A DNA stretch of 51,920 nt from a virus. Positions 1 through 51,920 of the stretch are shown piece after piece. The notes below the pieces were generated by a model, which was not told the DNA's origin, made no database searches, and saw only the letters and a list, made by a program, of their open reading frames with translations. Both the position numbers and the translations under genes were made by a program. The stretch covers positions 1-51,920 of IMG/VR virus record IMGVR_UViG_3300025154_000017; one strand, 5' to 3'. Positions within the stretch are counted from its first letter, which is position 1. Every line of letters begins with the position of its first letter.

Positions 1-126
1 AAAAACTCAGGATGTTTTGTAATGTCATCTGAAGTTCCTTTTACCTCTGTGATCTTCTCTGTGACAAGAAAATCAATAAGCTCAACCCCTTCGAGTTCAG
101 AGTCAAAGCCATACTTATCCTTTACT
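1..126. repeat. Terminal direct repeat, copy 1
   Basis: Bases 1-126 are identical to 51795-51920. The repeat lies inside one open reading frame that continues across the join, so it is best read as the overlap left when a circular or circularly permuted genome was assembled, not as a dispersed repeat. Removing one copy gives a 51,794 bp circle. A true short terminal repeat of the packaged DNA cannot be excluded from sequence alone. Confidence 0.95.
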
Positions 127-344
127 GCCTTCTCAATCTTCGTTGCACCTTCCTTTATGCCACGCTTGTATTGATCGGTTCCGTCGCTTTTCAGTTTCTT
201 AATCCTGTCGCTGTCGGCTTTTTCAGCTATGGTCAAATCGACTAACTCTCCGGCATCGTTGTAAAGGCTTGCCAGTTCCTCGGTGTCAATCTTTAAGGTT
301 TTTGACAAAAAACCCTGTAACAACTTTTTTTCTTCTGCTGTCAT
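1..344 (-). CDS. Scaffold-like capsid assembly protein, N-terminal part
   Basis: The gene starts at ATG 344 and runs off the left edge; it continues at 51794 and ends at 51284, giving 284 residues over the circular join with no frame break. The protein is very rich in Lys and Glu, predicted mostly helical, with a probable coiled coil around residues 85-145. It lies directly upstream of the major capsid gene, the usual place of a scaffold. Assignment to scaffold is inferred from composition and position; no family motif was recognised. The ATG follows the previous gene's stop with no gap. Confidence 0.7.
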   Translation of the reverse strand, partial: MTAEEKKLLQGFLSKTLKIDTEELASLYNDAGELVDLTIAEKADSDRIKKLKSDGTDQYKRGIKEGATKIEKAVKDKYGFDSELEGVELIDFLVTEKITEVKGTSDDITKHPEF

Positions 345-530
345 CTATTTTGATTTAGTGATCTTCTTTACTTCGGGTTCCGGCTTGATGATCTGTGGAA
401 CCTTTGTCATTAACGGCTTCACGTCACGCACTTTGTACTTGCGTATCTGCTCGCCTGCGACAAGTTTATCATATATCTCATCTGATACATAATGAGCCTT
501 GCCTGTTTTCTTCGAAATCAACTCTTTCAT
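345..530 (-). CDS. Small hypothetical protein, 61 aa
   Basis: Not recognised. It is a basic 61-residue protein with a C-terminal tail alternating Lys, Pro and Val/Ile. It begins 4 bases inside the end of the preceding gene and stops one base before the scaffold start, so it is clearly part of the head-gene operon. Its Pro/Lys-rich tail resembles that of its upstream neighbour, which may point to a shared partner. Confidence 0.65.
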   Translation of the reverse strand: MKELISKKTGKAHYVSDEIYDKLVAGEQIRKYKVRDVKPLMTKVPQIIKPEPEVKKITKSK

Positions 531-868
531 TTCTTCTTACGCTTAATGGGTGCTTTCTTGACAACCGCTTTAGGTGCTTCAGTGACGGGATCACCCGTTA
601 CATCTGGTACGCTTGTGTTGACCTTTACGGCTGCGGGATCACCTTCAGTCACTTCAGGAACTTTCACTTCAGGTACCGACTTTAACGGAGGCTTTATGAT
701 AATCGGCTTCATTGTCGGCTTGATCAGCGGCTTGGAGAGCTCAACGGGCTTGGTAAGTAGCAGTTCCGTTTCACTGATCGCACCATAAAATCGTTTTGCA
801 ACCTTGAAAGCAGCGGCACTCAGTGTAATTGACTTGCCGTTGATAATACATTTTACCTTATCTGCCAT
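527..868 (-). CDS. Hypothetical protein with Pro/Lys-rich tail, 113 aa
   Basis: Not recognised. Residues 1-40 could form a small folded unit; residues 41-113 are low-complexity Pro, Val, Lys and Thr and end in KRKKK. The gene is first in the operon leading to scaffold and capsid, behind a good Bacteroidetes-type promoter at 887-917. A structural or head-assembly role is inferred from location only. Confidence 0.65.
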   Translation of the reverse strand: MADKVKCIINGKSITLSAAAFKVAKRFYGAISETELLLTKPVELSKPLIKPTMKPIIIKPPLKSVPEVKVPEVTEGDPAAVKVNTSVPDVTGDPVTEAPKAVVKKAPIKRKKK

Positions 869-886
869 TTCTATTCAATATTTTGT

Positions 887-917
887 CAAATTTATAAACA
901 ATTGTTCAATAAACAAA
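887..917 (-). promoter_or_regulatory. Bacteroidetes-type promoter for head genes
   Basis: On the minus strand TTTG (917-914) is followed after 19 bases by TAAATTTG (894-887), matching the Bacteroidetes -33/-7 pattern TTTG and TAnnTTTG. It sits 19 bases before the ATG at 868, in an AT-rich gap between the tRNA genes and the first gene of the scaffold/capsid operon. Confidence 0.65.
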
Positions 918-975
918 ATTTTTTATTAAACAAATTCTTTTGTCATATTCGGAGATGATAAATATCAGTATTAAG

Positions 976-1061
976 CGGAGAGCAGAGTATTCGAAACTCA
1001 CTCCTTTTAACGAGCCTATCGTTTAGCAAACGTAGCCACAGACACCCGCGGTTTACTCTCC
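976..1061 (-). tRNA. tRNA-Ser(GCT)
   Basis: A 7-bp acceptor stem pairs GGAGAGT (1061-1055) with GCTCTCC (983-977) and the discriminator base at 976 is G, as in serine tRNAs. The anticodon loop reads TTGCTAA, giving GCT for AGC/AGU codons. A long variable arm is present. The anticodon stem has one bulged A. No CCA is encoded. Confidence 0.8.
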
Positions 1062-1066
1062 ATTAG

Positions 1067-1135
1067 TGGGAGCAATAGGCATCGAACCTATTATTTGGGG
1101 CTTTACAGGCCCGTCTTCTCCAAAGAATTACTCCC
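1067..1135 (-). tRNA. tRNA-Tyr(GTA), compact form
   Basis: Acceptor GGGAGTA (1135-1129) pairs with TGCTCCC (1074-1068), discriminator A. The anticodon loop CTGTAAA gives GTA (Tyr). The T arm is normal. The gene is only 69 bases: the D arm is very short (loop TTTGGA at most) and the long variable arm typical of bacterial tRNA-Tyr is absent. It may score weakly in standard searches. Confidence 0.65.
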
Positions 1136-1141
1136 TCATTG

Positions 1142-1233
1142 CGGATGGTGTAGGACTCGAACCTACACGCCGTGTTTAGCGACCTACGGTTTTCAAGACC
1201 GTCCCACTTAGGCCTACTGTGGTTTAACCATCC
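1142..1233 (-). tRNA. tRNA-Ser(TGA)
   Basis: Acceptor GGATGGT (1233-1227) pairs perfectly with ACCATCC (1149-1143), discriminator G. Anticodon stem-loop ACGGT-CTTGAAA-ACCGT gives TGA (UCA codon). A long class II variable arm and a normal T arm are present. It is the most canonical tRNA of the cluster. Confidence 0.88.
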
Positions 1234-1238
1234 ATTTG

Positions 1239-1314
1239 TGCCGCAGGTGAGATTCGAACTCACATAATTATTAGTTCCTAAGACTAACGCACGTGCCAAT
1301 TCTGCTACTGCGGC
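1239..1314 (-). tRNA. tRNA-Leu(TAG) with short variable loop
   Basis: Acceptor GCCGCAG (1314-1308) pairs with CTGCGGC (1246-1240), discriminator A. Anticodon stem-loop TTAGT-CTTAGGA-ACTAA gives TAG, reading CUA (Leu). The T arm GTGAG/CTCAC is intact. The variable loop is only about 7 bases, so it has a class I body, unusual for a bacterial leucine tRNA. Confidence 0.75.
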
Positions 1315-1320
1315 ATTTTG

Positions 1321-1396
1321 TACTCCGGGTCGGATTCGAACCGACACTGAACGGGGCTTAAACCCGTTGCCATTCTACCAGTTGGGCTACCGGAGC
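1321..1396 (-). tRNA. tRNA-Leu(TAA) with short variable loop
   Basis: Acceptor GCTCCGG (1396-1390) pairs with CCGGAGT (1328-1322), discriminator A. Anticodon stem-loop ACGGG-TTTAAGC-CCCGT gives TAA, reading UUA (Leu). T arm GTCGG/CCGAC is intact. The variable loop is 5 bases (TCAGT), again a class I shape. It is the first tRNA of the cluster, directly after a terminator. Confidence 0.75.
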
Positions 1397-1400
1397 AAAA

Positions 1401-1426
1401 TAAAAAACCCCGCTTATAAGGCGAGG
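1401..1426 (-). terminator. Rho-independent terminator upstream of the tRNAs
   Basis: On the minus strand CCTCGC (1426-1421) and GCGGGG (1413-1408) form a 6-bp stem with one U-G pair and a 7-base loop, followed by TTTTTTA. It lies between the candidate promoter at 1518-1546 and the first tRNA, so it either ends the upstream operon or attenuates the tRNA transcript. Confidence 0.7.
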
Positions 1427-1517
1427 CGCAAACTATAATATATACATAGCTCACCTACCCCGCCATAAAGACAAGAGCGATAGTGAACTATATAATAAAT
1501 CTCTTTTCATACCTATG

Positions 1518-1546
1518 CAAATATAACTATATTTAATAATTTACAA
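1518..1546 (-). promoter_or_regulatory. Candidate Bacteroidetes-type promoter before tRNAs
   Basis: TATATTTG (1525-1518) fits the -7 element; a weaker GTTG ends 18 bases upstream. It lies in the AT-rich gap after the 48-aa gene. A transcript from here would cross about 110 bases before meeting the terminator at 1401-1426. The remainder of 1427-1517 has no credible gene. Confidence 0.5.
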
Positions 1547-1564
1547 CACATTTTAATTATTTTT

Positions 1565-1711
1565 TTACTCAGGCACGTAATCCAGTTCCCCGCTTTCTCC
1601 CATTGACTGCAATAGGTATTCACTCATAACGTAAACGACCTCTTCTTTCGTGTAAGTCGGTTTGTCGCCCCACGTACTCTCAAGTACCTCACTCGGTTTT
1701 TTGTCTTTCAT
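1565..1711 (-). CDS. Small acidic hypothetical protein, 48 aa
   Basis: Starts at ATG 1711, overlapping the last 23 bases of the MuF-like gene, and ends with TAA at 1565. The product is acidic, with a Thr-Lys-Glu-Glu-rich helix-like middle. No family was recognised. Its position at the end of the portal-MuF operon suggests a small head-associated or accessory protein, but this is inference. Confidence 0.55.
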   Translation of the reverse strand: MKDKKPSEVLESTWGDKPTYTKEEVVYVMSEYLLQSMGESGELDYVPE

Positions 1712-2657
1712 TTTGTGCTTTTATCATTCGTTCTGCAATACTGTCTAATAGATACCCGATGCTATGACGGCAGTTGTAGCCGCCTCGGTCAGTGATGGGG
1801 TCGTAACCCGGATATGACAAATACGAAGGCACAACAGACGTGTCACGTTGTTTAACTTTATACCCCACAGGATATACACCCTGATCAGGCGTCCATGTCC
1901 GCCACTTTTCAGCATCCTCCTTTTTGAATATCTTACCGAGGTTTGCGACACAAAAGTCACGGCTATCCTTTACGATGCTGCCCTGATAAATGAAATAGTT
2001 CATTCCTGTTTCATCAGCCAGTGCGGTTGCATAGGCCGAATCGTACTGCATATAAATATCATGCGCATAACGATTGAACTGCTTTTCAATGCCTCCGGGT
2101 TTCACATCGTCACCGACAATCAAAGTATTCAGTCCTTTAATGTAATCCTTCATAGGGAACTGACCCGTTACTGCTTGAGCCGTGAACTGCTTCACATCCA
2201 AAAGTAAAGATTCGTTCTTTATCAAAGTCTCAAAGAACCCACCTGAAACGATATTGCCCCCTTCCAGTCCTAACCTCATGCCGATCTTCTTTGCAGCACC
2301 TTCAGCGACCTTAGCGAATAACTCAGGCGTTTCAAGTCCCATCATCACCTCGAAGTAAGTAACGTTTGCTTTCGTTATCCCTGCAACCGAGCCGCCGACC
2401 TCTTTAACAAACGGAATCCGCTGACCTTTCTGAAAGTCCGAATAAACTTTGTCAAGTGCAGCTAATAGCCGGTAGTTTTTCAGAGTGTTGCGAATACGAC
2501 CACCGGACATATCCAATTGCGGGATGATCTCTGCCGTCACCTTTGAGACAAGCATATCCTGCATCTTGCGAATAGTCTTGTTAAGGCTTGTTTCGCTCGA
2601 CAAAAGATACTGCTCTTTTTTCTTGAGCAACTCGCCCACCCTTTTAGGTAACTTCAT
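1689..2657 (-). CDS. MuF-like minor head protein
   Basis: 322 residues. The C-terminal third (about residues 225-310) shows the phage Mu gpF-like minor head pattern: DSRDFC, then EKWRTW, then GGYNCRH, with the paired Cys/His residues typical of that domain. MuF proteins attach near the portal and are thought to be ejected or to help head assembly. The gene lies downstream of portal, as usual, but separated from it by a glycosyltransferase cluster. It starts 4 bases inside the previous gene (ATGA overlap). Confidence 0.85.
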   Translation of the reverse strand: MKLPKRVGELLKKKEQYLLSSETSLNKTIRKMQDMLVSKVTAEIIPQLDMSGGRIRNTLKNYRLLAALDKVYSDFQKGQRIPFVKEVGGSVAGITKANVTYFEVMMGLETPELFAKVAEGAAKKIGMRLGLEGGNIVSGGFFETLIKNESLLLDVKQFTAQAVTGQFPMKDYIKGLNTLIVGDDVKPGGIEKQFNRYAHDIYMQYDSAYATALADETGMNYFIYQGSIVKDSRDFCVANLGKIFKKEDAEKWRTWTPDQGVYPVGYKVKQRDTSVVPSYLSYPGYDPITDRGGYNCRHSIGYLLDSIAERMIKAQNERQKTE

Positions 2658-2887
2658 TTATTTGGCTTATAAAACTGTTTTTTTAATCTTGAATATGTCG
2701 CCATTGCGCTTTCGATGTTAAAGTCCTCTATGCAAAGGTACTTGAAATAACTGTAAATAGACTGCTCAATAGTTATTGCAGGGACAATGCTTCTTTGCGC
2801 CTCAACCCAAAAGTAAAGCGAAATATCATCGAATGCCCATCGGTAGATAGTCTCAATTGTTCCTATGTAACCTTTTTTTCGAGGCAT
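2654..2887 (-). CDS. Hypothetical protein, 77 aa
   Basis: Not recognised. The middle is rich in aromatic residues (Trp, Phe, Tyr) and the protein is basic at both ends. It overlaps the 3' end of the preceding glycosyltransferase gene by 35 bases and is coupled by ATGA to the MuF-like gene. Confidence 0.6.
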   Translation of the reverse strand: MPRKKGYIGTIETIYRWAFDDISLYFWVEAQRSIVPAITIEQSIYSYFKYLCIEDFNIESAMATYSRLKKQFYKPNK

Positions 2888-3500
2888 GAGTGTAACGTTG
2901 TTTTAACTTGCGATCCGTTTTAACAAGTGTTTGCGAAGTGATGTGGTCAACCTGCACGGCACATATTAACCAGTGATCAATCTTTGCAACCTTGATTTGT
3001 TCGGCATGAACGTTGTCAGAATACCAAAACTCGTAGTATTCATCCAGCCGTCCGATCTTCGTCCAAATGTCTTTGTGTTGAAATATACACCAACCTGTAA
3101 AGAATAGGCCAATAGTGTAACCCTTGTAAGCATTGTAGCCCTTTGTGAGATGACGGTGTTGCATGGCATTGCTCAGTGCCGAGGCTGAAAGGATTTCGTT
3201 CTCACGCATGATGTCACCTATCTCTGACCATCCTTTGTGAAATATCAGATCGTTGTTTGCTAGGATTTGTATATCCCCGGTGCGGTGCTTTAATCCTTCA
3301 TTTAAGCATCGGTTATAATTGAACGGCCCGGTAAAAAGTATATAATTGCTTACTCCTCGATAATGTGTTTTTCTGAATGTCTCGATTAAAATAACGTTCA
3401 CATCAGCCCCGTCAGCCAGACAACTGTCAATGGCTCGCTGGGTCATCTCTGTTAGTGACCTGTCCCGTGAGGCAACGACCATGATTAAATCGTACTTCAT
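2853..3500 (-). CDS. Family 2-like glycosyltransferase, 215 aa
   Basis: N-terminal strand MVVASRDR and the segment GDIQILANNDLIFHKGW match the GT-A nucleotide-sugar fold, with NND in the position of the metal-binding DXD. The substrate is unknown. It is the last of three glycosyltransferases between portal and MuF; its ATG (3500) immediately follows the stop of the previous one (3501). Cytoplasmic; virion or host surface glycosylation is plausible. Confidence 0.75.
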   Translation of the reverse strand: MKYDLIMVVASRDRSLTEMTQRAIDSCLADGADVNVILIETFRKTHYRGVSNYILFTGPFNYNRCLNEGLKHRTGDIQILANNDLIFHKGWSEIGDIMRENEILSASALSNAMQHRHLTKGYNAYKGYTIGLFFTGWCIFQHKDIWTKIGRLDEYYEFWYSDNVHAEQIKVAKIDHWLICAVQVDHITSQTLVKTDRKLKQRYTHASKKRLHRNN

Positions 3501-4115
3501 TCAGAAGATATAAACGTTACCTGGTGTTGACTGATTTAATCCTATGTGCTTCATGGCATAGTCTTTTAAATAGCACGGAGGGCAGCCTCTCTGACGATAA
3601 AAGCCTCCGATTGAATAGTCACCCTGCTTTAAGTGAACAAAGTCGTCACAGAGCATCTTAACGTACTTCGTAGGGGCAAGCTGAAACGCTCCGCCGGTAT
3701 GCGAAACATATTCGACATTCAACCCAGCGACAACTCGCTTCTTTAAGATGTTAGGATAAAAGTTAGGATCAATCAGCAGGTCAGGTGGTGAAACAGCATG
3801 AGGCCCGGATTCTTCAATGAACTTGACCATCTTTGCAATCAAATCCTCGGTGACCGTCTCAACATCATTGTCAAGTTTCAGGATGTAGTCGTAATCCAAA
3901 AGGTTCTGCACACCGTAATAAAACGCTGCGGCTATGCCTTCGTTCTTGCCTAATTCGATCCGGTTACGGTCTTTCAACCATTCGAGCGTTCCGTCAGTCG
4001 ATCCGTTATCGACAAATAGATGAAAGTCAACTCCGGTCTTTACTTCAAAACTCTCTGTTGTTCGCTTCGTCAGATCAAGGCGATTGTAGGTTATTGTTAC
4101 TGCGGCAACTTTCAT
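3501..4115 (-). CDS. Family 2 glycosyltransferase, 204 aa
   Basis: A clear GT2 signature: VTITYNR at the N-terminus, VDNGSTDGT near residue 36, GKNEGIAAA near residue 57, and LKLDNDVE (DND as DXD) near residue 80. It is coupled at both ends to neighbours (4-base overlap upstream, zero gap downstream). Acceptor unknown. Confidence 0.87.
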   Translation of the reverse strand: MKVAAVTITYNRLDLTKRTTESFEVKTGVDFHLFVDNGSTDGTLEWLKDRNRIELGKNEGIAAAFYYGVQNLLDYDYILKLDNDVETVTEDLIAKMVKFIEESGPHAVSPPDLLIDPNFYPNILKKRVVAGLNVEYVSHTGGAFQLAPTKYVKMLCDDFVHLKQGDYSIGGFYRQRGCPPCYLKDYAMKHIGLNQSTPGNVYIF

Positions 4116-4354
4116 TTCTTATATCCATTACATGAGTACATAAAGTAAATCCTATGGTTATGCAACCATAATAATATTCTATTCCGCAACGATCTTTTAT
4201 ATTTTCGATACGAAGTAACCCCCACGTTTCTGCCGTTAAGATATGCGCGACATGGATCTATAAGGTTTTTATCATACCATGCATCAATAGCATATTCTTC
4301 AGTCTTTGACTCTGGAATAATTTCTAATATCTCATTAATTATTTCTGCCTTCAT
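4112..4354 (-). CDS. Hypothetical protein, 80 aa
   Basis: Not recognised. The first half is acidic and helical, the second basic with a Cys near the C-terminus. It overlaps the previous gene by 20 bases and the next glycosyltransferase by ATGA. Lower GC than its neighbours suggests recent acquisition with the glycosyltransferase cargo. Confidence 0.6.
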   Translation of the reverse strand: MKAEIINEILEIIPESKTEEYAIDAWYDKNLIDPCRAYLNGRNVGVTSYRKYKRSLRNRILLWLHNHRIYFMYSCNGYKK

Positions 4355-4526
4355 GTTCTTTGGGTTTTATTATTTTGCCCTTAACAGGACCGTATGAATT
4401 GCCTTTGTTATCTATAAATTTTATCCATACCGGATTATCTCCAATAAGATCATATAGCCACGGATTATCTTTAAAATCCTGCATTGTGAAGCCATAATTA
4501 CTAATCTGTTTATTTATATCATTCAT
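4335..4526 (-). CDS. Hypothetical protein, 63 aa
   Basis: Not recognised. ATG 4526 is chosen because it falls just after the upstream stop (4529); an in-frame TTG at 4535 is less likely. The C-terminal half (WIKFIDNKGNSYGP) has the look of a small beta-rich domain. Confidence 0.55.
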   Translation of the reverse strand: MNDINKQISNYGFTMQDFKDNPWLYDLIGDNPVWIKFIDNKGNSYGPVKGKIIKPKEHEGRNN

Positions 4527-4528
4527 AT

Positions 4529-5131
4529 TCACCAATCATAAGACCCAGGCAAATGACAAACAAAATACTCCGGTGTAGCAATCTTACCAAATTTTCTTGA
4601 CTTCATCATCAAACTCTGGTTAAAATAATGATCGTGAGCATAACCCCTGTGACCCCAACGTGCGCCTAACTCCCTTTTATGGCAGATATTTGACGTCCCG
4701 TTCTGCCCTAACTTCCTTATGTCACAGTTGCGCTCAACCCAATCGCCACCTGAGTAAATAATGTCATTATAAAACACCCAATCATAATCCTTCAGCCCGT
4801 CAGCGATCTTCTGTAAATGATTTTCTCCCCAATAGTCGTCAATGTCACAATAAATAATGAACTCACCCATTGCTTGTTCAATTCCCGTGTTCCGAGGCGC
4901 ACCGTCCCACATCGGCGCTTTCTTAATCAAAGTAGTCGTTATCCTTTCGTCGGTGAATTGCTTCATCAGGTCCATTGTTAGTTGACAGCCGTCAGCAACG
5001 ACCTGTAATTCAAAGTCTGTAAACGTTTGATCCAATACTGACTGCACTGCACGGACAATCTTTTCTTCACGACGAGAGGCCGCACCTGGATATTGCGACA
5101 ATAGTGACGGCATTATACAACTGAACTTCAT
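4529..5131 (-). CDS. Family 2 glycosyltransferase, 200 aa
   Basis: GT-A fold features: SCIMPSLLS start, QSVLDQTFTDFEL near residue 35, GAPRNTGIEQA near residue 76, and IIYCDIDDYW (DIDD metal motif) near residue 93. First of the three glycosyltransferases after the portal; its start overlaps the portal stop (ATGA), so it is translated with the head genes. Acceptor unknown. Confidence 0.87.
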   Translation of the reverse strand: MKFSCIMPSLLSQYPGAASRREEKIVRAVQSVLDQTFTDFELQVVADGCQLTMDLMKQFTDERITTTLIKKAPMWDGAPRNTGIEQAMGEFIIYCDIDDYWGENHLQKIADGLKDYDWVFYNDIIYSGGDWVERNCDIRKLGQNGTSNICHKRELGARWGHRGYAHDHYFNQSLMMKSRKFGKIATPEYFVCHLPGSYDW

Positions 5132-6930
5132 TCTTCGACTGTTTCAACTCGTTCCTCTTCTGTGAACGTCAACTCCGGTTCCTTTGGCTTGGCCTCTTCC
5201 ATTTGCAAAATATATTCTTCACACTTAGCCTTGACCTTCTCAGTGATCACATCGTCAGCCATGTCATATATCCATACCTCGCTTTCCTGTTCGAGGTCAT
5301 TGAAAATAGATTCCAGATTTGCCCACAAAACAGCGTTGTAATGCGTTGTAAGGTTCTGCGAGATCAATAGCCTCACGTTCTCCTCGCTGTAGCCCCTGAA
5401 CGGGTTGTAGGCGTTCTTAATGCGTATAATCTTCAACTCTTCGGGCCGGTCAGCATAAAGCATCTCGTTAATATCATCTTCGATAGCTGCAATCGTCGAA
5501 GTAGAAGCACCGGCATCTTTTGCTCGTTTGAGTTCATCCATCATGTCGGCCTGAGTTTTGAACTTGAAGTCATCGGGGTATTGGTGTTCGACTATCAATC
5601 CCATGCCTAAGTCAGTAAAAGTAGCAATGTCCGTAACGACAAACTCCCACAAAGTAGAAAGTGCCGAAGCAAAAGGCTTCAATGTGTCGTTCATATTGTC
5701 CTCGGTGATCTTCACCTCGGTTGCCGTATTCGTGAGTTCATTGCGGGTCATCAACTCCTTGTTGAACATCATCAAATAAACCGAAGCCCGTAAACTCTGG
5801 ATGTACTGTTCTTGAAATTTTAATAGTTCAATCGGAGGTGACTTATACACTAATAGCTTTTCAAGATCAATCATCTCCGTTGTGTCATACGGAATATTAA
5901 GCGTGACAACATCCATCGTAGAAGCATGAATTGGTTCCTTGCCCGTTCCGTGACAAGTGCCGCAAGTTTTACCATCAGGCGTCACCCCACCCTTACAATC
6001 AGGGCAAGGATTAACATACCTGAACCGTTGCGGGAATGCAGTCATAGCAGTTGATAAGTCCAGTTCACTGTCGATCTTCAGCGTCTTATTCAGATACGGC
6101 ATCACATCATGAAATACTGAAATATACGTCCTGCCCTGTGTCTGTGAGTCGTACTTAAAGCCGAAGCGACGTGCTGGTATCTTGTCACCTTGCGGTACAA
6201 AGTACGCAACTGTATAATACTTGCCACCGATCTCAATACCGTCAGGGAAGCCGTCGTCTGTGACAAATAGCATCGGTTTATCACGCACCTCAGTAAAGAC
6301 AATCGTATCAGTGCCGAGATAAATAGTGTATTTCGTGCCTTCGTATTCTTTGCCTTCGAGATCAGTCAGTGTGATCGGCAGCTTAACGACCAGGTATTGA
6401 AGAATGTTGTTTTTGAACTCAAGCATTATCGCCTGCTCCGAAGTAGCGATGAACGGATAAGGCTTTGCTTTCTCTTTACGTGCGTCGAACTCGTCAAACT
6501 CAGTTATCAGAAAAGCATTCGGGTCAAGATAGTTATAGTCAACATACGCATACTCAAAGAACTTCTCTAACGAAGCGTCGCCCCAATATTCAGCGATCTT
6601 CAGTTCAAGTTCTGCCTGACGCTTTTCATAGTCGCCTTCAGTCTCCCAGTCGATCTTACGTACTTTGGGTTTCTTACGGACCGCTTTCTGAAACGACAAC
6701 TTCGTCGAGGCCAACGTCGGAGGGATAATTGAATTTGTGATCGTCTTACGCATCTCGAACTCGTCAACTGTTTCACGTGAAACAATCCTGCGAAGCAGAT
6801 CACTTATGCCGTCACCAGAGACCATCTTATAGTATTCATCTGCGAGATCGCACACGCGTTTATAATCTCTGTGGCGGATGTTATCTGTAACGATGCGTCG
6901 CAATTCTTTAAAGCCTTCTATCTTGTCCAT
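5128..6930 (-). CDS. Portal protein
   Basis: 600 residues, directly downstream of the large terminase (3-base gap) and upstream of the MuF-like gene, the standard portal position. The sequence is alternating alpha/beta with a long acidic helical C-terminus, as in portals. Unusually, residues 309-326 contain a DnaJ-like zinc ribbon (CPDC and CGTC, each followed by Gly-rich turns). The portal forms the dodecameric DNA gate at one capsid vertex. Family assignment rests on size, context and general character. Confidence 0.8.
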   Translation of the reverse strand: MDKIEGFKELRRIVTDNIRHRDYKRVCDLADEYYKMVSGDGISDLLRRIVSRETVDEFEMRKTITNSIIPPTLASTKLSFQKAVRKKPKVRKIDWETEGDYEKRQAELELKIAEYWGDASLEKFFEYAYVDYNYLDPNAFLITEFDEFDARKEKAKPYPFIATSEQAIMLEFKNNILQYLVVKLPITLTDLEGKEYEGTKYTIYLGTDTIVFTEVRDKPMLFVTDDGFPDGIEIGGKYYTVAYFVPQGDKIPARRFGFKYDSQTQGRTYISVFHDVMPYLNKTLKIDSELDLSTAMTAFPQRFRYVNPCPDCKGGVTPDGKTCGTCHGTGKEPIHASTMDVVTLNIPYDTTEMIDLEKLLVYKSPPIELLKFQEQYIQSLRASVYLMMFNKELMTRNELTNTATEVKITEDNMNDTLKPFASALSTLWEFVVTDIATFTDLGMGLIVEHQYPDDFKFKTQADMMDELKRAKDAGASTSTIAAIEDDINEMLYADRPEELKIIRIKNAYNPFRGYSEENVRLLISQNLTTHYNAVLWANLESIFNDLEQESEVWIYDMADDVITEKVKAKCEEYILQMEEAKPKEPELTFTEEERVETVEE

Positions 6931-6933
6931 TAT

Positions 6934-9381
6934 CTATTTATAATAACTGTTAAAAACTTCACATAATTGATATTCGCAGTTATGCACAAGAATACCATTT
7001 GCAAAGTATTCATGTTCATCCTCCACGGTTATATCATAAACGGTTTTTTGTCCTCCTGGCTTTTCCCGCACATTGACGAGAGCAGAAAGTAGTTTTGCTC
7101 CATCTATTTGATCTAAACGTGTTTCCGCATAAGGAACATATCCTATCTTCATAATACTTTGTTGCAATACGAGCCAATCGTGTAATTCTCCTATTCTTGC
7201 AACTAATACAGCAGTATTTTGGTCGCCTTCTAAGTTTTGTTTGGAAAACGGCTTTGCATTCTTCGCAAACCGCAGAATACTCTTCACCATATATAGCGTG
7301 TTCAGCATTCTTAATATGCCACGCTCTTCCGTCAGGTGATTTATGCCATTCTGATGCTTTAGGTTGGGCCTTTTCTTGCAATACATCTTTAAGCATCTGC
7401 TTATAAGCATCAGACTTACATTCGTAATGGCTACCCATATGCTCTTTATAAGTAATAAGATTGAGATTTTCAATTTTATTATTGCTAAAATCACCATCAA
7501 TGTGATGTATCGTAAGTCCCTTTTGAATTTGCCCGTTATGCTTTTGCCATATGTACTGATGGAGATAAATCTTTTTCCATATCCCTGTTTCTTTTGTCCA
7601 TCCTTTGAAATAGTTCCGATCACTTGGTCTGTCTGCATTAGGGTATCTGTGAAATTTATACCCATCAATAATAATAGTTTCTCTATCCATGTCTTTTTTA
7701 TTGCAAAGATACTAATAATATTCTTTGCCGTCAGACTTGATACCATAATAAATTGACCACTTGCATAAATTTTATGATCCGGGGTGCAACTTAAGTTACG
7801 ATCACCTACGCTATACTTTTTTACTTCCTTATTATAAAATTTTCGTTTATCTATTACTTTTTTAAATCCCTTTCTTGTCAATACATTATCCCCGACTTTA
7901 ATCTTACTTATAGCCTTATTGCCCTTATCTGTAATAATTATTGTTTCGCCCACAAAACAAGTATCTGACAAATGGCCGTACTTCTGATACCTGTCACCTG
8001 TTTCTTTGTCTGTAACAATGTGTTTATCTTTTGCTCCGTTTATGTCCTGTTTGACGTACATCATATCAGCGACCATCAATTTGCAACTCTCGTCAATCAG
8101 TATTCTTATCGGTAATTTCTCTTCAAAGATACGGTTTATAAAGTCACGGCGTTTAGTAATCGACGGGTTCTGTCGCATCATCCTCGCTGATCCGTTTGTC
8201 AGAAACCTCCTTAATTTGTATTCAATGATCTCGTAATGATGCTTGAACTCTTTGTTCATTGTTGACCGTGCCCTGCCCGATGCATCACCGTAATAGTAAA
8301 TAGCAGATTTATGAGCATTATATCGCATCAGTATTTCTTCACAGACCTCTTCAGTTGAGTTACGAGGGTTTTCAAGTGCGATCTCGTCAATGCAATAGGA
8401 CCACCAAATATCATCCTTGCGCTCAAACTGCCAAATAGAACATGAATTGTAAGGAACGGAGTTTTGGTCAAACGAGATATGCAACGGCTTTGTTTTGTCG
8501 TAGGTACACTTGCCGACGTGTTTAAGGCGGTCAAAGGATGAATAGAACTCTCCCCCGGTTTGAGTGAAAGGGTTCCCGAATACAAGGGCACGGCCACGTT
8601 CCTCTGAGTTGTTGTCTAATATGCTTTGTATATAATTCTCTCCGACATTTTTAACATTGTGATAAGTAGATGATATCACCGCAAACTTATCACCTACTCG
8701 TTTCTCAAAGAACGTTTCACGGGAATATATCTTTGAGTTTATTTCTTCGACGTAGTTTTCTAAATTGAACCACTTCGAAATCCACTCTGTTTTTGCCGGT
8801 GAAGTTGTGATAAAAAGAGGATTGTATTGTTGATCTGGTTTACCCGTATGAGATAATTGGCCATTCACAAGGTACATTCCTTTTTTTCGTAGCCGCCCCA
8901 TAATAATCTCCTTCACGTCGGTCTCATCGGTATCTTTAGTCTCATCTAGGAACGCATAAGATATTTCCTTTCCTTCATGGTTTTTTGCGTTATCCATTGA
9001 GCCAATGAATATAATAGCTCCATTGATAAACGAAATAATGTTATGATAACTCTCAAAGTTATGACCATGCTTTTTAAAATGCTCTGGTGGTGTTTTGCCT
9101 ATAACGTATTGACCCCACGGGGAAGAATCTTTGCTATATTCTATTATGCCTACGGACTTCCAATATTCTCTGATCCTGAAAAGAGTTGCTGTGTTTAGCT
9201 GATCATAAAAATTTGCCCCAACAAAACCCACCGCATCGGGAAACGTTCTGATAAGCTGATATAATTTAATACCGCTTAAATGTGACTTCCCCGATCCAAG
9301 CCCTGCCAAAAATAAGTTTATAGAAGCAGTACTTTTTAATATTGCTTTCTGTGGAGCGGAAACTTCTTGTTCAATTTGCAT
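6934..9381 (-). CDS. Terminase large subunit with in-frame intein
   Basis: The packaging ATPase/nuclease. Walker A GLGSGKS lies at residues 27-33 and a Walker B-like AFLDETKD near residue 145. The nuclease domain has FDQNS and YGDASG segments, and its third acidic site reads GHLSD. Immediately after that Asp and one Thr, a 327-residue intein interrupts the protein (residues 475-801); the C-extein is just 14 residues. The spliced product is 488 residues. ATG 9381 is preferred over an in-frame TTG at 9405; it overlaps the GIY-YIG gene end by 11 bases. Splicing is needed to restore the nuclease site, so intein activity gates packaging. Confidence 0.92.
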   Translation of the reverse strand: MQIEQEVSAPQKAILKSTASINLFLAGLGSGKSHLSGIKLYQLIRTFPDAVGFVGANFYDQLNTATLFRIREYWKSVGIIEYSKDSSPWGQYVIGKTPPEHFKKHGHNFESYHNIISFINGAIIFIGSMDNAKNHEGKEISYAFLDETKDTDETDVKEIIMGRLRKKGMYLVNGQLSHTGKPDQQYNPLFITTSPAKTEWISKWFNLENYVEEINSKIYSRETFFEKRVGDKFAVISSTYHNVKNVGENYIQSILDNNSEERGRALVFGNPFTQTGGEFYSSFDRLKHVGKCTYDKTKPLHISFDQNSVPYNSCSIWQFERKDDIWWSYCIDEIALENPRNSTEEVCEEILMRYNAHKSAIYYYGDASGRARSTMNKEFKHHYEIIEYKLRRFLTNGSARMMRQNPSITKRRDFINRIFEEKLPIRILIDESCKLMVADMMYVKQDINGAKDKHIVTDKETGDRYQKYGHLSDTCFVGETIIITDKGNKAISKIKVGDNVLTRKGFKKVIDKRKFYNKEVKKYSVGDRNLSCTPDHKIYASGQFIMVSSLTAKNIISIFAIKKTWIEKLLLLMGINFTDTLMQTDQVIGTISKDGQKKQGYGKRFISISTYGKSITGKFKRDLRYITLMVILAIIKLKISILLLIKSIWVAITNVSLMLISRCLKMYCKKRPNLKHQNGINHLTEERGILRMLNTLYMVKSILRFAKNAKPFSKQNLEGDQNTAVLVARIGELHDWLVLQQSIMKIGYVPYAETRLDQIDGAKLLSALVNVREKPGGQKTVYDITVEDEHEYFANGILVHNCEYQLCEVFNSYYK
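7034..7690 (-). CDS. HNH homing endonuclease nested in the intein, alternate frame
   Basis: 218 residues, wholly inside the intein and one base out of frame (-1). Residues about 59-83 hold the HNH_3 pattern LTIHHIDGD-SNNKIENLNLI. Two zinc-finger-like CxxC pairs follow (CEECKAVF/CCISC near 140-165 and CSLCGNTF/CSRQC near 185-207). The stop lies within intein block F, so the last finger shares bases with the essential C-terminal splicing segment. ATG 7690 has no Shine-Dalgarno but follows an A-rich run, which suits Bacteroidetes initiation; a lone TATCTTTG at 7711-7704 might be a -7 element. The enzyme would cut intein-less terminase alleles. Confidence 0.88.
   Translation of the reverse strand: MDRETIIIDGYKFHRYPNADRPSDRNYFKGWTKETGIWKKIYLHQYIWQKHNGQIQKGLTIHHIDGDFSNNKIENLNLITYKEHMGSHYECKSDAYKQMLKDVLQEKAQPKASEWHKSPDGRAWHIKNAEHAIYGEEYSAVCEECKAVFQTKLRRRPKYCCISCKNRRITRLARIATKYYEDRICSLCGNTFRSNRWSKTTFCSRQCAGKARRTKNRL
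7693..7699 (-). promoter_or_regulatory. Possible -1 frameshift slippery heptamer A AAA AAG
   Basis: In the intein frame the codons are ATA AAA AAG, giving the heptamer A AAA AAG used for -1 frameshifting in bacterial dnaX. A -1 slip continues as GAC ATG and enters the HNH frame exactly at its start codon. The -1 frame is closed by a TAG at 7714-7712, just upstream. The same A-rich run could instead simply aid initiation at ATG 7690. Confidence 0.4.
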
Positions 9382-10147
9382 AGACCTCAATATATTTTCC
9401 CTCAACTAACTTCATACCTTTCTTCCAATTACGCTGAACTCCCTTCTTCCCCTTATTCCACGGCTTATGGCCGGTTTTTAATCCCTTGTTCCACGGAACA
9501 TAGCCAACCTTCGCCACACTTAATTTAGACTTATGTTCTTCCGTTAATTTTCTTCCTTTTTGTGCCTCACTCATCTTCTTTCTGATCTCTAACGATGGTG
9601 ATTTATGTTTTTTGCCTTTATGTATTCTACTTTGTTTTAATTTTGTTTCTTCGGATGGCCTAATCCCCATGTGAGACTTACTGATTTTTCTCTTAGTTTC
9701 TTCGGATAAACGCTTACCCAGATGTGATCTTCGACCCCTTTCTATTGATTCCGCACTCCGCTTGCGCCCCCTCCTTGAATTACTCATCTTTAATTTTGCT
9801 TCTTCTGAGTGTTTTCTGCCTCGTATTTTTGCAATTTGCTCCTCAGTCTTCTTTATCCCTAAATTGCTACTTGCGGTAGGGGAACAATTAAAATATGGCT
9901 TATAAGCGTCAATATAAAATTGCTCAATAGGGATTAGGTCGCCCCTGTCACACTCACAAATTATATTAAAGGTTAAATCAGATAATTCATATTTATTGAA
10001 GTGCCTTTGAAGTTTTGGAGAATGATGTTTGTTTGATTTCAAATCATTGATGTGAATATTCCACCTTTTTTCGATCATTATTGAATGACCGATATAACAC
10101 CTCTCTGGTTTACGCTTTGACCTGATTATATATACTCCGCAGTGCAT
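9371..10147 (-). CDS. GIY-YIG endonuclease with NUMOD3 repeats, 258 aa
   Basis: The N-terminal domain has GVYIIR and CYIGHS (GIY and YIG motifs), a downstream Arg, and EQFYIDAYKPYFN with the catalytic Glu near residue 96. From about residue 105 it has repeated NUMOD3-type DNA-binding units (KxSEEtKxKxS and similar), ending in Trp-Asn-Lys-Gly units. It sits between small and large terminase genes, a typical site for free-standing homing endonucleases. ATG 10147 overlaps the terminase stop (TGATG); an upstream GTG is also possible. It is a paralogue of the gene at 33092-34009. Confidence 0.92.
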   Translation of the reverse strand: MHCGVYIIRSKRKPERCYIGHSIMIEKRWNIHINDLKSNKHHSPKLQRHFNKYELSDLTFNIICECDRGDLIPIEQFYIDAYKPYFNCSPTASSNLGIKKTEEQIAKIRGRKHSEEAKLKMSNSRRGRKRSAESIERGRRSHLGKRLSEETKRKISKSHMGIRPSEETKLKQSRIHKGKKHKSPSLEIRKKMSEAQKGRKLTEEHKSKLSVAKVGYVPWNKGLKTGHKPWNKGKKGVQRNWKKGMKLVEGKYIEVYAN

Positions 10148-10488
10148 CACTTAATAACTATATCAGGCAGTTCAGGAAATTCCTTAATGCGAATATCAGT
10201 CTCATTCTTTTCTTTCTGTTCAAGGTATTGCTTCCCTAACCACACAAGCATTGTTTTGTCACCTTCCATTGCGACCTCATATTGCTTCTTTCGCAGTAAT
10301 TCTTTGCCTTCTGCTTTCTTTTGTTCGGAAAAAGCCGAATAATCAATATTATTATCGGCCTTACAACGGTTATACAAAGTATCTACTGATATGCCAAACA
10401 TACTCGCAATGCCAACGGCTGAACACTGTGCTTTGATGTGTTCAATAACCACTTCCCAATCTATTATCGCTTTCGGTCTACCTGCCAT
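10147..10488 (-). CDS. Terminase small subunit-like protein
   Basis: 113 residues. Residues 10-50 form a helix-turn-helix (VVIEHIKAQCSAVGIASMFGIS-DTLYNR) like phage small terminases and related DNA-binding proteins, followed by a charged helical stretch. It is directly upstream of GIY-YIG and the large terminase. It would recognise phage DNA and recruit the large subunit. A TAACTTTG element lies at the gene start but lacks a clear -33 partner. Confidence 0.75.
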   Translation of the reverse strand: MAGRPKAIIDWEVVIEHIKAQCSAVGIASMFGISVDTLYNRCKADNNIDYSAFSEQKKAEGKELLRKKQYEVAMEGDKTMLVWLGKQYLEQKEKNETDIRIKEFPELPDIVIK

Positions 10489-10510
10489 GTTGCAAAGTTA
10501 CGCTTTTTTA

Positions 10511-10723
10511 TCATACTATTGTGTCTTCTGAGAAATCGTAAGTAACAGAGCCGACATTGTGAACTATCCGGCACTTGTCGACGATCTTTATAATATCCTG
10601 TTGAACTTCTGAAAGTCTGAAGCGGCTGCACTGTCTTTTGATGTGATCCAGCACCGGTTCATCGCTCATCTCTTCGCAGTCGAGCAGAATATTTGCAATA
10701 TGTATTAAGTCTTTTGATGTCAT
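10511..10723 (-). CDS. Hypothetical protein, 70 aa
   Basis: Not recognised. Acidic, helical, with two Cys in the middle and one later. It starts by ATGA overlap with the methyltransferase-like gene and ends 22 bases before the small terminase. Confidence 0.6.
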   Translation of the reverse strand: MTSKDLIHIANILLDCEEMSDEPVLDHIKRQCSRFRLSEVQQDIIKIVDKCRIVHNVGSVTYDFSEDTIV

Positions 10724-11205
10724 CTGTTTATGATTGTTGCACCTTCAACGTTTATGTTTTCAAGATCATAAGTATTGCTTCCGAGTAAAGTAGTAGGAAA
10801 CGGAAAATCACTTACACGATATTCACGAAAGTAATCAAAGAAACGTCCGAGGTTCTTATCTTGTGCATCATGTATAATAATATAATCAGCACGGTATCGT
10901 AGTTGTTCTATTGCCCACATACGCTGATCCCATGTGCTGAGGTCAACTAATACTACCTTCCAATTATGGCCGTGTATTTTAAATAATTCTTCACTTAACA
11001 ACGTAAAACGGTGATGCGGTGTTTCAAGATGTTTGAAGTTGTCGAGCCACTCCTGGTTATCATCGACGGTTAATATATTCCTATCCTGTGCCAGTGTGTG
11101 TATTTGCTGAGTAGATGAATAACCAGCCCCAAGTTCAAGTATCGGCCCAGTTGTCTGCTGAATAACTTCGTAAAGTATTGGCTGATGTGTTGCTTCGTCT
11201 TTCAT
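10720..11205 (-). CDS. SAM-dependent methyltransferase-like protein, 161 aa
   Basis: Contains ILELGAGYSS near residue 22, the glycine-rich SAM-binding loop of class I methyltransferases, then LTVDD (acidic end of strand 2) and VVLVDLSTWD. It is short for the fold, about the length of the Rossmann core. Coupled by ATGA to the GT17-like gene, so sugar or glycan modification is a reasonable guess; a small-molecule or protein acceptor is equally possible. Confidence 0.65.
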   Translation of the reverse strand: MKDEATHQPILYEVIQQTTGPILELGAGYSSTQQIHTLAQDRNILTVDDNQEWLDNFKHLETPHHRFTLLSEELFKIHGHNWKVVLVDLSTWDQRMWAIEQLRYRADYIIIHDAQDKNLGRFFDYFREYRVSDFPFPTTLLGSNTYDLENINVEGATIINR

Positions 11206-11969
11206 TTTACGTTATGTGGATATTTTTGTAACCATTGTTTTAATGCTGGATGATCTATCTCGGCTTCTTCACGTGAGATAAATGATTTCTTTGCCCACGG
11301 CTCAGTACGATGAAAAATATCCTCACCACTTTCGAGGCACTTTAAAATATTCTCTTCATTGTTTACGTCTGGCGTGTTGACCTGTTGTTCAGAAAACGAT
11401 CTAATCTTTAGCATGATCTTTTCAGCACCACCCAAAAACGAATAATGCCAGCCACCGTTATCTACTCCGTGCGGATCGCCTCCACGACGATTACGAACAT
11501 CCTGCGGAGAAACAATGTATTTCTTCTTCCAACACATTGAACCGTACCACATCTGAACGGCTTGACAATTCACATAGTAATAAAATAGCTTCTGAAGCAG
11601 TCCGAATTGCTCATACTTTGCAATACCCTCTAAAAGTGCCTCTGGTCGTGCTATCTCGTCGATGTCACCGATAATGATATAATCCTCTGGTCCGGCTTCG
11701 TCAAGGCCGTAAGAGATAAGATTGCGTTGGTAGAACTCATTATCACGTGGATTGTCGTACGGTAGTTCCGGGACGTGAATATAAATTACCTTATCGGCAT
11801 AAGGCTTAAATAACTCTCGGTTCTCAAGATAAAACAAAGGTTTCTCCTCTCTGATATGCGACTGCTCTGCTTCGACTACAACAAAGCGGTCAACCGTGTC
11901 ATACAAAGTCATAAAACGCAATTCGACCAGTTCAACATCATTGAAAAGTGTGACACAATCGTAAATCAT
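11202..11969 (-). CDS. GT17-like N-acetylglucosaminyltransferase family protein
   Basis: 255 residues. The start MIYDCVTLFNDVELVELR, then VVVEAEQSH, NEFYQRN and IIIGDIDEIARP (DID metal motif at residues 102-104) match the glycosyltransferase 17 family (beta-1,4-mannosyl-glycoprotein GlcNAc-transferase type). Such genes occur in bacteria and giant viruses. It overlaps both neighbours by ATGA, so methyltransferase, GT17 and GT2 form one unit. Acceptor unknown. Confidence 0.85.
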   Translation of the reverse strand: MIYDCVTLFNDVELVELRFMTLYDTVDRFVVVEAEQSHIREEKPLFYLENRELFKPYADKVIYIHVPELPYDNPRDNEFYQRNLISYGLDEAGPEDYIIIGDIDEIARPEALLEGIAKYEQFGLLQKLFYYYVNCQAVQMWYGSMCWKKKYIVSPQDVRNRRGGDPHGVDNGGWHYSFLGGAEKIMLKIRSFSEQQVNTPDVNNEENILKCLESGEDIFHRTEPWAKKSFISREEAEIDHPALKQWLQKYPHNVK

Positions 11970-12712
11970 AAATCCGGAGTTATAAGATGAATGGCGCGAT
12001 ACGAGGTCTCTTGTTCTATTTCAAGCCAAAGAGCCTGATTACGTTCTACTAATTCTTGCGGATGAATACCCTGATTGTAATGCCATTGGTGAAACACCAT
12101 AGGTCGATCAGGTATGTCAATTCTCAATCCGAGATTTCGCACTTGATGAACAAAAACATTGTCCTCATAAGCTATGCCATCTTTTAGTCTTTCATCGAAC
12201 CCGTTTAACTTTCGGAGGTTTGCGGTTGTAATTGCTGTGCAAAAGTGTAAAGCATAAGGACGATAAACAGCGTGATTATACCAACCACTGTCACCGTTAA
12301 ACTCCGCCTGCTTGTCTTTGATTACTTCATTACACGGTGTCTCGCCTTCGGCCAGAGAATAAGCTGGAAATGCAATATAGTTTTCATCCGTGAGGTTTTC
12401 ACGCACATAACCTAATATGTCACCCCAATGATAACACTCGGCGTTCTGAATAACAATAATATCGGGATCACTTTTTAAAGCCTCATGGAAGCCAACGTTG
12501 TGAACCGTACAGGTGTTCTTCCATGTCTTATCTCTTAACTTGACTATCGTAACGTCAAAAGGCAACGGAGGCAAAACAATGTCATCCGGGCTGTCGTCAT
12601 CGACAACAACAACATTAAACGTTTCGGGATCGTATCGATCAAAAGTCTTTAACGTTTCTAACAATAATGCGTGACGCTGATAAAATGTGATTACGATAGT
12701 CAGTTTTGCCAT
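11966..12712 (-). CDS. Family 2 glycosyltransferase, 248 aa
   Basis: N-terminal KLTIVITFYQRHALL, VVVVDDDSPDD near residue 34, and the long C-terminal part with FDERLKDGIAYEDNVFVHQVR, where the ED motif resembles the catalytic acidic residues of GT2 enzymes. IVIQNAEC occupies the DXD position. First glycosyltransferase of the upstream cluster. Confidence 0.82.
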   Translation of the reverse strand: MAKLTIVITFYQRHALLLETLKTFDRYDPETFNVVVVDDDSPDDIVLPPLPFDVTIVKLRDKTWKNTCTVHNVGFHEALKSDPDIIVIQNAECYHWGDILGYVRENLTDENYIAFPAYSLAEGETPCNEVIKDKQAEFNGDSGWYNHAVYRPYALHFCTAITTANLRKLNGFDERLKDGIAYEDNVFVHQVRNLGLRIDIPDRPMVFHQWHYNQGIHPQELVERNQALWLEIEQETSYRAIHLITPDL

Positions 12713-12891
12713 AACGAAGTTGAGAGTAATTTAATGTGAATATTAAACGAATAGTGTATCATGCGTTGCAGTTCCGATCCAAGATCAATACACTCCCATA
12801 AATGCAAGTCTTCATGTATGAGGTCAAAGTGGCAATCTTCTATGCTCTGAAGATAAAGGAACATCATCCATTGCCGCTTGGTGGTCTTCAC
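12700..12891 (-). CDS. Hypothetical protein, 63 aa
   Basis: Not recognised. Rich in His, Leu and aromatic residues. It overlaps the next gene by 13 bases. An internal Met at residue 9 is an alternative start. It may be the first gene after the candidate promoter at 12908-12915. Confidence 0.5.
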   Translation of the reverse strand: MKTTKRQWMMFLYLQSIEDCHFDLIHEDLHLWECIDLGSELQRMIHYSFNIHIKLLSTSLWQN

Positions 12892-12898
12892 CCCATTA

Positions 12899-13135
12899 TT
12901 ATTTACACAAATATAGTTTTTTTTTAATATAAAACATCCTGCGACGTGGTGAAAAGTTGCTGACCTTACGAAGTGAAAACATCACCAATTCATCTTCGGT
13001 TGTCTCGAAAAGCAGCCAATAACTATCGACAATTGTAATACGTCCATAAAGTGATAAAGGGTAATTGCGCCTTTCGCCAAAACCCTCTATACGGCCAAAA
13101 AGACCCTCAATGCGACGAGCTTCCTCAACGGTCAT
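12899..13135 (-). CDS. Hypothetical protein, 78 aa
   Basis: Not recognised. ATG 13135 is preferred because it lies 4 bases after the lipoprotein stop; a longer in-frame start at 13222 would sit inside that gene. The C-terminus is basic with several Lys. Confidence 0.6.
   Translation of the reverse strand: MTVEEARRIEGLFGRIEGFGERRNYPLSLYGRITIVDSYWLLFETTEDELVMFSLRKVSNFSPRRRMFYIKKKLYLCK
12908..12915 (-). promoter_or_regulatory. Candidate -7 promoter element
   Basis: TATATTTG (12915-12908) fits the Bacteroidetes -7 element and overlaps the end of the upstream gene; no good -33 TTTG is seen 19-21 bases upstream. It is well placed to start the glycosyltransferase/terminase operon. Confidence 0.35.
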
Positions 13136-13139
13136 CGTA

Positions 13140-13769
13140 TTATAAAGGAATTGTGAACGTATCTCCGGGCTTAACAAATACTGTATATCTCCCGCGACCT
13201 TCTCCTTCGCCAAGAAAAACATAACAGGCAGGCGTTGCCGTTACCATCGTGTAATTGCAGTATAGGTTTGTAGGCCTCAGTTCTTCGGGGATACCTCTCA
13301 GGGTTTGCGTCACGCCCAAACTATCGATATATTCAAACTCCACGTCATCCCACGGAAAGGTATTGTCAAACCACATTTCATTAAGTGCCAGAAGACGGTC
13401 AGCAGCATTGTAAAGAGAATTCACGTTCTCATATACTTGTGCAATTAGGCTACTGTCAACTTCGACAAGCTCTGGACCGATTGTATCCAACAGTTCCAGG
13501 GAGAATAGAACGTCGGTATAATTTTCAAATTTATCCCACGCTCGTATCAGTACAGTGTTAAACTTTTCGGTTAACCACGATCCTGGTGTAGGCATCTGCT
13601 CAATAGTGTCAATGGCACAATTATCTGTAAACCTCAATAGAGGGCGATAATCCGGAACTGCCGCCCCGCAAGTTTGATCTACAAAAAGGGACTGAGGTGG
13701 GACCTGTGACATCGTGCAGGTACAGCCCGTCACCACGGCAGCGAAAAGAATAAGCATTAATTTTTTCAT
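13140..13769 (-). CDS. Predicted lipoprotein
   Basis: 209 residues from ATG 13769. KK followed by a hydrophobic stretch (LMLILFAAV) and the lipobox VTGC give a type II signal peptide; the mature protein would start at Cys and be membrane anchored. The body has no recognised family but has several Cys and an acidic middle. A longer start at 13805 would spoil the signal peptide. In an early region a lipoprotein often acts in superinfection exclusion, which is inference here. Confidence 0.75.
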   Translation of the reverse strand: MKKLMLILFAAVVTGCTCTMSQVPPQSLFVDQTCGAAVPDYRPLLRFTDNCAIDTIEQMPTPGSWLTEKFNTVLIRAWDKFENYTDVLFSLELLDTIGPELVEVDSSLIAQVYENVNSLYNAADRLLALNEMWFDNTFPWDDVEFEYIDSLGVTQTLRGIPEELRPTNLYCNYTMVTATPACYVFLGEGEGRGRYTVFVKPGDTFTIPL

Positions 13770-13788
13770 CTCTTTTTTATTTACAAAG

Positions 13789-14004
13789 TTACATTTTATA
13801 TTCATCTAATCGTTTACCTGACAGACAATACTTCCGTAGTTTTGCCCAAAGTTTTGCGGGTACTTTCGTGTACCTGTCCTCGTGCCTCAGATGACAGAAG
13901 TACGCCGGGCGTGTGCCGAATATCTTTGCTGCACCACGAACAGTTACCTCCTGCTGAAACATATCGCAGAGCATTCTCTCGGCAATGTCTTTGTGTGTTA
14001 TCAT
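13789..14004 (-). CDS. Putative DNA-binding protein, 71 aa
   Basis: Basic protein; residues 18-65 (EVTVRGAAKIFGTRP-YFCHLRHEDRYTKVP-LWAKLRKYC) look like a compact helix-turn-helix fold of the kind found in small Bacteroidetes regulators. Family not recognised. Its ATG overlaps the upstream microprotein stop. Confidence 0.55.
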   Translation of the reverse strand: MITHKDIAERMLCDMFQQEVTVRGAAKIFGTRPAYFCHLRHEDRYTKVPAKLWAKLRKYCLSGKRLDEYKM

Positions 14005-14090
14005 GCAAACAGGGCAAGTCCGATAAGTATTCCCCCGATTATCACGGCTGCGGCAAGCAAGCCTCCGAATACACTTGGTTTTAGTTTCAT
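14001..14090 (-). CDS. Single-pass membrane microprotein, 29 aa
   Basis: Nearly all of it after a short Lys-containing start is one hydrophobic Gly/Ile/Leu/Ala helix. ATG 14090 is preceded by AAAGGAG and overlaps the upstream stop; its own TGA overlaps the next ATG. Coupling on both sides makes it a real gene. Function unknown. Confidence 0.65.
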   Translation of the reverse strand: MKLKPSVFGGLLAAAVIIGGILIGLALFA

Positions 14091-14257
14091 TGTTTTTCTC
14101 CTTTCAATTCTTCAATTGCATCTTTTAGTATTTTTATTCTTCGCTCTATTTTGAACAGCCAAAACTCAATAGAAACTTGGTCTGTATCTTCGGCCCTTAT
14201 CTCATCTCTTATAGAGTCAATGAATCGCTGTAGCTCTTGCCAAATAGTTTCCCTCAT
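14087..14257 (-). CDS. Hypothetical helical protein, 56 aa
   Basis: ATG 14257 follows a strong Shine-Dalgarno (AAAGGAGG) and overlaps the upstream stop; a longer start at 14296 lies inside the upstream gene. The product is a charged, probably coiled-coil helix. Not recognised. Confidence 0.65.
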   Translation of the reverse strand: MRETIWQELQRFIDSIRDEIRAEDTDQVSIEFWLFKIERRIKILKDAIEELKGEKQ

Positions 14258-14394
14258 TTCTCTCCTCCTTTTAATAAATATAAAACATATTGGCATCTAC
14301 CGCAAAGCCATGCCATCCATCTGTACTTATGCTCGTGGCGAACAAAGTCAGAACAAGTCCATACTACTTTAATTTTTCTCCTCATTCCTCTCAT
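14254..14394 (-). CDS. Small zinc-finger-like protein, 46 aa
   Basis: ATG 14394 (or 14385) to TGA 14254. A very basic N-terminus, TCSDF, His residues and LCGRC suggest metal binding by Cys/His. Preceded by AAAGGATG-type Shine-Dalgarno and coupled to the next gene by ATGA. Not recognised further. Confidence 0.6.
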   Translation of the reverse strand: MRGMRRKIKVVWTCSDFVRHEHKYRWMAWLCGRCQYVLYLLKGGEK

Positions 14395-14409
14395 CCTTTA
14401 GTTTATAAT

Positions 14410-14580
14410 TTAACCCCTTAATAGCCTGAAGCTCCACTTGCCTATTTGAAGCCTTTTTACTATCCCGTTTCTTTCACTGAACAGCAATGGGTGTTTTATG
14501 ATATTCTTGGCAGCTATGCAATACTTGAATATTCTTATCCACCATTGCCCGTCTCCGAAATAAATGCCTATCGCTTTCAT
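14410..14580 (-). CDS. Hypothetical protein, 56 aa
   Basis: ATG 14580, with GGAGGAG just upstream, overlaps the stop of the preceding gene; a longer start at 14640 would lie in that gene. Basic and aromatic-rich (GDGQWWIRIF). Not recognised. Confidence 0.6.
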   Translation of the reverse strand: MKAIGIYFGDGQWWIRIFKYCIAAKNIIKHPLLFSERNGIVKRLQIGKWSFRLLRG

Positions 14581-15170
14581 TCTCCTCCTCCCGTGTGGTT
14601 GTTCGGTTTTTCCGAACAGGTCATGCGGTTGCGAAACCACTTATCATAGGTCGTCAATACATCAAAAATGTCCATGAGTAATATGTTTTGTTTTAGCCCT
14701 ATCTTATCCATTAGTTCTGCCTTTTTCTTAAATGCCTCTTCCTCTGTCGGCATCTCAAGCATTTTAGGCTTGGGCTCTTTTATGCGGTTGCGAAACCATG
14801 TGGTAAATTTTATAACGGATATTTTAAACTTTTTCTTTTCCTCGTCCGTATTGATTTTCGTCATGCAATATTCATCAAGAAGCCTACTTATAGCCTCTTC
14901 CTCTGTCGGCATCTCGGCTACCTTATTATCCGGGTTAGATGGATCGTGCAGCCAACATGGATGGCCTAATTCATTACAGGTTCTGCAATTCTTTTTTTCA
15001 TCTAACTCAAGTTCTTTCTCGGCTACCTTCGAAAGTGCTGCGGTATATCCTCTCGCAAAGTCTATTTGACTTTCAGAAATATCTCTTTCAAATGCAGGAT
15101 TATCTGCTTCCTCTTTATGTTTCAACTCGGCATATTCGATTGCTTTCTGATTGATTTCCTCAGGTGTCAT
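14577..15170 (-). CDS. Hypothetical protein with internal duplication, 197 aa
   Basis: Not recognised. Two copies of a unit MPTEEEA...WFRNR (about residues 88-130 and 141-182) come from a 159-base duplication visible in the DNA. Residues 62-75 contain CRTC and a later Cys/His that could bind zinc. Acidic and helical overall. Such MPTEEEA-WF motifs recur in phage proteins of unknown function. Confidence 0.65.
   Translation of the reverse strand: MTPEEINQKAIEYAELKHKEEADNPAFERDISESQIDFARGYTAALSKVAEKELELDEKKNCRTCNELGHPCWLHDPSNPDNKVAEMPTEEEAISRLLDEYCMTKINTDEEKKKFKISVIKFTTWFRNRIKEPKPKMLEMPTEEEAFKKKAELMDKIGLKQNILLMDIFDVLTTYDKWFRNRMTCSEKPNNHTGGGE
14625..14915. repeat. Imperfect 159-base duplication inside a gene
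   Basis: GCGGTTGCGAAACCA occurs at 14625-14639 and 14784-14798, and GCCTCTTCCTCTGTCGGC (start of a 23-base match) at 14734-14756 and 14893-14915. Both pairs are 159 bases apart, a whole number of codons, so a segment encoding the MPTEEEA...WFRNR unit was duplicated in frame and has since diverged between these anchors. Confidence 0.8.
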
Positions 15171-15194
15171 TTGCTTATGTTTTGTTTCCAGTAT

Positions 15195-15470
15195 TCAAAA
15201 ATGCTTATGCTTCTCAATCCATTCTTGCGGAGTGACGTATCCCTTCATTTGGCAATACTCCATGTAATACTGCATATTAAGGTACATCTCTTTTGTTGCC
15301 TCGGCTACCTTGAGAGCGGCGTAGGATTCTTCGTCTTTGAGTAGTTTATCGATCCAGTGCATATATACCGCTTCGGATATTGCTTGGCATGAGCGTAAAT
15401 TAAAGATCACCTCTCGTGCAAAATGATATTTACTTTCTTCCGTCTCCGCCTGTTTTCTTTCGTCTGTCAT
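15195..15470 (-). CDS. Hypothetical protein, 91 aa
   Basis: Not recognised. ATG 15470 overlaps the upstream stop; a longer start at 15533 is inside the upstream gene. Mostly helical, charged, with two Cys and a Met/Tyr-rich middle (MYLNMQYYMEY). Confidence 0.65.
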   Translation of the reverse strand: MTDERKQAETEESKYHFAREVIFNLRSCQAISEAVYMHWIDKLLKDEESYAALKVAEATKEMYLNMQYYMEYCQMKGYVTPQEWIEKHKHF

Positions 15471-15781
15471 TCTTCTTCCCCCCCTTCCTGTAGTGCGAGT
15501 TTCTGCTTCTTGATGTACTGATGAATATCCCATGCATTAACCGGAGACACTTGCAGCGATCTCGCCCAATGTTTGGCAATCTCCTCGGTCACTGGGTTGA
15601 TGGCATAAATAGCACCACTACCCAAAAAGCGAGTAAAGGGCGGCTGCTCGTCTGTCTCTGGAACGTCAACCCGTAGCATATTACTACCGGCTATGTTCTG
15701 TTCGGTACATTTACCTGCAATTTGATTGTGCCCAAAGAGCTCAATAATTGCCCATGCTTCAAATTTGTTTTCGTCTGTCAT
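15467..15781 (-). CDS. Conserved phage protein of unknown function, 104 aa
   Basis: The opening WAIIELFGHNQIAGK, then LRVDVPETD and GSGAIYAINPVTEE is a pattern I have seen in many phage and prophage hypothetical proteins, function unknown. It is coupled at both ends by ATGA overlaps to the YopX-like and 91-aa genes. Confidence 0.7.
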   Translation of the reverse strand: MTDENKFEAWAIIELFGHNQIAGKCTEQNIAGSNMLRVDVPETDEQPPFTRFLGSGAIYAINPVTEEIAKHWARSLQVSPVNAWDIHQYIKKQKLALQEGGEEE

Positions 15782-16185
15782 CTCTCTACTGTTTGGGGGT
15801 TATTTATTAATTCGGGGTTCTCGTAAATGTTACCCACAACTTTAATGATTGCCTTTTCGTTTAAATAATTGAATGGGCGAAATCCGTTATTTATCCACTC
15901 CACAATTATTGTTTCGGTAATAACATGGTTTTGTGGGTGACACTCATAATGGGTATATGCAACTATATCCTCCTCGTATATCTCCTTGCCGTTATCGTCA
16001 AGACGGCCGGTGAACTGCATGATCACAAACCTATCGTGATCTATGTCAGTAAATCCTATGATGGGCCTGTCCGCCTCGGTGAGTTCAAACACATGAGATA
16101 TAAGCCTTAGCTCATACTCAATACCATCAAATATCATTTCACCCTTGAGTTTGTCCCATGCTCTGAACTTAATCTCCCTTTTCAT
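15778..16185 (-). CDS. YopX-family protein, 135 aa
   Basis: ATG 16185 gives the typical YopX start KREIKFRAWD, followed by MQFTGRLDDNGKEIYEEDIV and the C-terminal VVGNIYENPEL, the diagnostic core of the family. YopX proteins are common in phages of Firmicutes and Bacteroidetes; the function is unknown. A second copy lies at 30036-30494. Confidence 0.88.
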   Translation of the reverse strand: MKREIKFRAWDKLKGEMIFDGIEYELRLISHVFELTEADRPIIGFTDIDHDRFVIMQFTGRLDDNGKEIYEEDIVAYTHYECHPQNHVITETIIVEWINNGFRPFNYLNEKAIIKVVGNIYENPELINNPQTVER

Positions 16186-16189
16186 CTTA

Positions 16190-16354
16190 TTATGATTGTA
16201 CGTTATATCTAAAACATTTACACACATCCCTTGGCGTTCCGGCATCATAAGGATTGACATCCATTGGGTTGCGCCTTGTAATAATAAACTTATGACATAT
16301 GGGACAACGCTTATAGAGAGGTGCCGGTTTGTAAAATGACGGGGCTCTTTTCAT
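16190..16354 (-). CDS. Small zinc-binding-type protein, 54 aa
   Basis: ATG 16354 overlaps the stop of the upstream gene; TAA at 16192 is 4 bases before the YopX start. The protein is basic with CPIC (17-20) and CKC (46-48), a likely zinc site. Not recognised further. Confidence 0.6.
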   Translation of the reverse strand: MKRAPSFYKPAPLYKRCPICHKFIITRRNPMDVNPYDAGTPRDVCKCFRYNVQS

Positions 16355-16968
16355 CTCTCTTCTGCTTTAGTGATAGCCTTGCCGTAATAATCGCATCCCC
16401 TTGCCCGTTCCATTGCGGTTAACCCGTCGCCCGTTTTTCTGTGAGCAGGTAATTTCTTCCACATATTTTCACAAGCAATCATGTCTGATAAATCTGAGGG
16501 AAATGACTGATCTTCCAACTTCGTAACGCCGTAGGCTATTGATACAATGCAGTTACTTGATACACCCGTGTCCCTCTCTCCGTAAAATGATATTGAAGAT
16601 GCCTTCTGTTGTCGTTTAGCAAGAAATTCAATGTCCTCCAACAATTCATCCCTCTGCTTCATGCTTTTAAGCAATGACTCCATTGTTGTCTTTAATTCTG
16701 ATTTCAGGTTGTCCCGCTGCTTCAGTAGCTCGGAAGGCAATAGGCCACACTCTTGAGCAACGTTACCGGCATCCTGAATGAGCCGTGCGTTATGTTGACA
16801 CTCCAATAACGAAACATCACTCATTAACATTTCGTATCCTGCATAATTTGGGTCATTAATACTTATGGCACAAACAACAGCTTCACCGTCTCCCGCAAAT
16901 ACGAAATGAGGTTTTTTGTCAAGGCAACACGCATACCATTCTCCCTTTGTTGTTCCAGGGTCTTTCAT
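16351..16968 (-). CDS. Hypothetical protein, 205 aa
   Basis: N-terminal TTKGEWYA and ...LLECQHNARLIQDAGN resemble a region common in phage hypothetical proteins ('N-A-R-L-I' segments); the middle (80-120) is a coiled coil. Function unknown. Coupled by ATGA to the next gene. Confidence 0.65.
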   Translation of the reverse strand: MKDPGTTKGEWYACCLDKKPHFVFAGDGEAVVCAISINDPNYAGYEMLMSDVSLLECQHNARLIQDAGNVAQECGLLPSELLKQRDNLKSELKTTMESLLKSMKQRDELLEDIEFLAKRQQKASSISFYGERDTGVSSNCIVSIAYGVTKLEDQSFPSDLSDMIACENMWKKLPAHRKTGDGLTAMERARGCDYYGKAITKAEER

Positions 16969-16977
16969 GTTCTTTGG

Positions 16978-17244
16978 TTATTGGTTATTATTCAGAAATT
17001 CATCGACAACATACTCAACCGAAAAATCCTCTTTAGTAGTTGCGAAGGGTTTATTTGAGCCATGAATTATTGCATAGGGAAATTTTTTGCCTGTTATGAC
17101 ATTACCAAACTTCATCAGTTCTCCCCGTATCACGTTGTGGAGGTCGGAGAGGAATTTTTCGTTAAGTCCATCGTGAAAGTCGTGACCGATCCACTTTTCT
17201 CCTAACTCCTCCTTCGTCATCTCCGGCTTTTGTTCTGTCTTCAT
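16978..17244 (-). CDS. Hypothetical protein, 88 aa
   Basis: Not recognised. Acidic N-terminus, Phe- and Gly-containing middle. Its start overlaps the stop of the membrane protein gene by 4 bases. Confidence 0.6.
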   Translation of the reverse strand: MKTEQKPEMTKEELGEKWIGHDFHDGLNEKFLSDLHNVIRGELMKFGNVITGKKFPYAIIHGSNKPFATTKEDFSVEYVVDEFLNNNQ

Positions 17245-17522
17245 TTTTTTAGCTTGTTAAATCTCACATTAAATATCTGCTCACAAGCCTTTACCAAATG
17301 TAGGGCCTTTTCGTCTTTCTGTAATGACCTCTCGCTTAAAATCCTGTCAGCGATGTAGAGCCTGTTCTCCTCAGTCTTCTTGCAGGTGCCGATGAAGTGG
17401 TAGAAATCACATAAATCACTATGCTCCTCACGGAAGCGGTGGCGGTCATTAATCTCAAGCTGCTGCATCACCATGATTACAAGAGCTACGATAAGCAATA
17501 AGATTACAAGTACTGTCTTCAT
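17241..17522 (-). CDS. Membrane-anchored protein, 93 aa
   Basis: Residues 3-19 form one strongly hydrophobic helix, then a charged soluble domain with two Cys near 38-47. An N-in, soluble-out anchor is expected. Layout is like small phage inner-membrane proteins, but being in the early operon argues against a lysis role. Function unknown. Confidence 0.6.
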   Translation of the reverse strand: MKTVLVILLLIVALVIMVMQQLEINDRHRFREEHSDLCDFYHFIGTCKKTEENRLYIADRILSERSLQKDEKALHLVKACEQIFNVRFNKLKK

Positions 17523-17537
17523 AGGTTTAGTTTTTCG

Positions 17538-17852
17538 TTATAGCCCGTACATTTTTTGCCATTCCTTTGTGGTGGTAATATTAACTTCTTCACCTGATTT
17601 AAGAGCCTTCCATGCGTCAACTGTCATAATCAGGTCAGCTGTGTGATCCTTACCTATCCCGATGTTAATGCTGATTGTCTCGGTAAAAAACTCGGTTTTA
17701 AACCCCGGCTTATTCACCGTAACACAAGCCTTCGGAGAAATTCGTATCTCCTTACCGAGCCTTGCAAATGACTTAATAGTCTGCCAGTAGTTTCGTGTGG
17801 CCTTTTCGCCCTCTTCCAAAACCATTACCACCTTCTCTTCTGTTTTTTCCAT
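17538..17852 (-). CDS. Hypothetical protein, 104 aa
   Basis: Not recognised. Beta-rich character with an aromatic/charged N-terminal helix. It is the first gene behind the strong candidate promoter at 17879-17909, so it may be the head of a separately expressed unit reaching down to about 13 kb. Confidence 0.65.
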   Translation of the reverse strand: MEKTEEKVVMVLEEGEKATRNYWQTIKSFARLGKEIRISPKACVTVNKPGFKTEFFTETISINIGIGKDHTADLIMTVDAWKALKSGEEVNITTTKEWQKMYGL

Positions 17853-17878
17853 TGTATTAATTTTTATATTTATAGCAT

Positions 17879-17909
17879 CAAATATACATATTTAATTCTA
17901 TAATCCAAA
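17879..17909 (-). promoter_or_regulatory. Bacteroidetes-type promoter
   Basis: TTTG (17909-17906), 19 bases, then TATATTTG (17886-17879) on the minus strand, a full match to the -33/-7 pattern. It lies in the short gap between the NinG-like gene and the 104-aa gene. Confidence 0.65.
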
Positions 17910-17911
17910 TT

Positions 17912-18304
17912 TTAAATACATTTTTTTAATTCCTCAATCATTTTTTCATAGTCTGACCGGGTAAGTTTGACCTGAATGTGCCTCTGTGCTTCTAAGGCTT
18001 CAACCCTTTCAAGTCCGATTTCTTCAATCAGCCTGATGCGAAATTCAATCGTGTTGCCGTGTAAGTGTACGTTGCACCGGTAATCTTGAACTCTACTATT
18101 ATCAGGATGAAACATTAATCCAGGATACCCGCCACGTGAAAGATAATGCCCTCCTTGACAATTTGCCGTGTTTAACTTCATTACAGCCCCGCAAGTAAAA
18201 CACCTGACATTCCCCTCGTCGTCAGCATAACGTTGCTTTAAACGGGCAGAAAACAGGCTCCACGCCTCTTCTTTGAGTTTACTGAGTGACTTCTTTTTTT
18301 TCAT
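17912..18304 (-). CDS. ninG: NinG-like recombination protein
   Basis: 130 residues from ATG 18304, which shares one base with the upstream TGA. CFTCG at residues 35-39, then CQGGHYLSRG and FHPDNSRVQDYRCNVHLHGN, match lambda NinG (Rap), a structure-specific nuclease-like protein with a zinc/HNH-like Cys-His core that acts on recombination intermediates. Length is shorter than lambda NinG but fits the phage family. Confidence 0.85.
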   Translation of the reverse strand: MKKKKSLSKLKEEAWSLFSARLKQRYADDEGNVRCFTCGAVMKLNTANCQGGHYLSRGGYPGLMFHPDNSRVQDYRCNVHLHGNTIEFRIRLIEEIGLERVEALEAQRHIQVKLTRSDYEKMIEELKKCI

Positions 18305-18492
18305 CACTGGTAAATCTTTATGTCCCTGATTAAGTCGTAAACACGCTCTGTCAAACACCATTTACTGGCATCTCTTAACTCAATAATGTTGCCGCTCTTT
18401 GTCGGGTCGCTCTTGAATATCCACTCCTTGCCGTCCTGTACTATCAGTCCGTACATCTTCACAAGCCGTAGCTTCTCTGCTGGGGTAGTCAT
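18304..18492 (-). CDS. Hypothetical protein, 62 aa
   Basis: Not recognised. ATG 18492 is chosen because it falls right after the methyltransferase stop (18494); an earlier in-frame ATG at 18516 lies within that gene. Small mixed alpha/beta protein. Confidence 0.6.
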   Translation of the reverse strand: MTTPAEKLRLVKMYGLIVQDGKEWIFKSDPTKSGNIIELRDASKWCLTERVYDLIRDIKIYQ

Positions 18493-18493
18493 C

Positions 18494-19480
18494 TCAGAAC
18501 ATACTTTTTTGTTCAACCTTTACAAACCTCTTTTCGGCCTGTCTTAAATTCAATACGGCCTGTTTAAAATAACTGTCTTTTAATTCAATTCCTATTGCCT
18601 TGCGGTCCATTGAAACAGGACTATAAACTTCAGAGCCAACACCCATAAATGGAGTGAGAACCGTTTCGCCGGGATTAGAATATAAATACACCAGCCGATC
18701 AATAACGTCTAATTGCAACGGGTGTACGTGTTTTTCGTCGTCATCCTCTTTACTATCCTTAAACGGTAGTACGTTATCAATCCGCACGTCATCCCAAACA
18801 GATGAAGCATATCGCTGCCATGTCAAATGAGATAGCTTGTTTTCTCTGGGGTCGCCTGAAAATCCTATCCACTTGCGGCGGAAGTCAGTATAATTGCCGT
18901 AGGTTTCTTTGTGTGCCTCAAGAAACGGAACATCACCGAAGTATTCATAATCATTCAGCCCGTTAGGATGAACAACCGGAACGTGGTTCTCTCCACGCTT
19001 TTTGAATATGAGAATATAATCAGGCATAGCCGTGAAACATTTTGTCGCATCCTCTACAATGAATTTGTGCATTAAAGATTGTACCATTGTCCTCATGCGA
19101 ACCTTTAACGGCTCCTTCCATATCGTTATCCGGTTGTGATATTCAAATCCATGCTGCTCATGGATGCGAATAACTTCGCCGGGAAAATCCCAAAGCCTTC
19201 CGGTATTGTCGTGTATGTCCTCACAATGAACTGCATTTATACGGCCTGGTTTCGTTATCCGTGCAAGTTCCGAAATAAGAAACTCATATTGTTCAACGAA
19301 CTGATCCCGGCTTTCGCAGTTAGAAAAGTCCCGGTGATCTGAGCTGTAATTATACAATCCCGCAAATGGGGGTGAGTATAAAATTAAATCGACTGAGTTT
19401 TCAGGTAGTGTCGGAATGACCTCCATACAGTCACCGCAATAGATTGCGTAATTGTCTGTTATTACTTGATCTTTAACCAT
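18494..19480 (-). CDS. Beta-class DNA methyltransferase (N4-C or N6-A)
   Basis: 328 residues. Catalytic motif IV SPPF at 36-39 comes first and the SAM-binding motif I, TPFMGVGSE, lies near residue 280, the order of beta-class DNA methyltransferases. SPPF/SPPY is most often seen in N4-cytosine enzymes but also in some adenine ones. The variable region between them would choose the target. No partner endonuclease is present, so protection from host restriction is likely. The helicase-like gene ends 2 bases before its start codon. Confidence 0.9.
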   Translation of the reverse strand: MVKDQVITDNYAIYCGDCMEVIPTLPENSVDLILYSPPFAGLYNYSSDHRDFSNCESRDQFVEQYEFLISELARITKPGRINAVHCEDIHDNTGRLWDFPGEVIRIHEQHGFEYHNRITIWKEPLKVRMRTMVQSLMHKFIVEDATKCFTAMPDYILIFKKRGENHVPVVHPNGLNDYEYFGDVPFLEAHKETYGNYTDFRRKWIGFSGDPRENKLSHLTWQRYASSVWDDVRIDNVLPFKDSKEDDDEKHVHPLQLDVIDRLVYLYSNPGETVLTPFMGVGSEVYSPVSMDRKAIGIELKDSYFKQAVLNLRQAEKRFVKVEQKSMF

Positions 19481-19481
19481 G

Positions 19482-20864
19482 TTAGATAAATTTTGGTAGG
19501 TTTATAGATTTATTAAATTCTCTCGTGTAAACTTTAAAGTCTTTATTTGTCTGTTGTGTCAGCTTTTCAAACATCTTTATAGCCTTGTCTTTTTTATGCA
19601 ATAGGCTCTGCATTATTCTCTCCTGACCGTCTGAAAGGACAAGGTCAACCGTTACGGGCCTTGTCTGACCGAACCTCCAAAAGCGACGGATAGCCTGATA
19701 GTATTGCTCATAACTGTACGTCGGGAAATACGTTGTGTGATTACAGTGTTGCCAGTTCAGGCCAAAAGCTGTGATACTTGTTTTTGTGACCAGCTTCTTT
19801 ATCTGTCCGGTTGAAAAGCCTAAAAGGATATCCTCTTTTTTATCAATATCCATGTTACCCCGGACCTCGATAGCCGTTGGATCCAATCTCATTAACTCGT
19901 CGGCTTCATCATTGAGGTTGCACCAATAGACTGAAATGTCATGTGCAGCGGCTTTCTCAACCGCCATCTCACACCGTTGCCGAATAGTTGCCTTTGCCTC
20001 CTGTTTGATTTCATGGAAGCCAACAGCTGGCATAGCAAACAATTTTGTCTGTCCGTCAATCGTCAGAGGGTTTTCATTTCTGAGTATTGTTTCAATCTCA
20101 TGCAACTCAGGTAAAATAAATCTATCGTCGGCAAATCCTATATCTGAAGGTTTCTTTGCCGAAATAGACCATGACGCAACCCACTGCCAAAAGTCATTCT
20201 CTGCATGAGGTTTCAGGTAAAACGATTCGCCCTGCCTTGCTTTTGATATCTGACTTATCTTTGCGACGTTGTTCTGATTGTTTTTAAAGAACTTTCCGAG
20301 CATATCCATGTAACCCATGTAACCCAAAGCCTCAGAGCTTGTGCCTAATTCAATATAGTCGTTAGGCGAAGGGGTTGCGGTAAATAGAAACCTGTAATTT
20401 ACTTTTTTCAGAAACGTGTTTATCTGGTTCTTAATCGCACCGTCGAAGTTTTTTAATATCGAACTCTCATCAAGAATGACACAATCAAAGTCTGATGAAT
20501 TAAGATAATGCAAACGTTCATAATTTATCAGTACAATCTTCTTTTTAAACTTGCCGTCCCTGGTATGCTCCACATCTTCAATACCGAACTTATTAGCCTC
20601 TAAAAGATGTTGGTTTGCAACGGCTAAAGGAGTAATAATCAGAATAGGTTTATTAGTTGCCTGAACGTAATTTGAAGCGACAACCAATTCAATAATAGTC
20701 TTTCCCAATCCCGTATCAAGAAACACCGCACACCGGCCTTTTCTTATAGCATAATCAGCGACGTGCCTTTGAAAGTCAAACATTATATCAGGCATAAACT
20801 TCGGAGTTATCCCGTAGTCTATTGAGTTATGTTTCTTTTTATTTAAAAACTCTTCATAGTTCAT
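19482..20864 (-). CDS. SNF2-type superfamily 2 helicase/translocase
   Basis: 460 residues. Walker A DTGLGKT at 50-56, motif II VILDESS near 130, motif III FTATPSPND near 160, and C-terminal helicase motifs TSITAFGLNW and QAIRRFWRFGQ, the QxxxRxxR motif VI. It is an ATP-driven DNA translocase or helicase. In phages this type is often paired with a DNA methyltransferase, as here. It may act in replication or recombination. Confidence 0.9.
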   Translation of the reverse strand: MNYEEFLNKKKHNSIDYGITPKFMPDIMFDFQRHVADYAIRKGRCAVFLDTGLGKTIIELVVASNYVQATNKPILIITPLAVANQHLLEANKFGIEDVEHTRDGKFKKKIVLINYERLHYLNSSDFDCVILDESSILKNFDGAIKNQINTFLKKVNYRFLFTATPSPNDYIELGTSSEALGYMGYMDMLGKFFKNNQNNVAKISQISKARQGESFYLKPHAENDFWQWVASWSISAKKPSDIGFADDRFILPELHEIETILRNENPLTIDGQTKLFAMPAVGFHEIKQEAKATIRQRCEMAVEKAAAHDISVYWCNLNDEADELMRLDPTAIEVRGNMDIDKKEDILLGFSTGQIKKLVTKTSITAFGLNWQHCNHTTYFPTYSYEQYYQAIRRFWRFGQTRPVTVDLVLSDGQERIMQSLLHKKDKAIKMFEKLTQQTNKDFKVYTREFNKSINLPKFI

Positions 20865-20909
20865 AGTCTCAAAATTAAGGTTTTACAACGTATTTAGTCA
20901 GCTTGTATC

Positions 20910-21476
20910 TCATATTCTTCTGTGTTTCTCATAGTCCGGTACAACATCCTTTGGGCGTATATTCATCTCCTTAACTCCCGACTTCAGCAAATCATAAATG
21001 ACCTTACTACTGAAGCTGTCATATTCCTCTGAAGTTATTATCCCCTCACCAAGCCACGTTACTTTAATCCTTACCGCAGCAGCTACCTGCCATTCAGCCT
21101 TATTGGCATTAAAATTTTCATTACGAGTTTTTTCATCCTGAGACTTAATCATCCGAGCCATCTGCTCCTGGTGTATATTTCCCTGCTCCCTTATCCATAT
21201 AGCAATATTCCGAGGCATTAACTTTGTTGTGCCACCACGCTCACCAAGCGAACCATATTCAATAGCTGCCCTAACATGGTGCATAGGCATATAGCCATAC
21301 CTTTCACAAAGATACCTTGCGGTCCAGTCAATAAGCCAAGAAACATCTTTGTCTTCGGCAGTGCGGCCCATGACTTTATTTGCTTCATCCAAAAATCCTG
21401 CAATCAGAATTTTCATGTCAGTAGGTGAAACTTCACTTACTTTACGCCCAATGTTATTATTTAATAATTCACTCAT
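20910..21476 (-). CDS. Hypothetical replication-region protein, 188 aa
   Basis: Not recognised. Helical; the segment YGYMPMHHVRAAIEYGSLGERGGT is distinctive, followed by a Gln/Lys-rich helix. It follows the initiator-like gene with a 4-base overlap and precedes the helicase, where phages usually keep a helicase loader or primosome partner; that role is inference from place only. Confidence 0.6.
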   Translation of the reverse strand: MSELLNNNIGRKVSEVSPTDMKILIAGFLDEANKVMGRTAEDKDVSWLIDWTARYLCERYGYMPMHHVRAAIEYGSLGERGGTTKLMPRNIAIWIREQGNIHQEQMARMIKSQDEKTRNENFNANKAEWQVAAAVRIKVTWLGEGIITSEEYDSFSSKVIYDLLKSGVKEMNIRPKDVVPDYEKHRRI

Positions 21477-22228
21477 ACCCCTGCCAGTCTTTTAATTCGT
21501 TCATCATGTGTTTCTTCTTTACGCTCACGGTTCTCATATTTACACTCAAATATCTTTATAAAATTAGTCGGCCTCATTATCCATTCTAAATCTGCCTTCC
21601 ATGCTTTATCATTCTTCCCATTAAGAAAATCACTTTGCCCGGCAAGCCTTAAAACTGTTGTCATCTTTTCAATACCATATTCCATAAATCTTGCATGAAC
21701 AAATCCCCTTCGCTCTCCGGTTAGTTTTTCAACTCTCGACATTTTTGGACATAAATCGTGATATAAATTTACTATTAAATCATAATCAATATCATTACCA
21801 ATATCATTACCAGTACCACTACCATTACCATAGGGGCTTTGAAGCACCTTTGAAGCCCCTTCTATAAATTGATTTATATTTTCTATTTCAAACTTAACAG
21901 CGTATAATTCAAATCTCTTTATTATACCCTTATGTGCCATATTTTCAGGGTTTAATGGATAGTTTTTCTGATGCTTTAAAAAGTTTTTTATAAATATGCA
22001 ATCATTATTGGTCGAAAATAACAAGCCCCTTTGAAGCCCCTTTAAAGCCCCTTCAGTTATATTCTTGTCATATCCAATATCTGAGGCCCATCTTTTAATA
22101 TTCAATTCAATAAAACCGGCAATATCACAATTATCACAGAGGTAATTGAATAATAATTTTTCGGCTGGTTTTAAATTAGCAAACCAAGCATCTCCCCACT
22201 TGTCTGTATTTGTATATCTATATGCCAT
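21473..22228 (-). CDS. Replication initiator-like protein with internal iterons
   Basis: 251 residues from ATG 22228. Residues about 1-110 look like a winged-helix DNA-binding domain of the phage O/replication-initiator type (WFANLKPAEKLLFNYLCDNC). A Gly/Asn/Asp linker (140-158) precedes a C-terminal helical domain ending WIMRPTNFIKIFECKY, a DnaD/O-like helicase-recruiting tail. Repeats encoding parts of the protein form iteron-like clusters in the DNA, as in lambda O. It would bind the origin and recruit host replicative helicase. Confidence 0.72.
   Translation of the reverse strand: MAYRYTNTDKWGDAWFANLKPAEKLLFNYLCDNCDIAGFIELNIKRWASDIGYDKNITEGALKGLQRGLLFSTNNDCIFIKNFLKHQKNYPLNPENMAHKGIIKRFELYAVKFEIENINQFIEGASKVLQSPYGNGSGTGNDIGNDIDYDLIVNLYHDLCPKMSRVEKLTGERRGFVHARFMEYGIEKMTTVLRLAGQSDFLNGKNDKAWKADLEWIMRPTNFIKIFECKYENRERKEETHDERIKRLAGV
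21785..22055. repeat. Iteron clusters: candidate replication origin
   Basis: Plus-strand view: three tandem 11-base units AAGCCCCTTT(G/A)/AAGCCCCTTCA at 22023-22055; two more (AAGCACCTTTG, AAGCCCCTTCT) at 21842-21863; one inverted AGGGGCTT at 21832-21839. Next to the second cluster is an AT-rich stretch (21863-21895) and a 12-base direct repeat region (ATATCATTACCA-like, 21787-21831). All lie in the middle of the initiator-like gene, as lambda ori lies within gene O. Confidence 0.55.
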
Positions 22229-22583
22229 AACTCTCGAAATAAAATTTAATTGGCACATCATTTTCTTGGATAAGTTTAAAACGCAAAATAATCCGATAAG
22301 ATGAACTATCCCTATTAAGTCTTTTCTTTTTTTGTGCTAATTCACTTCTCCACTGCTCTATAGTAAATACCCCCTTAGATGAATTACATGAGAAACATGA
22401 TGGATTAAAATTTTCAATAGCATTTGATCCCTTTTTGTTTTTATCTCGTTCCCCCCTTCTTAATGCCTTAATATGATCTATCACAAAAGAAGTATTATTT
22501 AGTCTACAGCCACAGTAGGCACACCTACCCCCATATTTATTATAAACAATTTCTCTGACTATCTTATCAGAAATATTACTCAT
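22218..22583 (-). CDS. HNH endonuclease, 121 aa
   Basis: ATG 22583 gives MSNISDKI. Residues 19-65 form a classic HNH: CAYCGC, FVIDHIKALRRGE, NAIENFNPSCFSCNSSKG, with paired CxxC zinc ligands and the DH catalytic residues. It overlaps the initiator-like gene by 11 bases. Either a free-standing homing endonuclease or a phage nuclease of the packaging/recombination type; position beside the origin favours a selfish insertion. Confidence 0.85.
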   Translation of the reverse strand: MSNISDKIVREIVYNKYGGRCAYCGCRLNNTSFVIDHIKALRRGERDKNKKGSNAIENFNPSCFSCNSSKGVFTIEQWRSELAQKKKRLNRDSSSYRIILRFKLIQENDVPIKFYFESYGI

Positions 22584-22624
22584 AGCTATAATATTAAGCC
22601 AGCACCAGTAAAACAAAAATCCGA

Positions 22625-22705
22625 TTAGGGAGGAGCGACCGCAACCTTTTTCGGACTTTGTCTACCAGTGCTGGCAGTATGTGATACTAATGTTTTTGTT
22701 CTCAT
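22625..22705 (-). CDS. Possible microprotein, 26 aa
   Basis: ATG 22705 follows a Shine-Dalgarno (TAGGAGCGAT) and the frame ends at TAA 22625. The product is basic with a C-terminal Pro-rich end. It is not recognised. Its coding DNA is partly included in an imperfect inverted repeat with the following gap (GCCAGCAC near 22669-22676 with GTGCTGGC near 22589-22596), so the region may also fold as RNA. Confidence 0.4.
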   Translation of the reverse strand: MRTKTLVSHTASTGRQSPKKVAVAPP

Positions 22706-22737
22706 ATCGCTCCTATTATTGAATACAAACTTACAAC

Positions 22738-22827
22738 TTATTTTTTACCCCGCAACTTTTTTGCAGGTTTATTTACCACCGGTGCAATTATCCCGGCCAG
22801 CAGGTTGAACAGTTCTTCAGGGTTCAT
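22738..22827 (-). CDS. Possible microprotein, 29 aa
   Basis: ATG 22827 overlaps the TGA of the upstream NinB-like gene (ATGA). The product has a hydrophobic middle and a Lys/Arg-rich end. The start coupling is the main support. Not recognised. Confidence 0.45.
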   Translation of the reverse strand: MNPEELFNLLAGIIAPVVNKPAKKLRGKK

Positions 22828-23264
22828 AGCTTCATTGTTAGTTGTGTCTCAGGCTCCGGGATGTGTACATTAAAGTATTCAGCACAATGATCACGCACCT
22901 GGTTAATATATACTGTCATGTCCGTAGTTGTCATCTCACGTTTGAATGCCGGTACTTTTATTATCTCTGCCGTGTCACGGTTCACGATCTCACGATTAGC
23001 AAACATTGATTTACACCAAGCGTCGCATTCGGTAACGCTTGTCAACTGATCCCACCCAGCATCGATAGCAGCCTGTAAGAACATCGGATAAACACAAGCG
23101 AATAGATACCCCAACTGCGAAGTGCTTTTGTTCTTGCGGTACTTCTCGACCGTTAGCGTGTAGTTCCCTTTCGGCAAAGAGCGGAGGTCATCTTCCATCA
23201 TCTTACGATTGACGATGTGGAAAACGCCTCCATCTTTATGTGCTTTGTAAACTAACTTTTTCAC
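22824..23264 (-). CDS. NinB-like recombination protein (tentative)
   Basis: 146 residues. The order RKNKSTSQLGYLFACVYPMFLQAA, then LTSVTECDAWCKSMF, then MTVYINQVRDHCAEYF resembles the NinB/single-strand-binding recombination mediators in length and helix pattern, but no firm motif was seen. It lies among recombination genes, close to a NinG-like gene, which supports the guess. Confidence 0.5.
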   Translation of the reverse strand: MKKLVYKAHKDGGVFHIVNRKMMEDDLRSLPKGNYTLTVEKYRKNKSTSQLGYLFACVYPMFLQAAIDAGWDQLTSVTECDAWCKSMFANREIVNRDTAEIIKVPAFKREMTTTDMTVYINQVRDHCAEYFNVHIPEPETQLTMKL

Positions 23265-23479
23265 TTCACCTTACCTTCACCTTCGTACAACTCATACCGG
23301 CTGCGCTTGTTCTCCAAATCCTCTTTTGACTTGAAGTAGTAAGTTATCCGCAGTCTCGGAATACTCAGGCTTACTTTGCCTTTGAGGTCTCCGCACTTAC
23401 AGGACTTCCGGGCAGTAGCCTTGTCTGTTATGGCCTTCTCCCTATCGGTGAACTGGGCCGGGTCGTCGGGGTTCTTCAT
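23261..23479 (-). CDS. Small basic protein, 72 aa
   Basis: ATG 23479 follows the upstream stop by one base; a longer start at 23518 lies within that gene. Contains CKCGDLKGK near residue 27, a possible metal or nucleic-acid site, and a basic beta segment. Not recognised. Confidence 0.6.
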   Translation of the reverse strand: MKNPDDPAQFTDREKAITDKATARKSCKCGDLKGKVSLSIPRLRITYYFKSKEDLENKRSRYELYEGEGKVK

Positions 23480-23480
23480 C

Positions 23481-23834
23481 TTAAAAAGGCAACTTGGTTC
23501 CTGCCGGTAATGGTTCAATACTGCTCACTGGTTCACTTGTTGAGCCTTCAAATACAGACACGTTACCGAGTATGGGCATTGCTCTTTTTTGCTCTTCGGT
23601 CTGAGCTTTGTAAATTTCCTTCGGCAGAGACTGTTTGATTAAGTGGGTTTGATTGTCTTTTGGCTCTTTCAATTCAAAGGCCGTCATGTCAAGATAAATA
23701 CCCGAATTGCCCCTAAATAAATGGTTTGCTTCAATAGGAATGATAACACACTCCACAGGTCCGGTTTTGCCATCTTCAAATCTCACTACAGAGATCAGAT
23801 TGCTTAAATTCAATTTAATGTTCAGCATTTTCAT
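23481..23834 (-). CDS. Hypothetical protein, 117 aa
   Basis: Beta-rich first half (NIKLNLSNLISVVRFEDGKTG-VECVIIPI), Pro/Ser-rich tail. It follows the Rad52-like gene by 2 bases. A single-strand DNA-binding role would fit the position and fold style but no signature was seen. Confidence 0.6.
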   Translation of the reverse strand: MKMLNIKLNLSNLISVVRFEDGKTGPVECVIIPIEANHLFRGNSGIYLDMTAFELKEPKDNQTHLIKQSLPKEIYKAQTEEQKRAMPILGNVSVFEGSTSEPVSSIEPLPAGTKLPF

Positions 23835-23836
23835 AA

Positions 23837-24442
23837 TTAATCGTTATTAGTTTCGTTATCCAAATCTTCGAGCTTGTCTTTTTTCGGGAACCTAGCCAGT
23901 TCGTCATATACGATCTGATCGGCTCTATTCAGGTCTTTGCCGAATATCTTTCCGATCTTTTCAGCAGCATCCTTTACGGCATAGCTTTCAGCAGCCGGAG
24001 CAGCCTTCATCACTGCATCGCTTTTTGTTTTATTCCAGTCCATTGTTCCCGCTCCCTGATCCGTCTGAATAGGGGCAGCACCAACACCGTCCTGCCACAG
24101 CATTCTATCTGAAAGAACATCCTGATAATACAACCGCACAGTTATAGTTACAGCATTAGCAATAACCTGCACGCTTTTTATCTCTACATTCCAGACAATA
24201 AATATAGCTGTAAGCAAAGCCTCTACTCGCTCAATGGGCAGATATTCCGTAGGTACTTTTACCTTTTGGCCGTTAACTACTACCTCTTTCTTTGCAAACG
24301 GGTGCTTCTTAAGCCATTCCTTTGGAGGTTCATAATTCAATAAAAGGTTAAGGTCATTCTGATCCTGCTTAATTGAAAGATCACCTTTTATCAGGTCTTC
24401 ATACTTTGGCAGATGTCTTACTGCCGGTGTGTTCTCACTCAT
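23837..24442 (-). CDS. Rad52-like single-strand annealing protein
   Basis: 201 residues. The region VEALLTAIFIVWNVEI, VTITVRLYYQDV, WQDGVGAAP and KSDAVMKAAPAAESYAVKDAAEKIGKIFGKDLNR matches the Rad52/Rad22-type phage annealase pattern of beta strands followed by the Ala-rich helix. It would anneal complementary strands in phage recombination, working with the exonuclease encoded just upstream (5-base gap). Confidence 0.75.
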   Translation of the reverse strand: MSENTPAVRHLPKYEDLIKGDLSIKQDQNDLNLLLNYEPPKEWLKKHPFAKKEVVVNGQKVKVPTEYLPIERVEALLTAIFIVWNVEIKSVQVIANAVTITVRLYYQDVLSDRMLWQDGVGAAPIQTDQGAGTMDWNKTKSDAVMKAAPAAESYAVKDAAEKIGKIFGKDLNRADQIVYDELARFPKKDKLEDLDNETNND

Positions 24443-24447
24443 GATTT

Positions 24448-25380
24448 TTAGATTTTATGGTTATAAAACTCGATTCCCTTTACTGCCCACGGCGGTAGGT
24501 TCAGTTCAATATTGCCTGACTTCCACTGACAGAATACCTGATACCCCGGCCACCGGCCCTCTTTCAGGCACATATTATACAGCTTCAGTAGTTGTTCATA
24601 CTCATACCTGCCTTGTCCTATAAACTGAGCCGAAGCCTCAAAGATGTTAAAAGCATAAGGCTTCCGTTTTTCTTGAGCAATAAAGTAAAACGACCAACCC
24701 CGGCCATCATTGGTGATCATCTCCATGAGGTCAGAATAAAGTGCAGCCTGAATATGATAGCCACCGTCAGCAGCAACACGGGTGAACCCGTCAACCGAAG
24801 CATCAAGGGTTGTCTTTAGGTCAATGATAAAGTGCTTGTCCGGTCTGATATAGTCGGGTCTGCCCTTTAAGTTAATGTCACCTTCAGTTGTATGAAGGAT
24901 ACCGGTTATTGACTTTTCAGCCTCACCTTTCGAGAGTAATGCACGGCAATAGTAATGCTGCATTAACTTCTCTTTCATGTCTTTGATCTTCTGAAAGTCG
25001 CCTTTGTCAATAGTTTTTCTCTCTCCGATAATACGCATTTCACTTTCAGCCCATTGGGTGTATTCCTTAGTTGCCCGCACTTTCTTTATCTCTTTCCCTT
25101 CAGAAGCAGCCTTTGCAACTATGGCTTCACAGATACCCTCATCATTAAATACATAATAATCCGACTCAAATCTTTCAGGCTCCAGGATATAGGTATGATA
25201 AGCCGATCCGAAAGCCATTGCCTCGGTTTCAACGTCAGCCGGTTCATCTTTGTATTGCTTGTAATGTGCCGGTGAAGTTTTAAGGTTCTTCAGTCCTGAA
25301 TAAGAGATAAAGTCCTTAAGGTTGTAGTAATCATCCTGCATTGTAATGGGCGTAAACCCTGTAATAAATTCGCTCTCCAT
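24448..25380 (-). CDS. RecE/YqaJ-like PD-(D/E)XK exonuclease
   Basis: 310 residues. FISYSGLKNLKTSPAHYKQY near 25, AMAFGSAYHTYILEPERF near 55, then GRPDYIRPDKHFIIDLKTT near 175 (catalytic D...DLK) and YHIQAALYSDLM (QAALY motif) near 208 are the motifs of phage exodeoxyribonucleases of the RecE/YqaJ type. It degrades DNA ends to give single strands for the annealase next to it. Confidence 0.9.
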   Translation of the reverse strand: MESEFITGFTPITMQDDYYNLKDFISYSGLKNLKTSPAHYKQYKDEPADVETEAMAFGSAYHTYILEPERFESDYYVFNDEGICEAIVAKAASEGKEIKKVRATKEYTQWAESEMRIIGERKTIDKGDFQKIKDMKEKLMQHYYCRALLSKGEAEKSITGILHTTEGDINLKGRPDYIRPDKHFIIDLKTTLDASVDGFTRVAADGGYHIQAALYSDLMEMITNDGRGWSFYFIAQEKRKPYAFNIFEASAQFIGQGRYEYEQLLKLYNMCLKEGRWPGYQVFCQWKSGNIELNLPPWAVKGIEFYNHKI

Positions 25381-25397
25381 AGTTTAAAGATAATAAA

Positions 25398-25655
25398 TTA
25401 TTTCTTTATTTCAATTCCGTCAACTAAAATTAACTCACCGCACGAGTAGGTTCCCGTGCCTTCGTAGGTCACACCGTTCCACTCGGTAGTCATTTCGTAG
25501 TATCCTTCGCGCTCTTCAGCGTCGAAGTCTATAAGGTCGCCTTTCTCCCATTCGAGTTTATCCCACTTCGGCAGGAAGTCGTCATGTGTCTGTTCACTCA
25601 TTTCGTTTAAGTATTGTCTGTCTCTGTTGAGCCAGTGGTTTTCGTAGGATATCAT
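25398..25655 (-). CDS. Hypothetical acidic protein, 85 aa
   Basis: Not recognised. Acidic, Trp/Tyr-rich, ending in a beta-rich segment (GVTYEGTGTYSCGEL). Coupled by ATGA to the upstream gene. Confidence 0.6.
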   Translation of the reverse strand: MISYENHWLNRDRQYLNEMSEQTHDDFLPKWDKLEWEKGDLIDFDAEEREGYYEMTTEWNGVTYEGTGTYSCGELILVDGIEIKK

Positions 25656-25942
25656 TTTTCGGGGGTGTAGATGATTAAATCAACAGCATCAATCCACTGC
25701 CAATAATCGAATCCCGGACAGGAACACCTATAAGCCTCACCTTCACTATTGTCCATTATAGTTACTATTGAACCAGCCGGGAAAGCAAAATAAGGCATAG
25801 CCCGAATAACCTTACCCAACCTTTCCGGCACTTCCAGTTCCGGCCACGTTATCCCCGGCGCGTTCATCAACTCTTCAAACTTCTTTGCTGTTGCCTGCAT
25901 CTCTGAGAGGCAGCCCTGTAACTCTTCTTTAAGTGTTTTCAT
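25652..25942 (-). CDS. Hypothetical protein, 96 aa
   Basis: Not recognised. Helical N-terminus, then a beta-like region with CSCPGFDYW near residue 75. ATGA-coupled on both sides within the recombination operon. Confidence 0.6.
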   Translation of the reverse strand: MKTLKEELQGCLSEMQATAKKFEELMNAPGITWPELEVPERLGKVIRAMPYFAFPAGSIVTIMDNSEGEAYRCSCPGFDYWQWIDAVDLIIYTPEK

Positions 25943-26979
25943 AACTCTTTGGTTTTCTCTACAATATACAAATTTATTTTGTATAACAGTCCACGTACTG
26001 AGGTAATTATCTCTTTTGCTTCGAGAGTTTTTAACTCTGGTAATGGCAGTGATTTGATCTCTTCAGCCAATTTCAGCAGCTTGTCTTTGTCCGGTGCGGC
26101 AGCCTGTTTCTTTGCTTCGGCTATACGGGCTTTCTCTTCTGCGATAGCACGTTCTTCAGCCTCTTTTTGCGCCCTTGCTTCGGCCTCTCTTTTCTGTCTT
26201 AATTCTGCTTCGGCTTTTTCTTTTGCTTGCCTTTCAGTCTCAATCCGTTCACGGTCTTTTTTTGCCTGCTCAAGCATAGCGGCTTCAGCCTCCTTGCGCT
26301 TCTTTTCAGCAGCAGCAATAACAGCGGCCTGTTTCTTTCTCTCAGCCTCTTGATTGCGTTCCATTTCCTCACGTTCAGCCTTCAGCCTTTCGTTCTCAAG
26401 CCTGATCTCTTCCTGACGTTTCTTCTCAGCTTCAATAGCAGCAAGTCTGTCCTCTTCGGCTTTACGTTCAGCAGCCTTACGATTTTCGTACTGAAGTTTT
26501 ATGCCTGCAAGGTAGTTGTCCCAAACGTCGTCAGTCATTTCACCGAGCATGATCAGCGATCCATCAACTTCGTATTTCTGAAGTTCGGTAACTCTCTCGG
26601 CTCTTAGTTTGGCTTTACGCTCTTTCTCAATGTTCTCCCAATACTTTTCAATACCTTCAAGGGTTTCTTCCACCTGCTCAACGGGTGTAGTCTCTTTATT
26701 TTTCCATGCGTCAACGTAACGCCCGGCAGCGAGGTAAAACGCTTTCTGTGTCCGGTGAATATCGGCAATACCAGTTCTGACTTTAACAAACTTCAGCCTC
26801 AGCGCCTTCGCCCTTACACATAACTCAGGGGTTATTTCTTCAGTGATCAGGGTTTCATAAACCTGCATCAGCCCGTCACGTTCAATGATCTTCGGCATAA
26901 ATGCCTCTTCAATGGTTTTCACTTGTGCCTCTTGTAACCCAAATTCAGCAGGGTTAATCTTTGCGATTTCAGTTTTCAT
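25939..26979 (-). CDS. Long coiled-coil protein, 346 aa
   Basis: Residues 1-140 are a folded helical domain (INPAEFGLQ..., then VRTGIADIHRTQKAFYLAAGRYVDAWKNKE), like proteins found beside phage recombinases (DUF1351-type). Residues 165-300 are an unbroken Lys/Glu/Ala coiled coil. Position two genes upstream of the exonuclease suggests a recombination accessory role. The antisense strand appears open over long stretches only because of the biased codons. Confidence 0.7.
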   Translation of the reverse strand: MKTEIAKINPAEFGLQEAQVKTIEEAFMPKIIERDGLMQVYETLITEEITPELCVRAKALRLKFVKVRTGIADIHRTQKAFYLAAGRYVDAWKNKETTPVEQVEETLEGIEKYWENIEKERKAKLRAERVTELQKYEVDGSLIMLGEMTDDVWDNYLAGIKLQYENRKAAERKAEEDRLAAIEAEKKRQEEIRLENERLKAEREEMERNQEAERKKQAAVIAAAEKKRKEAEAAMLEQAKKDRERIETERQAKEKAEAELRQKREAEARAQKEAEERAIAEEKARIAEAKKQAAAPDKDKLLKLAEEIKSLPLPELKTLEAKEIITSVRGLLYKINLYIVEKTKEL

Positions 26980-27002
26980 AATGATTTTATTAAGGTTATT
27001 AA

Positions 27003-27233
27003 TTAATGTTTTCTTCCCCAGTTGCGGTTATCTCTCATGTAGCCCTTAAACTTTGAGCGACGTGGAATAAATATTGCCTGAAGATTTCTTGCCCTAACCC
27101 CTCCAAACATATACTTTCCTACTGTTGTAGGTTGTGCAGGCGGGTTATATTCAATAGGTTCTTTCCTTTTGAACATTGCGGCAGTCATTCCGATAATTGC
27201 GGCCATTAGGCCGAGTTTACTTTGTTTCTTCAT
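27003..27233 (-). CDS. Hypothetical protein with N-terminal hydrophobic helix, 76 aa
   Basis: Residues 8-20 are hydrophobic (LMAAIIGMTAAMF), followed by a very basic C-terminus rich in Arg. It may be membrane associated. Not recognised. ATGA-coupled to the upstream gene. Confidence 0.6.
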   Translation of the reverse strand: MKKQSKLGLMAAIIGMTAAMFKRKEPIEYNPPAQPTTVGKYMFGGVRARNLQAIFIPRRSKFKGYMRDNRNWGRKH

Positions 27234-27580
27234 TTTGATACGTAATAAGCTGATTTTAAAACTTTGTCTATTGTAAAACTCTTTTTAATTATACCCTTGC
27301 GACGAAAGTCGTCAAGTTCAATGGAGTTAAATACTGCCAGTGAATAATCACCAACCGGGAGAACGTAATGATGTTTGCCACCGCAATAGGTATTGATTTT
27401 TGAAATACGTGTACGCTTGTCGGCGTACTTCCGGGCAAACCACCAGTGGCCGTAACCCTGAAAGACTTTTGCCTTTGATTTAGTTGTGGCGTAAACAAAG
27501 AACAGGTTTTTAAACCACACCCACCACATTGCAAGTTCTCCGGCAATAGCCTTGTAAATACGAATGATTTTGTTTTTCAT
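27230..27580 (-). CDS. Hypothetical basic protein, 116 aa
   Basis: Not recognised. Aromatic-rich N-terminal segment (WWVWFKNLFFVY), then FARKYADKRTRISKINTY and a beta-rich end. Its ATG overlaps the stop of the microprotein upstream. Confidence 0.6.
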   Translation of the reverse strand: MKNKIIRIYKAIAGELAMWWVWFKNLFFVYATTKSKAKVFQGYGHWWFARKYADKRTRISKINTYCGGKHHYVLPVGDYSLAVFNSIELDDFRRKGIIKKSFTIDKVLKSAYYVSK

Positions 27581-27663
27581 TTGATTGTTCCGATTAGTGT
27601 TACGATTACAAAATACAATGCCCCGATGACTATCAAGGCGGCTGTAGGATTAATCTTTTTCAT
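27577..27663 (-). CDS. Single-pass membrane microprotein, 28 aa
   Basis: A KKINPT start followed by one hydrophobic helix. ATG 27663 overlaps the preceding gene by 14 bases; its TGA overlaps the next ATG. Function unknown. Confidence 0.6.
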   Translation of the reverse strand: MKKINPTAALIVIGALYFVIVTLIGTIK

Positions 27664-27916
27664 AGTTAGCAATTAGTTTATTAAGAAATTTCATACGTGG
27701 TGCAAGCTCACCCATCGGCCACCAGAAAGCGTAACCTTCGGAATTTAAGGGACGGTGTTTCTCTATATAATCATTTAAATACTCTGCCTCTTGCCTTGTA
27801 ATGCACGAATGTGTCATAGTTGCAATAGTCCAACATAGACACCTCTCTTTTATAATAAAGTTTGGTAGTTCATCCCGCAAGAGGATTAATAGTTCTTTAA
27901 TTGGTCGCGGTTTCAT
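27650..27916 (-). CDS. Hypothetical protein, 88 aa
   Basis: Not recognised. Segment TITHSCITRQEAEYLNDYIEKHRP with Cys/His and helical ends is typical of small Bacteroidetes phage proteins. It begins about 100 bases after the DnaA-like gene, the gap holding a palindrome (28004-28018) and an AT-rich leader but no clear full promoter. Confidence 0.6.
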   Translation of the reverse strand: MKPRPIKELLILLRDELPNFIIKERCLCWTIATMTHSCITRQEAEYLNDYIEKHRPLNSEGYAFWWPMGELAPRMKFLNKLIANYEKD

Positions 27917-28003
27917 GTGTCTCTTCGTTTTAGTAGGTTAAAGGTAATAAATGTTATTCGTGATTTTTATGATATTTCTCAGGTTTATAACGATTGTTGT
28001 TAT

Positions 28004-28018
28004 TTAGAACGGTTCTAA
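28004..28018. promoter_or_regulatory. Perfect palindrome, possible operator
   Basis: TTAGAAC-G-GTTCTAA: 7-base arms around one central base. It overlaps the stop codon of the DnaA domain IV gene and precedes a new transcription block. The symmetry fits a dimeric regulator site. No second copy was noticed nearby. Confidence 0.4.
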
Positions 28019-28446
28019 GTTGACGTTACTTTCTTCGCTCCTATTGGCGGTAACTCCACTTTGTCTTCGTCAATAAGAGCCTGCAATTTCAGGTACTTAT
28101 GATTGAACTCCCGTTGTGTATCTCGCAGGTTGTCCACTAATTTAATAGAATGCAGAACCGTCGCATGATCAATACCTACATCTTTACCTATGGTAACAAG
28201 TGTCGCCTGTAGGTTATTAAATAATAAACTGGTGTACATCTGCCGGGCTTCGACGTATTCTCTTTTGCGAGAGTGAGAGAACATATCCGCCTCTGAAATT
28301 CTAAAGGCTAATGCAACTGCCGTTGACAGTTTTCTAAGTCCGGAAACCGCAGCATATTTTTCGGCAAACAACAGCAGTTCTGTCTGAGTGAACTTAGTTC
28401 TTGTATCAGAAAAACATTCAGCGTAAAATTCTATAACAGTTTTCAT
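28015..28446 (-). CDS. Stand-alone DnaA domain IV-like protein
   Basis: 143 residues. FSHSRKREYVEARQ (56-69) and GIDHATVLHSIK (91-102) are the two signature helices of DnaA domain IV, the DnaA-box-binding helix-turn-helix. No AAA+ domain is present, so it can bind but not melt DNA. The N-terminal 45 residues are an extra helical part. It could recognise DnaA boxes on phage or host origins, or regulate phage genes. Confidence 0.85.
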   Translation of the reverse strand: MKTVIEFYAECFSDTRTKFTQTELLLFAEKYAAVSGLRKLSTAVALAFRISEADMFSHSRKREYVEARQMYTSLLFNNLQATLVTIGKDVGIDHATVLHSIKLVDNLRDTQREFNHKYLKLQALIDEDKVELPPIGAKKVTST

Positions 28447-28447
28447 C

Positions 28448-28747
28448 TCACGCAGCCATTAGTAGTTGAACGGTGTGCTTGTCGGCTCTGTGGTCTAAGC
28501 TCAACAGCACGCATCTCACATAGGTTAAACGCCGTCTTTTGGCTAACCATTGATACCGCCTTAACTTAATCAGCCTTGTCAGGTCAATTAAAACAGCACA
28601 CGGGACAAGGCCGATGTTCACAAACATACCCACAATAGCAGCCGGTAAAACAATAGCTGTTGTCAACTCCTTTAAATAGGGCTTTTCGCTGATAAATATC
28701 TCAGGCTGGAAGGGGTGCTTTTGAAGTATGTATGCCGTGTAGTTCAT
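28448..28747 (-). CDS. Membrane protein, 99 aa
   Basis: Residues 28-56 are hydrophobic (TTAIVLPAAIVGMFVNIGLVPCAVLI), probably one or two helices, followed by an Arg-rich cytoplasmic part. Not recognised. Shares one base with the upstream gene's stop. Confidence 0.6.
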   Translation of the reverse strand: MNYTAYILQKHPFQPEIFISEKPYLKELTTAIVLPAAIVGMFVNIGLVPCAVLIDLTRLIKLRRYQWLAKRRRLTYVRCVLLSLDHRADKHTVQLLMAA

Positions 28748-28950
28748 TACTGCTTTAACTTTAAGTTCGCAATGGGCGCATCTCTATTAATGAATATTGT
28801 GGCTGTTTTAAATATATGTCCATCACTGTGCTCGTTTGCAGTCCATACCGCAACCGTGTCTTTGGTATATATTTTAATATGCTCTCCGGTTACTAACTCA
28901 ACGAGAATTAACCTTGCGGGCATTTCCTCTGGAATTGGTGGTCTGGCCAT
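28747..28950 (-). CDS. Hypothetical protein, 67 aa
   Basis: Not recognised. Beta-rich small protein (ARLILVELVTGEHIKIYTKDTVAVW). The 110 bases upstream hold a possible weak terminator (AACTGA/TCAGTT stem then TTATT, about 29041-29066) and nothing else I can identify. Confidence 0.6.
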   Translation of the reverse strand: MARPPIPEEMPARLILVELVTGEHIKIYTKDTVAVWTANEHSDGHIFKTATIFINRDAPIANLKLKQ

Positions 28951-29062
28951 TGTCTTTAGTTGTTAGTTTATAGTTAAACATTATTCTCCTTAATCCCTGC
29001 AGCTCATTTTTTCTGAACCTGAAATTGAATTATTGAATAAGCAATAAAACTGAGCAAAAAAG

Positions 29063-29389
29063 TCAGTTCGCCCCAGCTTCGTAGTTACCGAAGTCCGGCA
29101 AGTCAATTAGAAAAGCTAAATGATTTCCCCGATTTGCGTCACTGATAACCTCGCCCAAAAGGTCTGCAGGTCGTATGATGTGGGTTTTCACAGAGCATAC
29201 ACTGGCGTTATCAATGTACTTAATTACTCCTCCTCTTTTGGTCGCACTCGATGTAATCAGTGCCGGAGAGATATGAAAGAACTCCTCTGTCTCCGGCGTT
29301 GAAGCCACCACAAAGTTGTTCAGACCGGCAGGTGCACCGGAGAACAGAAGAGCGTTATCCTTTTTATTCTTCACTTTGTATGGCTTCAA
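29063..29389 (-). CDS. Hypothetical protein, 108 aa
   Basis: Not recognised. Small mixed protein; HIIRPADLLGE and FLIDLPDFGNYE are its most distinctive parts. A TACCTTTG -7-like element lies just upstream at 29406-29399 without a good -33. Confidence 0.6.
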   Translation of the reverse strand: MKPYKVKNKKDNALLFSGAPAGLNNFVVASTPETEEFFHISPALITSSATKRGGVIKYIDNASVCSVKTHIIRPADLLGEVISDANRGNHLAFLIDLPDFGNYEAGAN

Positions 29390-29419
29390 TACCTATTACA
29401 AAGGTAAACAATAATTCAA

Positions 29420-29851
29420 TTACAAGCGTTGTTTTACAATTATTATTGCAAATAGATCCTCTTTAATAACAAGCGCTATACGATAACCTCCCTTATTCCA
29501 TTTGACATTAACCTCCGAACTACCTACCCTTGCCGATGTACAAAGATTGCTGTAATCCATTAGCCCATCAACGTATGAAGCCAGGAATATATCTTTTGAC
29601 ACAACGTTATCATAGGTAAGGTCATTGTCTGCCATTATATCAATCATACGTTCTGTACAATGTTTTAACCCTACTGGGGTTTGAGCAAACGGGATAATAT
29701 ACCTCCCGTCGCCGATCTTCATTAATTTTTCGTTGACAATATCCGAATCATCATAAACCGTTATTGCTTCTGCAAAGTTTATCCCGATAACCTGACTAAA
29801 CCCTGATAGGGTAATAATCAGTAATGCGATTAAAAAAATTGACTTCTTCAT
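29420..29851 (-). CDS. Secreted protein, 143 aa
   Basis: Residues 1-19 are a Sec signal peptide (KK, hydrophobic core, cleavage near GFSQ). The mature part has three Cys and no known family. Expected in the periplasm. In this early-type operon a role in altering the host envelope is possible. Confidence 0.65.
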   Translation of the reverse strand: MKKSIFLIALLIITLSGFSQVIGINFAEAITVYDDSDIVNEKLMKIGDGRYIIPFAQTPVGLKHCTERMIDIMADNDLTYDNVVSKDIFLASYVDGLMDYSNLCTSARVGSSEVNVKWNKGGYRIALVIKEDLFAIIIVKQRL

Positions 29852-29875
29852 GATTTTGGTTTTTAATTAAGGTTA

Positions 29876-30043
29876 TTATTTGTTCAGTATTATAAATTCT
29901 TTCCCCGTGTGAGCGTTTGTCACCACCCACCTGCCCCCTAAGAAGTTAAACATCAGGTCGTGTGAGATAAAACACTTCTTACCCTCTGCCTCGGCTTTAA
30001 CGCATAAGGCTTTTTGCAGTTCGTTTAAGGCTATCTCAGGCAT
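29876..30043 (-). CDS. Hypothetical protein, 55 aa
   Basis: ATG 30043 overlaps the end of the YopX-like gene by 8 bases; TAA at 29876. Basic helical start, then HDLMFNFLGGRWVVTNAHTGKEF. Not recognised. Confidence 0.55.
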   Translation of the reverse strand: MPEIALNELQKALCVKAEAEGKKCFISHDLMFNFLGGRWVVTNAHTGKEFIILNK

Positions 30044-30494
30044 GGCTCAGTAGTTCAGGATTCTCATAGATGTTGCCGATGACTTCACAATAGTTTTTGT
30101 CTTCCGACATTGGATATGTTATAGCTTCATCAAGTGAACACGTATATCCCGGCCCATCTTTACATACACTACAACAATTAGGGTTGTAAACAACAAACAT
30201 TCCACAAGAGAACTTAATGGCCTCCGGCTTATCACTCATTTTTGGGTGAACCCTAATAATGTCCCCCTCGTAAATCTCCTTGCCGTTCTTATCCTTCAGG
30301 CCGGTGAACATAACTACCTCATATCTATCGGGCCACAGCGATTCGTGTTCCACGCCCTTCATGGTATGAGCAAACAATTCACCCGTAGTGCCTATAAATA
30401 AATCATGCAGCCGTCCAACATAAGCCTCAAAAATAGGTTCATGCCATTTGTTCTCTTTCTTGTCCCATATACGGAACTTCGGTCTGTCTCTCAT
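30036..30494 (-). CDS. YopX-family protein, 152 aa
   Basis: Start RPKFRIWDKKENKW, core VVMFTGLKDKNGKEIYEGDIIRV and ending CEVIGNIYENPELL are diagnostic of YopX. An inserted segment near residue 105 has CCSVC and a later Cys, absent from the paralogue at 15778-16185. Function unknown. Confidence 0.88.
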   Translation of the reverse strand: MRDRPKFRIWDKKENKWHEPIFEAYVGRLHDLFIGTTGELFAHTMKGVEHESLWPDRYEVVMFTGLKDKNGKEIYEGDIIRVHPKMSDKPEAIKFSCGMFVVYNPNCCSVCKDGPGYTCSLDEAITYPMSEDKNYCEVIGNIYENPELLSHA

Positions 30495-30506
30495 AGCTTC
30501 TTGTAT

Positions 30507-30728
30507 TTACCCGTTATCCTCATCAGCGATCAGCGTATTACCCATAAGGTCAGTCTGGTCAGCGTTGATCTTTATCATCTCAATCTTAATGTGCTGAGAC
30601 TTGAAAAGTTCAGTCATGTTCAAAAGCGCCTTTGAAACATTGTTTACTGCCTCGAGTGCTTGTCCGTCCCATTGAATACCCGTGAAGATGTTGTTTGAGA
30701 TTACATTGCTTTGTGGTTGTTTTTTCAT
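30507..30728 (-). CDS. Hypothetical protein, 73 aa
   Basis: Not recognised. Amphipathic helix from about 25 to 55 (ALEAVNNVSKALLNMTELF). ATGA-coupled to the upstream membrane protein. Confidence 0.6.
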   Translation of the reverse strand: MKKQPQSNVISNNIFTGIQWDGQALEAVNNVSKALLNMTELFKSQHIKIEMIKINADQTDLMGNTLIADEDNG

Positions 30729-30916
30729 TTCTTTTCTCTATAATTTACAAATACCAAATTTATTATCCATATAAGACCTGCCGCTGATAGTAATATAAAC
30801 GAAGGCAATACGTTTGTAGCATGATTGAGTGTCATATACAATGCACCTGATAGCCATATACAAACTATTGCAGCAATGCCTATTAAGACCTTTGTTAACT
30901 TAGTCGTGGGTTTCAT
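30725..30916 (-). CDS. Two-helix membrane protein, 63 aa
   Basis: Two predicted transmembrane helices (about 8-28 and 36-56) joined by a short loop, with charged ends. Coupled on both sides. Function unknown. Confidence 0.65.
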   Translation of the reverse strand: MKPTTKLTKVLIGIAAIVCIWLSGALYMTLNHATNVLPSFILLSAAGLIWIINLVFVNYREKK

Positions 30917-31266
30917 CCTTTTTTGTATTTACCCGTTTCATATTCTTTGTAGTTAGCCCGTCCGTCAGCACGCAGTTCACGAAGCCTCCGCAGGATTGTC
31001 CCGTCCATGAGGTACTCACGGTTAGTAATACGCCTCACAGCACGAACCAAATCCATGACATTAAATATCTCCCTCTGCTGGTTGAACGCAAGCCTTGTGG
31101 CAGCGTAGACAGTAGCCTTGCCCGTTACTCTGAACTCGTTATAGTAGTAAATTCTCCCCTTTGGATCGCCGTCAATATAGACAGCAACGCCTCCGGTGAT
31201 GACCTCGGCAAGCCCCTCACGGCCCTCAAAAGTGTCGCCCGGTTTGGTGATAATAACTGTTTGCAT
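30913..31266 (-). CDS. Hypothetical protein with possible winged helix, 117 aa
   Basis: Beta-rich N-terminal 45 residues, then a C-terminal part (VMDLVRAVRRITNREYLMDGTILRRLRELRADGRANY) that reads like a winged helix-turn-helix (DGTILRRLRELR). Being the second gene of the early operon, a regulatory role is plausible. Confidence 0.65.
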   Translation of the reverse strand: MQTVIITKPGDTFEGREGLAEVITGGVAVYIDGDPKGRIYYYNEFRVTGKATVYAATRLAFNQQREIFNVMDLVRAVRRITNREYLMDGTILRRLRELRADGRANYKEYETGKYKKG

Positions 31267-31270
31267 AGGT

Positions 31271-31462
31271 TCAGATTTTTATTGTTACGGTTACTTTAGG
31301 TCTTATTTGGACCACTCGATCTTCATTAATCCAAATCTTCTGATTATCGACATTAATATCAATTTCACAAGTTCCATTATTAAATAAGAACAAATCGACA
31401 AGTGCCGTGACTTGTGCCTCAAGTTTTTTTGCTGCTTTTTGTAGTTCTTCGGTTTTTGTCAT
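31271..31462 (-). CDS. Small helical-start protein, 63 aa
   Basis: First gene behind the early promoter. N-terminal helix (TEELQKAAKKLEAQVTALVDLF), then a beta-rich part. Not recognised. Confidence 0.6.
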   Translation of the reverse strand: MTKTEELQKAAKKLEAQVTALVDLFLFNNGTCEIDINVDNQKIWINEDRVVQIRPKVTVTIKI

Positions 31463-31485
31463 GTCTCTCGGTTTTAATTACACAT

Positions 31486-31516
31486 CAAAGATAAACCACA
31501 AAACAACGCAATTCAA
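31486..31516 (-). promoter_or_regulatory. Early operon promoter
   Basis: TTG (31516-31514), 20 bases, then TATCTTTG (31493-31486) on the minus strand; the first T of the -33 TTTG is A. It sits 24 bases before the first ATG of the long operon running to about 18 kb. Confidence 0.6.
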
Positions 31517-31581
31517 TGATAAAAGTCAGCTTATTTGCGATTTTAGTCTATCGAAAAGGCTCGTTCGTCAAAATTAGGTAC

Positions 31582-31603
31582 AAAAAAGCCCCGTTAAGGG
31601 CTT
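31582..31603 (-). terminator. Terminator after the 46-aa gene
   Basis: Minus strand AAGCCC-TTAACG-GGGCTT, then TTTT. It follows the stop codon of the 46-aa gene (31607) by a few bases. It ends a single-gene unit. Confidence 0.75.
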
Positions 31604-31606
31604 CTC

Positions 31607-31747
31607 TCATTGTTTTGTCATCTTGCGATAAGATTCAAAACTAATCCTGCCTTTAGAATAAAGGCTCATTGCTTGATTCACCACACGTTTGTTGCGCCCT
31701 ATTTTGCGTGCGCCTCCGTGCTTCTTGTGCTCTTGCTTCTTTGCCAT
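31607..31747 (-). CDS. Small very basic protein, 46 aa
   Basis: ATG 31747 to TGA 31607. Rich in Lys, Arg and His; KHGGARKIGRNKR is followed by SLYSKGRISFESYRK. The motif resembles small nucleic-acid-binding proteins of phages. It has its own promoter and terminator, lying alone between late and early blocks, which suggests strong or early expression. Confidence 0.7.
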   Translation of the reverse strand: MAKKQEHKKHGGARKIGRNKRVVNQAMSLYSKGRISFESYRKMTKQ

Positions 31748-31813
31748 TTGCGATTGTATTTAGTTACGTTCGCATATCGGCCTCCTTTTTTAATGGTTAT
31801 ACATATGAAAGAA

Positions 31814-31845
31814 CAAATATAAAAACCTTTATTCAAATACACAAA
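31814..31845 (-). promoter_or_regulatory. Strong Bacteroidetes-type promoter
   Basis: TTTG (31845-31842), 20 bases, TATATTTG (31821-31814): a full match. It drives the 46-aa gene. The leader contains a strong Shine-Dalgarno (AAAGGAGG) followed by ATG CGA ACG TAA at 31775-31764, a three-codon ORF out of frame with the main gene. Confidence 0.7.
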
Positions 31846-31880
31846 TAAAAAAGAGGGCCACCCACCGGATAACCCTCTTC
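31843..31880 (-). terminator. Terminator of the lysis/late operon
   Basis: Minus strand AAGAGGG (31879-31873) pairs with CCCTCTT (31857-31851), followed by TTTTTATTT. It lies about 55 bases after the last late gene and overlaps the -33 region of the next promoter. Confidence 0.8.
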
Positions 31881-31934
31881 AAAACCCCAAAACTAACTAA
31901 CATGAAAAACCCATGAAGAGACAGAACAAAGATA

Positions 31935-32375
31935 TTAATTTATTTCAATCCACACTTCTTCCCCGTTATTTTCTGCTGCGGTAATCTTTGAGTTTAACAG
32001 ATCACTCCATGCACGTGAATTGACTAACCGGCCCTGAATAGTGTTCTCCCCGACTAAAATGCAGCCCCTGGTATCACTCACCGAGTTACCGGGATGCAAC
32101 ATTACACCTGTGAAGCCGTAAACATTCTGTAAGTATGGCATAGGCCGGTTGAAAGTAGGACTGTGAGCCATCTTAATCCTGTACTTACCCGCAGGTATGG
32201 CCGTGTCACCGTAGATTTTACCCTCGTCAGGATCATTAAAGTCACCGTCGTCGTTTAAGTCAATCAAGTCCCTCACCGGATCCTCTAAACTGTTGCATTG
32301 AAATTCCACCCCGATATACAGCTTGCCTATCGTGTAGGTGGCTTTTTTTATCTTCCGGTAGAGGTAGAGGTTCAT
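31935..32375 (-). CDS. DUF5675-like protein, probable lysis role
   Basis: 146 residues. TIGKLYIGVEFQCNSLEDPVR, AIPAGKYRIKMAHSPTFNRPMPYLQNV and HPGNSVSDTRGCILVGEN resemble the DUF5675 family, found in lysis regions of Bacteroidetes phages; the conserved His, Asp and Cys suggest a catalytic role on peptidoglycan. It is the last gene of the late operon. Function not proven. Confidence 0.75.
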   Translation of the reverse strand: MNLYLYRKIKKATYTIGKLYIGVEFQCNSLEDPVRDLIDLNDDGDFNDPDEGKIYGDTAIPAGKYRIKMAHSPTFNRPMPYLQNVYGFTGVMLHPGNSVSDTRGCILVGENTIQGRLVNSRAWSDLLNSKITAAENNGEEVWIEIN

Positions 32376-32842
32376 CAGAAGGTGTAGTTAGCTCCCCAAA
32401 GTAAGAAGTAATTTTCTTTGGCTGGTGTGCCCTTAACAAAATCCAATCCCACACCAAGTGACGGAGAAAGCCCCATGACGTTAAAAGCAGAACCGGTCAA
32501 TAGAATACCCGTACATGGCCTCTCCGTTGTCGCTACGCTAATTTGTGCTGCAAACGAATACACATTGTAAGGTTCACCATCGACGAGCTTAAACAGGCTG
32601 TATGACGCCCCAAATCCCACACGTGAGGCAAACGACATTTGAAAGCTGTCGAACTTGCCATCAACGTAAAGAGGCTTAAACACCGTCCCTGCTATTGTGA
32701 ACTCAGGCCGGATAAGCAGAACACCACTCAGTGCCCTGTCGCCTGTCTTGAACATATCAGCTGTTACAGGGGTGAAGAATGACTGAGCATGAAGACCCAC
32801 CGTCATCAAACAGACAACGGTGAGCAACATGAGCCGCTTCAT
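32375..32842 (-). CDS. Secreted outer-membrane-type protein, 155 aa
   Basis: Signal peptide 1-20 ending HAQS. The rest alternates hydrophobic and polar residues and ends with ...LLWGANYTF, a C-terminal aromatic typical of outer-membrane beta-barrels. It lies between holin-like and DUF5675 genes, so it may help breach the outer membrane during lysis. Confidence 0.65.
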   Translation of the reverse strand: MKRLMLLTVVCLMTVGLHAQSFFTPVTADMFKTGDRALSGVLLIRPEFTIAGTVFKPLYVDGKFDSFQMSFASRVGFGASYSLFKLVDGEPYNVYSFAAQISVATTERPCTGILLTGSAFNVMGLSPSLGVGLDFVKGTPAKENYFLLWGANYTF

Positions 32843-33081
32843 ACGCTGTCAGTGGCCTTGAACATCAAAATCAAGGCTGAAACATAGCCAACTAACTGGC
32901 CCCCTACTGTAATAATCCCCGCAAGGATTTCGTTCAATGGCTGTGCCTCGTCTGAAGTGATTTTGCCCGTAGCAAGCAAAACGGTGACAACAAGGTTAGC
33001 TGCCATAAGTAGAATACCTGAAATGGTTGTCACGAGGTTTCTCGTTGGTGCTGATTTGTCATAAAATGCTTTTGCGCTCAT
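32839..33081 (-). CDS. Holin-like two-helix membrane protein, 80 aa
   Basis: Two transmembrane helices, about 16-38 and 52-75, with a short acidic loop between them and charged ends. Size, topology and position in the lysis module fit a class II holin. Confidence 0.7.
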   Translation of the reverse strand: MSAKAFYDKSAPTRNLVTTISGILLMAANLVVTVLLATGKITSDEAQPLNEILAGIITVGGQLVGYVSALILMFKATDSV

Positions 33082-33091
33082 AATAAATTTA

Positions 33092-34009
33092 TTAGTTAAT
33101 ACTTAATTCAGACAAATATAATAATTCCTTATTACATATTACACAGTCCTCAAAATTACCAGTATGCCATCTTTTATGGTTTACCCTCTTAGCTATCATT
33201 GAATGCTTTGCTCTTTCTTCCGGACTGTCCATTAACTTAATCATAATATCACTCATTTTCTTTAATGTTTCCGCAGAACGTGGGGGTCTATTTTTTGCTC
33301 TTTCGCTCATTAGTTTTCTTTCCTCAATTGATATTTCGCCACGAGATTCGCGTATTTTTCTTTTCGTTTCATCCGTATGATGCTTACCGTAAAAAGAATT
33401 TTTTTCCCCCTTATGAGATTCGCTAAGCTTCCTTTTGGTCTCGTCAGTTATAACTCTATTTATTCGTGCTTTTGACATATTTTCTCTATGCTCTTCAGAA
33501 AATATTCTTCCCTTGCTTGCTTCGCTTAATTTCTGTTTATGTTCTTCCGAAAAATGCCTCCCCTTAGAATTAGCCGATTGTTTTCCCCTTGATTCAATAG
33601 AACGTATTTTGCCAGTATTAGCTCTCCTTATTCGGTCTTTTGTTTCCTGAGTTATTTTACGTCTCCTATTAGATTCGCTTATCTTGAGCTTAGCTTCCTT
33701 ACTTAATTTAAATCCAAGCGGGCTATCTGCTATTGGTCTATTATTAAAGTAAGGTTTATATGCATCAATAAAAAACTGTTCATTAGATATTAATTCATCT
33801 TTATCACAAGTCAAAATTATACTAAATGACAGATCGCTTTTATTGTATTTATTATAATGATTTTGTAACTTTAATGAATAGTGATTATTGTTTTTTAAGC
33901 AACGTAGATGCTCATTCCATCGACGCATTATATGAACCGAACTGCCAATATAAATACGGTCAGGTTTTGCTGACGAACGTATCATATATACTCCAATAAT
34001 ATGTTCCAT
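33092..34009 (-). CDS. GIY-YIG endonuclease with NUMOD3 repeats, 305 aa
   Basis: GVYMIRS and IYIGSS motifs, a following Arg (RRWNEH), and EQFFIDAYKPYFN with the catalytic Glu, then at least seven NUMOD3-like repeats from about residue 105 (SEEHKQKLSEASKG type), ending with CVIC. Paralogue of the gene at 9371-10147. It directly follows the rearranged caspase-like gene (18-base gap). Confidence 0.92.
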   Translation of the reverse strand: MEHIIGVYMIRSSAKPDRIYIGSSVHIMRRWNEHLRCLKNNNHYSLKLQNHYNKYNKSDLSFSIILTCDKDELISNEQFFIDAYKPYFNNRPIADSPLGFKLSKEAKLKISESNRRRKITQETKDRIRRANTGKIRSIESRGKQSANSKGRHFSEEHKQKLSEASKGRIFSEEHRENMSKARINRVITDETKRKLSESHKGEKNSFYGKHHTDETKRKIRESRGEISIEERKLMSERAKNRPPRSAETLKKMSDIMIKLMDSPEERAKHSMIAKRVNHKRWHTGNFEDCVICNKELLYLSELSIN

Positions 34010-34027
34010 GCAATAAAATTACGAATA

Positions 34028-34813
34028 TTATTTGATATTAACAAGTATATTATAATATTCGGAATCTCGTAGATTTCCGTCAAAAAAGCAGATTGCTTCG
34101 TCGATCGCTTCTTCACCTATGCCATGAAGCTGAGTACCATGCGTCGAATTATGTATTATCAGTGTGTTGTTACTACACACAAGGCCGTCGAGCAGGTAGT
34201 CCGGGCCTTCAATCGTAGGTATCTGATCGAACTCAGCCGAAGGTAAGTATTGCCGTATCTCGGTAAACCAGTGACGGTATGTTATCCCCTGCCGCAAAAG
34301 TCGCATGGCATACCACGTAAACGCTCCCCGGTAATCGTCATTGATGTAGGCATCTGCCGCAGTTTGCGTTTCTCCGCAAGCACTTATAGCTATCCATTTA
34401 ATGTCTGAACGAAGGAAAAAAGGCCGTGAAACAGTCCTTACAGGCTGTCCCGGGGTAGCATAAAACCTGTTCTTAACCCTGTGGTATTCCTCCACTCCCC
34501 GCTTATCAAACAGCCGTGTCACGGTAGCCGAAAAACAACTGTCAGCCAGTACCACAACTGTTGCACCAGGTTTAAGTAGTGATACAGCCGCCGCCACGTT
34601 CGTTCTAAAGGCTTTTAACGTTGCCTCTGAATCCAAGTACCGCCTAACGTCAAAGTCCGGCCAGTGCCCTAATAACGTGTCCTTAACCTGTCGGCTATCA
34701 TTTAAGCACCCACGCAAGTCATTCGTGCTGCCGGGGTAGTCGTTTATCGCAAACGAGAGTAACCGCCTTTCAGCGAACTCCATTGTCGGGGGTACAGGTT
34801 TCTTCCAGCACAT
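34028..34813 (-). CDS. Caspase-like (peptidase C14) protein, permuted
   Basis: 261 residues from ATG 34813. Residues 18-83 match the caspase p20 start (LLSFAINDYPGS, LRGCLNDSRQV, EATLKAFRTNV). The catalytic Cys segment VVVLADSCFS (Cys93) follows directly, then SACGETQTAAD and GAFTWYAMRLL. The His segment IIHNSTHGTQL (His225) with EEAIDEAICFFDGNLRDSE lies after these, at residues 215-261. In usual members it comes between residues 83 and 84 here. Both dyad residues remain, so the enzyme could be active. Caspase-like genes are known near lysis genes of Bacteroidetes phages; role unknown. Confidence 0.82.
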   Translation of the reverse strand: MCWKKPVPPTMEFAERRLLSFAINDYPGSTNDLRGCLNDSRQVKDTLLGHWPDFDVRRYLDSEATLKAFRTNVAAAVSLLKPGATVVVLADSCFSATVTRLFDKRGVEEYHRVKNRFYATPGQPVRTVSRPFFLRSDIKWIAISACGETQTAADAYINDDYRGAFTWYAMRLLRQGITYRHWFTEIRQYLPSAEFDQIPTIEGPDYLLDGLVCSNNTLIIHNSTHGTQLHGIGEEAIDEAICFFDGNLRDSEYYNILVNIK

Positions 34814-35226
34814 CACTTTATAGTTTCTTTAATTTCCTGCACATCCTGACGCATCTCTTTGTTTTTAAGGTTATCAGCCACCGTCGAGAACGTGCCGTAT
34901 GAGCTTATTATCAGAGTTATCACGAAGAACGCAATGATAATCACCGTCCATGTCGGGTGACGTTTGAAGAACTTGTACTCAATTAAATCGTCTTTTAAGG
35001 CTTCGATATCCTTTGCCTTTGAGCATTCAATAGGGTGCAGCGTCAGTTTTTCTTTTAAGATCCCAACGTCATCCTCAAGTTCATTAACCCTATGATTAGT
35101 TGTCGTCGTCTGAACCTCTATCCTGTCAAGTCTGTCGTGGACTGTCTCAAACTGTGCATTCATGTGCTTGTTTAAGCCTCCAAATTTTTCTTCTAAGTAC
35201 AGGCGGTAATCTTTTGAATCAGTCAT
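34813..35226 (-). CDS. XhlA-like coiled-coil membrane protein
   Basis: 137 residues: helical N-terminal coiled coil (HDRLDRIEVQTTTTNHRVNELEDD), one transmembrane helix near 93-115 (WTVIIIAFFVITLIISSY), and a short charged end. Layout matches haemolysin XhlA-type lysis accessory proteins, though the extra C-terminal tail is unusual. TGA overlaps the caspase ATG. Confidence 0.65.
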   Translation of the reverse strand: MTDSKDYRLYLEEKFGGLNKHMNAQFETVHDRLDRIEVQTTTTNHRVNELEDDVGILKEKLTLHPIECSKAKDIEALKDDLIEYKFFKRHPTWTVIIIAFFVITLIISSYGTFSTVADNLKNKEMRQDVQEIKETIK

Positions 35227-35275
35227 TTAAATTAAGTTGTACCCCCTCCCGCTTCCGACGACGGTTGAGAGTTGG

Positions 35276-35659
35276 TTATATAATTATCCTTACACCTATT
35301 GTTAAGTTATTCCGCACGCTGCCGATATAGATGTATGGTTTCTTTTTAAATACTTTTAACGCTGCATAACTCAGTCCCGTGCCTATCGCTCCGCCGATCA
35401 TCGTCGCCCCTACGTCTTTCCAGTCCCAGCCACCGTATTCAATCTCATCCCACAGCTCTTTACCTATCCCCGCAACGGCTACCGAACCCATTCCAAGCAA
35501 AGCAGCTTTTTCAGGCTTCCAATTCAGCGAGTTACCGGCAAATGTCCCCCAAGTGCCTACCACCACGCCTGCACCGGCATGAAGTTTCTTATCGACGGGT
35601 ATCTGAGCCGCAAGGCTTGCAGAGAACAGAAGGGCTATTATCGTGAGTTTCGTTTTCAT
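35276..35659 (-). CDS. Secreted YfiM/DUF2279-like protein
   Basis: 127 residues, signal peptide about 1-18 (ending LAAQ). DKKLHAGAGVVVG, GKELWDEIEYGGWDWKDVGATMIGGAIG are the pattern of YfiM-type small envelope proteins (His and the KE..DE..GG..D segment). It opens the lysis module. Function not established. Confidence 0.7.
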   Translation of the reverse strand: MKTKLTIIALLFSASLAAQIPVDKKLHAGAGVVVGTWGTFAGNSLNWKPEKAALLGMGSVAVAGIGKELWDEIEYGGWDWKDVGATMIGGAIGTGLSYAALKVFKKKPYIYIGSVRNNLTIGVRIII

Positions 35660-35674
35660 CTGACAGCGACTACA

Positions 35675-36301
35675 CTAAATAAATGAACTTATATAATTAC
35701 CTATTAATACCCCTCCGGCATCATTTGGATGAACTCCGTCAGATAGATATGTTGTATAATTATCTGCATTAATGCCAACATCATGGAATAAATCCAATGC
35801 CTCTAATCCATATAAAGCAGCACACTCCATAACTGCTGTGATGTAAGGTTCTTTCTGAGCAACGCTTACATCGGTTGAATACAGCGGAGTTAAGCATATT
35901 ATTCTCGCATCGGGGTTCTGCTCTGTCAATTTCTTTAATGTGCCTTTATATGCAGAATAGAATGACGGGGGACTTTCTTCTACCGCATCTCCCGTATAAA
36001 CCGCATCCTCAATCGTTCCGCACCCCGTAGGATAAGCGTCGTTCTGTCCTCCCATTAAAAAGATAATATCAGGACCGTAATAATGAGCATCATCAACTCT
36101 TTCGTATATAGAATTTCCCAACTGTTGTCCCACGTAGTCATTGTTTATCAACGGAACAATCCTGCTTGACCCCATTGCCATAGGTTTATGACCACCCATA
36201 CCATCTTGAGTTTCCGCGACACTATACCCCGTAAGTATATTAATCACTATCTGTGATTGCCATTTACTCTGATAAGTTACACTATCTCCTATTGTTATCA
36301 T
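35675..36301 (-). CDS. SGNH/GDSL esterase, virion-associated
   Basis: 208 residues. IGDSV (Ser7), GGQND (Asn87) and SDGVHPND (Asp188, His191) are SGNH blocks I, III and V. No signal peptide. It sits with tail fibre genes, so it may deacetylate host surface polysaccharide during adsorption. The start is only a few residues before the catalytic Ser, so the protein is a bare catalytic domain. Confidence 0.85.
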   Translation of the reverse strand: MITIGDSVTYQSKWQSQIVINILTGYSVAETQDGMGGHKPMAMGSSRIVPLINNDYVGQQLGNSIYERVDDAHYYGPDIIFLMGGQNDAYPTGCGTIEDAVYTGDAVEESPPSFYSAYKGTLKKLTEQNPDARIICLTPLYSTDVSVAQKEPYITAVMECAALYGLEALDLFHDVGINADNYTTYLSDGVHPNDAGGVLIGNYISSFI

Positions 36302-36315
36302 TTTGGGGATTTTAT

Positions 36316-37275
36316 CTAACTCACTTTTTTTTTTAAGTATTGGTATATCGCAGCCTCGACCCCAGCATCCTCTATTGCATCTCTGAATATTGCTTCACGT
36401 ATTACAAAATCCGCACAGTGAACGGGATTACCCGGGTCTCCTCCAAGTGCTATGGCGTTCATATTAGAACTTCCAAAATGTCCCGTAACAGCAGCGGTTT
36501 CATCAACTATTAACTTACTATTTGCTGTATTGAACAATATCCTTACTACCCCCCAATTACCAATAGCAAGATTACTATTAACCACAACCGTTGCCCCCGC
36601 TCCTCCGCAATGGGCACATAAATCCGGTGTTGTTCCGTGTTGATATAAAGTTCCCGTGCCAAACGGCGCTCCGTTTATTATAGTTTGGTCTGTACCATCA
36701 TACGAAACTTGGCTGACCAAAAGATAAATCATTTCGGGTTGTGAATATCCAAGTGCGGCAGTTGCCATATACATAGCCACGTTATTAAATCTTACACCAT
36801 CAGCGTGCCATATCGGTTGTTTTGTACCCGTTGCCTGAGTTAAGTTATGTCCCGAACCAAGTTTATCATTCCATTGACTTATCTTCTCCGTTCCACCTGT
36901 ATCTTTCGTTAAGGTGGTTAAATCAGAATAATCATACCATGCAACAGTATTACCATCATCAGCCACATTATTTGTCACCGTACCCGTGTCGCCTGACTTG
37001 ACAAAGGTTATCGTCAAGTCTTCATCAAAGACTAATACCGCAGTTGATAACACCAATGTCAGCACCGTACCAGTCCAACTTGCCGACGAAATAGTAAACC
37101 CTGTAATCGTAAAGTCAGTTGCAACTAAATCAGCCGCAGTCGGAAACGTCAGCACCACATGAGTAGGAGCAGCATTCTCAACCGTTACTGAAACCAGAGA
37201 AGTCCAAAACGCCTCCCAGTCTGTGCCGCCGCCGCTGAACGGTATCGCTGTTCTTGAAACACTTATGCCCGGCAT
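36316..37275 (-). CDS. Tail fibre/adhesin with lectin-like domain, 319 aa
   Basis: Residues 1-110 look like an Ig-like beta domain (SWTGTVLTLVLSTAVLVFDEDLTITF). Residues 110-319 have the LamG/concanavalin-type pattern (ISQWNDKLGSGHNLTQATGTKQPIWHADGVRFNN ... ALGGDPGNPVHCADFVIREAIFRDAI) of glycan-binding domains. Shine-Dalgarno AAAGGAGG precedes the ATG. Host receptor binding is likely. Confidence 0.75.
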   Translation of the reverse strand: MPGISVSRTAIPFSGGGTDWEAFWTSLVSVTVENAAPTHVVLTFPTAADLVATDFTITGFTISSASWTGTVLTLVLSTAVLVFDEDLTITFVKSGDTGTVTNNVADDGNTVAWYDYSDLTTLTKDTGGTEKISQWNDKLGSGHNLTQATGTKQPIWHADGVRFNNVAMYMATAALGYSQPEMIYLLVSQVSYDGTDQTIINGAPFGTGTLYQHGTTPDLCAHCGGAGATVVVNSNLAIGNWGVVRILFNTANSKLIVDETAAVTGHFGSSNMNAIALGGDPGNPVHCADFVIREAIFRDAIEDAGVEAAIYQYLKKKVS

Positions 37276-37290
37276 AATTAACCTCCTTTA

Positions 37291-37344
37291 TTAAATAAAA
37301 TAGGCAAGTGCGGAGAAAAAACTTGTTTGTCCGCGCGACTTGCC
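37291..37344 (-). terminator. Hairpin terminator between tail genes
   Basis: Minus strand GGCAAGT (37344-37338) pairs with ACTTGCC (37309-37303), with an inner GCGGA/TCCGC stem, then TATTTTATTT. It probably reduces read-through into the fibre and lysis genes. Confidence 0.6.
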
Positions 37345-37356
37345 CATAAGCTTAAA

Positions 37357-37692
37357 TTACCAGCCTACCGAAAACGTTGCGGTAGACCCCGTTTTATACA
37401 CTTTTCTGATGTTCATCGGAAGCCAGTCACCGAGATACTTAGTAGTATGAACAAGCGTGGCGGTAAAGTCCGTATGATCGGCCAGCTCAACCTCAAGCGT
37501 ACCAACGGCCTCGATCAACACCCTGAACGTACCGTCAGGTGAATTAGTGTCAGCCACGTAGTCTCCGACCATAGTAGCCGGATTGACCACCCCTACGTCC
37601 TCATCGGTCCCGTTAATAAAGAACCCGATGCCGTTGCCGAGAATGTCCTTTAGACCCCCCGGATACAGAGTTATTGCGCAAGGATCAGCCAT
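37357..37692 (-). CDS. Small virion-type protein, 111 aa
   Basis: Not recognised. Beta-rich, starts MADP, with GFFINGTDED and ATFSVGW end. It pairs with the following 99-aa gene (2-base gap) and lies among tail genes, so a virion role is inferred. Confidence 0.6.
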   Translation of the reverse strand: MADPCAITLYPGGLKDILGNGIGFFINGTDEDVGVVNPATMVGDYVADTNSPDGTFRVLIEAVGTLEVELADHTDFTATLVHTTKYLGDWLPMNIRKVYKTGSTATFSVGW

Positions 37693-37694
37693 GA

Positions 37695-37994
37695 CTACTG
37701 ACGATCAGCACATTCGGTACAAACAGTAGCGTCGCAGTTGACGAGCTTAATAGCCAGCTTATCGCAACCATCTAAGCCGAAGCCAAGCACAACAAGCGAT
37801 TCAGGCGACGTGCCTAACTGCGTAGAATAGTCGCACCCAATAGTATTACAGTCGGTGCAGTTATCAGGGACAACCATCGTGACACGGAAGCCAAGTACAC
37901 CACCATCAGCGTCAATCACCAAGCATGATGCTAACATCTGGAGCAGATTAGCCGGGAACGGATATCCGCAAGTTTCAATAGGATTATCAGCCAT
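37695..37994 (-). CDS. Cysteine-rich virion-type protein, 99 aa
   Basis: Not recognised. Nine Cys in 99 residues, in CTDCNTIGC, DGC, NC and CTEC. Either zinc-bound or disulfide-bonded. Located in the tail region. Confidence 0.6.
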   Translation of the reverse strand: MADNPIETCGYPFPANLLQMLASCLVIDADGGVLGFRVTMVVPDNCTDCNTIGCDYSTQLGTSPESLVVLGFGLDGCDKLAIKLVNCDATVCTECADRQ

Positions 37995-38012
37995 TTCTTT
38001 TCTTTTTTATAA

Positions 38013-38570
38013 TTATGCCATTGGTGATACTGCCCTCAACGGTGAGAACTGTGACTTCCATTTAGCGGTTCCGATGAATTTCACTAACTCGGTTGTTTCA
38101 CGCGGTATGACCTGATTTGCGCGGATCGTAACCTGAATACCCTCGTTGCCTCCGTAAAGCATTCCATCGAATGTTTCATACCACAGCTTAAAGGTCATGT
38201 TACACTCCAAAGTCAGGAGCCAGTTGTAGTTCGTGTCGTTAGTCTCATCAACCTCGAAAGGTATTGAGAACTGTTTCAGCCCAACGGCAATGCGATCCCA
38301 CGAAGTAGGTATCTCACTTTGTTCGGGCTCGGGAAGTTCGGCAATCACCGGCAACTCACGGATTTCATCACCCGTTGCAGTTGCAGTATCGTCGAGCCTC
38401 GTGGTCCACTCCGCTAAGTCCTCGACGTTGGTGAAGTCATCAGCATCAGCAGCAGCAATGTAAAAAGTCTTAATTTGCCCATAGTGATATTCAGGGGCGC
38501 ATAAGTCTTTCTCTATTGCAGGCAGTCCAGTACAGTCTGTCGGACAAGTTGGTAATACGAGAATTGACAT
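38013..38570 (-). CDS. Tail structural protein candidate, 185 aa
   Basis: Beta-rich protein; WDRIAVGLKQFSIPFEVDET and FKLWYETFDGMLYGGNEG suggest a tail-tube or baseplate fold. Cys cluster near the N-terminus (CPTDC). A -7-like TAATTTTG lies at 38633-38626 without a clear -33. Exact role unknown. Confidence 0.55.
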   Translation of the reverse strand: MSILVLPTCPTDCTGLPAIEKDLCAPEYHYGQIKTFYIAAADADDFTNVEDLAEWTTRLDDTATATGDEIRELPVIAELPEPEQSEIPTSWDRIAVGLKQFSIPFEVDETNDTNYNWLLTLECNMTFKLWYETFDGMLYGGNEGIQVTIRANQVIPRETTELVKFIGTAKWKSQFSPLRAVSPMA

Positions 38571-38667
38571 AACAGTTTGATTATTAGTTAATTACAGTTT
38601 AAAAGAACTCATTATCATTAATACCCAAAATTACCTCTTATTATACTCTATGTGTTAAACGTAATAT

Positions 38668-40689
38668 TTAAAACTCATAAGCCCCTGTCTCAGGTGGGTT
38701 GCTAACTGCCACCCCGTCGTAGTCAGTTGTTATAAATGCAAGTCCCGCGGCTATCCCTGCGTTGATACACGGTGAGCCTGCTGCTAAGTGATAATCTAAT
38801 GCACCTACGAAGTCAGGGTTGTCGTTTATCACGTTGTTCTGATTGACATAGTTTGTCCCCGTGTCTCCTGCTTGGACTAATACGAGGTTACTATTTGAAT
38901 TAAGGTACATTAAGTTATTTTCAATCTCAAGAGCGTCCATTGCACCAGACCTGTCAATGAGTAACCATGCGCCGTTGGTATGACTGAGAATAATATTGTT
39001 CTTTATCTGAAGATTATTAATAGCACCGTCATTGTCTATCTTTAATGCAGAATGCGTCACGCCATCACTCTCAATTACGTTATTGAGTACATAAATATCT
39101 TCAAGCACACTACCTGCATCTGTATTATAAAAGTCCATGCAAGTTGTGTACTTAGCCGCATTATTCCACCCAATTTTACTAAGGATATTATAATAGAAAT
39201 ATACCCGTCGTGTTTCGCTTGGCCCGTAAGTGTTATCAGTGAAATGAAGCGGAGTGACTATCTTATAGAAATGATTGTTAAAAATATAGATATCTTCGTT
39301 TAATTCACCCTCGATGTCAATACATAATTTGCCATGCAATGTCTGAACCGGAGTGCCTGTAAAATAATTATTATAAATACGGTATGAATATGTATCATCT
39401 CCGGCAGTATTCTCATACATTCCTGTAATGTCTATGATACAATCACCGCCGTAAAACTCATTGTCATATATCTCATTCCCGCCGTAACAGTTAAACATCT
39501 CAAGATGAAAATTCCACGCATCTCCGTCATAGTCTGGTTTGTATGACTTATTATTATAGTATTTAATCCTCCGTGAGAAGCCCTGTCCGGTAGCTGACAT
39601 TATATCTCCGTTGTAACCTTGCGGCCTCTTATCGGCATAAAGAAGGTTATTATAAACCTCTAATCCGTCCTGCCCTGTGAACTGGATTAGCTGCCCCCCG
39701 GCCCATGTTCCGGCCTTATCCGTGCAGTCATCAATAGTACAATTATAAATCTTATTGCCTACTGCGCGAGTTGTCGGGGGTGTGATTACATTAGGCGAGT
39801 TGCTGAAAGTTATGCCGTTCCACAGGAATTGCCGTATATGACAATGATGGATATGGACATTGCCCCTGTTCTTCACCATTATCGCATTCGTGGAGGTCAA
39901 GTCTCCCTCTAACCTCAAGTAGCTTATCGACTGATTGCCGTTAGTATTCTCTGTCGCTGAACTGAGCGTTATTGCTCCTGTGTTTAACCCGCCGCTGAAT
40001 GAAGGTGAAACATATGTCATATGAATGATCGACGTGTCACCAGCCCCCAGAATTGAAACCCCTACAGCTAAAACCGTCTGTTGAGTTTCGTAATATATCC
40101 CGGCTTTAACGTGAATTATATCTCCGACAACCGTCGCCTGAGTAGCGGCATAAGCTAAAGTCTTCCACGGTGAGGTATAGGTTCCATTGCCGCTGTTGTC
40201 ATCTCCATTAGTTGCTATCCAATATATTTCAGGTATCTCTTCTTCAGGCTCTTCTTCGCCAGTACTAACTGTGAGATTATCACAGCACGCCCCGACAACG
40301 ATCTTTTCATCCATGTCAAAGGTTAAAACAACGGTAGCTTGATGACGCATTTTTTCAAACTGCCACTCCGGTTCTACGTCGACGTTGTAAATCTGTTCGA
40401 TCTCACCGGTCTTAAACGTGAGTTCAATATGATCATGCAGTTTCATTCGTTCAATAGCATCGACAAGGTATTCAGGAACTAACCCTGTGCGAATTTTATA
40501 ACGCTTCATGCCTCTTCGGAAAGTAGGTATAAAGTCACCGTCGCCGTTCTCTTGTCCGTCTTCTATCTCTTCGTGGAACGGTTCTAAAATGTCACCGTCA
40601 AGAAAGAACCAGAAATGCTGACCCCCCTGATAATAAATATTTCCGAGGTCGCAGGTGTTCCAGTATTCGAATTTTAAGTATTTATTCAT
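38668..40689 (-). CDS. Tail spike with right-handed beta-helix, 673 aa
   Basis: Residues 1-150 are a virion-attachment domain. From about residue 155 (IYWIATNGDDNSGNGTYTSPW, a DUF1565-type start) to 640 there are repeated beta-helix turns with Asn ladders (VHIHHCHIRQ, YNNLLYADK, IYNNYFTGT, IFNNHFYKI, LQIKNNIIL). It ends NPPETGAYEF as in pectate-lyase-like proteins. It binds or cleaves host capsule polysaccharide. Confidence 0.87.
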   Translation of the reverse strand: MNKYLKFEYWNTCDLGNIYYQGGQHFWFFLDGDILEPFHEEIEDGQENGDGDFIPTFRRGMKRYKIRTGLVPEYLVDAIERMKLHDHIELTFKTGEIEQIYNVDVEPEWQFEKMRHQATVVLTFDMDEKIVVGACCDNLTVSTGEEEPEEEIPEIYWIATNGDDNSGNGTYTSPWKTLAYAATQATVVGDIIHVKAGIYYETQQTVLAVGVSILGAGDTSIIHMTYVSPSFSGGLNTGAITLSSATENTNGNQSISYLRLEGDLTSTNAIMVKNRGNVHIHHCHIRQFLWNGITFSNSPNVITPPTTRAVGNKIYNCTIDDCTDKAGTWAGGQLIQFTGQDGLEVYNNLLYADKRPQGYNGDIMSATGQGFSRRIKYYNNKSYKPDYDGDAWNFHLEMFNCYGGNEIYDNEFYGGDCIIDITGMYENTAGDDTYSYRIYNNYFTGTPVQTLHGKLCIDIEGELNEDIYIFNNHFYKIVTPLHFTDNTYGPSETRRVYFYYNILSKIGWNNAAKYTTCMDFYNTDAGSVLEDIYVLNNVIESDGVTHSALKIDNDGAINNLQIKNNIILSHTNGAWLLIDRSGAMDALEIENNLMYLNSNSNLVLVQAGDTGTNYVNQNNVINDNPDFVGALDYHLAAGSPCINAGIAAGLAFITTDYDGVAVSNPPETGAYEF

Positions 40690-40693
40690 ATCA

Positions 40694-42289
40694 TTAAACT
40701 ATAAAATGAACATTTAATTCAGACATGATTTGTGATCCTCCATAAATTCCCGTCGTTAATGTATCATACAATGTTAAATTATACGGAGGATATTTATTAA
40801 TTTTCCACACATAAGATAAATTAGCATTGATCATGTCAACTATATAAATCTCATTATTGTATTCGATTAACCCAAAGGGCCAATATACGGTAGGGGAAAT
40901 CAACAAATCAAATTCTAATGCTCCAGTATTATAATCATATTGTGATATATAATTTAATAAATTATCTGGAGGCTGTCCGCTTGTTGTAAGAATCAATTTA
41001 TTCGTAGATGTTAATAAATAGTCTCCATTAATAGTCCGTTGTTGCATTAAATCAAATTTATAAGTATTTGTAGAGATATCGGCAGTTATATCAGCCTCAT
41101 ATACTTTTAATGTGTATATACCCCCTGGTTGAGTCCGTTCTATTAATATTAAAGTATTATCATCCTTGGCACATAATCCCGCACTCCTTAGTGCATTTAT
41201 GTTCGTAATGGTGCGATTAAATGTTGCGGTAAATGGATCTAATATAATATTCCATTCATTAATTCTATATTCAGAAATTGGTGCACCGACATAGGTATAT
41301 AACCATAACTTATTTTCTGTATGAGCAACATCTGCACTTATAGTAGTGATACCATCAACTGAAAGTAATTCAGTTGTTTTTAATCCTAAATTATATAAAT
41401 AAATTTTAGTAATACCAGAAGTATTTAATAAAATAGTTGGCAGTGGAGAACATTCTTCGGTCAATATATCCCCCTCTTCATCTCGCATCACACACCCGTT
41501 AGCGTCACGCATAGCACGGTAGCCGTCGGGAATGTCGTTCATCTCACAAACAGCATCAAACCACGCAGAAAAATACGAATACGCCCCGTCATCAATACGA
41601 ATATAATAACGACCACATTCAAGAAACGGGTAAAAACACTCTCCGTCGTGGATGTAGTAAGTCCGCCCGTCGATTGTCAGAACATCAACGGTTATCGTCA
41701 GTACTGTTTCCGTGCCGTCCAGGGCAACCAATGTGTAAGTAGGTGTACCGGCTGTTGCATTCTCTGTTGTGTACATAAACGGCAGGAAACTATCACAAGG
41801 CGCAATAATATGTCCGCAGTCAACTAATTGTTCAGAGAACTTCAACGGGGTCATCAACAGGTCACGAAGTTTATAAGCATTCTCATTAAACTCAAATTCT
41901 TCAACCGTGAAAGGTTCAAACCACCAAGTTTCACCGGCTATAACTCGAAACTCATAAGCGCCACACGAAATTTCAGCGATAGTCGAACCATCGTAAGAGT
42001 GAATATAAAACCCTTCGGTAATGACAGAAGTAACAGGTAAAGCAATCTCAGTCCACACCCCTGAGCCGTAAACACTGATCTCACTTCTTATATAGTCGCC
42101 CTCAGAGATTATCTGAAACGGTAATAGGGAATATTTATCCGTTACAAGTGAAGGACAACATCCGCCCGGAAAGCATATCTTCGCCTGAGTGATGTACGAC
42201 ATCCACGGCTGCGGCTCTTGCTTATGGCAGTTAAATATCGACATCAGCCAGCGTATTATCCGTAAAATAAAATCCCATATTTTTTGCAC
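40694..42289 (-). CDS. Tail fibre/receptor-binding protein, 531 aa
   Basis: N-terminal 25 residues are hydrophobic and basic (WDFILRIIRWLMSIF). Residues 35-290 are beta-rich with several Cys. Residues 290-531 repeat the pattern of a beta-propeller (KIYLYNLGLKTTELL, KLWLYTYVG, GIYTLKVYEAD). Receptor recognition is likely from position between tail tip and beta-helix spike. Confidence 0.65.
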   Translation of the reverse strand: MQKIWDFILRIIRWLMSIFNCHKQEPQPWMSYITQAKICFPGGCCPSLVTDKYSLLPFQIISEGDYIRSEISVYGSGVWTEIALPVTSVITEGFYIHSYDGSTIAEISCGAYEFRVIAGETWWFEPFTVEEFEFNENAYKLRDLLMTPLKFSEQLVDCGHIIAPCDSFLPFMYTTENATAGTPTYTLVALDGTETVLTITVDVLTIDGRTYYIHDGECFYPFLECGRYYIRIDDGAYSYFSAWFDAVCEMNDIPDGYRAMRDANGCVMRDEEGDILTEECSPLPTILLNTSGITKIYLYNLGLKTTELLSVDGITTISADVAHTENKLWLYTYVGAPISEYRINEWNIILDPFTATFNRTITNINALRSAGLCAKDDNTLILIERTQPGGIYTLKVYEADITADISTNTYKFDLMQQRTINGDYLLTSTNKLILTTSGQPPDNLLNYISQYDYNTGALEFDLLISPTVYWPFGLIEYNNEIYIVDMINANLSYVWKINKYPPYNLTLYDTLTTGIYGGSQIMSELNVHFIV

Positions 42290-44350
42290 CTACATACATA
42301 AAACACCATGATATATCGTATTAGAATCTGCTGAACATCCAGCTATATTACAGGCTTGCACCTTATAAGCAAAAACATATCCTGCTGCATCACACTGATT
42401 AGCATCCTCATACAATGTATCTGGAGTGCTGCCGATAAGTTCCCAATTAGCATTTAATCCGAAATCCGGATTACGGAATAATGCATAATATGTAGCTCCG
42501 CCAACCGGTTGCCAGCCGACAAGTATTGGGGCACAATCACTCGGTTGACTTGCACCGATCATTGTGGTAGCTTCAGGTGGGTCTCCCGCTGGCGGTAGTT
42601 CATCAGGGCAATCACCTATGTCAGAAAAGACTATGCTTTCATTGTCATTATATACAACTGTCCAACCAGATAATGAAGGATCTTCTAAATTGAATTTGAT
42701 TGAAACGAATATTTCAGCAAGAGCAGCTAAATCCTCTTGATAAACTGTACCCGCAGGTATCATAATCTCCTGACATATTTCACCAGCCACCCCGTCATTC
42801 CAGAATATCCAATAATAAGTATCATAAATATTCGGTTCTGAAAGCACACTCACAATTAATGTATAAGAAGGAGCATCAATAATTATATGAAGATTTTTAC
42901 TTTTTGGCGGCATCATAACAGCTTCATCTGTATCCGGCCCATAGAGAAGCGAGAACTCAACTTTACCGTCGGGGTGTATTGTAGCTGTTTCAACATAGCC
43001 TTTCTCACCTCCGAAGTATTCTTCGCCCAACTCAGTCGTTATGTAGTCTTCAGGTGAATAGTCATCTTCATAACACACGACCGCACTAACAGGTTGTTTC
43101 TTCAGTTTACGTGCCGATATAAAGTCAACTGCCGTACTCTGAATAAGCCCTGACATTAATACTCTGTCATGTAAGAAGAACGCACGCAAGAGATACGACC
43201 ATGAGTTTACGTAGTTATACGAAGCATAGAACGACTCATAAGCTGTGCCGTAGTAAACATAATAATCCACGCCGTCATAAGAATTAGCCAGAATAACCCA
43301 ACCGTCATCAGAGATATTGCCCTCCATGCCCGACGTTCCCATGCACTCGATAATATACGAAAGATCAGTTGTGACGTTTATTGCTTCGCTCTGTGTCGAT
43401 CCCTCTTGGTTATTCACGCACTCGACTTGATAGCTTATTGTGTGTTCAGTGTAATTAGCGTCACCGGCTTCCATAAACGCAAACTTCTCATAACGCGGCA
43501 TATCACCACGCAGATAAGTATATTTATTGCTCTTGACAGCTATTGCCTGCGTACGAAGGTCCATGCCAGCGATAGCATCCCAGTAACTCACGTGTTCAAC
43601 TCGCACGACAGAACCGTCATAAGTCCACTTAACGTTATACATCACGCGCATTATCTCCATCATCTCAGCAAAGGACATCATGCCTATTGTTGCTGGGTTC
43701 GTCGCTCCGGGGCGTTTGATATCAGACTTTTGAGCGATAGTCAGGTAACGATATTTATTTGCGTCTCCGGTAACATAATTGATCATATTGTTCAAGAACC
43801 AACTTGTTACTGTTGTCCCAATGCCGAAAGTCTGTTCTGCTAAGTATTCAATAACATTTATTACAGGTATATTATCGTCATAAGTGTCAGCCGTCGTCGG
43901 GACTATTGTTGTGATCTTATCTGCTGAGAGTTCAGCAATGATATTGTATTGCGTCTCGCCTTCGAGATCGAAGTTCTTATAATTGTCATACGGCATCGGC
44001 GTAACGTCAAACGTCGAGTTATCCAAATCCCACGCCCCGTCTGCGGTTGTGAAGTATCCAGTCCAATAATTGTGATAAGTGTTCGCTGCACTGTCTTTCT
44101 TTTCGATCTCAATAATGATCTCCTGACAACTTAACACACCAGAAACAATCAGTTCTTCAGTATAATATAAAAGATCAAAGTCCGAAGTCCCTATTTTTGT
44201 GTTACAATAAAAACGAAGTGTACCGCTAAATTTCCGCCGGTAATACTGTTTCCCGTCCTCTTTCTGGTCAATTAATGACGTTTTCAGAAAGTTCAGCGGG
44301 AAGCACTCAACTCTTGACGATCCTACAGTTATATAAAAGCGATAGTTCAT
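42290..44350 (-). CDS. Tail tip/baseplate protein with C-terminal FN3 domain
   Basis: 686 residues following the tape measure gene by ATGA. The N-terminal 330 residues are beta-rich and typical of distal tail/baseplate proteins (DYWTGYF..., ISQWN). Residues 595-686 form a fibronectin III-like domain (CAPILVGWQPVGGATYYAL, YKVQACNIAGCS). It would sit at the tail tip and hold the receptor-binding proteins. Confidence 0.75.
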   Translation of the reverse strand: MNYRFYITVGSSRVECFPLNFLKTSLIDQKEDGKQYYRRKFSGTLRFYCNTKIGTSDFDLLYYTEELIVSGVLSCQEIIIEIEKKDSAANTYHNYWTGYFTTADGAWDLDNSTFDVTPMPYDNYKNFDLEGETQYNIIAELSADKITTIVPTTADTYDDNIPVINVIEYLAEQTFGIGTTVTSWFLNNMINYVTGDANKYRYLTIAQKSDIKRPGATNPATIGMMSFAEMMEIMRVMYNVKWTYDGSVVRVEHVSYWDAIAGMDLRTQAIAVKSNKYTYLRGDMPRYEKFAFMEAGDANYTEHTISYQVECVNNQEGSTQSEAINVTTDLSYIIECMGTSGMEGNISDDGWVILANSYDGVDYYVYYGTAYESFYASYNYVNSWSYLLRAFFLHDRVLMSGLIQSTAVDFISARKLKKQPVSAVVCYEDDYSPEDYITTELGEEYFGGEKGYVETATIHPDGKVEFSLLYGPDTDEAVMMPPKSKNLHIIIDAPSYTLIVSVLSEPNIYDTYYWIFWNDGVAGEICQEIMIPAGTVYQEDLAALAEIFVSIKFNLEDPSLSGWTVVYNDNESIVFSDIGDCPDELPPAGDPPEATTMIGASQPSDCAPILVGWQPVGGATYYALFRNPDFGLNANWELIGSTPDTLYEDANQCDAAGYVFAYKVQACNIAGCSADSNTIYHGVLCM

Positions 44351-46956
44351 TTTCTTATGATCCTCGTCTTATGCGGTCCTAACTTTTCAACTATTCGATC
44401 TCCGAGATCAGTACGTTCACGCTTTGTCCCGAACTTGCTGTTTAATCGCACAAGTTCACCGTGAACCCGATCAAGTCGTTCGTTCGTCTGATTAACGTCA
44501 ACAATGATATTCGGGTCACCTGTTACAGCATCAATCGGTACACGATCTTTATTGAACGAAGTCACTATTTCTGAGAATGCTTTACCGTACTTCGCCGAAG
44601 CCCTGCGGTTCAACACGCCCCAACGTTCACCACGTTCGACCTCGACATGATCTAAGAACCGTTCACCACCTTGTGAATGACGCTTACCTGTAATCACTCC
44701 GGTATCAGTACCCGTACCACCTTCGGCAAGTTTTGTGGCTTGTGAGGCCTTGACCTTCGCAGCGGCAAACGCGCCGAACATTGTACCAATTGTTGCAATG
44801 GCAACAGCCACACCTACCGGCCCCAATTTTGCAAGTGACTTAAATATGTCTGCCGAAGCACTTATCAAAGAGGACAACTGAGAGACCGTGTCAAGTGCCC
44901 TCTGTGCTTTAATTGCTTTCTCTTCTTCTTTCAAAGCCTTTTCGCGTGCAATCTTTAAATCTTCGAGTTCTTTCTTTTTGGCATCGACGTTATTGGCATA
45001 GCCGTCACGCATCATATCCATCTCAGCCTCTAATGCCCGCTGTGTTTCGGATATCTGAGTGTCTAACAGTTCGCGTGTGCGTTGCGCGTCCTCAACTCTT
45101 GCAGAAAATATGTCATCAAGTACCCCCCTAAATGTGTCAACGCTATTTTTTATTGCCTCCTGTGCTTCGGGGTTATCACCTAATCCAACGACATCCCAAA
45201 AAGTCTTTTTATCACCTTTAGCGAGTTGATCTATTTCCTTATTCCATATCGCTAAACGTTGCCTTAAAATGTCCGCTTGAATTTTTGCATAAACACTGTC
45301 CGAAGCCTCAAGAATTTTTATATCCTCTTTAGCAAACTTGATTTTTAACTTTAGCTTTTCTTCTTCATTGTCCTCTATCAGATCAAGTGCCTCTTCCTGT
45401 AACTGACGTTCAAGTTCACGTACCTTGTCACCATGACCGACCATTTCATCAAAAGCCTTTTGATCGTAGTCGGCTGACTGTTTCATGAACTCAATATTCG
45501 CACTTTCCTCAAGCCCGGCCAACCATTTCAAATGATCTTCAGTAAGATCACCTTTACTTTCAAGATGTGTCCGAAGTAGTGCCAATTGTTGTAACTGATA
45601 GTCACGCTCAGCGGCAAAACGCTCCGGCCCCTCAAGTCGGTCTATCTGATCTTTGTCGTACTGATCCTGTAGCTGAAGTGAAGCCTGTAAAAACTCTTCG
45701 AGTTTCTTCTGACGATCATCCAAGTTCTTGCCTTCTTCTTTTGCGAGCATTGTACTTGAAAGTTCGGCCATTGTATTGGCGCGGATAGTTGAATTAGCAA
45801 CCTCATTTTGTTTCTTACCAATTGCATCATAAGCATTTGTAATGCGAATACGAGTGTCGTCAGTTATATTGCCCCATTGTTCATAAGTCTCAGACATACT
45901 ACGTATTTCGGGAGGGATAGCTGCAATGGAGGCCTTCAATTCATCAACCTTTTTAGTATCAATTTTTCGTGAGGTTTCAATCCACACCTCCCCAATTAGT
46001 TCACGAACAGGAACACCTTTTTCAGCCTCGGTAAGCTGTTTAACAAGTGACTGGTAATTTTTAAGCGCATTCTTATTTTCATCAAAAGACTTTGCGCTTC
46101 TGATATTATTAATTATCTGTTCATTTATTCTTTTCTTTTCATCTTCGGCTAAATCTTGTGAATAACCCAACTTTTGTCGTGCAAAGTCAAGTTCTGCATC
46201 AAGTCTTATTTTTAACAATTCAACAGCGTCGCGCTCTCCCTCTCCTGCAAGTTTTATGTATTCCTCTGCCGCCTCTTTACGCTTACGATATCCCTCTGCA
46301 CCAACTAATCCGGTATTACGGTATATCTTAGCAAGCTCAATCATACGGCCCTCTCGCTCAGTTTCAATCAGACGCAATTCACGTTCACGATCACCAACAA
46401 CATCCCAAGCGTCAGCGTAATCCATCCCGGCCTGACGTGCTTCACGAAGCCGACGACCTAATTCTGCCCAATTGCCAGTAGCGACTGTTCTGCTAAGTTC
46501 ATCAAGTGCCGACTTTATTCCACTAATTTCACGGCGCAATAAATCCCCGGTTTGTTGCGTGGAGTTCATTATCGCTTTAAATATCTTTACGGCAGCATGA
46601 ACGGTAAGATAGGTGGCAGCGAGCCTCTTCAGTCCGGTAATCATGTCATTATTACCTTTCTTCTGCTTCTCCTGAACCTTCGTTGTTTCTATTCCGGCCT
46701 TATTATATTCTTCAAGCGTCTGTTTGGCTTCGGCTATTTTCTTGTTATACTTTTCAACCCCTTCAATAGTGAACGCCTTTTTGCGCTTTTCCTCATAGTC
46801 TTTCAGTGCAGCAGTAGTATCCTCGATCAGACCCTTAGTCCTTTGTTCACCTTTATGAACGGACTTCTGCATAGTCTGAGTTGCCTGAGTGACTTCCTTT
46901 GTACTCTGGATGTATTGCGAGTTGTCCGCTACTATTTCGAGTTCTATGCGCTTCAT
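44347..46956 (-). CDS. Tail tape measure protein
   Basis: 869 residues, the longest protein here, mostly alpha-helical coiled coils (residues 1-120 and 180-690) with a hydrophobic segment near 715-740 (GPVGVAVAIATIGTMFGAFAAAK), the usual tape measure design. Its length sets a tail of order 130 nm at 1.5 Angstrom per residue. It lies right after the chaperone pair and before the tail-tip gene. Confidence 0.92.
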   Translation of the reverse strand: MKRIELEIVADNSQYIQSTKEVTQATQTMQKSVHKGEQRTKGLIEDTTAALKDYEEKRKKAFTIEGVEKYNKKIAEAKQTLEEYNKAGIETTKVQEKQKKGNNDMITGLKRLAATYLTVHAAVKIFKAIMNSTQQTGDLLRREISGIKSALDELSRTVATGNWAELGRRLREARQAGMDYADAWDVVGDRERELRLIETEREGRMIELAKIYRNTGLVGAEGYRKRKEAAEEYIKLAGEGERDAVELLKIRLDAELDFARQKLGYSQDLAEDEKKRINEQIINNIRSAKSFDENKNALKNYQSLVKQLTEAEKGVPVRELIGEVWIETSRKIDTKKVDELKASIAAIPPEIRSMSETYEQWGNITDDTRIRITNAYDAIGKKQNEVANSTIRANTMAELSSTMLAKEEGKNLDDRQKKLEEFLQASLQLQDQYDKDQIDRLEGPERFAAERDYQLQQLALLRTHLESKGDLTEDHLKWLAGLEESANIEFMKQSADYDQKAFDEMVGHGDKVRELERQLQEEALDLIEDNEEEKLKLKIKFAKEDIKILEASDSVYAKIQADILRQRLAIWNKEIDQLAKGDKKTFWDVVGLGDNPEAQEAIKNSVDTFRGVLDDIFSARVEDAQRTRELLDTQISETQRALEAEMDMMRDGYANNVDAKKKELEDLKIAREKALKEEEKAIKAQRALDTVSQLSSLISASADIFKSLAKLGPVGVAVAIATIGTMFGAFAAAKVKASQATKLAEGGTGTDTGVITGKRHSQGGERFLDHVEVERGERWGVLNRRASAKYGKAFSEIVTSFNKDRVPIDAVTGDPNIIVDVNQTNERLDRVHGELVRLNSKFGTKRERTDLGDRIVEKLGPHKTRIIRK

Positions 46957-47213
46957 TTTCTCTTTCTTTTTGCTTCGTCTGCCCGTTTCTTCATAGCATT
47001 CACCTTCGCCTCATAATTACTCAAGAACGAAAAAAACTCAAACACATCGAACCTTCCGAGTCGGTCAATCTCCGAAGGCATTCCGTCGCTGACAGCGTAA
47101 AGCAGATTGTTCCAGTATTTTTCATTTTCTACGAGTGCTTTATAAATGTTCTTTAATCCTCCTTCTCCTTTGTTAAAGTATTGCGGGTAGTGAGTTTGTA
47201 GGCTGGCATCCAA
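46953..47213 (-). CDS. Tail assembly chaperone extension (T-like), frame -1
   Basis: This open frame (86 codons) overlaps the end of the upstream chaperone by 61 bases in the -1 frame and has no ATG near its beginning (only a TTG), the first ATG being halfway through. It is therefore probably expressed as a fusion by -1 frameshifting, like lambda G-GT, before the tape measure gene. I could not identify a standard slippery heptamer in the overlap. Confidence 0.65.
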   Translation of the reverse strand: MDASLQTHYPQYFNKGEGGLKNIYKALVENEKYWNNLLYAVSDGMPSEIDRLGRFDVFEFFSFLSNYEAKVNAMKKRADEAKRKRK

Positions 47214-47626
47214 CCGTCCACTAAGCTGGCTGCCAAGTGGAAGAAAGGGCTTACCTCCAATTCCTTCGACCAGCAGTCGATCTTTTCTTTCATCCGCTTT
47301 TCATCAAACACCGTTGTATCTTCGTCTTTCTCATTAATGAATAAAGCACACAACCTTAAAGCCGGAGCGTCCTTTTCTTCGATCATTGCCGTACCTGTGA
47401 GGATATTATAAAGCGTAACTGACACGTCTGCATAGTTCTTTGCCGTCTGCATCAAGTCATAACACTTCTGTACATCTTTAAACAGGTCAACAAAAGTCCT
47501 CGAAAACCCGAACTCTATTGAAAGCCTTTGCAGTTCTCGGTAACGGTTAAATGAAAGCGTATCCTCAACAAAAAAGGTACGCCCTCCGCATTCAAATTTC
47601 TTGTCCTTTAGGTCAATTACTCTCAT
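47153..47626 (-). CDS. Tail assembly chaperone (G-like)
   Basis: 157 residues, helical, directly upstream of the overlapping -1 ORF and the tape measure gene, the standard tail-chaperone position. It would bind the tape measure protein during tail assembly. No sequence motif recognised; call rests on synteny and overlap structure. Confidence 0.7.
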   Translation of the reverse strand: MRVIDLKDKKFECGGRTFFVEDTLSFNRYRELQRLSIEFGFSRTFVDLFKDVQKCYDLMQTAKNYADVSVTLYNILTGTAMIEEKDAPALRLCALFINEKDEDTTVFDEKRMKEKIDCWSKELEVSPFFHLAASLVDGWMPAYKLTTRNTLTKEKED

Positions 47627-47912
47627 AGGTCATTATTTTATCAATAATCAAAACCGCTAATATCACAGCCGAAATAAACCAGATGTGATCAAACAAATTG
47701 TATGATGCAAAATGTTTAATTAAATAGTACCACAGCGCAAATTGTCCGCTGAAACACGCCAAACAGCCACCTGCGGGTTTGTAAATCCAATCCTGTTTTA
47801 TCCGCTCAATCAGTCGCCCGTACCAGGCAAAGATCATCTTATCCTCGGTCAGAAGAATAAACACATATGCTATAATCGCAACTTTCAGTATCTCGACTAA
47901 CATTCCGTACAC
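47613..47912 (-). CDS. Membrane protein in tail module, 99 aa
   Basis: Two or three hydrophobic helices (about 4-21, 54-68, 75-93) with CLACFSGQFALWYY, a CxxC next to a membrane helix as in DUF1360-like proteins. A membrane protein between tail genes is unusual; it may be cargo or an injection-linked protein. It overlaps both neighbours by 14-16 bases. Confidence 0.65.
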   Translation of the reverse strand: MYGMLVEILKVAIIAYVFILLTEDKMIFAWYGRLIERIKQDWIYKPAGGCLACFSGQFALWYYLIKHFASYNLFDHIWFISAVILAVLIIDKIMTYESN

Positions 47913-48484
47913 CCTTCCGTTGGTTCAACACATTCAGGTATGAGATAAAATTCAGTCCGAATATCCAATCCAAAAAAATCATACGGGACCATAAGATATT
48001 GTGTATGAAGTTCATCAAAGGTATATTTTGAAAACACGCCTGATGACCTCTGCGCCTGAGAAGTTACCGTAATAGACAACCTTAACATATCCCCGACGTT
48101 CTGCGGAAAAGCCGGTAAAGCCTTAATAATAGAGATAACATAATCACCCGACGAGCCGCAACCTCCCTCGGTGAGTTTCTTATAGTTTAACCATGCTACT
48201 AATCGTAGGCGGCTCTCATAAAGGAGTTTACCGCCCTCTTGACGAATGAAATTAAATGACCCGTCCTCAAAGAAGACGACACTGCTGTATTGCGAATTAG
48301 GCATCAATTCATCATAACACCCCTGAGTACACGCATCATCAAAGGTCAGATCACATGAAATAGGGAAGCGTTTTTCTACACCGCCCTGAGTGACCTTTGC
48401 TATCTGAGTTAATCCTGCGATCTTGTCAATCCACGGAAGCTCTTTGATGTACCCTACAATAATATTTGCGATCTTGTTATTCAT
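47897..48484 (-). CDS. Head-tail/tail completion protein candidate, 195 aa
   Basis: Beta-rich with several Cys (DACTQGCYDE, GGCGSS, EGCTEC end). Position between the gpG-like gene and the tail chaperone fits a tail terminator. Not recognised directly. Confidence 0.55.
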   Translation of the reverse strand: MNNKIANIIVGYIKELPWIDKIAGLTQIAKVTQGGVEKRFPISCDLTFDDACTQGCYDELMPNSQYSSVVFFEDGSFNFIRQEGGKLLYESRLRLVAWLNYKKLTEGGCGSSGDYVISIIKALPAFPQNVGDMLRLSITVTSQAQRSSGVFSKYTFDELHTQYLMVPYDFFGLDIRTEFYLIPECVEPTEGCTEC

Positions 48485-49055
48485 TCCACTTTGCTGCTAA
48501 CCATTCTTCTAAAATGTCTGACACAACGTTTACCTCACTATCGTTAAGCATTAGTATCTCACCCTTGCGATCCGTGTTACCGGCTAACTTCGCATTCTCT
48601 GTTTCAGACAAAGTGCTTATCCGTGCCAGCCCCGTGCGGTGTTCATCTTCTGAGCTTGTAACTTGAACATTTGCCCACATCTCGCCGGTCCAGTTAAAGT
48701 CAACAATATCCGTCCGTCTTCCGTGCAGTTCCCGGAACTCCTTATATCCGCCGTCGATCTCAAACAGTTTTGCATTCTTGACCGTCACCCACTTCAACTC
48801 TTTGCGCTTTTCTTTTGACCCCGCAAGCTGATTGCACACTGCAACACTCATGTACTTACTCTTACAGTTCGTAAGCATCGGTTTAGTCGAATACGGCGCG
48901 AAAGGTTTCCCTTCGGCATCCATACCCGTTTCGACAATACGTTGTTTCATAAGCGTATTAGCTGACTGAGCCACCTGAAGCATAACCATACCAAACTCAT
49001 TCACGCTCTCGGCAATGATCTGATCCATGTGCTTTATAGCTTCTTCGGCTTTCAT
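48477..49055 (-). CDS. Mu gpG-like virion morphogenesis protein
   Basis: 192 residues from ATG 49055, which overlaps the upstream TGA. ETGMDAEGKPFAPYSTKP matches the conserved head of phage virion morphogenesis (gpG/HK97 gp10-like) proteins, followed by LHGRRTDIVDFNWTGEMW. Head-tail joining or tail completion. Confidence 0.75.
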   Translation of the reverse strand: MKAEEAIKHMDQIIAESVNEFGMVMLQVAQSANTLMKQRIVETGMDAEGKPFAPYSTKPMLTNCKSKYMSVAVCNQLAGSKEKRKELKWVTVKNAKLFEIDGGYKEFRELHGRRTDIVDFNWTGEMWANVQVTSSEDEHRTGLARISTLSETENAKLAGNTDRKGEILMLNDSEVNVVSDILEEWLAAKWNE

Positions 49056-50128
49056 ATCCTCTGTGATCTCATTCTCATTCCCTGCGGAGGTCTGCAACGA
49101 ACGCAATCATTGTCCTCCATTGACTTCGACAGCCAGTCGATCATCACGTTATACCTCTCTGCGTAATAAGTCCGGTTCTCATTCAACTGTTCCATGCCAA
49201 GTAAAGTATAACGACTGACTTCGGGCGATCCCATGATATAGGTCGTAAGAAACTCCCCTGCCTTGTACCAAATCGCATATGCCATTGACGCATCGACCTC
49301 GTTATTTATAAAGTCGCTTTCGTCACGGCAGAAGTTGTCGAACACATCGCATACGAAGTTACCATGAAGGATCATTCCCGAAGCCTTACCGTTAACCGTC
49401 CAGTCCTCACGGTCATCTAAAACATCTCCATAAACCCCTGCAGCCATGACCCACTCAGTCCATAGTTTACGGTTCTGTCTTATGCAAGGATCGTTAACAT
49501 CAAAACACCACTTAAAGCCTCCGCAGTTACACGTTAGTTTATTTGAGTACGCCCGTCCTACGGGAGCAATCAGAAAGTAATAGTTACGGTCTAAGGTAAG
49601 TTCAATAGGGGTGATAAGCGTCTTATTTGGCCTATCAGCAACCGAAGCCAACGGGACAGTATAAAGCAGATCGTACTCGTCGTAAATCTCAAGATTGACC
49701 GCTTCGGTTGAATTGAGAATAAGTGACACGCCTCGTAAGATATACTTACCACCCTTTATATCTGAGTAAATGCGCATTCCGTAATAGTTGCTATCTCTTA
49801 CGAGATCGGTTATCTTCTTGCCCCCTGTTGCGTATCTGCCTCCAATGTCACCGGAGAACGGATGACGGACCGGCTCTTTGTACTTCATGAGAGCCTGAAC
49901 TAAGTCAAGTTTAAACGCATTGATAGCATTTTCACGGGCGTTGGTCATCTTCGTCCAAATGTCTTCACAGCCTCCGAGAGAGTCGAGAATACGAAGGCTC
50001 ATCCCCTGCAATTCTGACACATAAAGGCCACTGTCAGAGACAGCATACGACTCATCCCAATCATCGACACAGGCGCACTCAGTCCGAGCAAACCCGACAA
50101 TATTTTCCATGCATAAAAACAAGCTCAT
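49052..50128 (-). CDS. Connector/structural protein, 358 aa
   Basis: Not recognised by family. N-terminal half helical (ARENAINAFKLDLVQALMKY), then beta-rich with Cys clusters (TCNCGG, CFDVNDPC, CDVFDNFC, CVRC). Immediately downstream of the capsid gene, so a head-tail connector or head decoration protein is likely. Shine-Dalgarno AAGGAGG precedes it. Confidence 0.6.
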   Translation of the reverse strand: MSLFLCMENIVGFARTECACVDDWDESYAVSDSGLYVSELQGMSLRILDSLGGCEDIWTKMTNARENAINAFKLDLVQALMKYKEPVRHPFSGDIGGRYATGGKKITDLVRDSNYYGMRIYSDIKGGKYILRGVSLILNSTEAVNLEIYDEYDLLYTVPLASVADRPNKTLITPIELTLDRNYYFLIAPVGRAYSNKLTCNCGGFKWCFDVNDPCIRQNRKLWTEWVMAAGVYGDVLDDREDWTVNGKASGMILHGNFVCDVFDNFCRDESDFINNEVDASMAYAIWYKAGEFLTTYIMGSPEVSRYTLLGMEQLNENRTYYAERYNVMIDWLSKSMEDNDCVRCRPPQGMRMRSQRI

Positions 50129-50205
50129 TTTGTCCTCCTTGTTCTTGGTTTGACAACTATTACCGGTTTCGGACGGCGGCCACCACAGTTACACTTCTGT
50201 TCCAT
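50125..50205 (-). CDS. Possible microprotein, 26 aa
   Basis: ATG 50205 lies just after the capsid terminator; TGA overlaps the next ATG. KCNCGG then a Pro/Arg/Lys-rich tail. The coupling and the CxC motif shared with virion proteins support it, but it is too short for certainty. Confidence 0.4.
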   Translation of the reverse strand: MEQKCNCGGRRPKPVIVVKPRTRRTK

Positions 50206-50209
50206 AACT

Positions 50210-50246
50210 AAAAAGAAAGGATACCCAAAAATATGAATATCCTTTC
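50210..50246 (-). terminator. Terminator after the major capsid gene
   Basis: Minus strand GAAAGGATA (50246-50238) pairs with TATCCTTTC (50223-50215), then TTTTTA. It follows the capsid stop codon, so capsid may be made in excess of downstream genes. Confidence 0.75.
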
Positions 50247-50267
50247 TTCATTCATTAAATGTTACGT

Positions 50268-51287
50268 TTAAATTCCCGTACCACATTCAAATACAAGAAT
50301 CCCGGTATTCCCCTCATCGCACGGAGCAGGATTAACAGCAAACACACCGTGAAGCTGTATCTTTGTAGCGAGATAGAATTCATTACCTACGCAAGTTTCC
50401 TGTGCAAAAATATCGTAAACGATATTAGGAAGATAACGAGACTTTTCTGACCACATCGTAATACCAGCAAACGCAGTAGCATTCTTCGGACTAAAAGGAT
50501 TCCACGCCTTATTTAACATCGCAACAGCGGTGCGGTTCCATAAGAATGCAGAACCAGGGGCGTATGTTTCAACATTGAACGGGTCCTGATAAATCCTCTT
50601 TATGCTGCCGACCTTCGACATAGCTGCCTTGCCAGCATCAGTCATTGTCTCATGCTGACGATTGAACAGGTACTGGAATAAAAGATTACCTGACAGCATC
50701 GTCGGGTCTTTAATTTTATTCCAGAGATTTACAAGGTTGAAGTACCCCCAAATACTGTCATCCCAGAAATTTGCAGGGATTGAAGTCGGATTAAATGCAG
50801 GTGAACTTGCGCCTACACCTCCGGTAAACACGTTTGTACCTCCATTAGCAAGTAATCCGGTTATGACATACTGAGCGACCCATTCATCCAATGCCTTCAT
50901 ATGCATTGACATATTAAAGTCATATGCCTTGGCAAATTCAATGGTACGTTCACGGTATTCTCTTACCGGCATCTTGAAAGACGACTCCTGAAGACATTCG
51001 ATTTCGTACTCTTGGCACATCGGATCGGCATCTTCGCCGTCAATCGTACAGTCATCAGAGCAGTCCTGAGTAGTAATATCACAAGCAGTCAGCCATTCAA
51101 CCGATAAGGTACGCTTTTTACGTCCTGTTATTTCGGTCATTTTTGGCGTGTAGCCTTCAAGTACAGCTTTTGCTGCTTCGGCATTAGGTTCAAGATCAAC
51201 ATCCGTTTGTGGGGTACTCCAGTGTTCGGCAAGCTGACCCTGATAAGTGGCTAAAAAGCCACAATCAATAGTTCCAATTTGGCTCAT
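50268..51287 (-). CDS. Major capsid protein
   Basis: 339 residues, directly downstream of the scaffold-like gene by ATGA overlap and followed by a terminator, the standard capsid place. Mixed alpha/beta content fits an HK97-like fold. Notably Cys-rich, with DCSDDCTIDG and MCQEYEIECLQ near 75-100 and several C-terminal Cys. Call rests on synteny, size and expression signals. Confidence 0.8.
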   Translation of the reverse strand: MSQIGTIDCGFLATYQGQLAEHWSTPQTDVDLEPNAEAAKAVLEGYTPKMTEITGRKKRTLSVEWLTACDITTQDCSDDCTIDGEDADPMCQEYEIECLQESSFKMPVREYRERTIEFAKAYDFNMSMHMKALDEWVAQYVITGLLANGGTNVFTGGVGASSPAFNPTSIPANFWDDSIWGYFNLVNLWNKIKDPTMLSGNLLFQYLFNRQHETMTDAGKAAMSKVGSIKRIYQDPFNVETYAPGSAFLWNRTAVAMLNKAWNPFSPKNATAFAGITMWSEKSRYLPNIVYDIFAQETCVGNEFYLATKIQLHGVFAVNPAPCDEGNTGILVFECGTGI

Positions 51288-51920
51288 TTTTTTGATTTTT
51301 CGTAAGACACCTTAATAGCTATTTCCTCTTCAGGAGTCTTAGCTGCCTTCATCATCTCAAAGAATTCATCGTCGTTCTTTGGTGCTTTGACAGCAGGCTT
51401 AGAGGGTTCGTTCTTGTTACCACTTGAGGACCGATCATCGGCTGCCTTAAAGTCAAAGTACCCACCGGCAGTATCACGTGCGAAATCTTCAAACGTGATC
51501 ATGTGTCCATGACTGTCTTTGACCGGCTCACCGTCCTTTATCATAATAAAGTCGCCGTCCTTTTCTTGGTAATCAAACACTCGGAACTCTTCAATGTACT
51601 TTTCACGCCAACGCTGTGCTTTCTTTGCATCTTCCGGTAGTATGGGACGCAAGCGGTCAAGTTCGTCAAGGGCACGCTTTTCGATCTTCGACATAACTGA
51701 ACGCTTTTGAAATTCACGTTCTTTGTCGTCAACCTTCTGCTGCCATTCTTTATCTTTGGCCTTCTGTTGTTTTTCCCACTCGTGCTGATGCTTTAAAAAC
51801 TCAGGATGTTTTGTAATGTCATCTGAAGTTCCTTTTACCTCTGTGATCTTCTCTGTGACAAGAAAATCAATAAGCTCAACCCCTTCGAGTTCAGAGTCAA
51901 AGCCATACTTATCCTTTACT
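51284..51920 (-). CDS. Scaffold-like capsid assembly protein, C-terminal part
   Basis: Continuation of the gene that starts at 344 on the other side of the circular join; its last codons overlap the capsid start by ATGA. Coiled-coil stretch QKAKDKEWQQKVDDKEREFQKR, then the acidic C-terminal end with KTPEEEIAIKVSYEKSKK, the helical tail that scaffolds use to bind capsid. Bases 51795-51920 repeat 1-126. Confidence 0.7.
   Translation of the reverse strand, partial: VKDKYGFDSELEGVELIDFLVTEKITEVKGTSDDITKHPEFLKHQHEWEKQQKAKDKEWQQKVDDKEREFQKRSVMSKIEKRALDELDRLRPILPEDAKKAQRWREKYIEEFRVFDYQEKDGDFIMIKDGEPVKDSHGHMITFEDFARDTAGGYFDFKAADDRSSSGNKNEPSKPAVKAPKNDDEFFEMMKAAKTPEEEIAIKVSYEKSKK
51795..51920. repeat. 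Terminal direct repeat, copy 2
   Basis: Identical to bases 1-126; see the entry for copy 1. Confidence 0.95.

Follow-up and report, generated by a model that had tools for sequence, protein, structure and literature searches.

A complete intein and a nested HNH gene

Inteins are usually sorted into those that carry a fused endonuclease, those that carry none, and those that are split, with an endonuclease gene in between. The terminase gene of a virus (IMG/VR record IMGVR_UViG_3300025154_000017, positions 1 to 51,920; this whole stretch of 51,920 nucleotides is hereafter the window) raises the question of whether an endonuclease can instead be encoded by the same DNA as a complete intein, in another reading frame. 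Our answer is that it can: a self-splicing insert in this phage terminase gene carries a second complete gene, in a shifted frame of the same DNA, for a DNA-cutting enzyme by which the insert is probably spread. Splicing and cutting are both inferred.

All features of the window described here lie on the minus strand. The open reading frame for the precursor of the large terminase subunit (TerL; 6934..9405, read from 9405 to 6934) encodes N-extein, intein and C-extein as 823 amino acids without an internal stop, and matches Terminase_6N (E 4e-10) and PHROG_2 (E 7e-20). The N-extein (7960..9405) has 482 codons when counted from the mechanical start, but translation may truly begin at an ATG further inside, close to 9381; at its other end is the nuclease motif ...YGHLSDT. 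The intein (6979..7959) is complete, its 327 codons running from C1 (TGT at 7959) to N327 (AAC at 6979), with Thr59 and His62 (TxxH) and a terminal HN. The C-extein, CEYQLCEVFNSYYK plus stop codon (6934..6978), begins with a +1 Cys (TGC, 6978-6976); relatives with an empty site read ...GHLSD[T/G]xDYxL.... The window has every motif expected of inteins of the Cys1 type (C1, T59, H62, H326, N327 and +1 C), and each of these positions is invariant, or close to it, across 62 inteins. Among profiles, TIGR01443 intein_Cterm matches the TerL frame with E 8e-9 and Pfam Intein_splicing with E 4e-8, slightly below its cut-off (33.5 against 35.8), while the N-terminal match to TIGR01445 is weak (19.1 bits against a cut-off of 24.5).

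The HNH endonuclease gene (7034..7690, stop included) starts with ATG at phase 2 of the TerL frame, that is, in the -1 frame, and lies entirely within the TerL open reading frame. It encodes 218 amino acids with an HNH_3 domain and two CxxC zinc fingers (HNH_3 E 9e-15; PHROG_15471 E 2e-26). The original prediction, of a complete terminase intein with a fully nested, out-of-frame HNH gene and both frames open across it, is thus confirmed by profile matches in both frames and by the absence of TerL-frame stops over 7690-7034. The window does not satisfy the definition of an intein with an in-frame endonuclease domain, the HNH being read in the -1 frame, nor that of a split intein, there being no stop between the halves. 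An intron reading of the HNH gene was also discarded: Rfam detected no group I or II intron RNA around it and returned only four tRNAs for the window.

Structure prediction separates the two products. In the AlphaFold2 model of the TerL-frame intein, pLDDT is mostly 91-97 in the splicing halves, the N-terminal one comprising residues 1-88 (7696..7959) and the C-terminal one, delimited by the intein C-terminal model and AlphaFold2, about residues 290-327 (6979..7092; blocks F and G, ending VHN). The linker between them, which is HNH DNA read in the TerL frame (7093..7689), is unstructured, with low pLDDT over most of residues 93-286. Foldseek matched the model to the gp41-1 intein (E 2e-5) and to other inteins, and with the AlphaFold2 core this meets the criterion for a HINT fold. 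The HNH-frame protein is predicted with a mean pLDDT of 93.9 and, among PDB structures, matches I-HmuI best (E 9e-4). It had been claimed that the zinc-finger codons share bases with the C-terminal splicing segment. This is borne out in part: the codons of the last two zinc-finger cysteines (7084-7082 and 7072-7070) share DNA with beta strands that are predicted in the C-terminal half (residues 290-294 and 297-312), but the curated C-terminal motif (residues 307-328) meets only the last HNH codons and the stop.

The surroundings hold further genes. A second endonuclease gene of the homing type, GIY-YIG with NUMOD3 repeats (9371-10150; TIGR01453, E 5e-26), stands directly upstream of TerL, its 3' end overlapping the mechanical TerL start, and the terminase is accordingly flanked and invaded by two unrelated endonucleases. 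Part of the portal protein (5128-6930) resembles the zinc fingers of DnaJ (CPDCKGG...CGTCHGTG, with a weak match to DnaJ_bact), and the portal gene is followed by a glycosyltransferase family 2 gene (4529-5131), within the packaging and structural cluster. The four tRNA genes found by Rfam are clustered at 1067-1396.

Recurrence of the overprinted layout

A tblastn search of annotated phages with the window HNH found relatives within terminase genes. Tetrasphaera phage TJE1, Acinetobacter phage Highwayman, Rhodobacteraceae phage MD07 and a faecal phage each combine an open terminase frame, intein blocks and an HNH at the same phase; the TerL intein of Acinetobacter phage TaPaz, checked as a further case, is not overprinted. 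Viral contigs were scanned with an HNH alignment that was blind to the surrounding frame, and this gave 80 loci. From the scan and the annotated phages together, and not counting the window, 65 loci have the HNH in a stop-free host reading frame with intein N and C blocks on its two sides, and two truncated contigs add further cases. The host frame is HNH+1 in 61 of the 65, HNH+2 in four and the HNH frame itself in none. The four exceptions (L083, L085, L087 and L089) form one side of a single branch in a quick tree, and have the host frame at HNH+2 although shuffling gives some 11 stops there.

In GTDB, sampled at one genome per species, about 20 of 46 loci have the same layout; they include a Thermoplasmatales metagenome-assembled genome (MAG) and, among cultured organisms, Rhizobium lusitanum P1-7 and Beijerinckia mobilis. 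A scan based on the intein found an HNH at -1 and an open host frame in all of its 78 loci (11 on contigs already counted); its query alignment contained the linker and so biased it towards HNH-bearing inteins. On a plasmid of Halobacterium sp. GSL-19 the HNH (E 2e-66) occupies the other frame of a gene annotated only as 'Hint domain-containing protein', and the records of TJE1 and Highwayman likewise annotate the terminase alone, without the HNH. Altogether about 150 distinct loci, in viruses (phages among them) and proviruses of bacteria and archaea and on the haloarchaeal plasmid, share the layout. This total includes near-identical loci and most are metagenomic contigs; isolates are represented by TJE1, Highwayman, R. 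lusitanum P1-7, B. mobilis and Halobacterium sp. GSL-19. What had been presented as a single oddity is therefore a widespread class.

The exteins are nearly all terminases, with more than one insertion site: around the nuclease motif in most and, on our reading, in the Walker B region or close to it in L072 and L140. In the host genes of L069 and L138 the intein with the overprinted HNH is the second one; upstream of it are LAGLIDADG homing endonuclease domains, which apparently belong to an intein read in frame.

Two observations had been named that would overturn the prediction. The first, a related phage with the HNH fused in frame, was found nowhere in the terminase-HNH lineage, neither among some 90 loci ascertained by HNH nor among the 78 ascertained by intein, and no HNH-frame open reading frame contains intein blocks; the cyanophage CL131 intein, a positive control for in-frame HNH, returned its HNH in frame 0 (E 3e-13). 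The second was an indel error. If two indels had shifted an in-frame endonuclease out of frame, an assembly or sequencing artefact could mimic the layout, and single-locus frameshifts do exist (L106, below); nothing specific to the window points this way. The window has 100% identical counterparts in two IMG/VR contigs, each from another sample; L001 spans the whole nested region and L002 its 5' part. Together with some 150 loci at the same phase, the isolates TJE1, Highwayman and Halobacterium sp. GSL-19 among them, and with a depletion of host-frame stops far beyond chance (next section), these leave the artefact a negligible chance, and we reject it.

Two constraints on one stretch of DNA

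If both products are maintained by selection, each frame should bear its mark. In the host frame, C1, the block-B His, the terminal Asn and a +1 Cys, Ser or Thr are each present in 62 of 62 inteins; in the HNH frame, H62/H63, N71, H84 and C142/C145/C160/C164 are invariant in 37 sequences. The openness of the host frame was compared with synonymous shuffles in which the HNH protein and its codon usage were held fixed. For the window, only 7 of 20,000 shuffles keep the TerL frame open (mean 4.9 stops). Across the family, 82 of 82 overprinted HNH genes have no host-frame stop where shuffling leads one to expect 2.15 each; the summed log10 P is about -119, with related genes treated as independent. 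Relatives free of the second constraint show no such depletion in the equivalent frame: split-intein relatives have 6.8 stops against 6.7 in shuffles, and free-standing ones 6.6 against 6.6.

In the overlap, substitutions at the three HNH codon positions stand at 0.28/0.24/0.51, and HNH position 3 is host position 2. Third positions of the HNH thus change fastest, and therefore it is the HNH protein that is conserved while the linker residues drift; only openness is selected within the linker. Its composition is practically that of the shuffles (mean hydropathy -0.19 against -0.21). The linker, which had been described as hydrophobic, is consequently not under selection for that property; the HNH code accounts for its composition. 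The phase bias has an equally simple cause, since in unconstrained relatives the HNH+1 frame contains about 6.6 stops and the HNH+2 frame about 19.

Inferred translation of the HNH

A gene inside another gene must be reached by ribosomes. One route is programmed -1 frameshifting from the TerL frame, which would yield a TerL-IntN-HNH fusion and no separately initiated protein. The HNH is at -1 in nearly all loci, and one codon upstream of its ATG the TerL frame of the window contains a classic slippery heptamer, A_AAA_AAG. Across the family, however, the overlap zone shows no enrichment of such heptamers (0.0042 against 0.0036 elsewhere), and the phase bias is explained more simply by the stop counts given above. 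Moreover, in 86 of 87 nested HNH reading frames a start codon lies close to where the HNH protein begins, with a mean best Shine-Dalgarno energy of -5.37 against -3.52 +/- 0.26 for random NTG codons from the same genes (none of 2000 draws was as low); energies at or below -8 kcal/mol occur in 21% of nested HNHs and 5% of this null. Because starts are nearly always present, and Shine-Dalgarno energies are enriched while heptamers are not, we favor internal initiation, expression of the HNH being itself inferred, and reject frameshifting as most improbable despite the heptamer in the window.

The window's own HNH start lacks a Shine-Dalgarno match. Immediately 5' of its ATG is instead an A-rich stretch, AATAAAAAAGAC (7691..7702), a candidate region for internal initiation. 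In a quick tree the window HNH groups with that of a Prevotellaceae MAG, and a Bacteroidota host for the virus is a plausible inference. That this particular HNH is translated is inferred from the family evidence and from the presumed Bacteroidota-like host.

The nested HNH might also be a relic, decaying or untranslated, of an endonuclease that once stood free or was fused in frame. Decay is the usual fate of homing endonuclease genes, and a few loci (L042, L060 and L063) do have HNH-frame stops within the aligned stretch. A relic would not be expected to keep its catalytic and zinc-finger residues invariant, to concentrate substitutions at its third codon positions or to retain start codons and Shine-Dalgarno sequences, and we give this explanation hardly any credence.

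Probable mobility and the evolution of layouts

If the HNH is a homing endonuclease, then occupied and empty alleles of one site should coexist. Four TerL relatives at 64-77% identity (L098, L100, L102 and L105) have the site empty, and in L099, L101 and L104 the same site is occupied by a different allele; the criterion for a homing endonuclease is therefore met. Element and host gene also differ in their histories: extein identity is 36% where HNH identity is 69% (L091/L092), and 24% where it is 55% (L022/L074).

The HNH could alternatively be a packaging factor that assists the terminase at cos, a role that has been proposed for HK97 gp74 and for the HNHE between TerL and portal in Skunavirus. 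In most of its versions this HNH is found in or beside a terminase, and packaging HNHs near TerL are known (PMC10448857, PMC12724721). A packaging factor should not be missing from the TerL gene of close relatives whose TerL is intact, nor travel with inteins between terminases of 24-36% identity; its location within an intein is the classic homing configuration, and its fold matches I-HmuI. We regard a packaging role as improbable.

We consider it very probable that the element is a mobile intein at the phage TerL nuclease motif whose homing endonuclease is encoded in the -1 frame of the same DNA and not fused to it, and that it belongs to a class of intein architecture, because the same layout occurs in some 150 loci with one phase greatly favored. 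Splicing, HNH expression and cleavage remain inferences. Ribosomes in the TerL frame would make the precursor, from which residues 1-88 and 289-327, folded together as a HINT domain, would excise the intein and restore TerL; this step is predicted from intact splicing residues and the modeled fold. The HNH would be a separate product, from ribosomes that initiate within the TerL mRNA, as start codons and Shine-Dalgarno enrichment across the family suggest. It would then cut intein-free terminase alleles, and repair would copy intein and HNH together, a step inferred from empty sites and from the discordance of gene and intein in the absence of cleavage data. The overlap would be kept by two selections, one conserving the HNH protein and one keeping the TerL frame free of stops, with linker residues free to drift.

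Members of this HNH family are found in three settings: overprinted within a contiguous intein, placed between the two halves of a split one, or standing free next to an intact terminase. The split layout (TerL-IntN, HNH, IntC) is that of Lactobacillus phage CL2 and 15 other relatives. On a quick tree of 119 HNHs, with most branches weakly supported, layout states change 18 times; with the free-standing rows left out, four of these changes link the overprinted and split states. In L056 (2627-3712) an intact TerL is followed by an HNH; the +1 frame of this HNH remains open and has a repeated TerL C-terminal tail at its end, and L119 too has a second copy of this tail after an intact TerL and HNH. 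L056 looks like a fossil, and both loci are possible intermediates between overprinted and free-standing. In a Prevotellaceae provirus (L106, 3924-3957) IntN ends, just before the HNH, in a frame other than that of IntC, which may reflect a frameshift, a split of recent date or an error in sequencing. We tentatively propose, without being able to call it probable, that overprinting is a third stable coupling of intein and endonuclease, reached repeatedly and interconverting with the split and free-standing layouts; that a single host-frame stop could give birth to natural split inteins; and that one phase dominates as that frame of the zinc-finger HNH is nearly open already.

Relation to known systems

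The layout adds to those known for inteins one in which two complete functions lie on the same bases in different frames, unseen by annotation. Overprinting accounts for some apparently large inteins that seem to lack an endonuclease, supplies a natural set of overlapping genes with measurable dual constraint, and provides a path between contiguous and split inteins that can be put to the test.

Fractured genes, in which a free-standing endonuclease lies between split-intein halves, were reportedly described by Dassa et al. in 2009. The 16 split relatives, such as phage CL2, have this form and the same HNH family; their halves are split, whereas the window intein is contiguous and its host frame is free of stops. 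Also known are HNH homing endonucleases that stand free beside the terminase, as is collaborative homing (PMC10448857), and phages PAE1, SN1 and EauM-23 have the same HNH family beside TerL; unlike the window, such HNHs have neither an intein nor an overlapping coding frame. The dCTP deaminase intein of cyanophage CL131, a large intein with an in-frame HNH that was spliced in E. coli (PMC6293099), likewise unites a HINT splicing domain and an HNH_3 endonuclease in one element, but there the endonuclease is a domain of the intein, whereas the window HNH is a separate gene in another frame.

A literature search for inteins with an out-of-frame endonuclease, which did not cover key older papers or most preprints, returned only inserts of the ShiLan type. 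The original remark that no described class of this kind was known holds for overprinted intein endonucleases within that search, but an out-of-frame HNH without an intein has been published. This closest precedent is the insert in the ShiLan methylase, reported in 2025: an HNH in another frame of an uninterrupted host reading frame, in which the authors found no splicing element (PMC11855218). The likeness lies in the HNH gene in another frame and the open host frame; the ShiLan HNH also matches the HNH profile built here (E 7e-8) and has the same relative phase. The window meets the part of the ShiLan description that concerns frame and fails the part that excludes a self-splicing element: the ShiLan insert has no intein splicing motifs, whereas the window has the full set of splicing residues, in a terminase as host gene.
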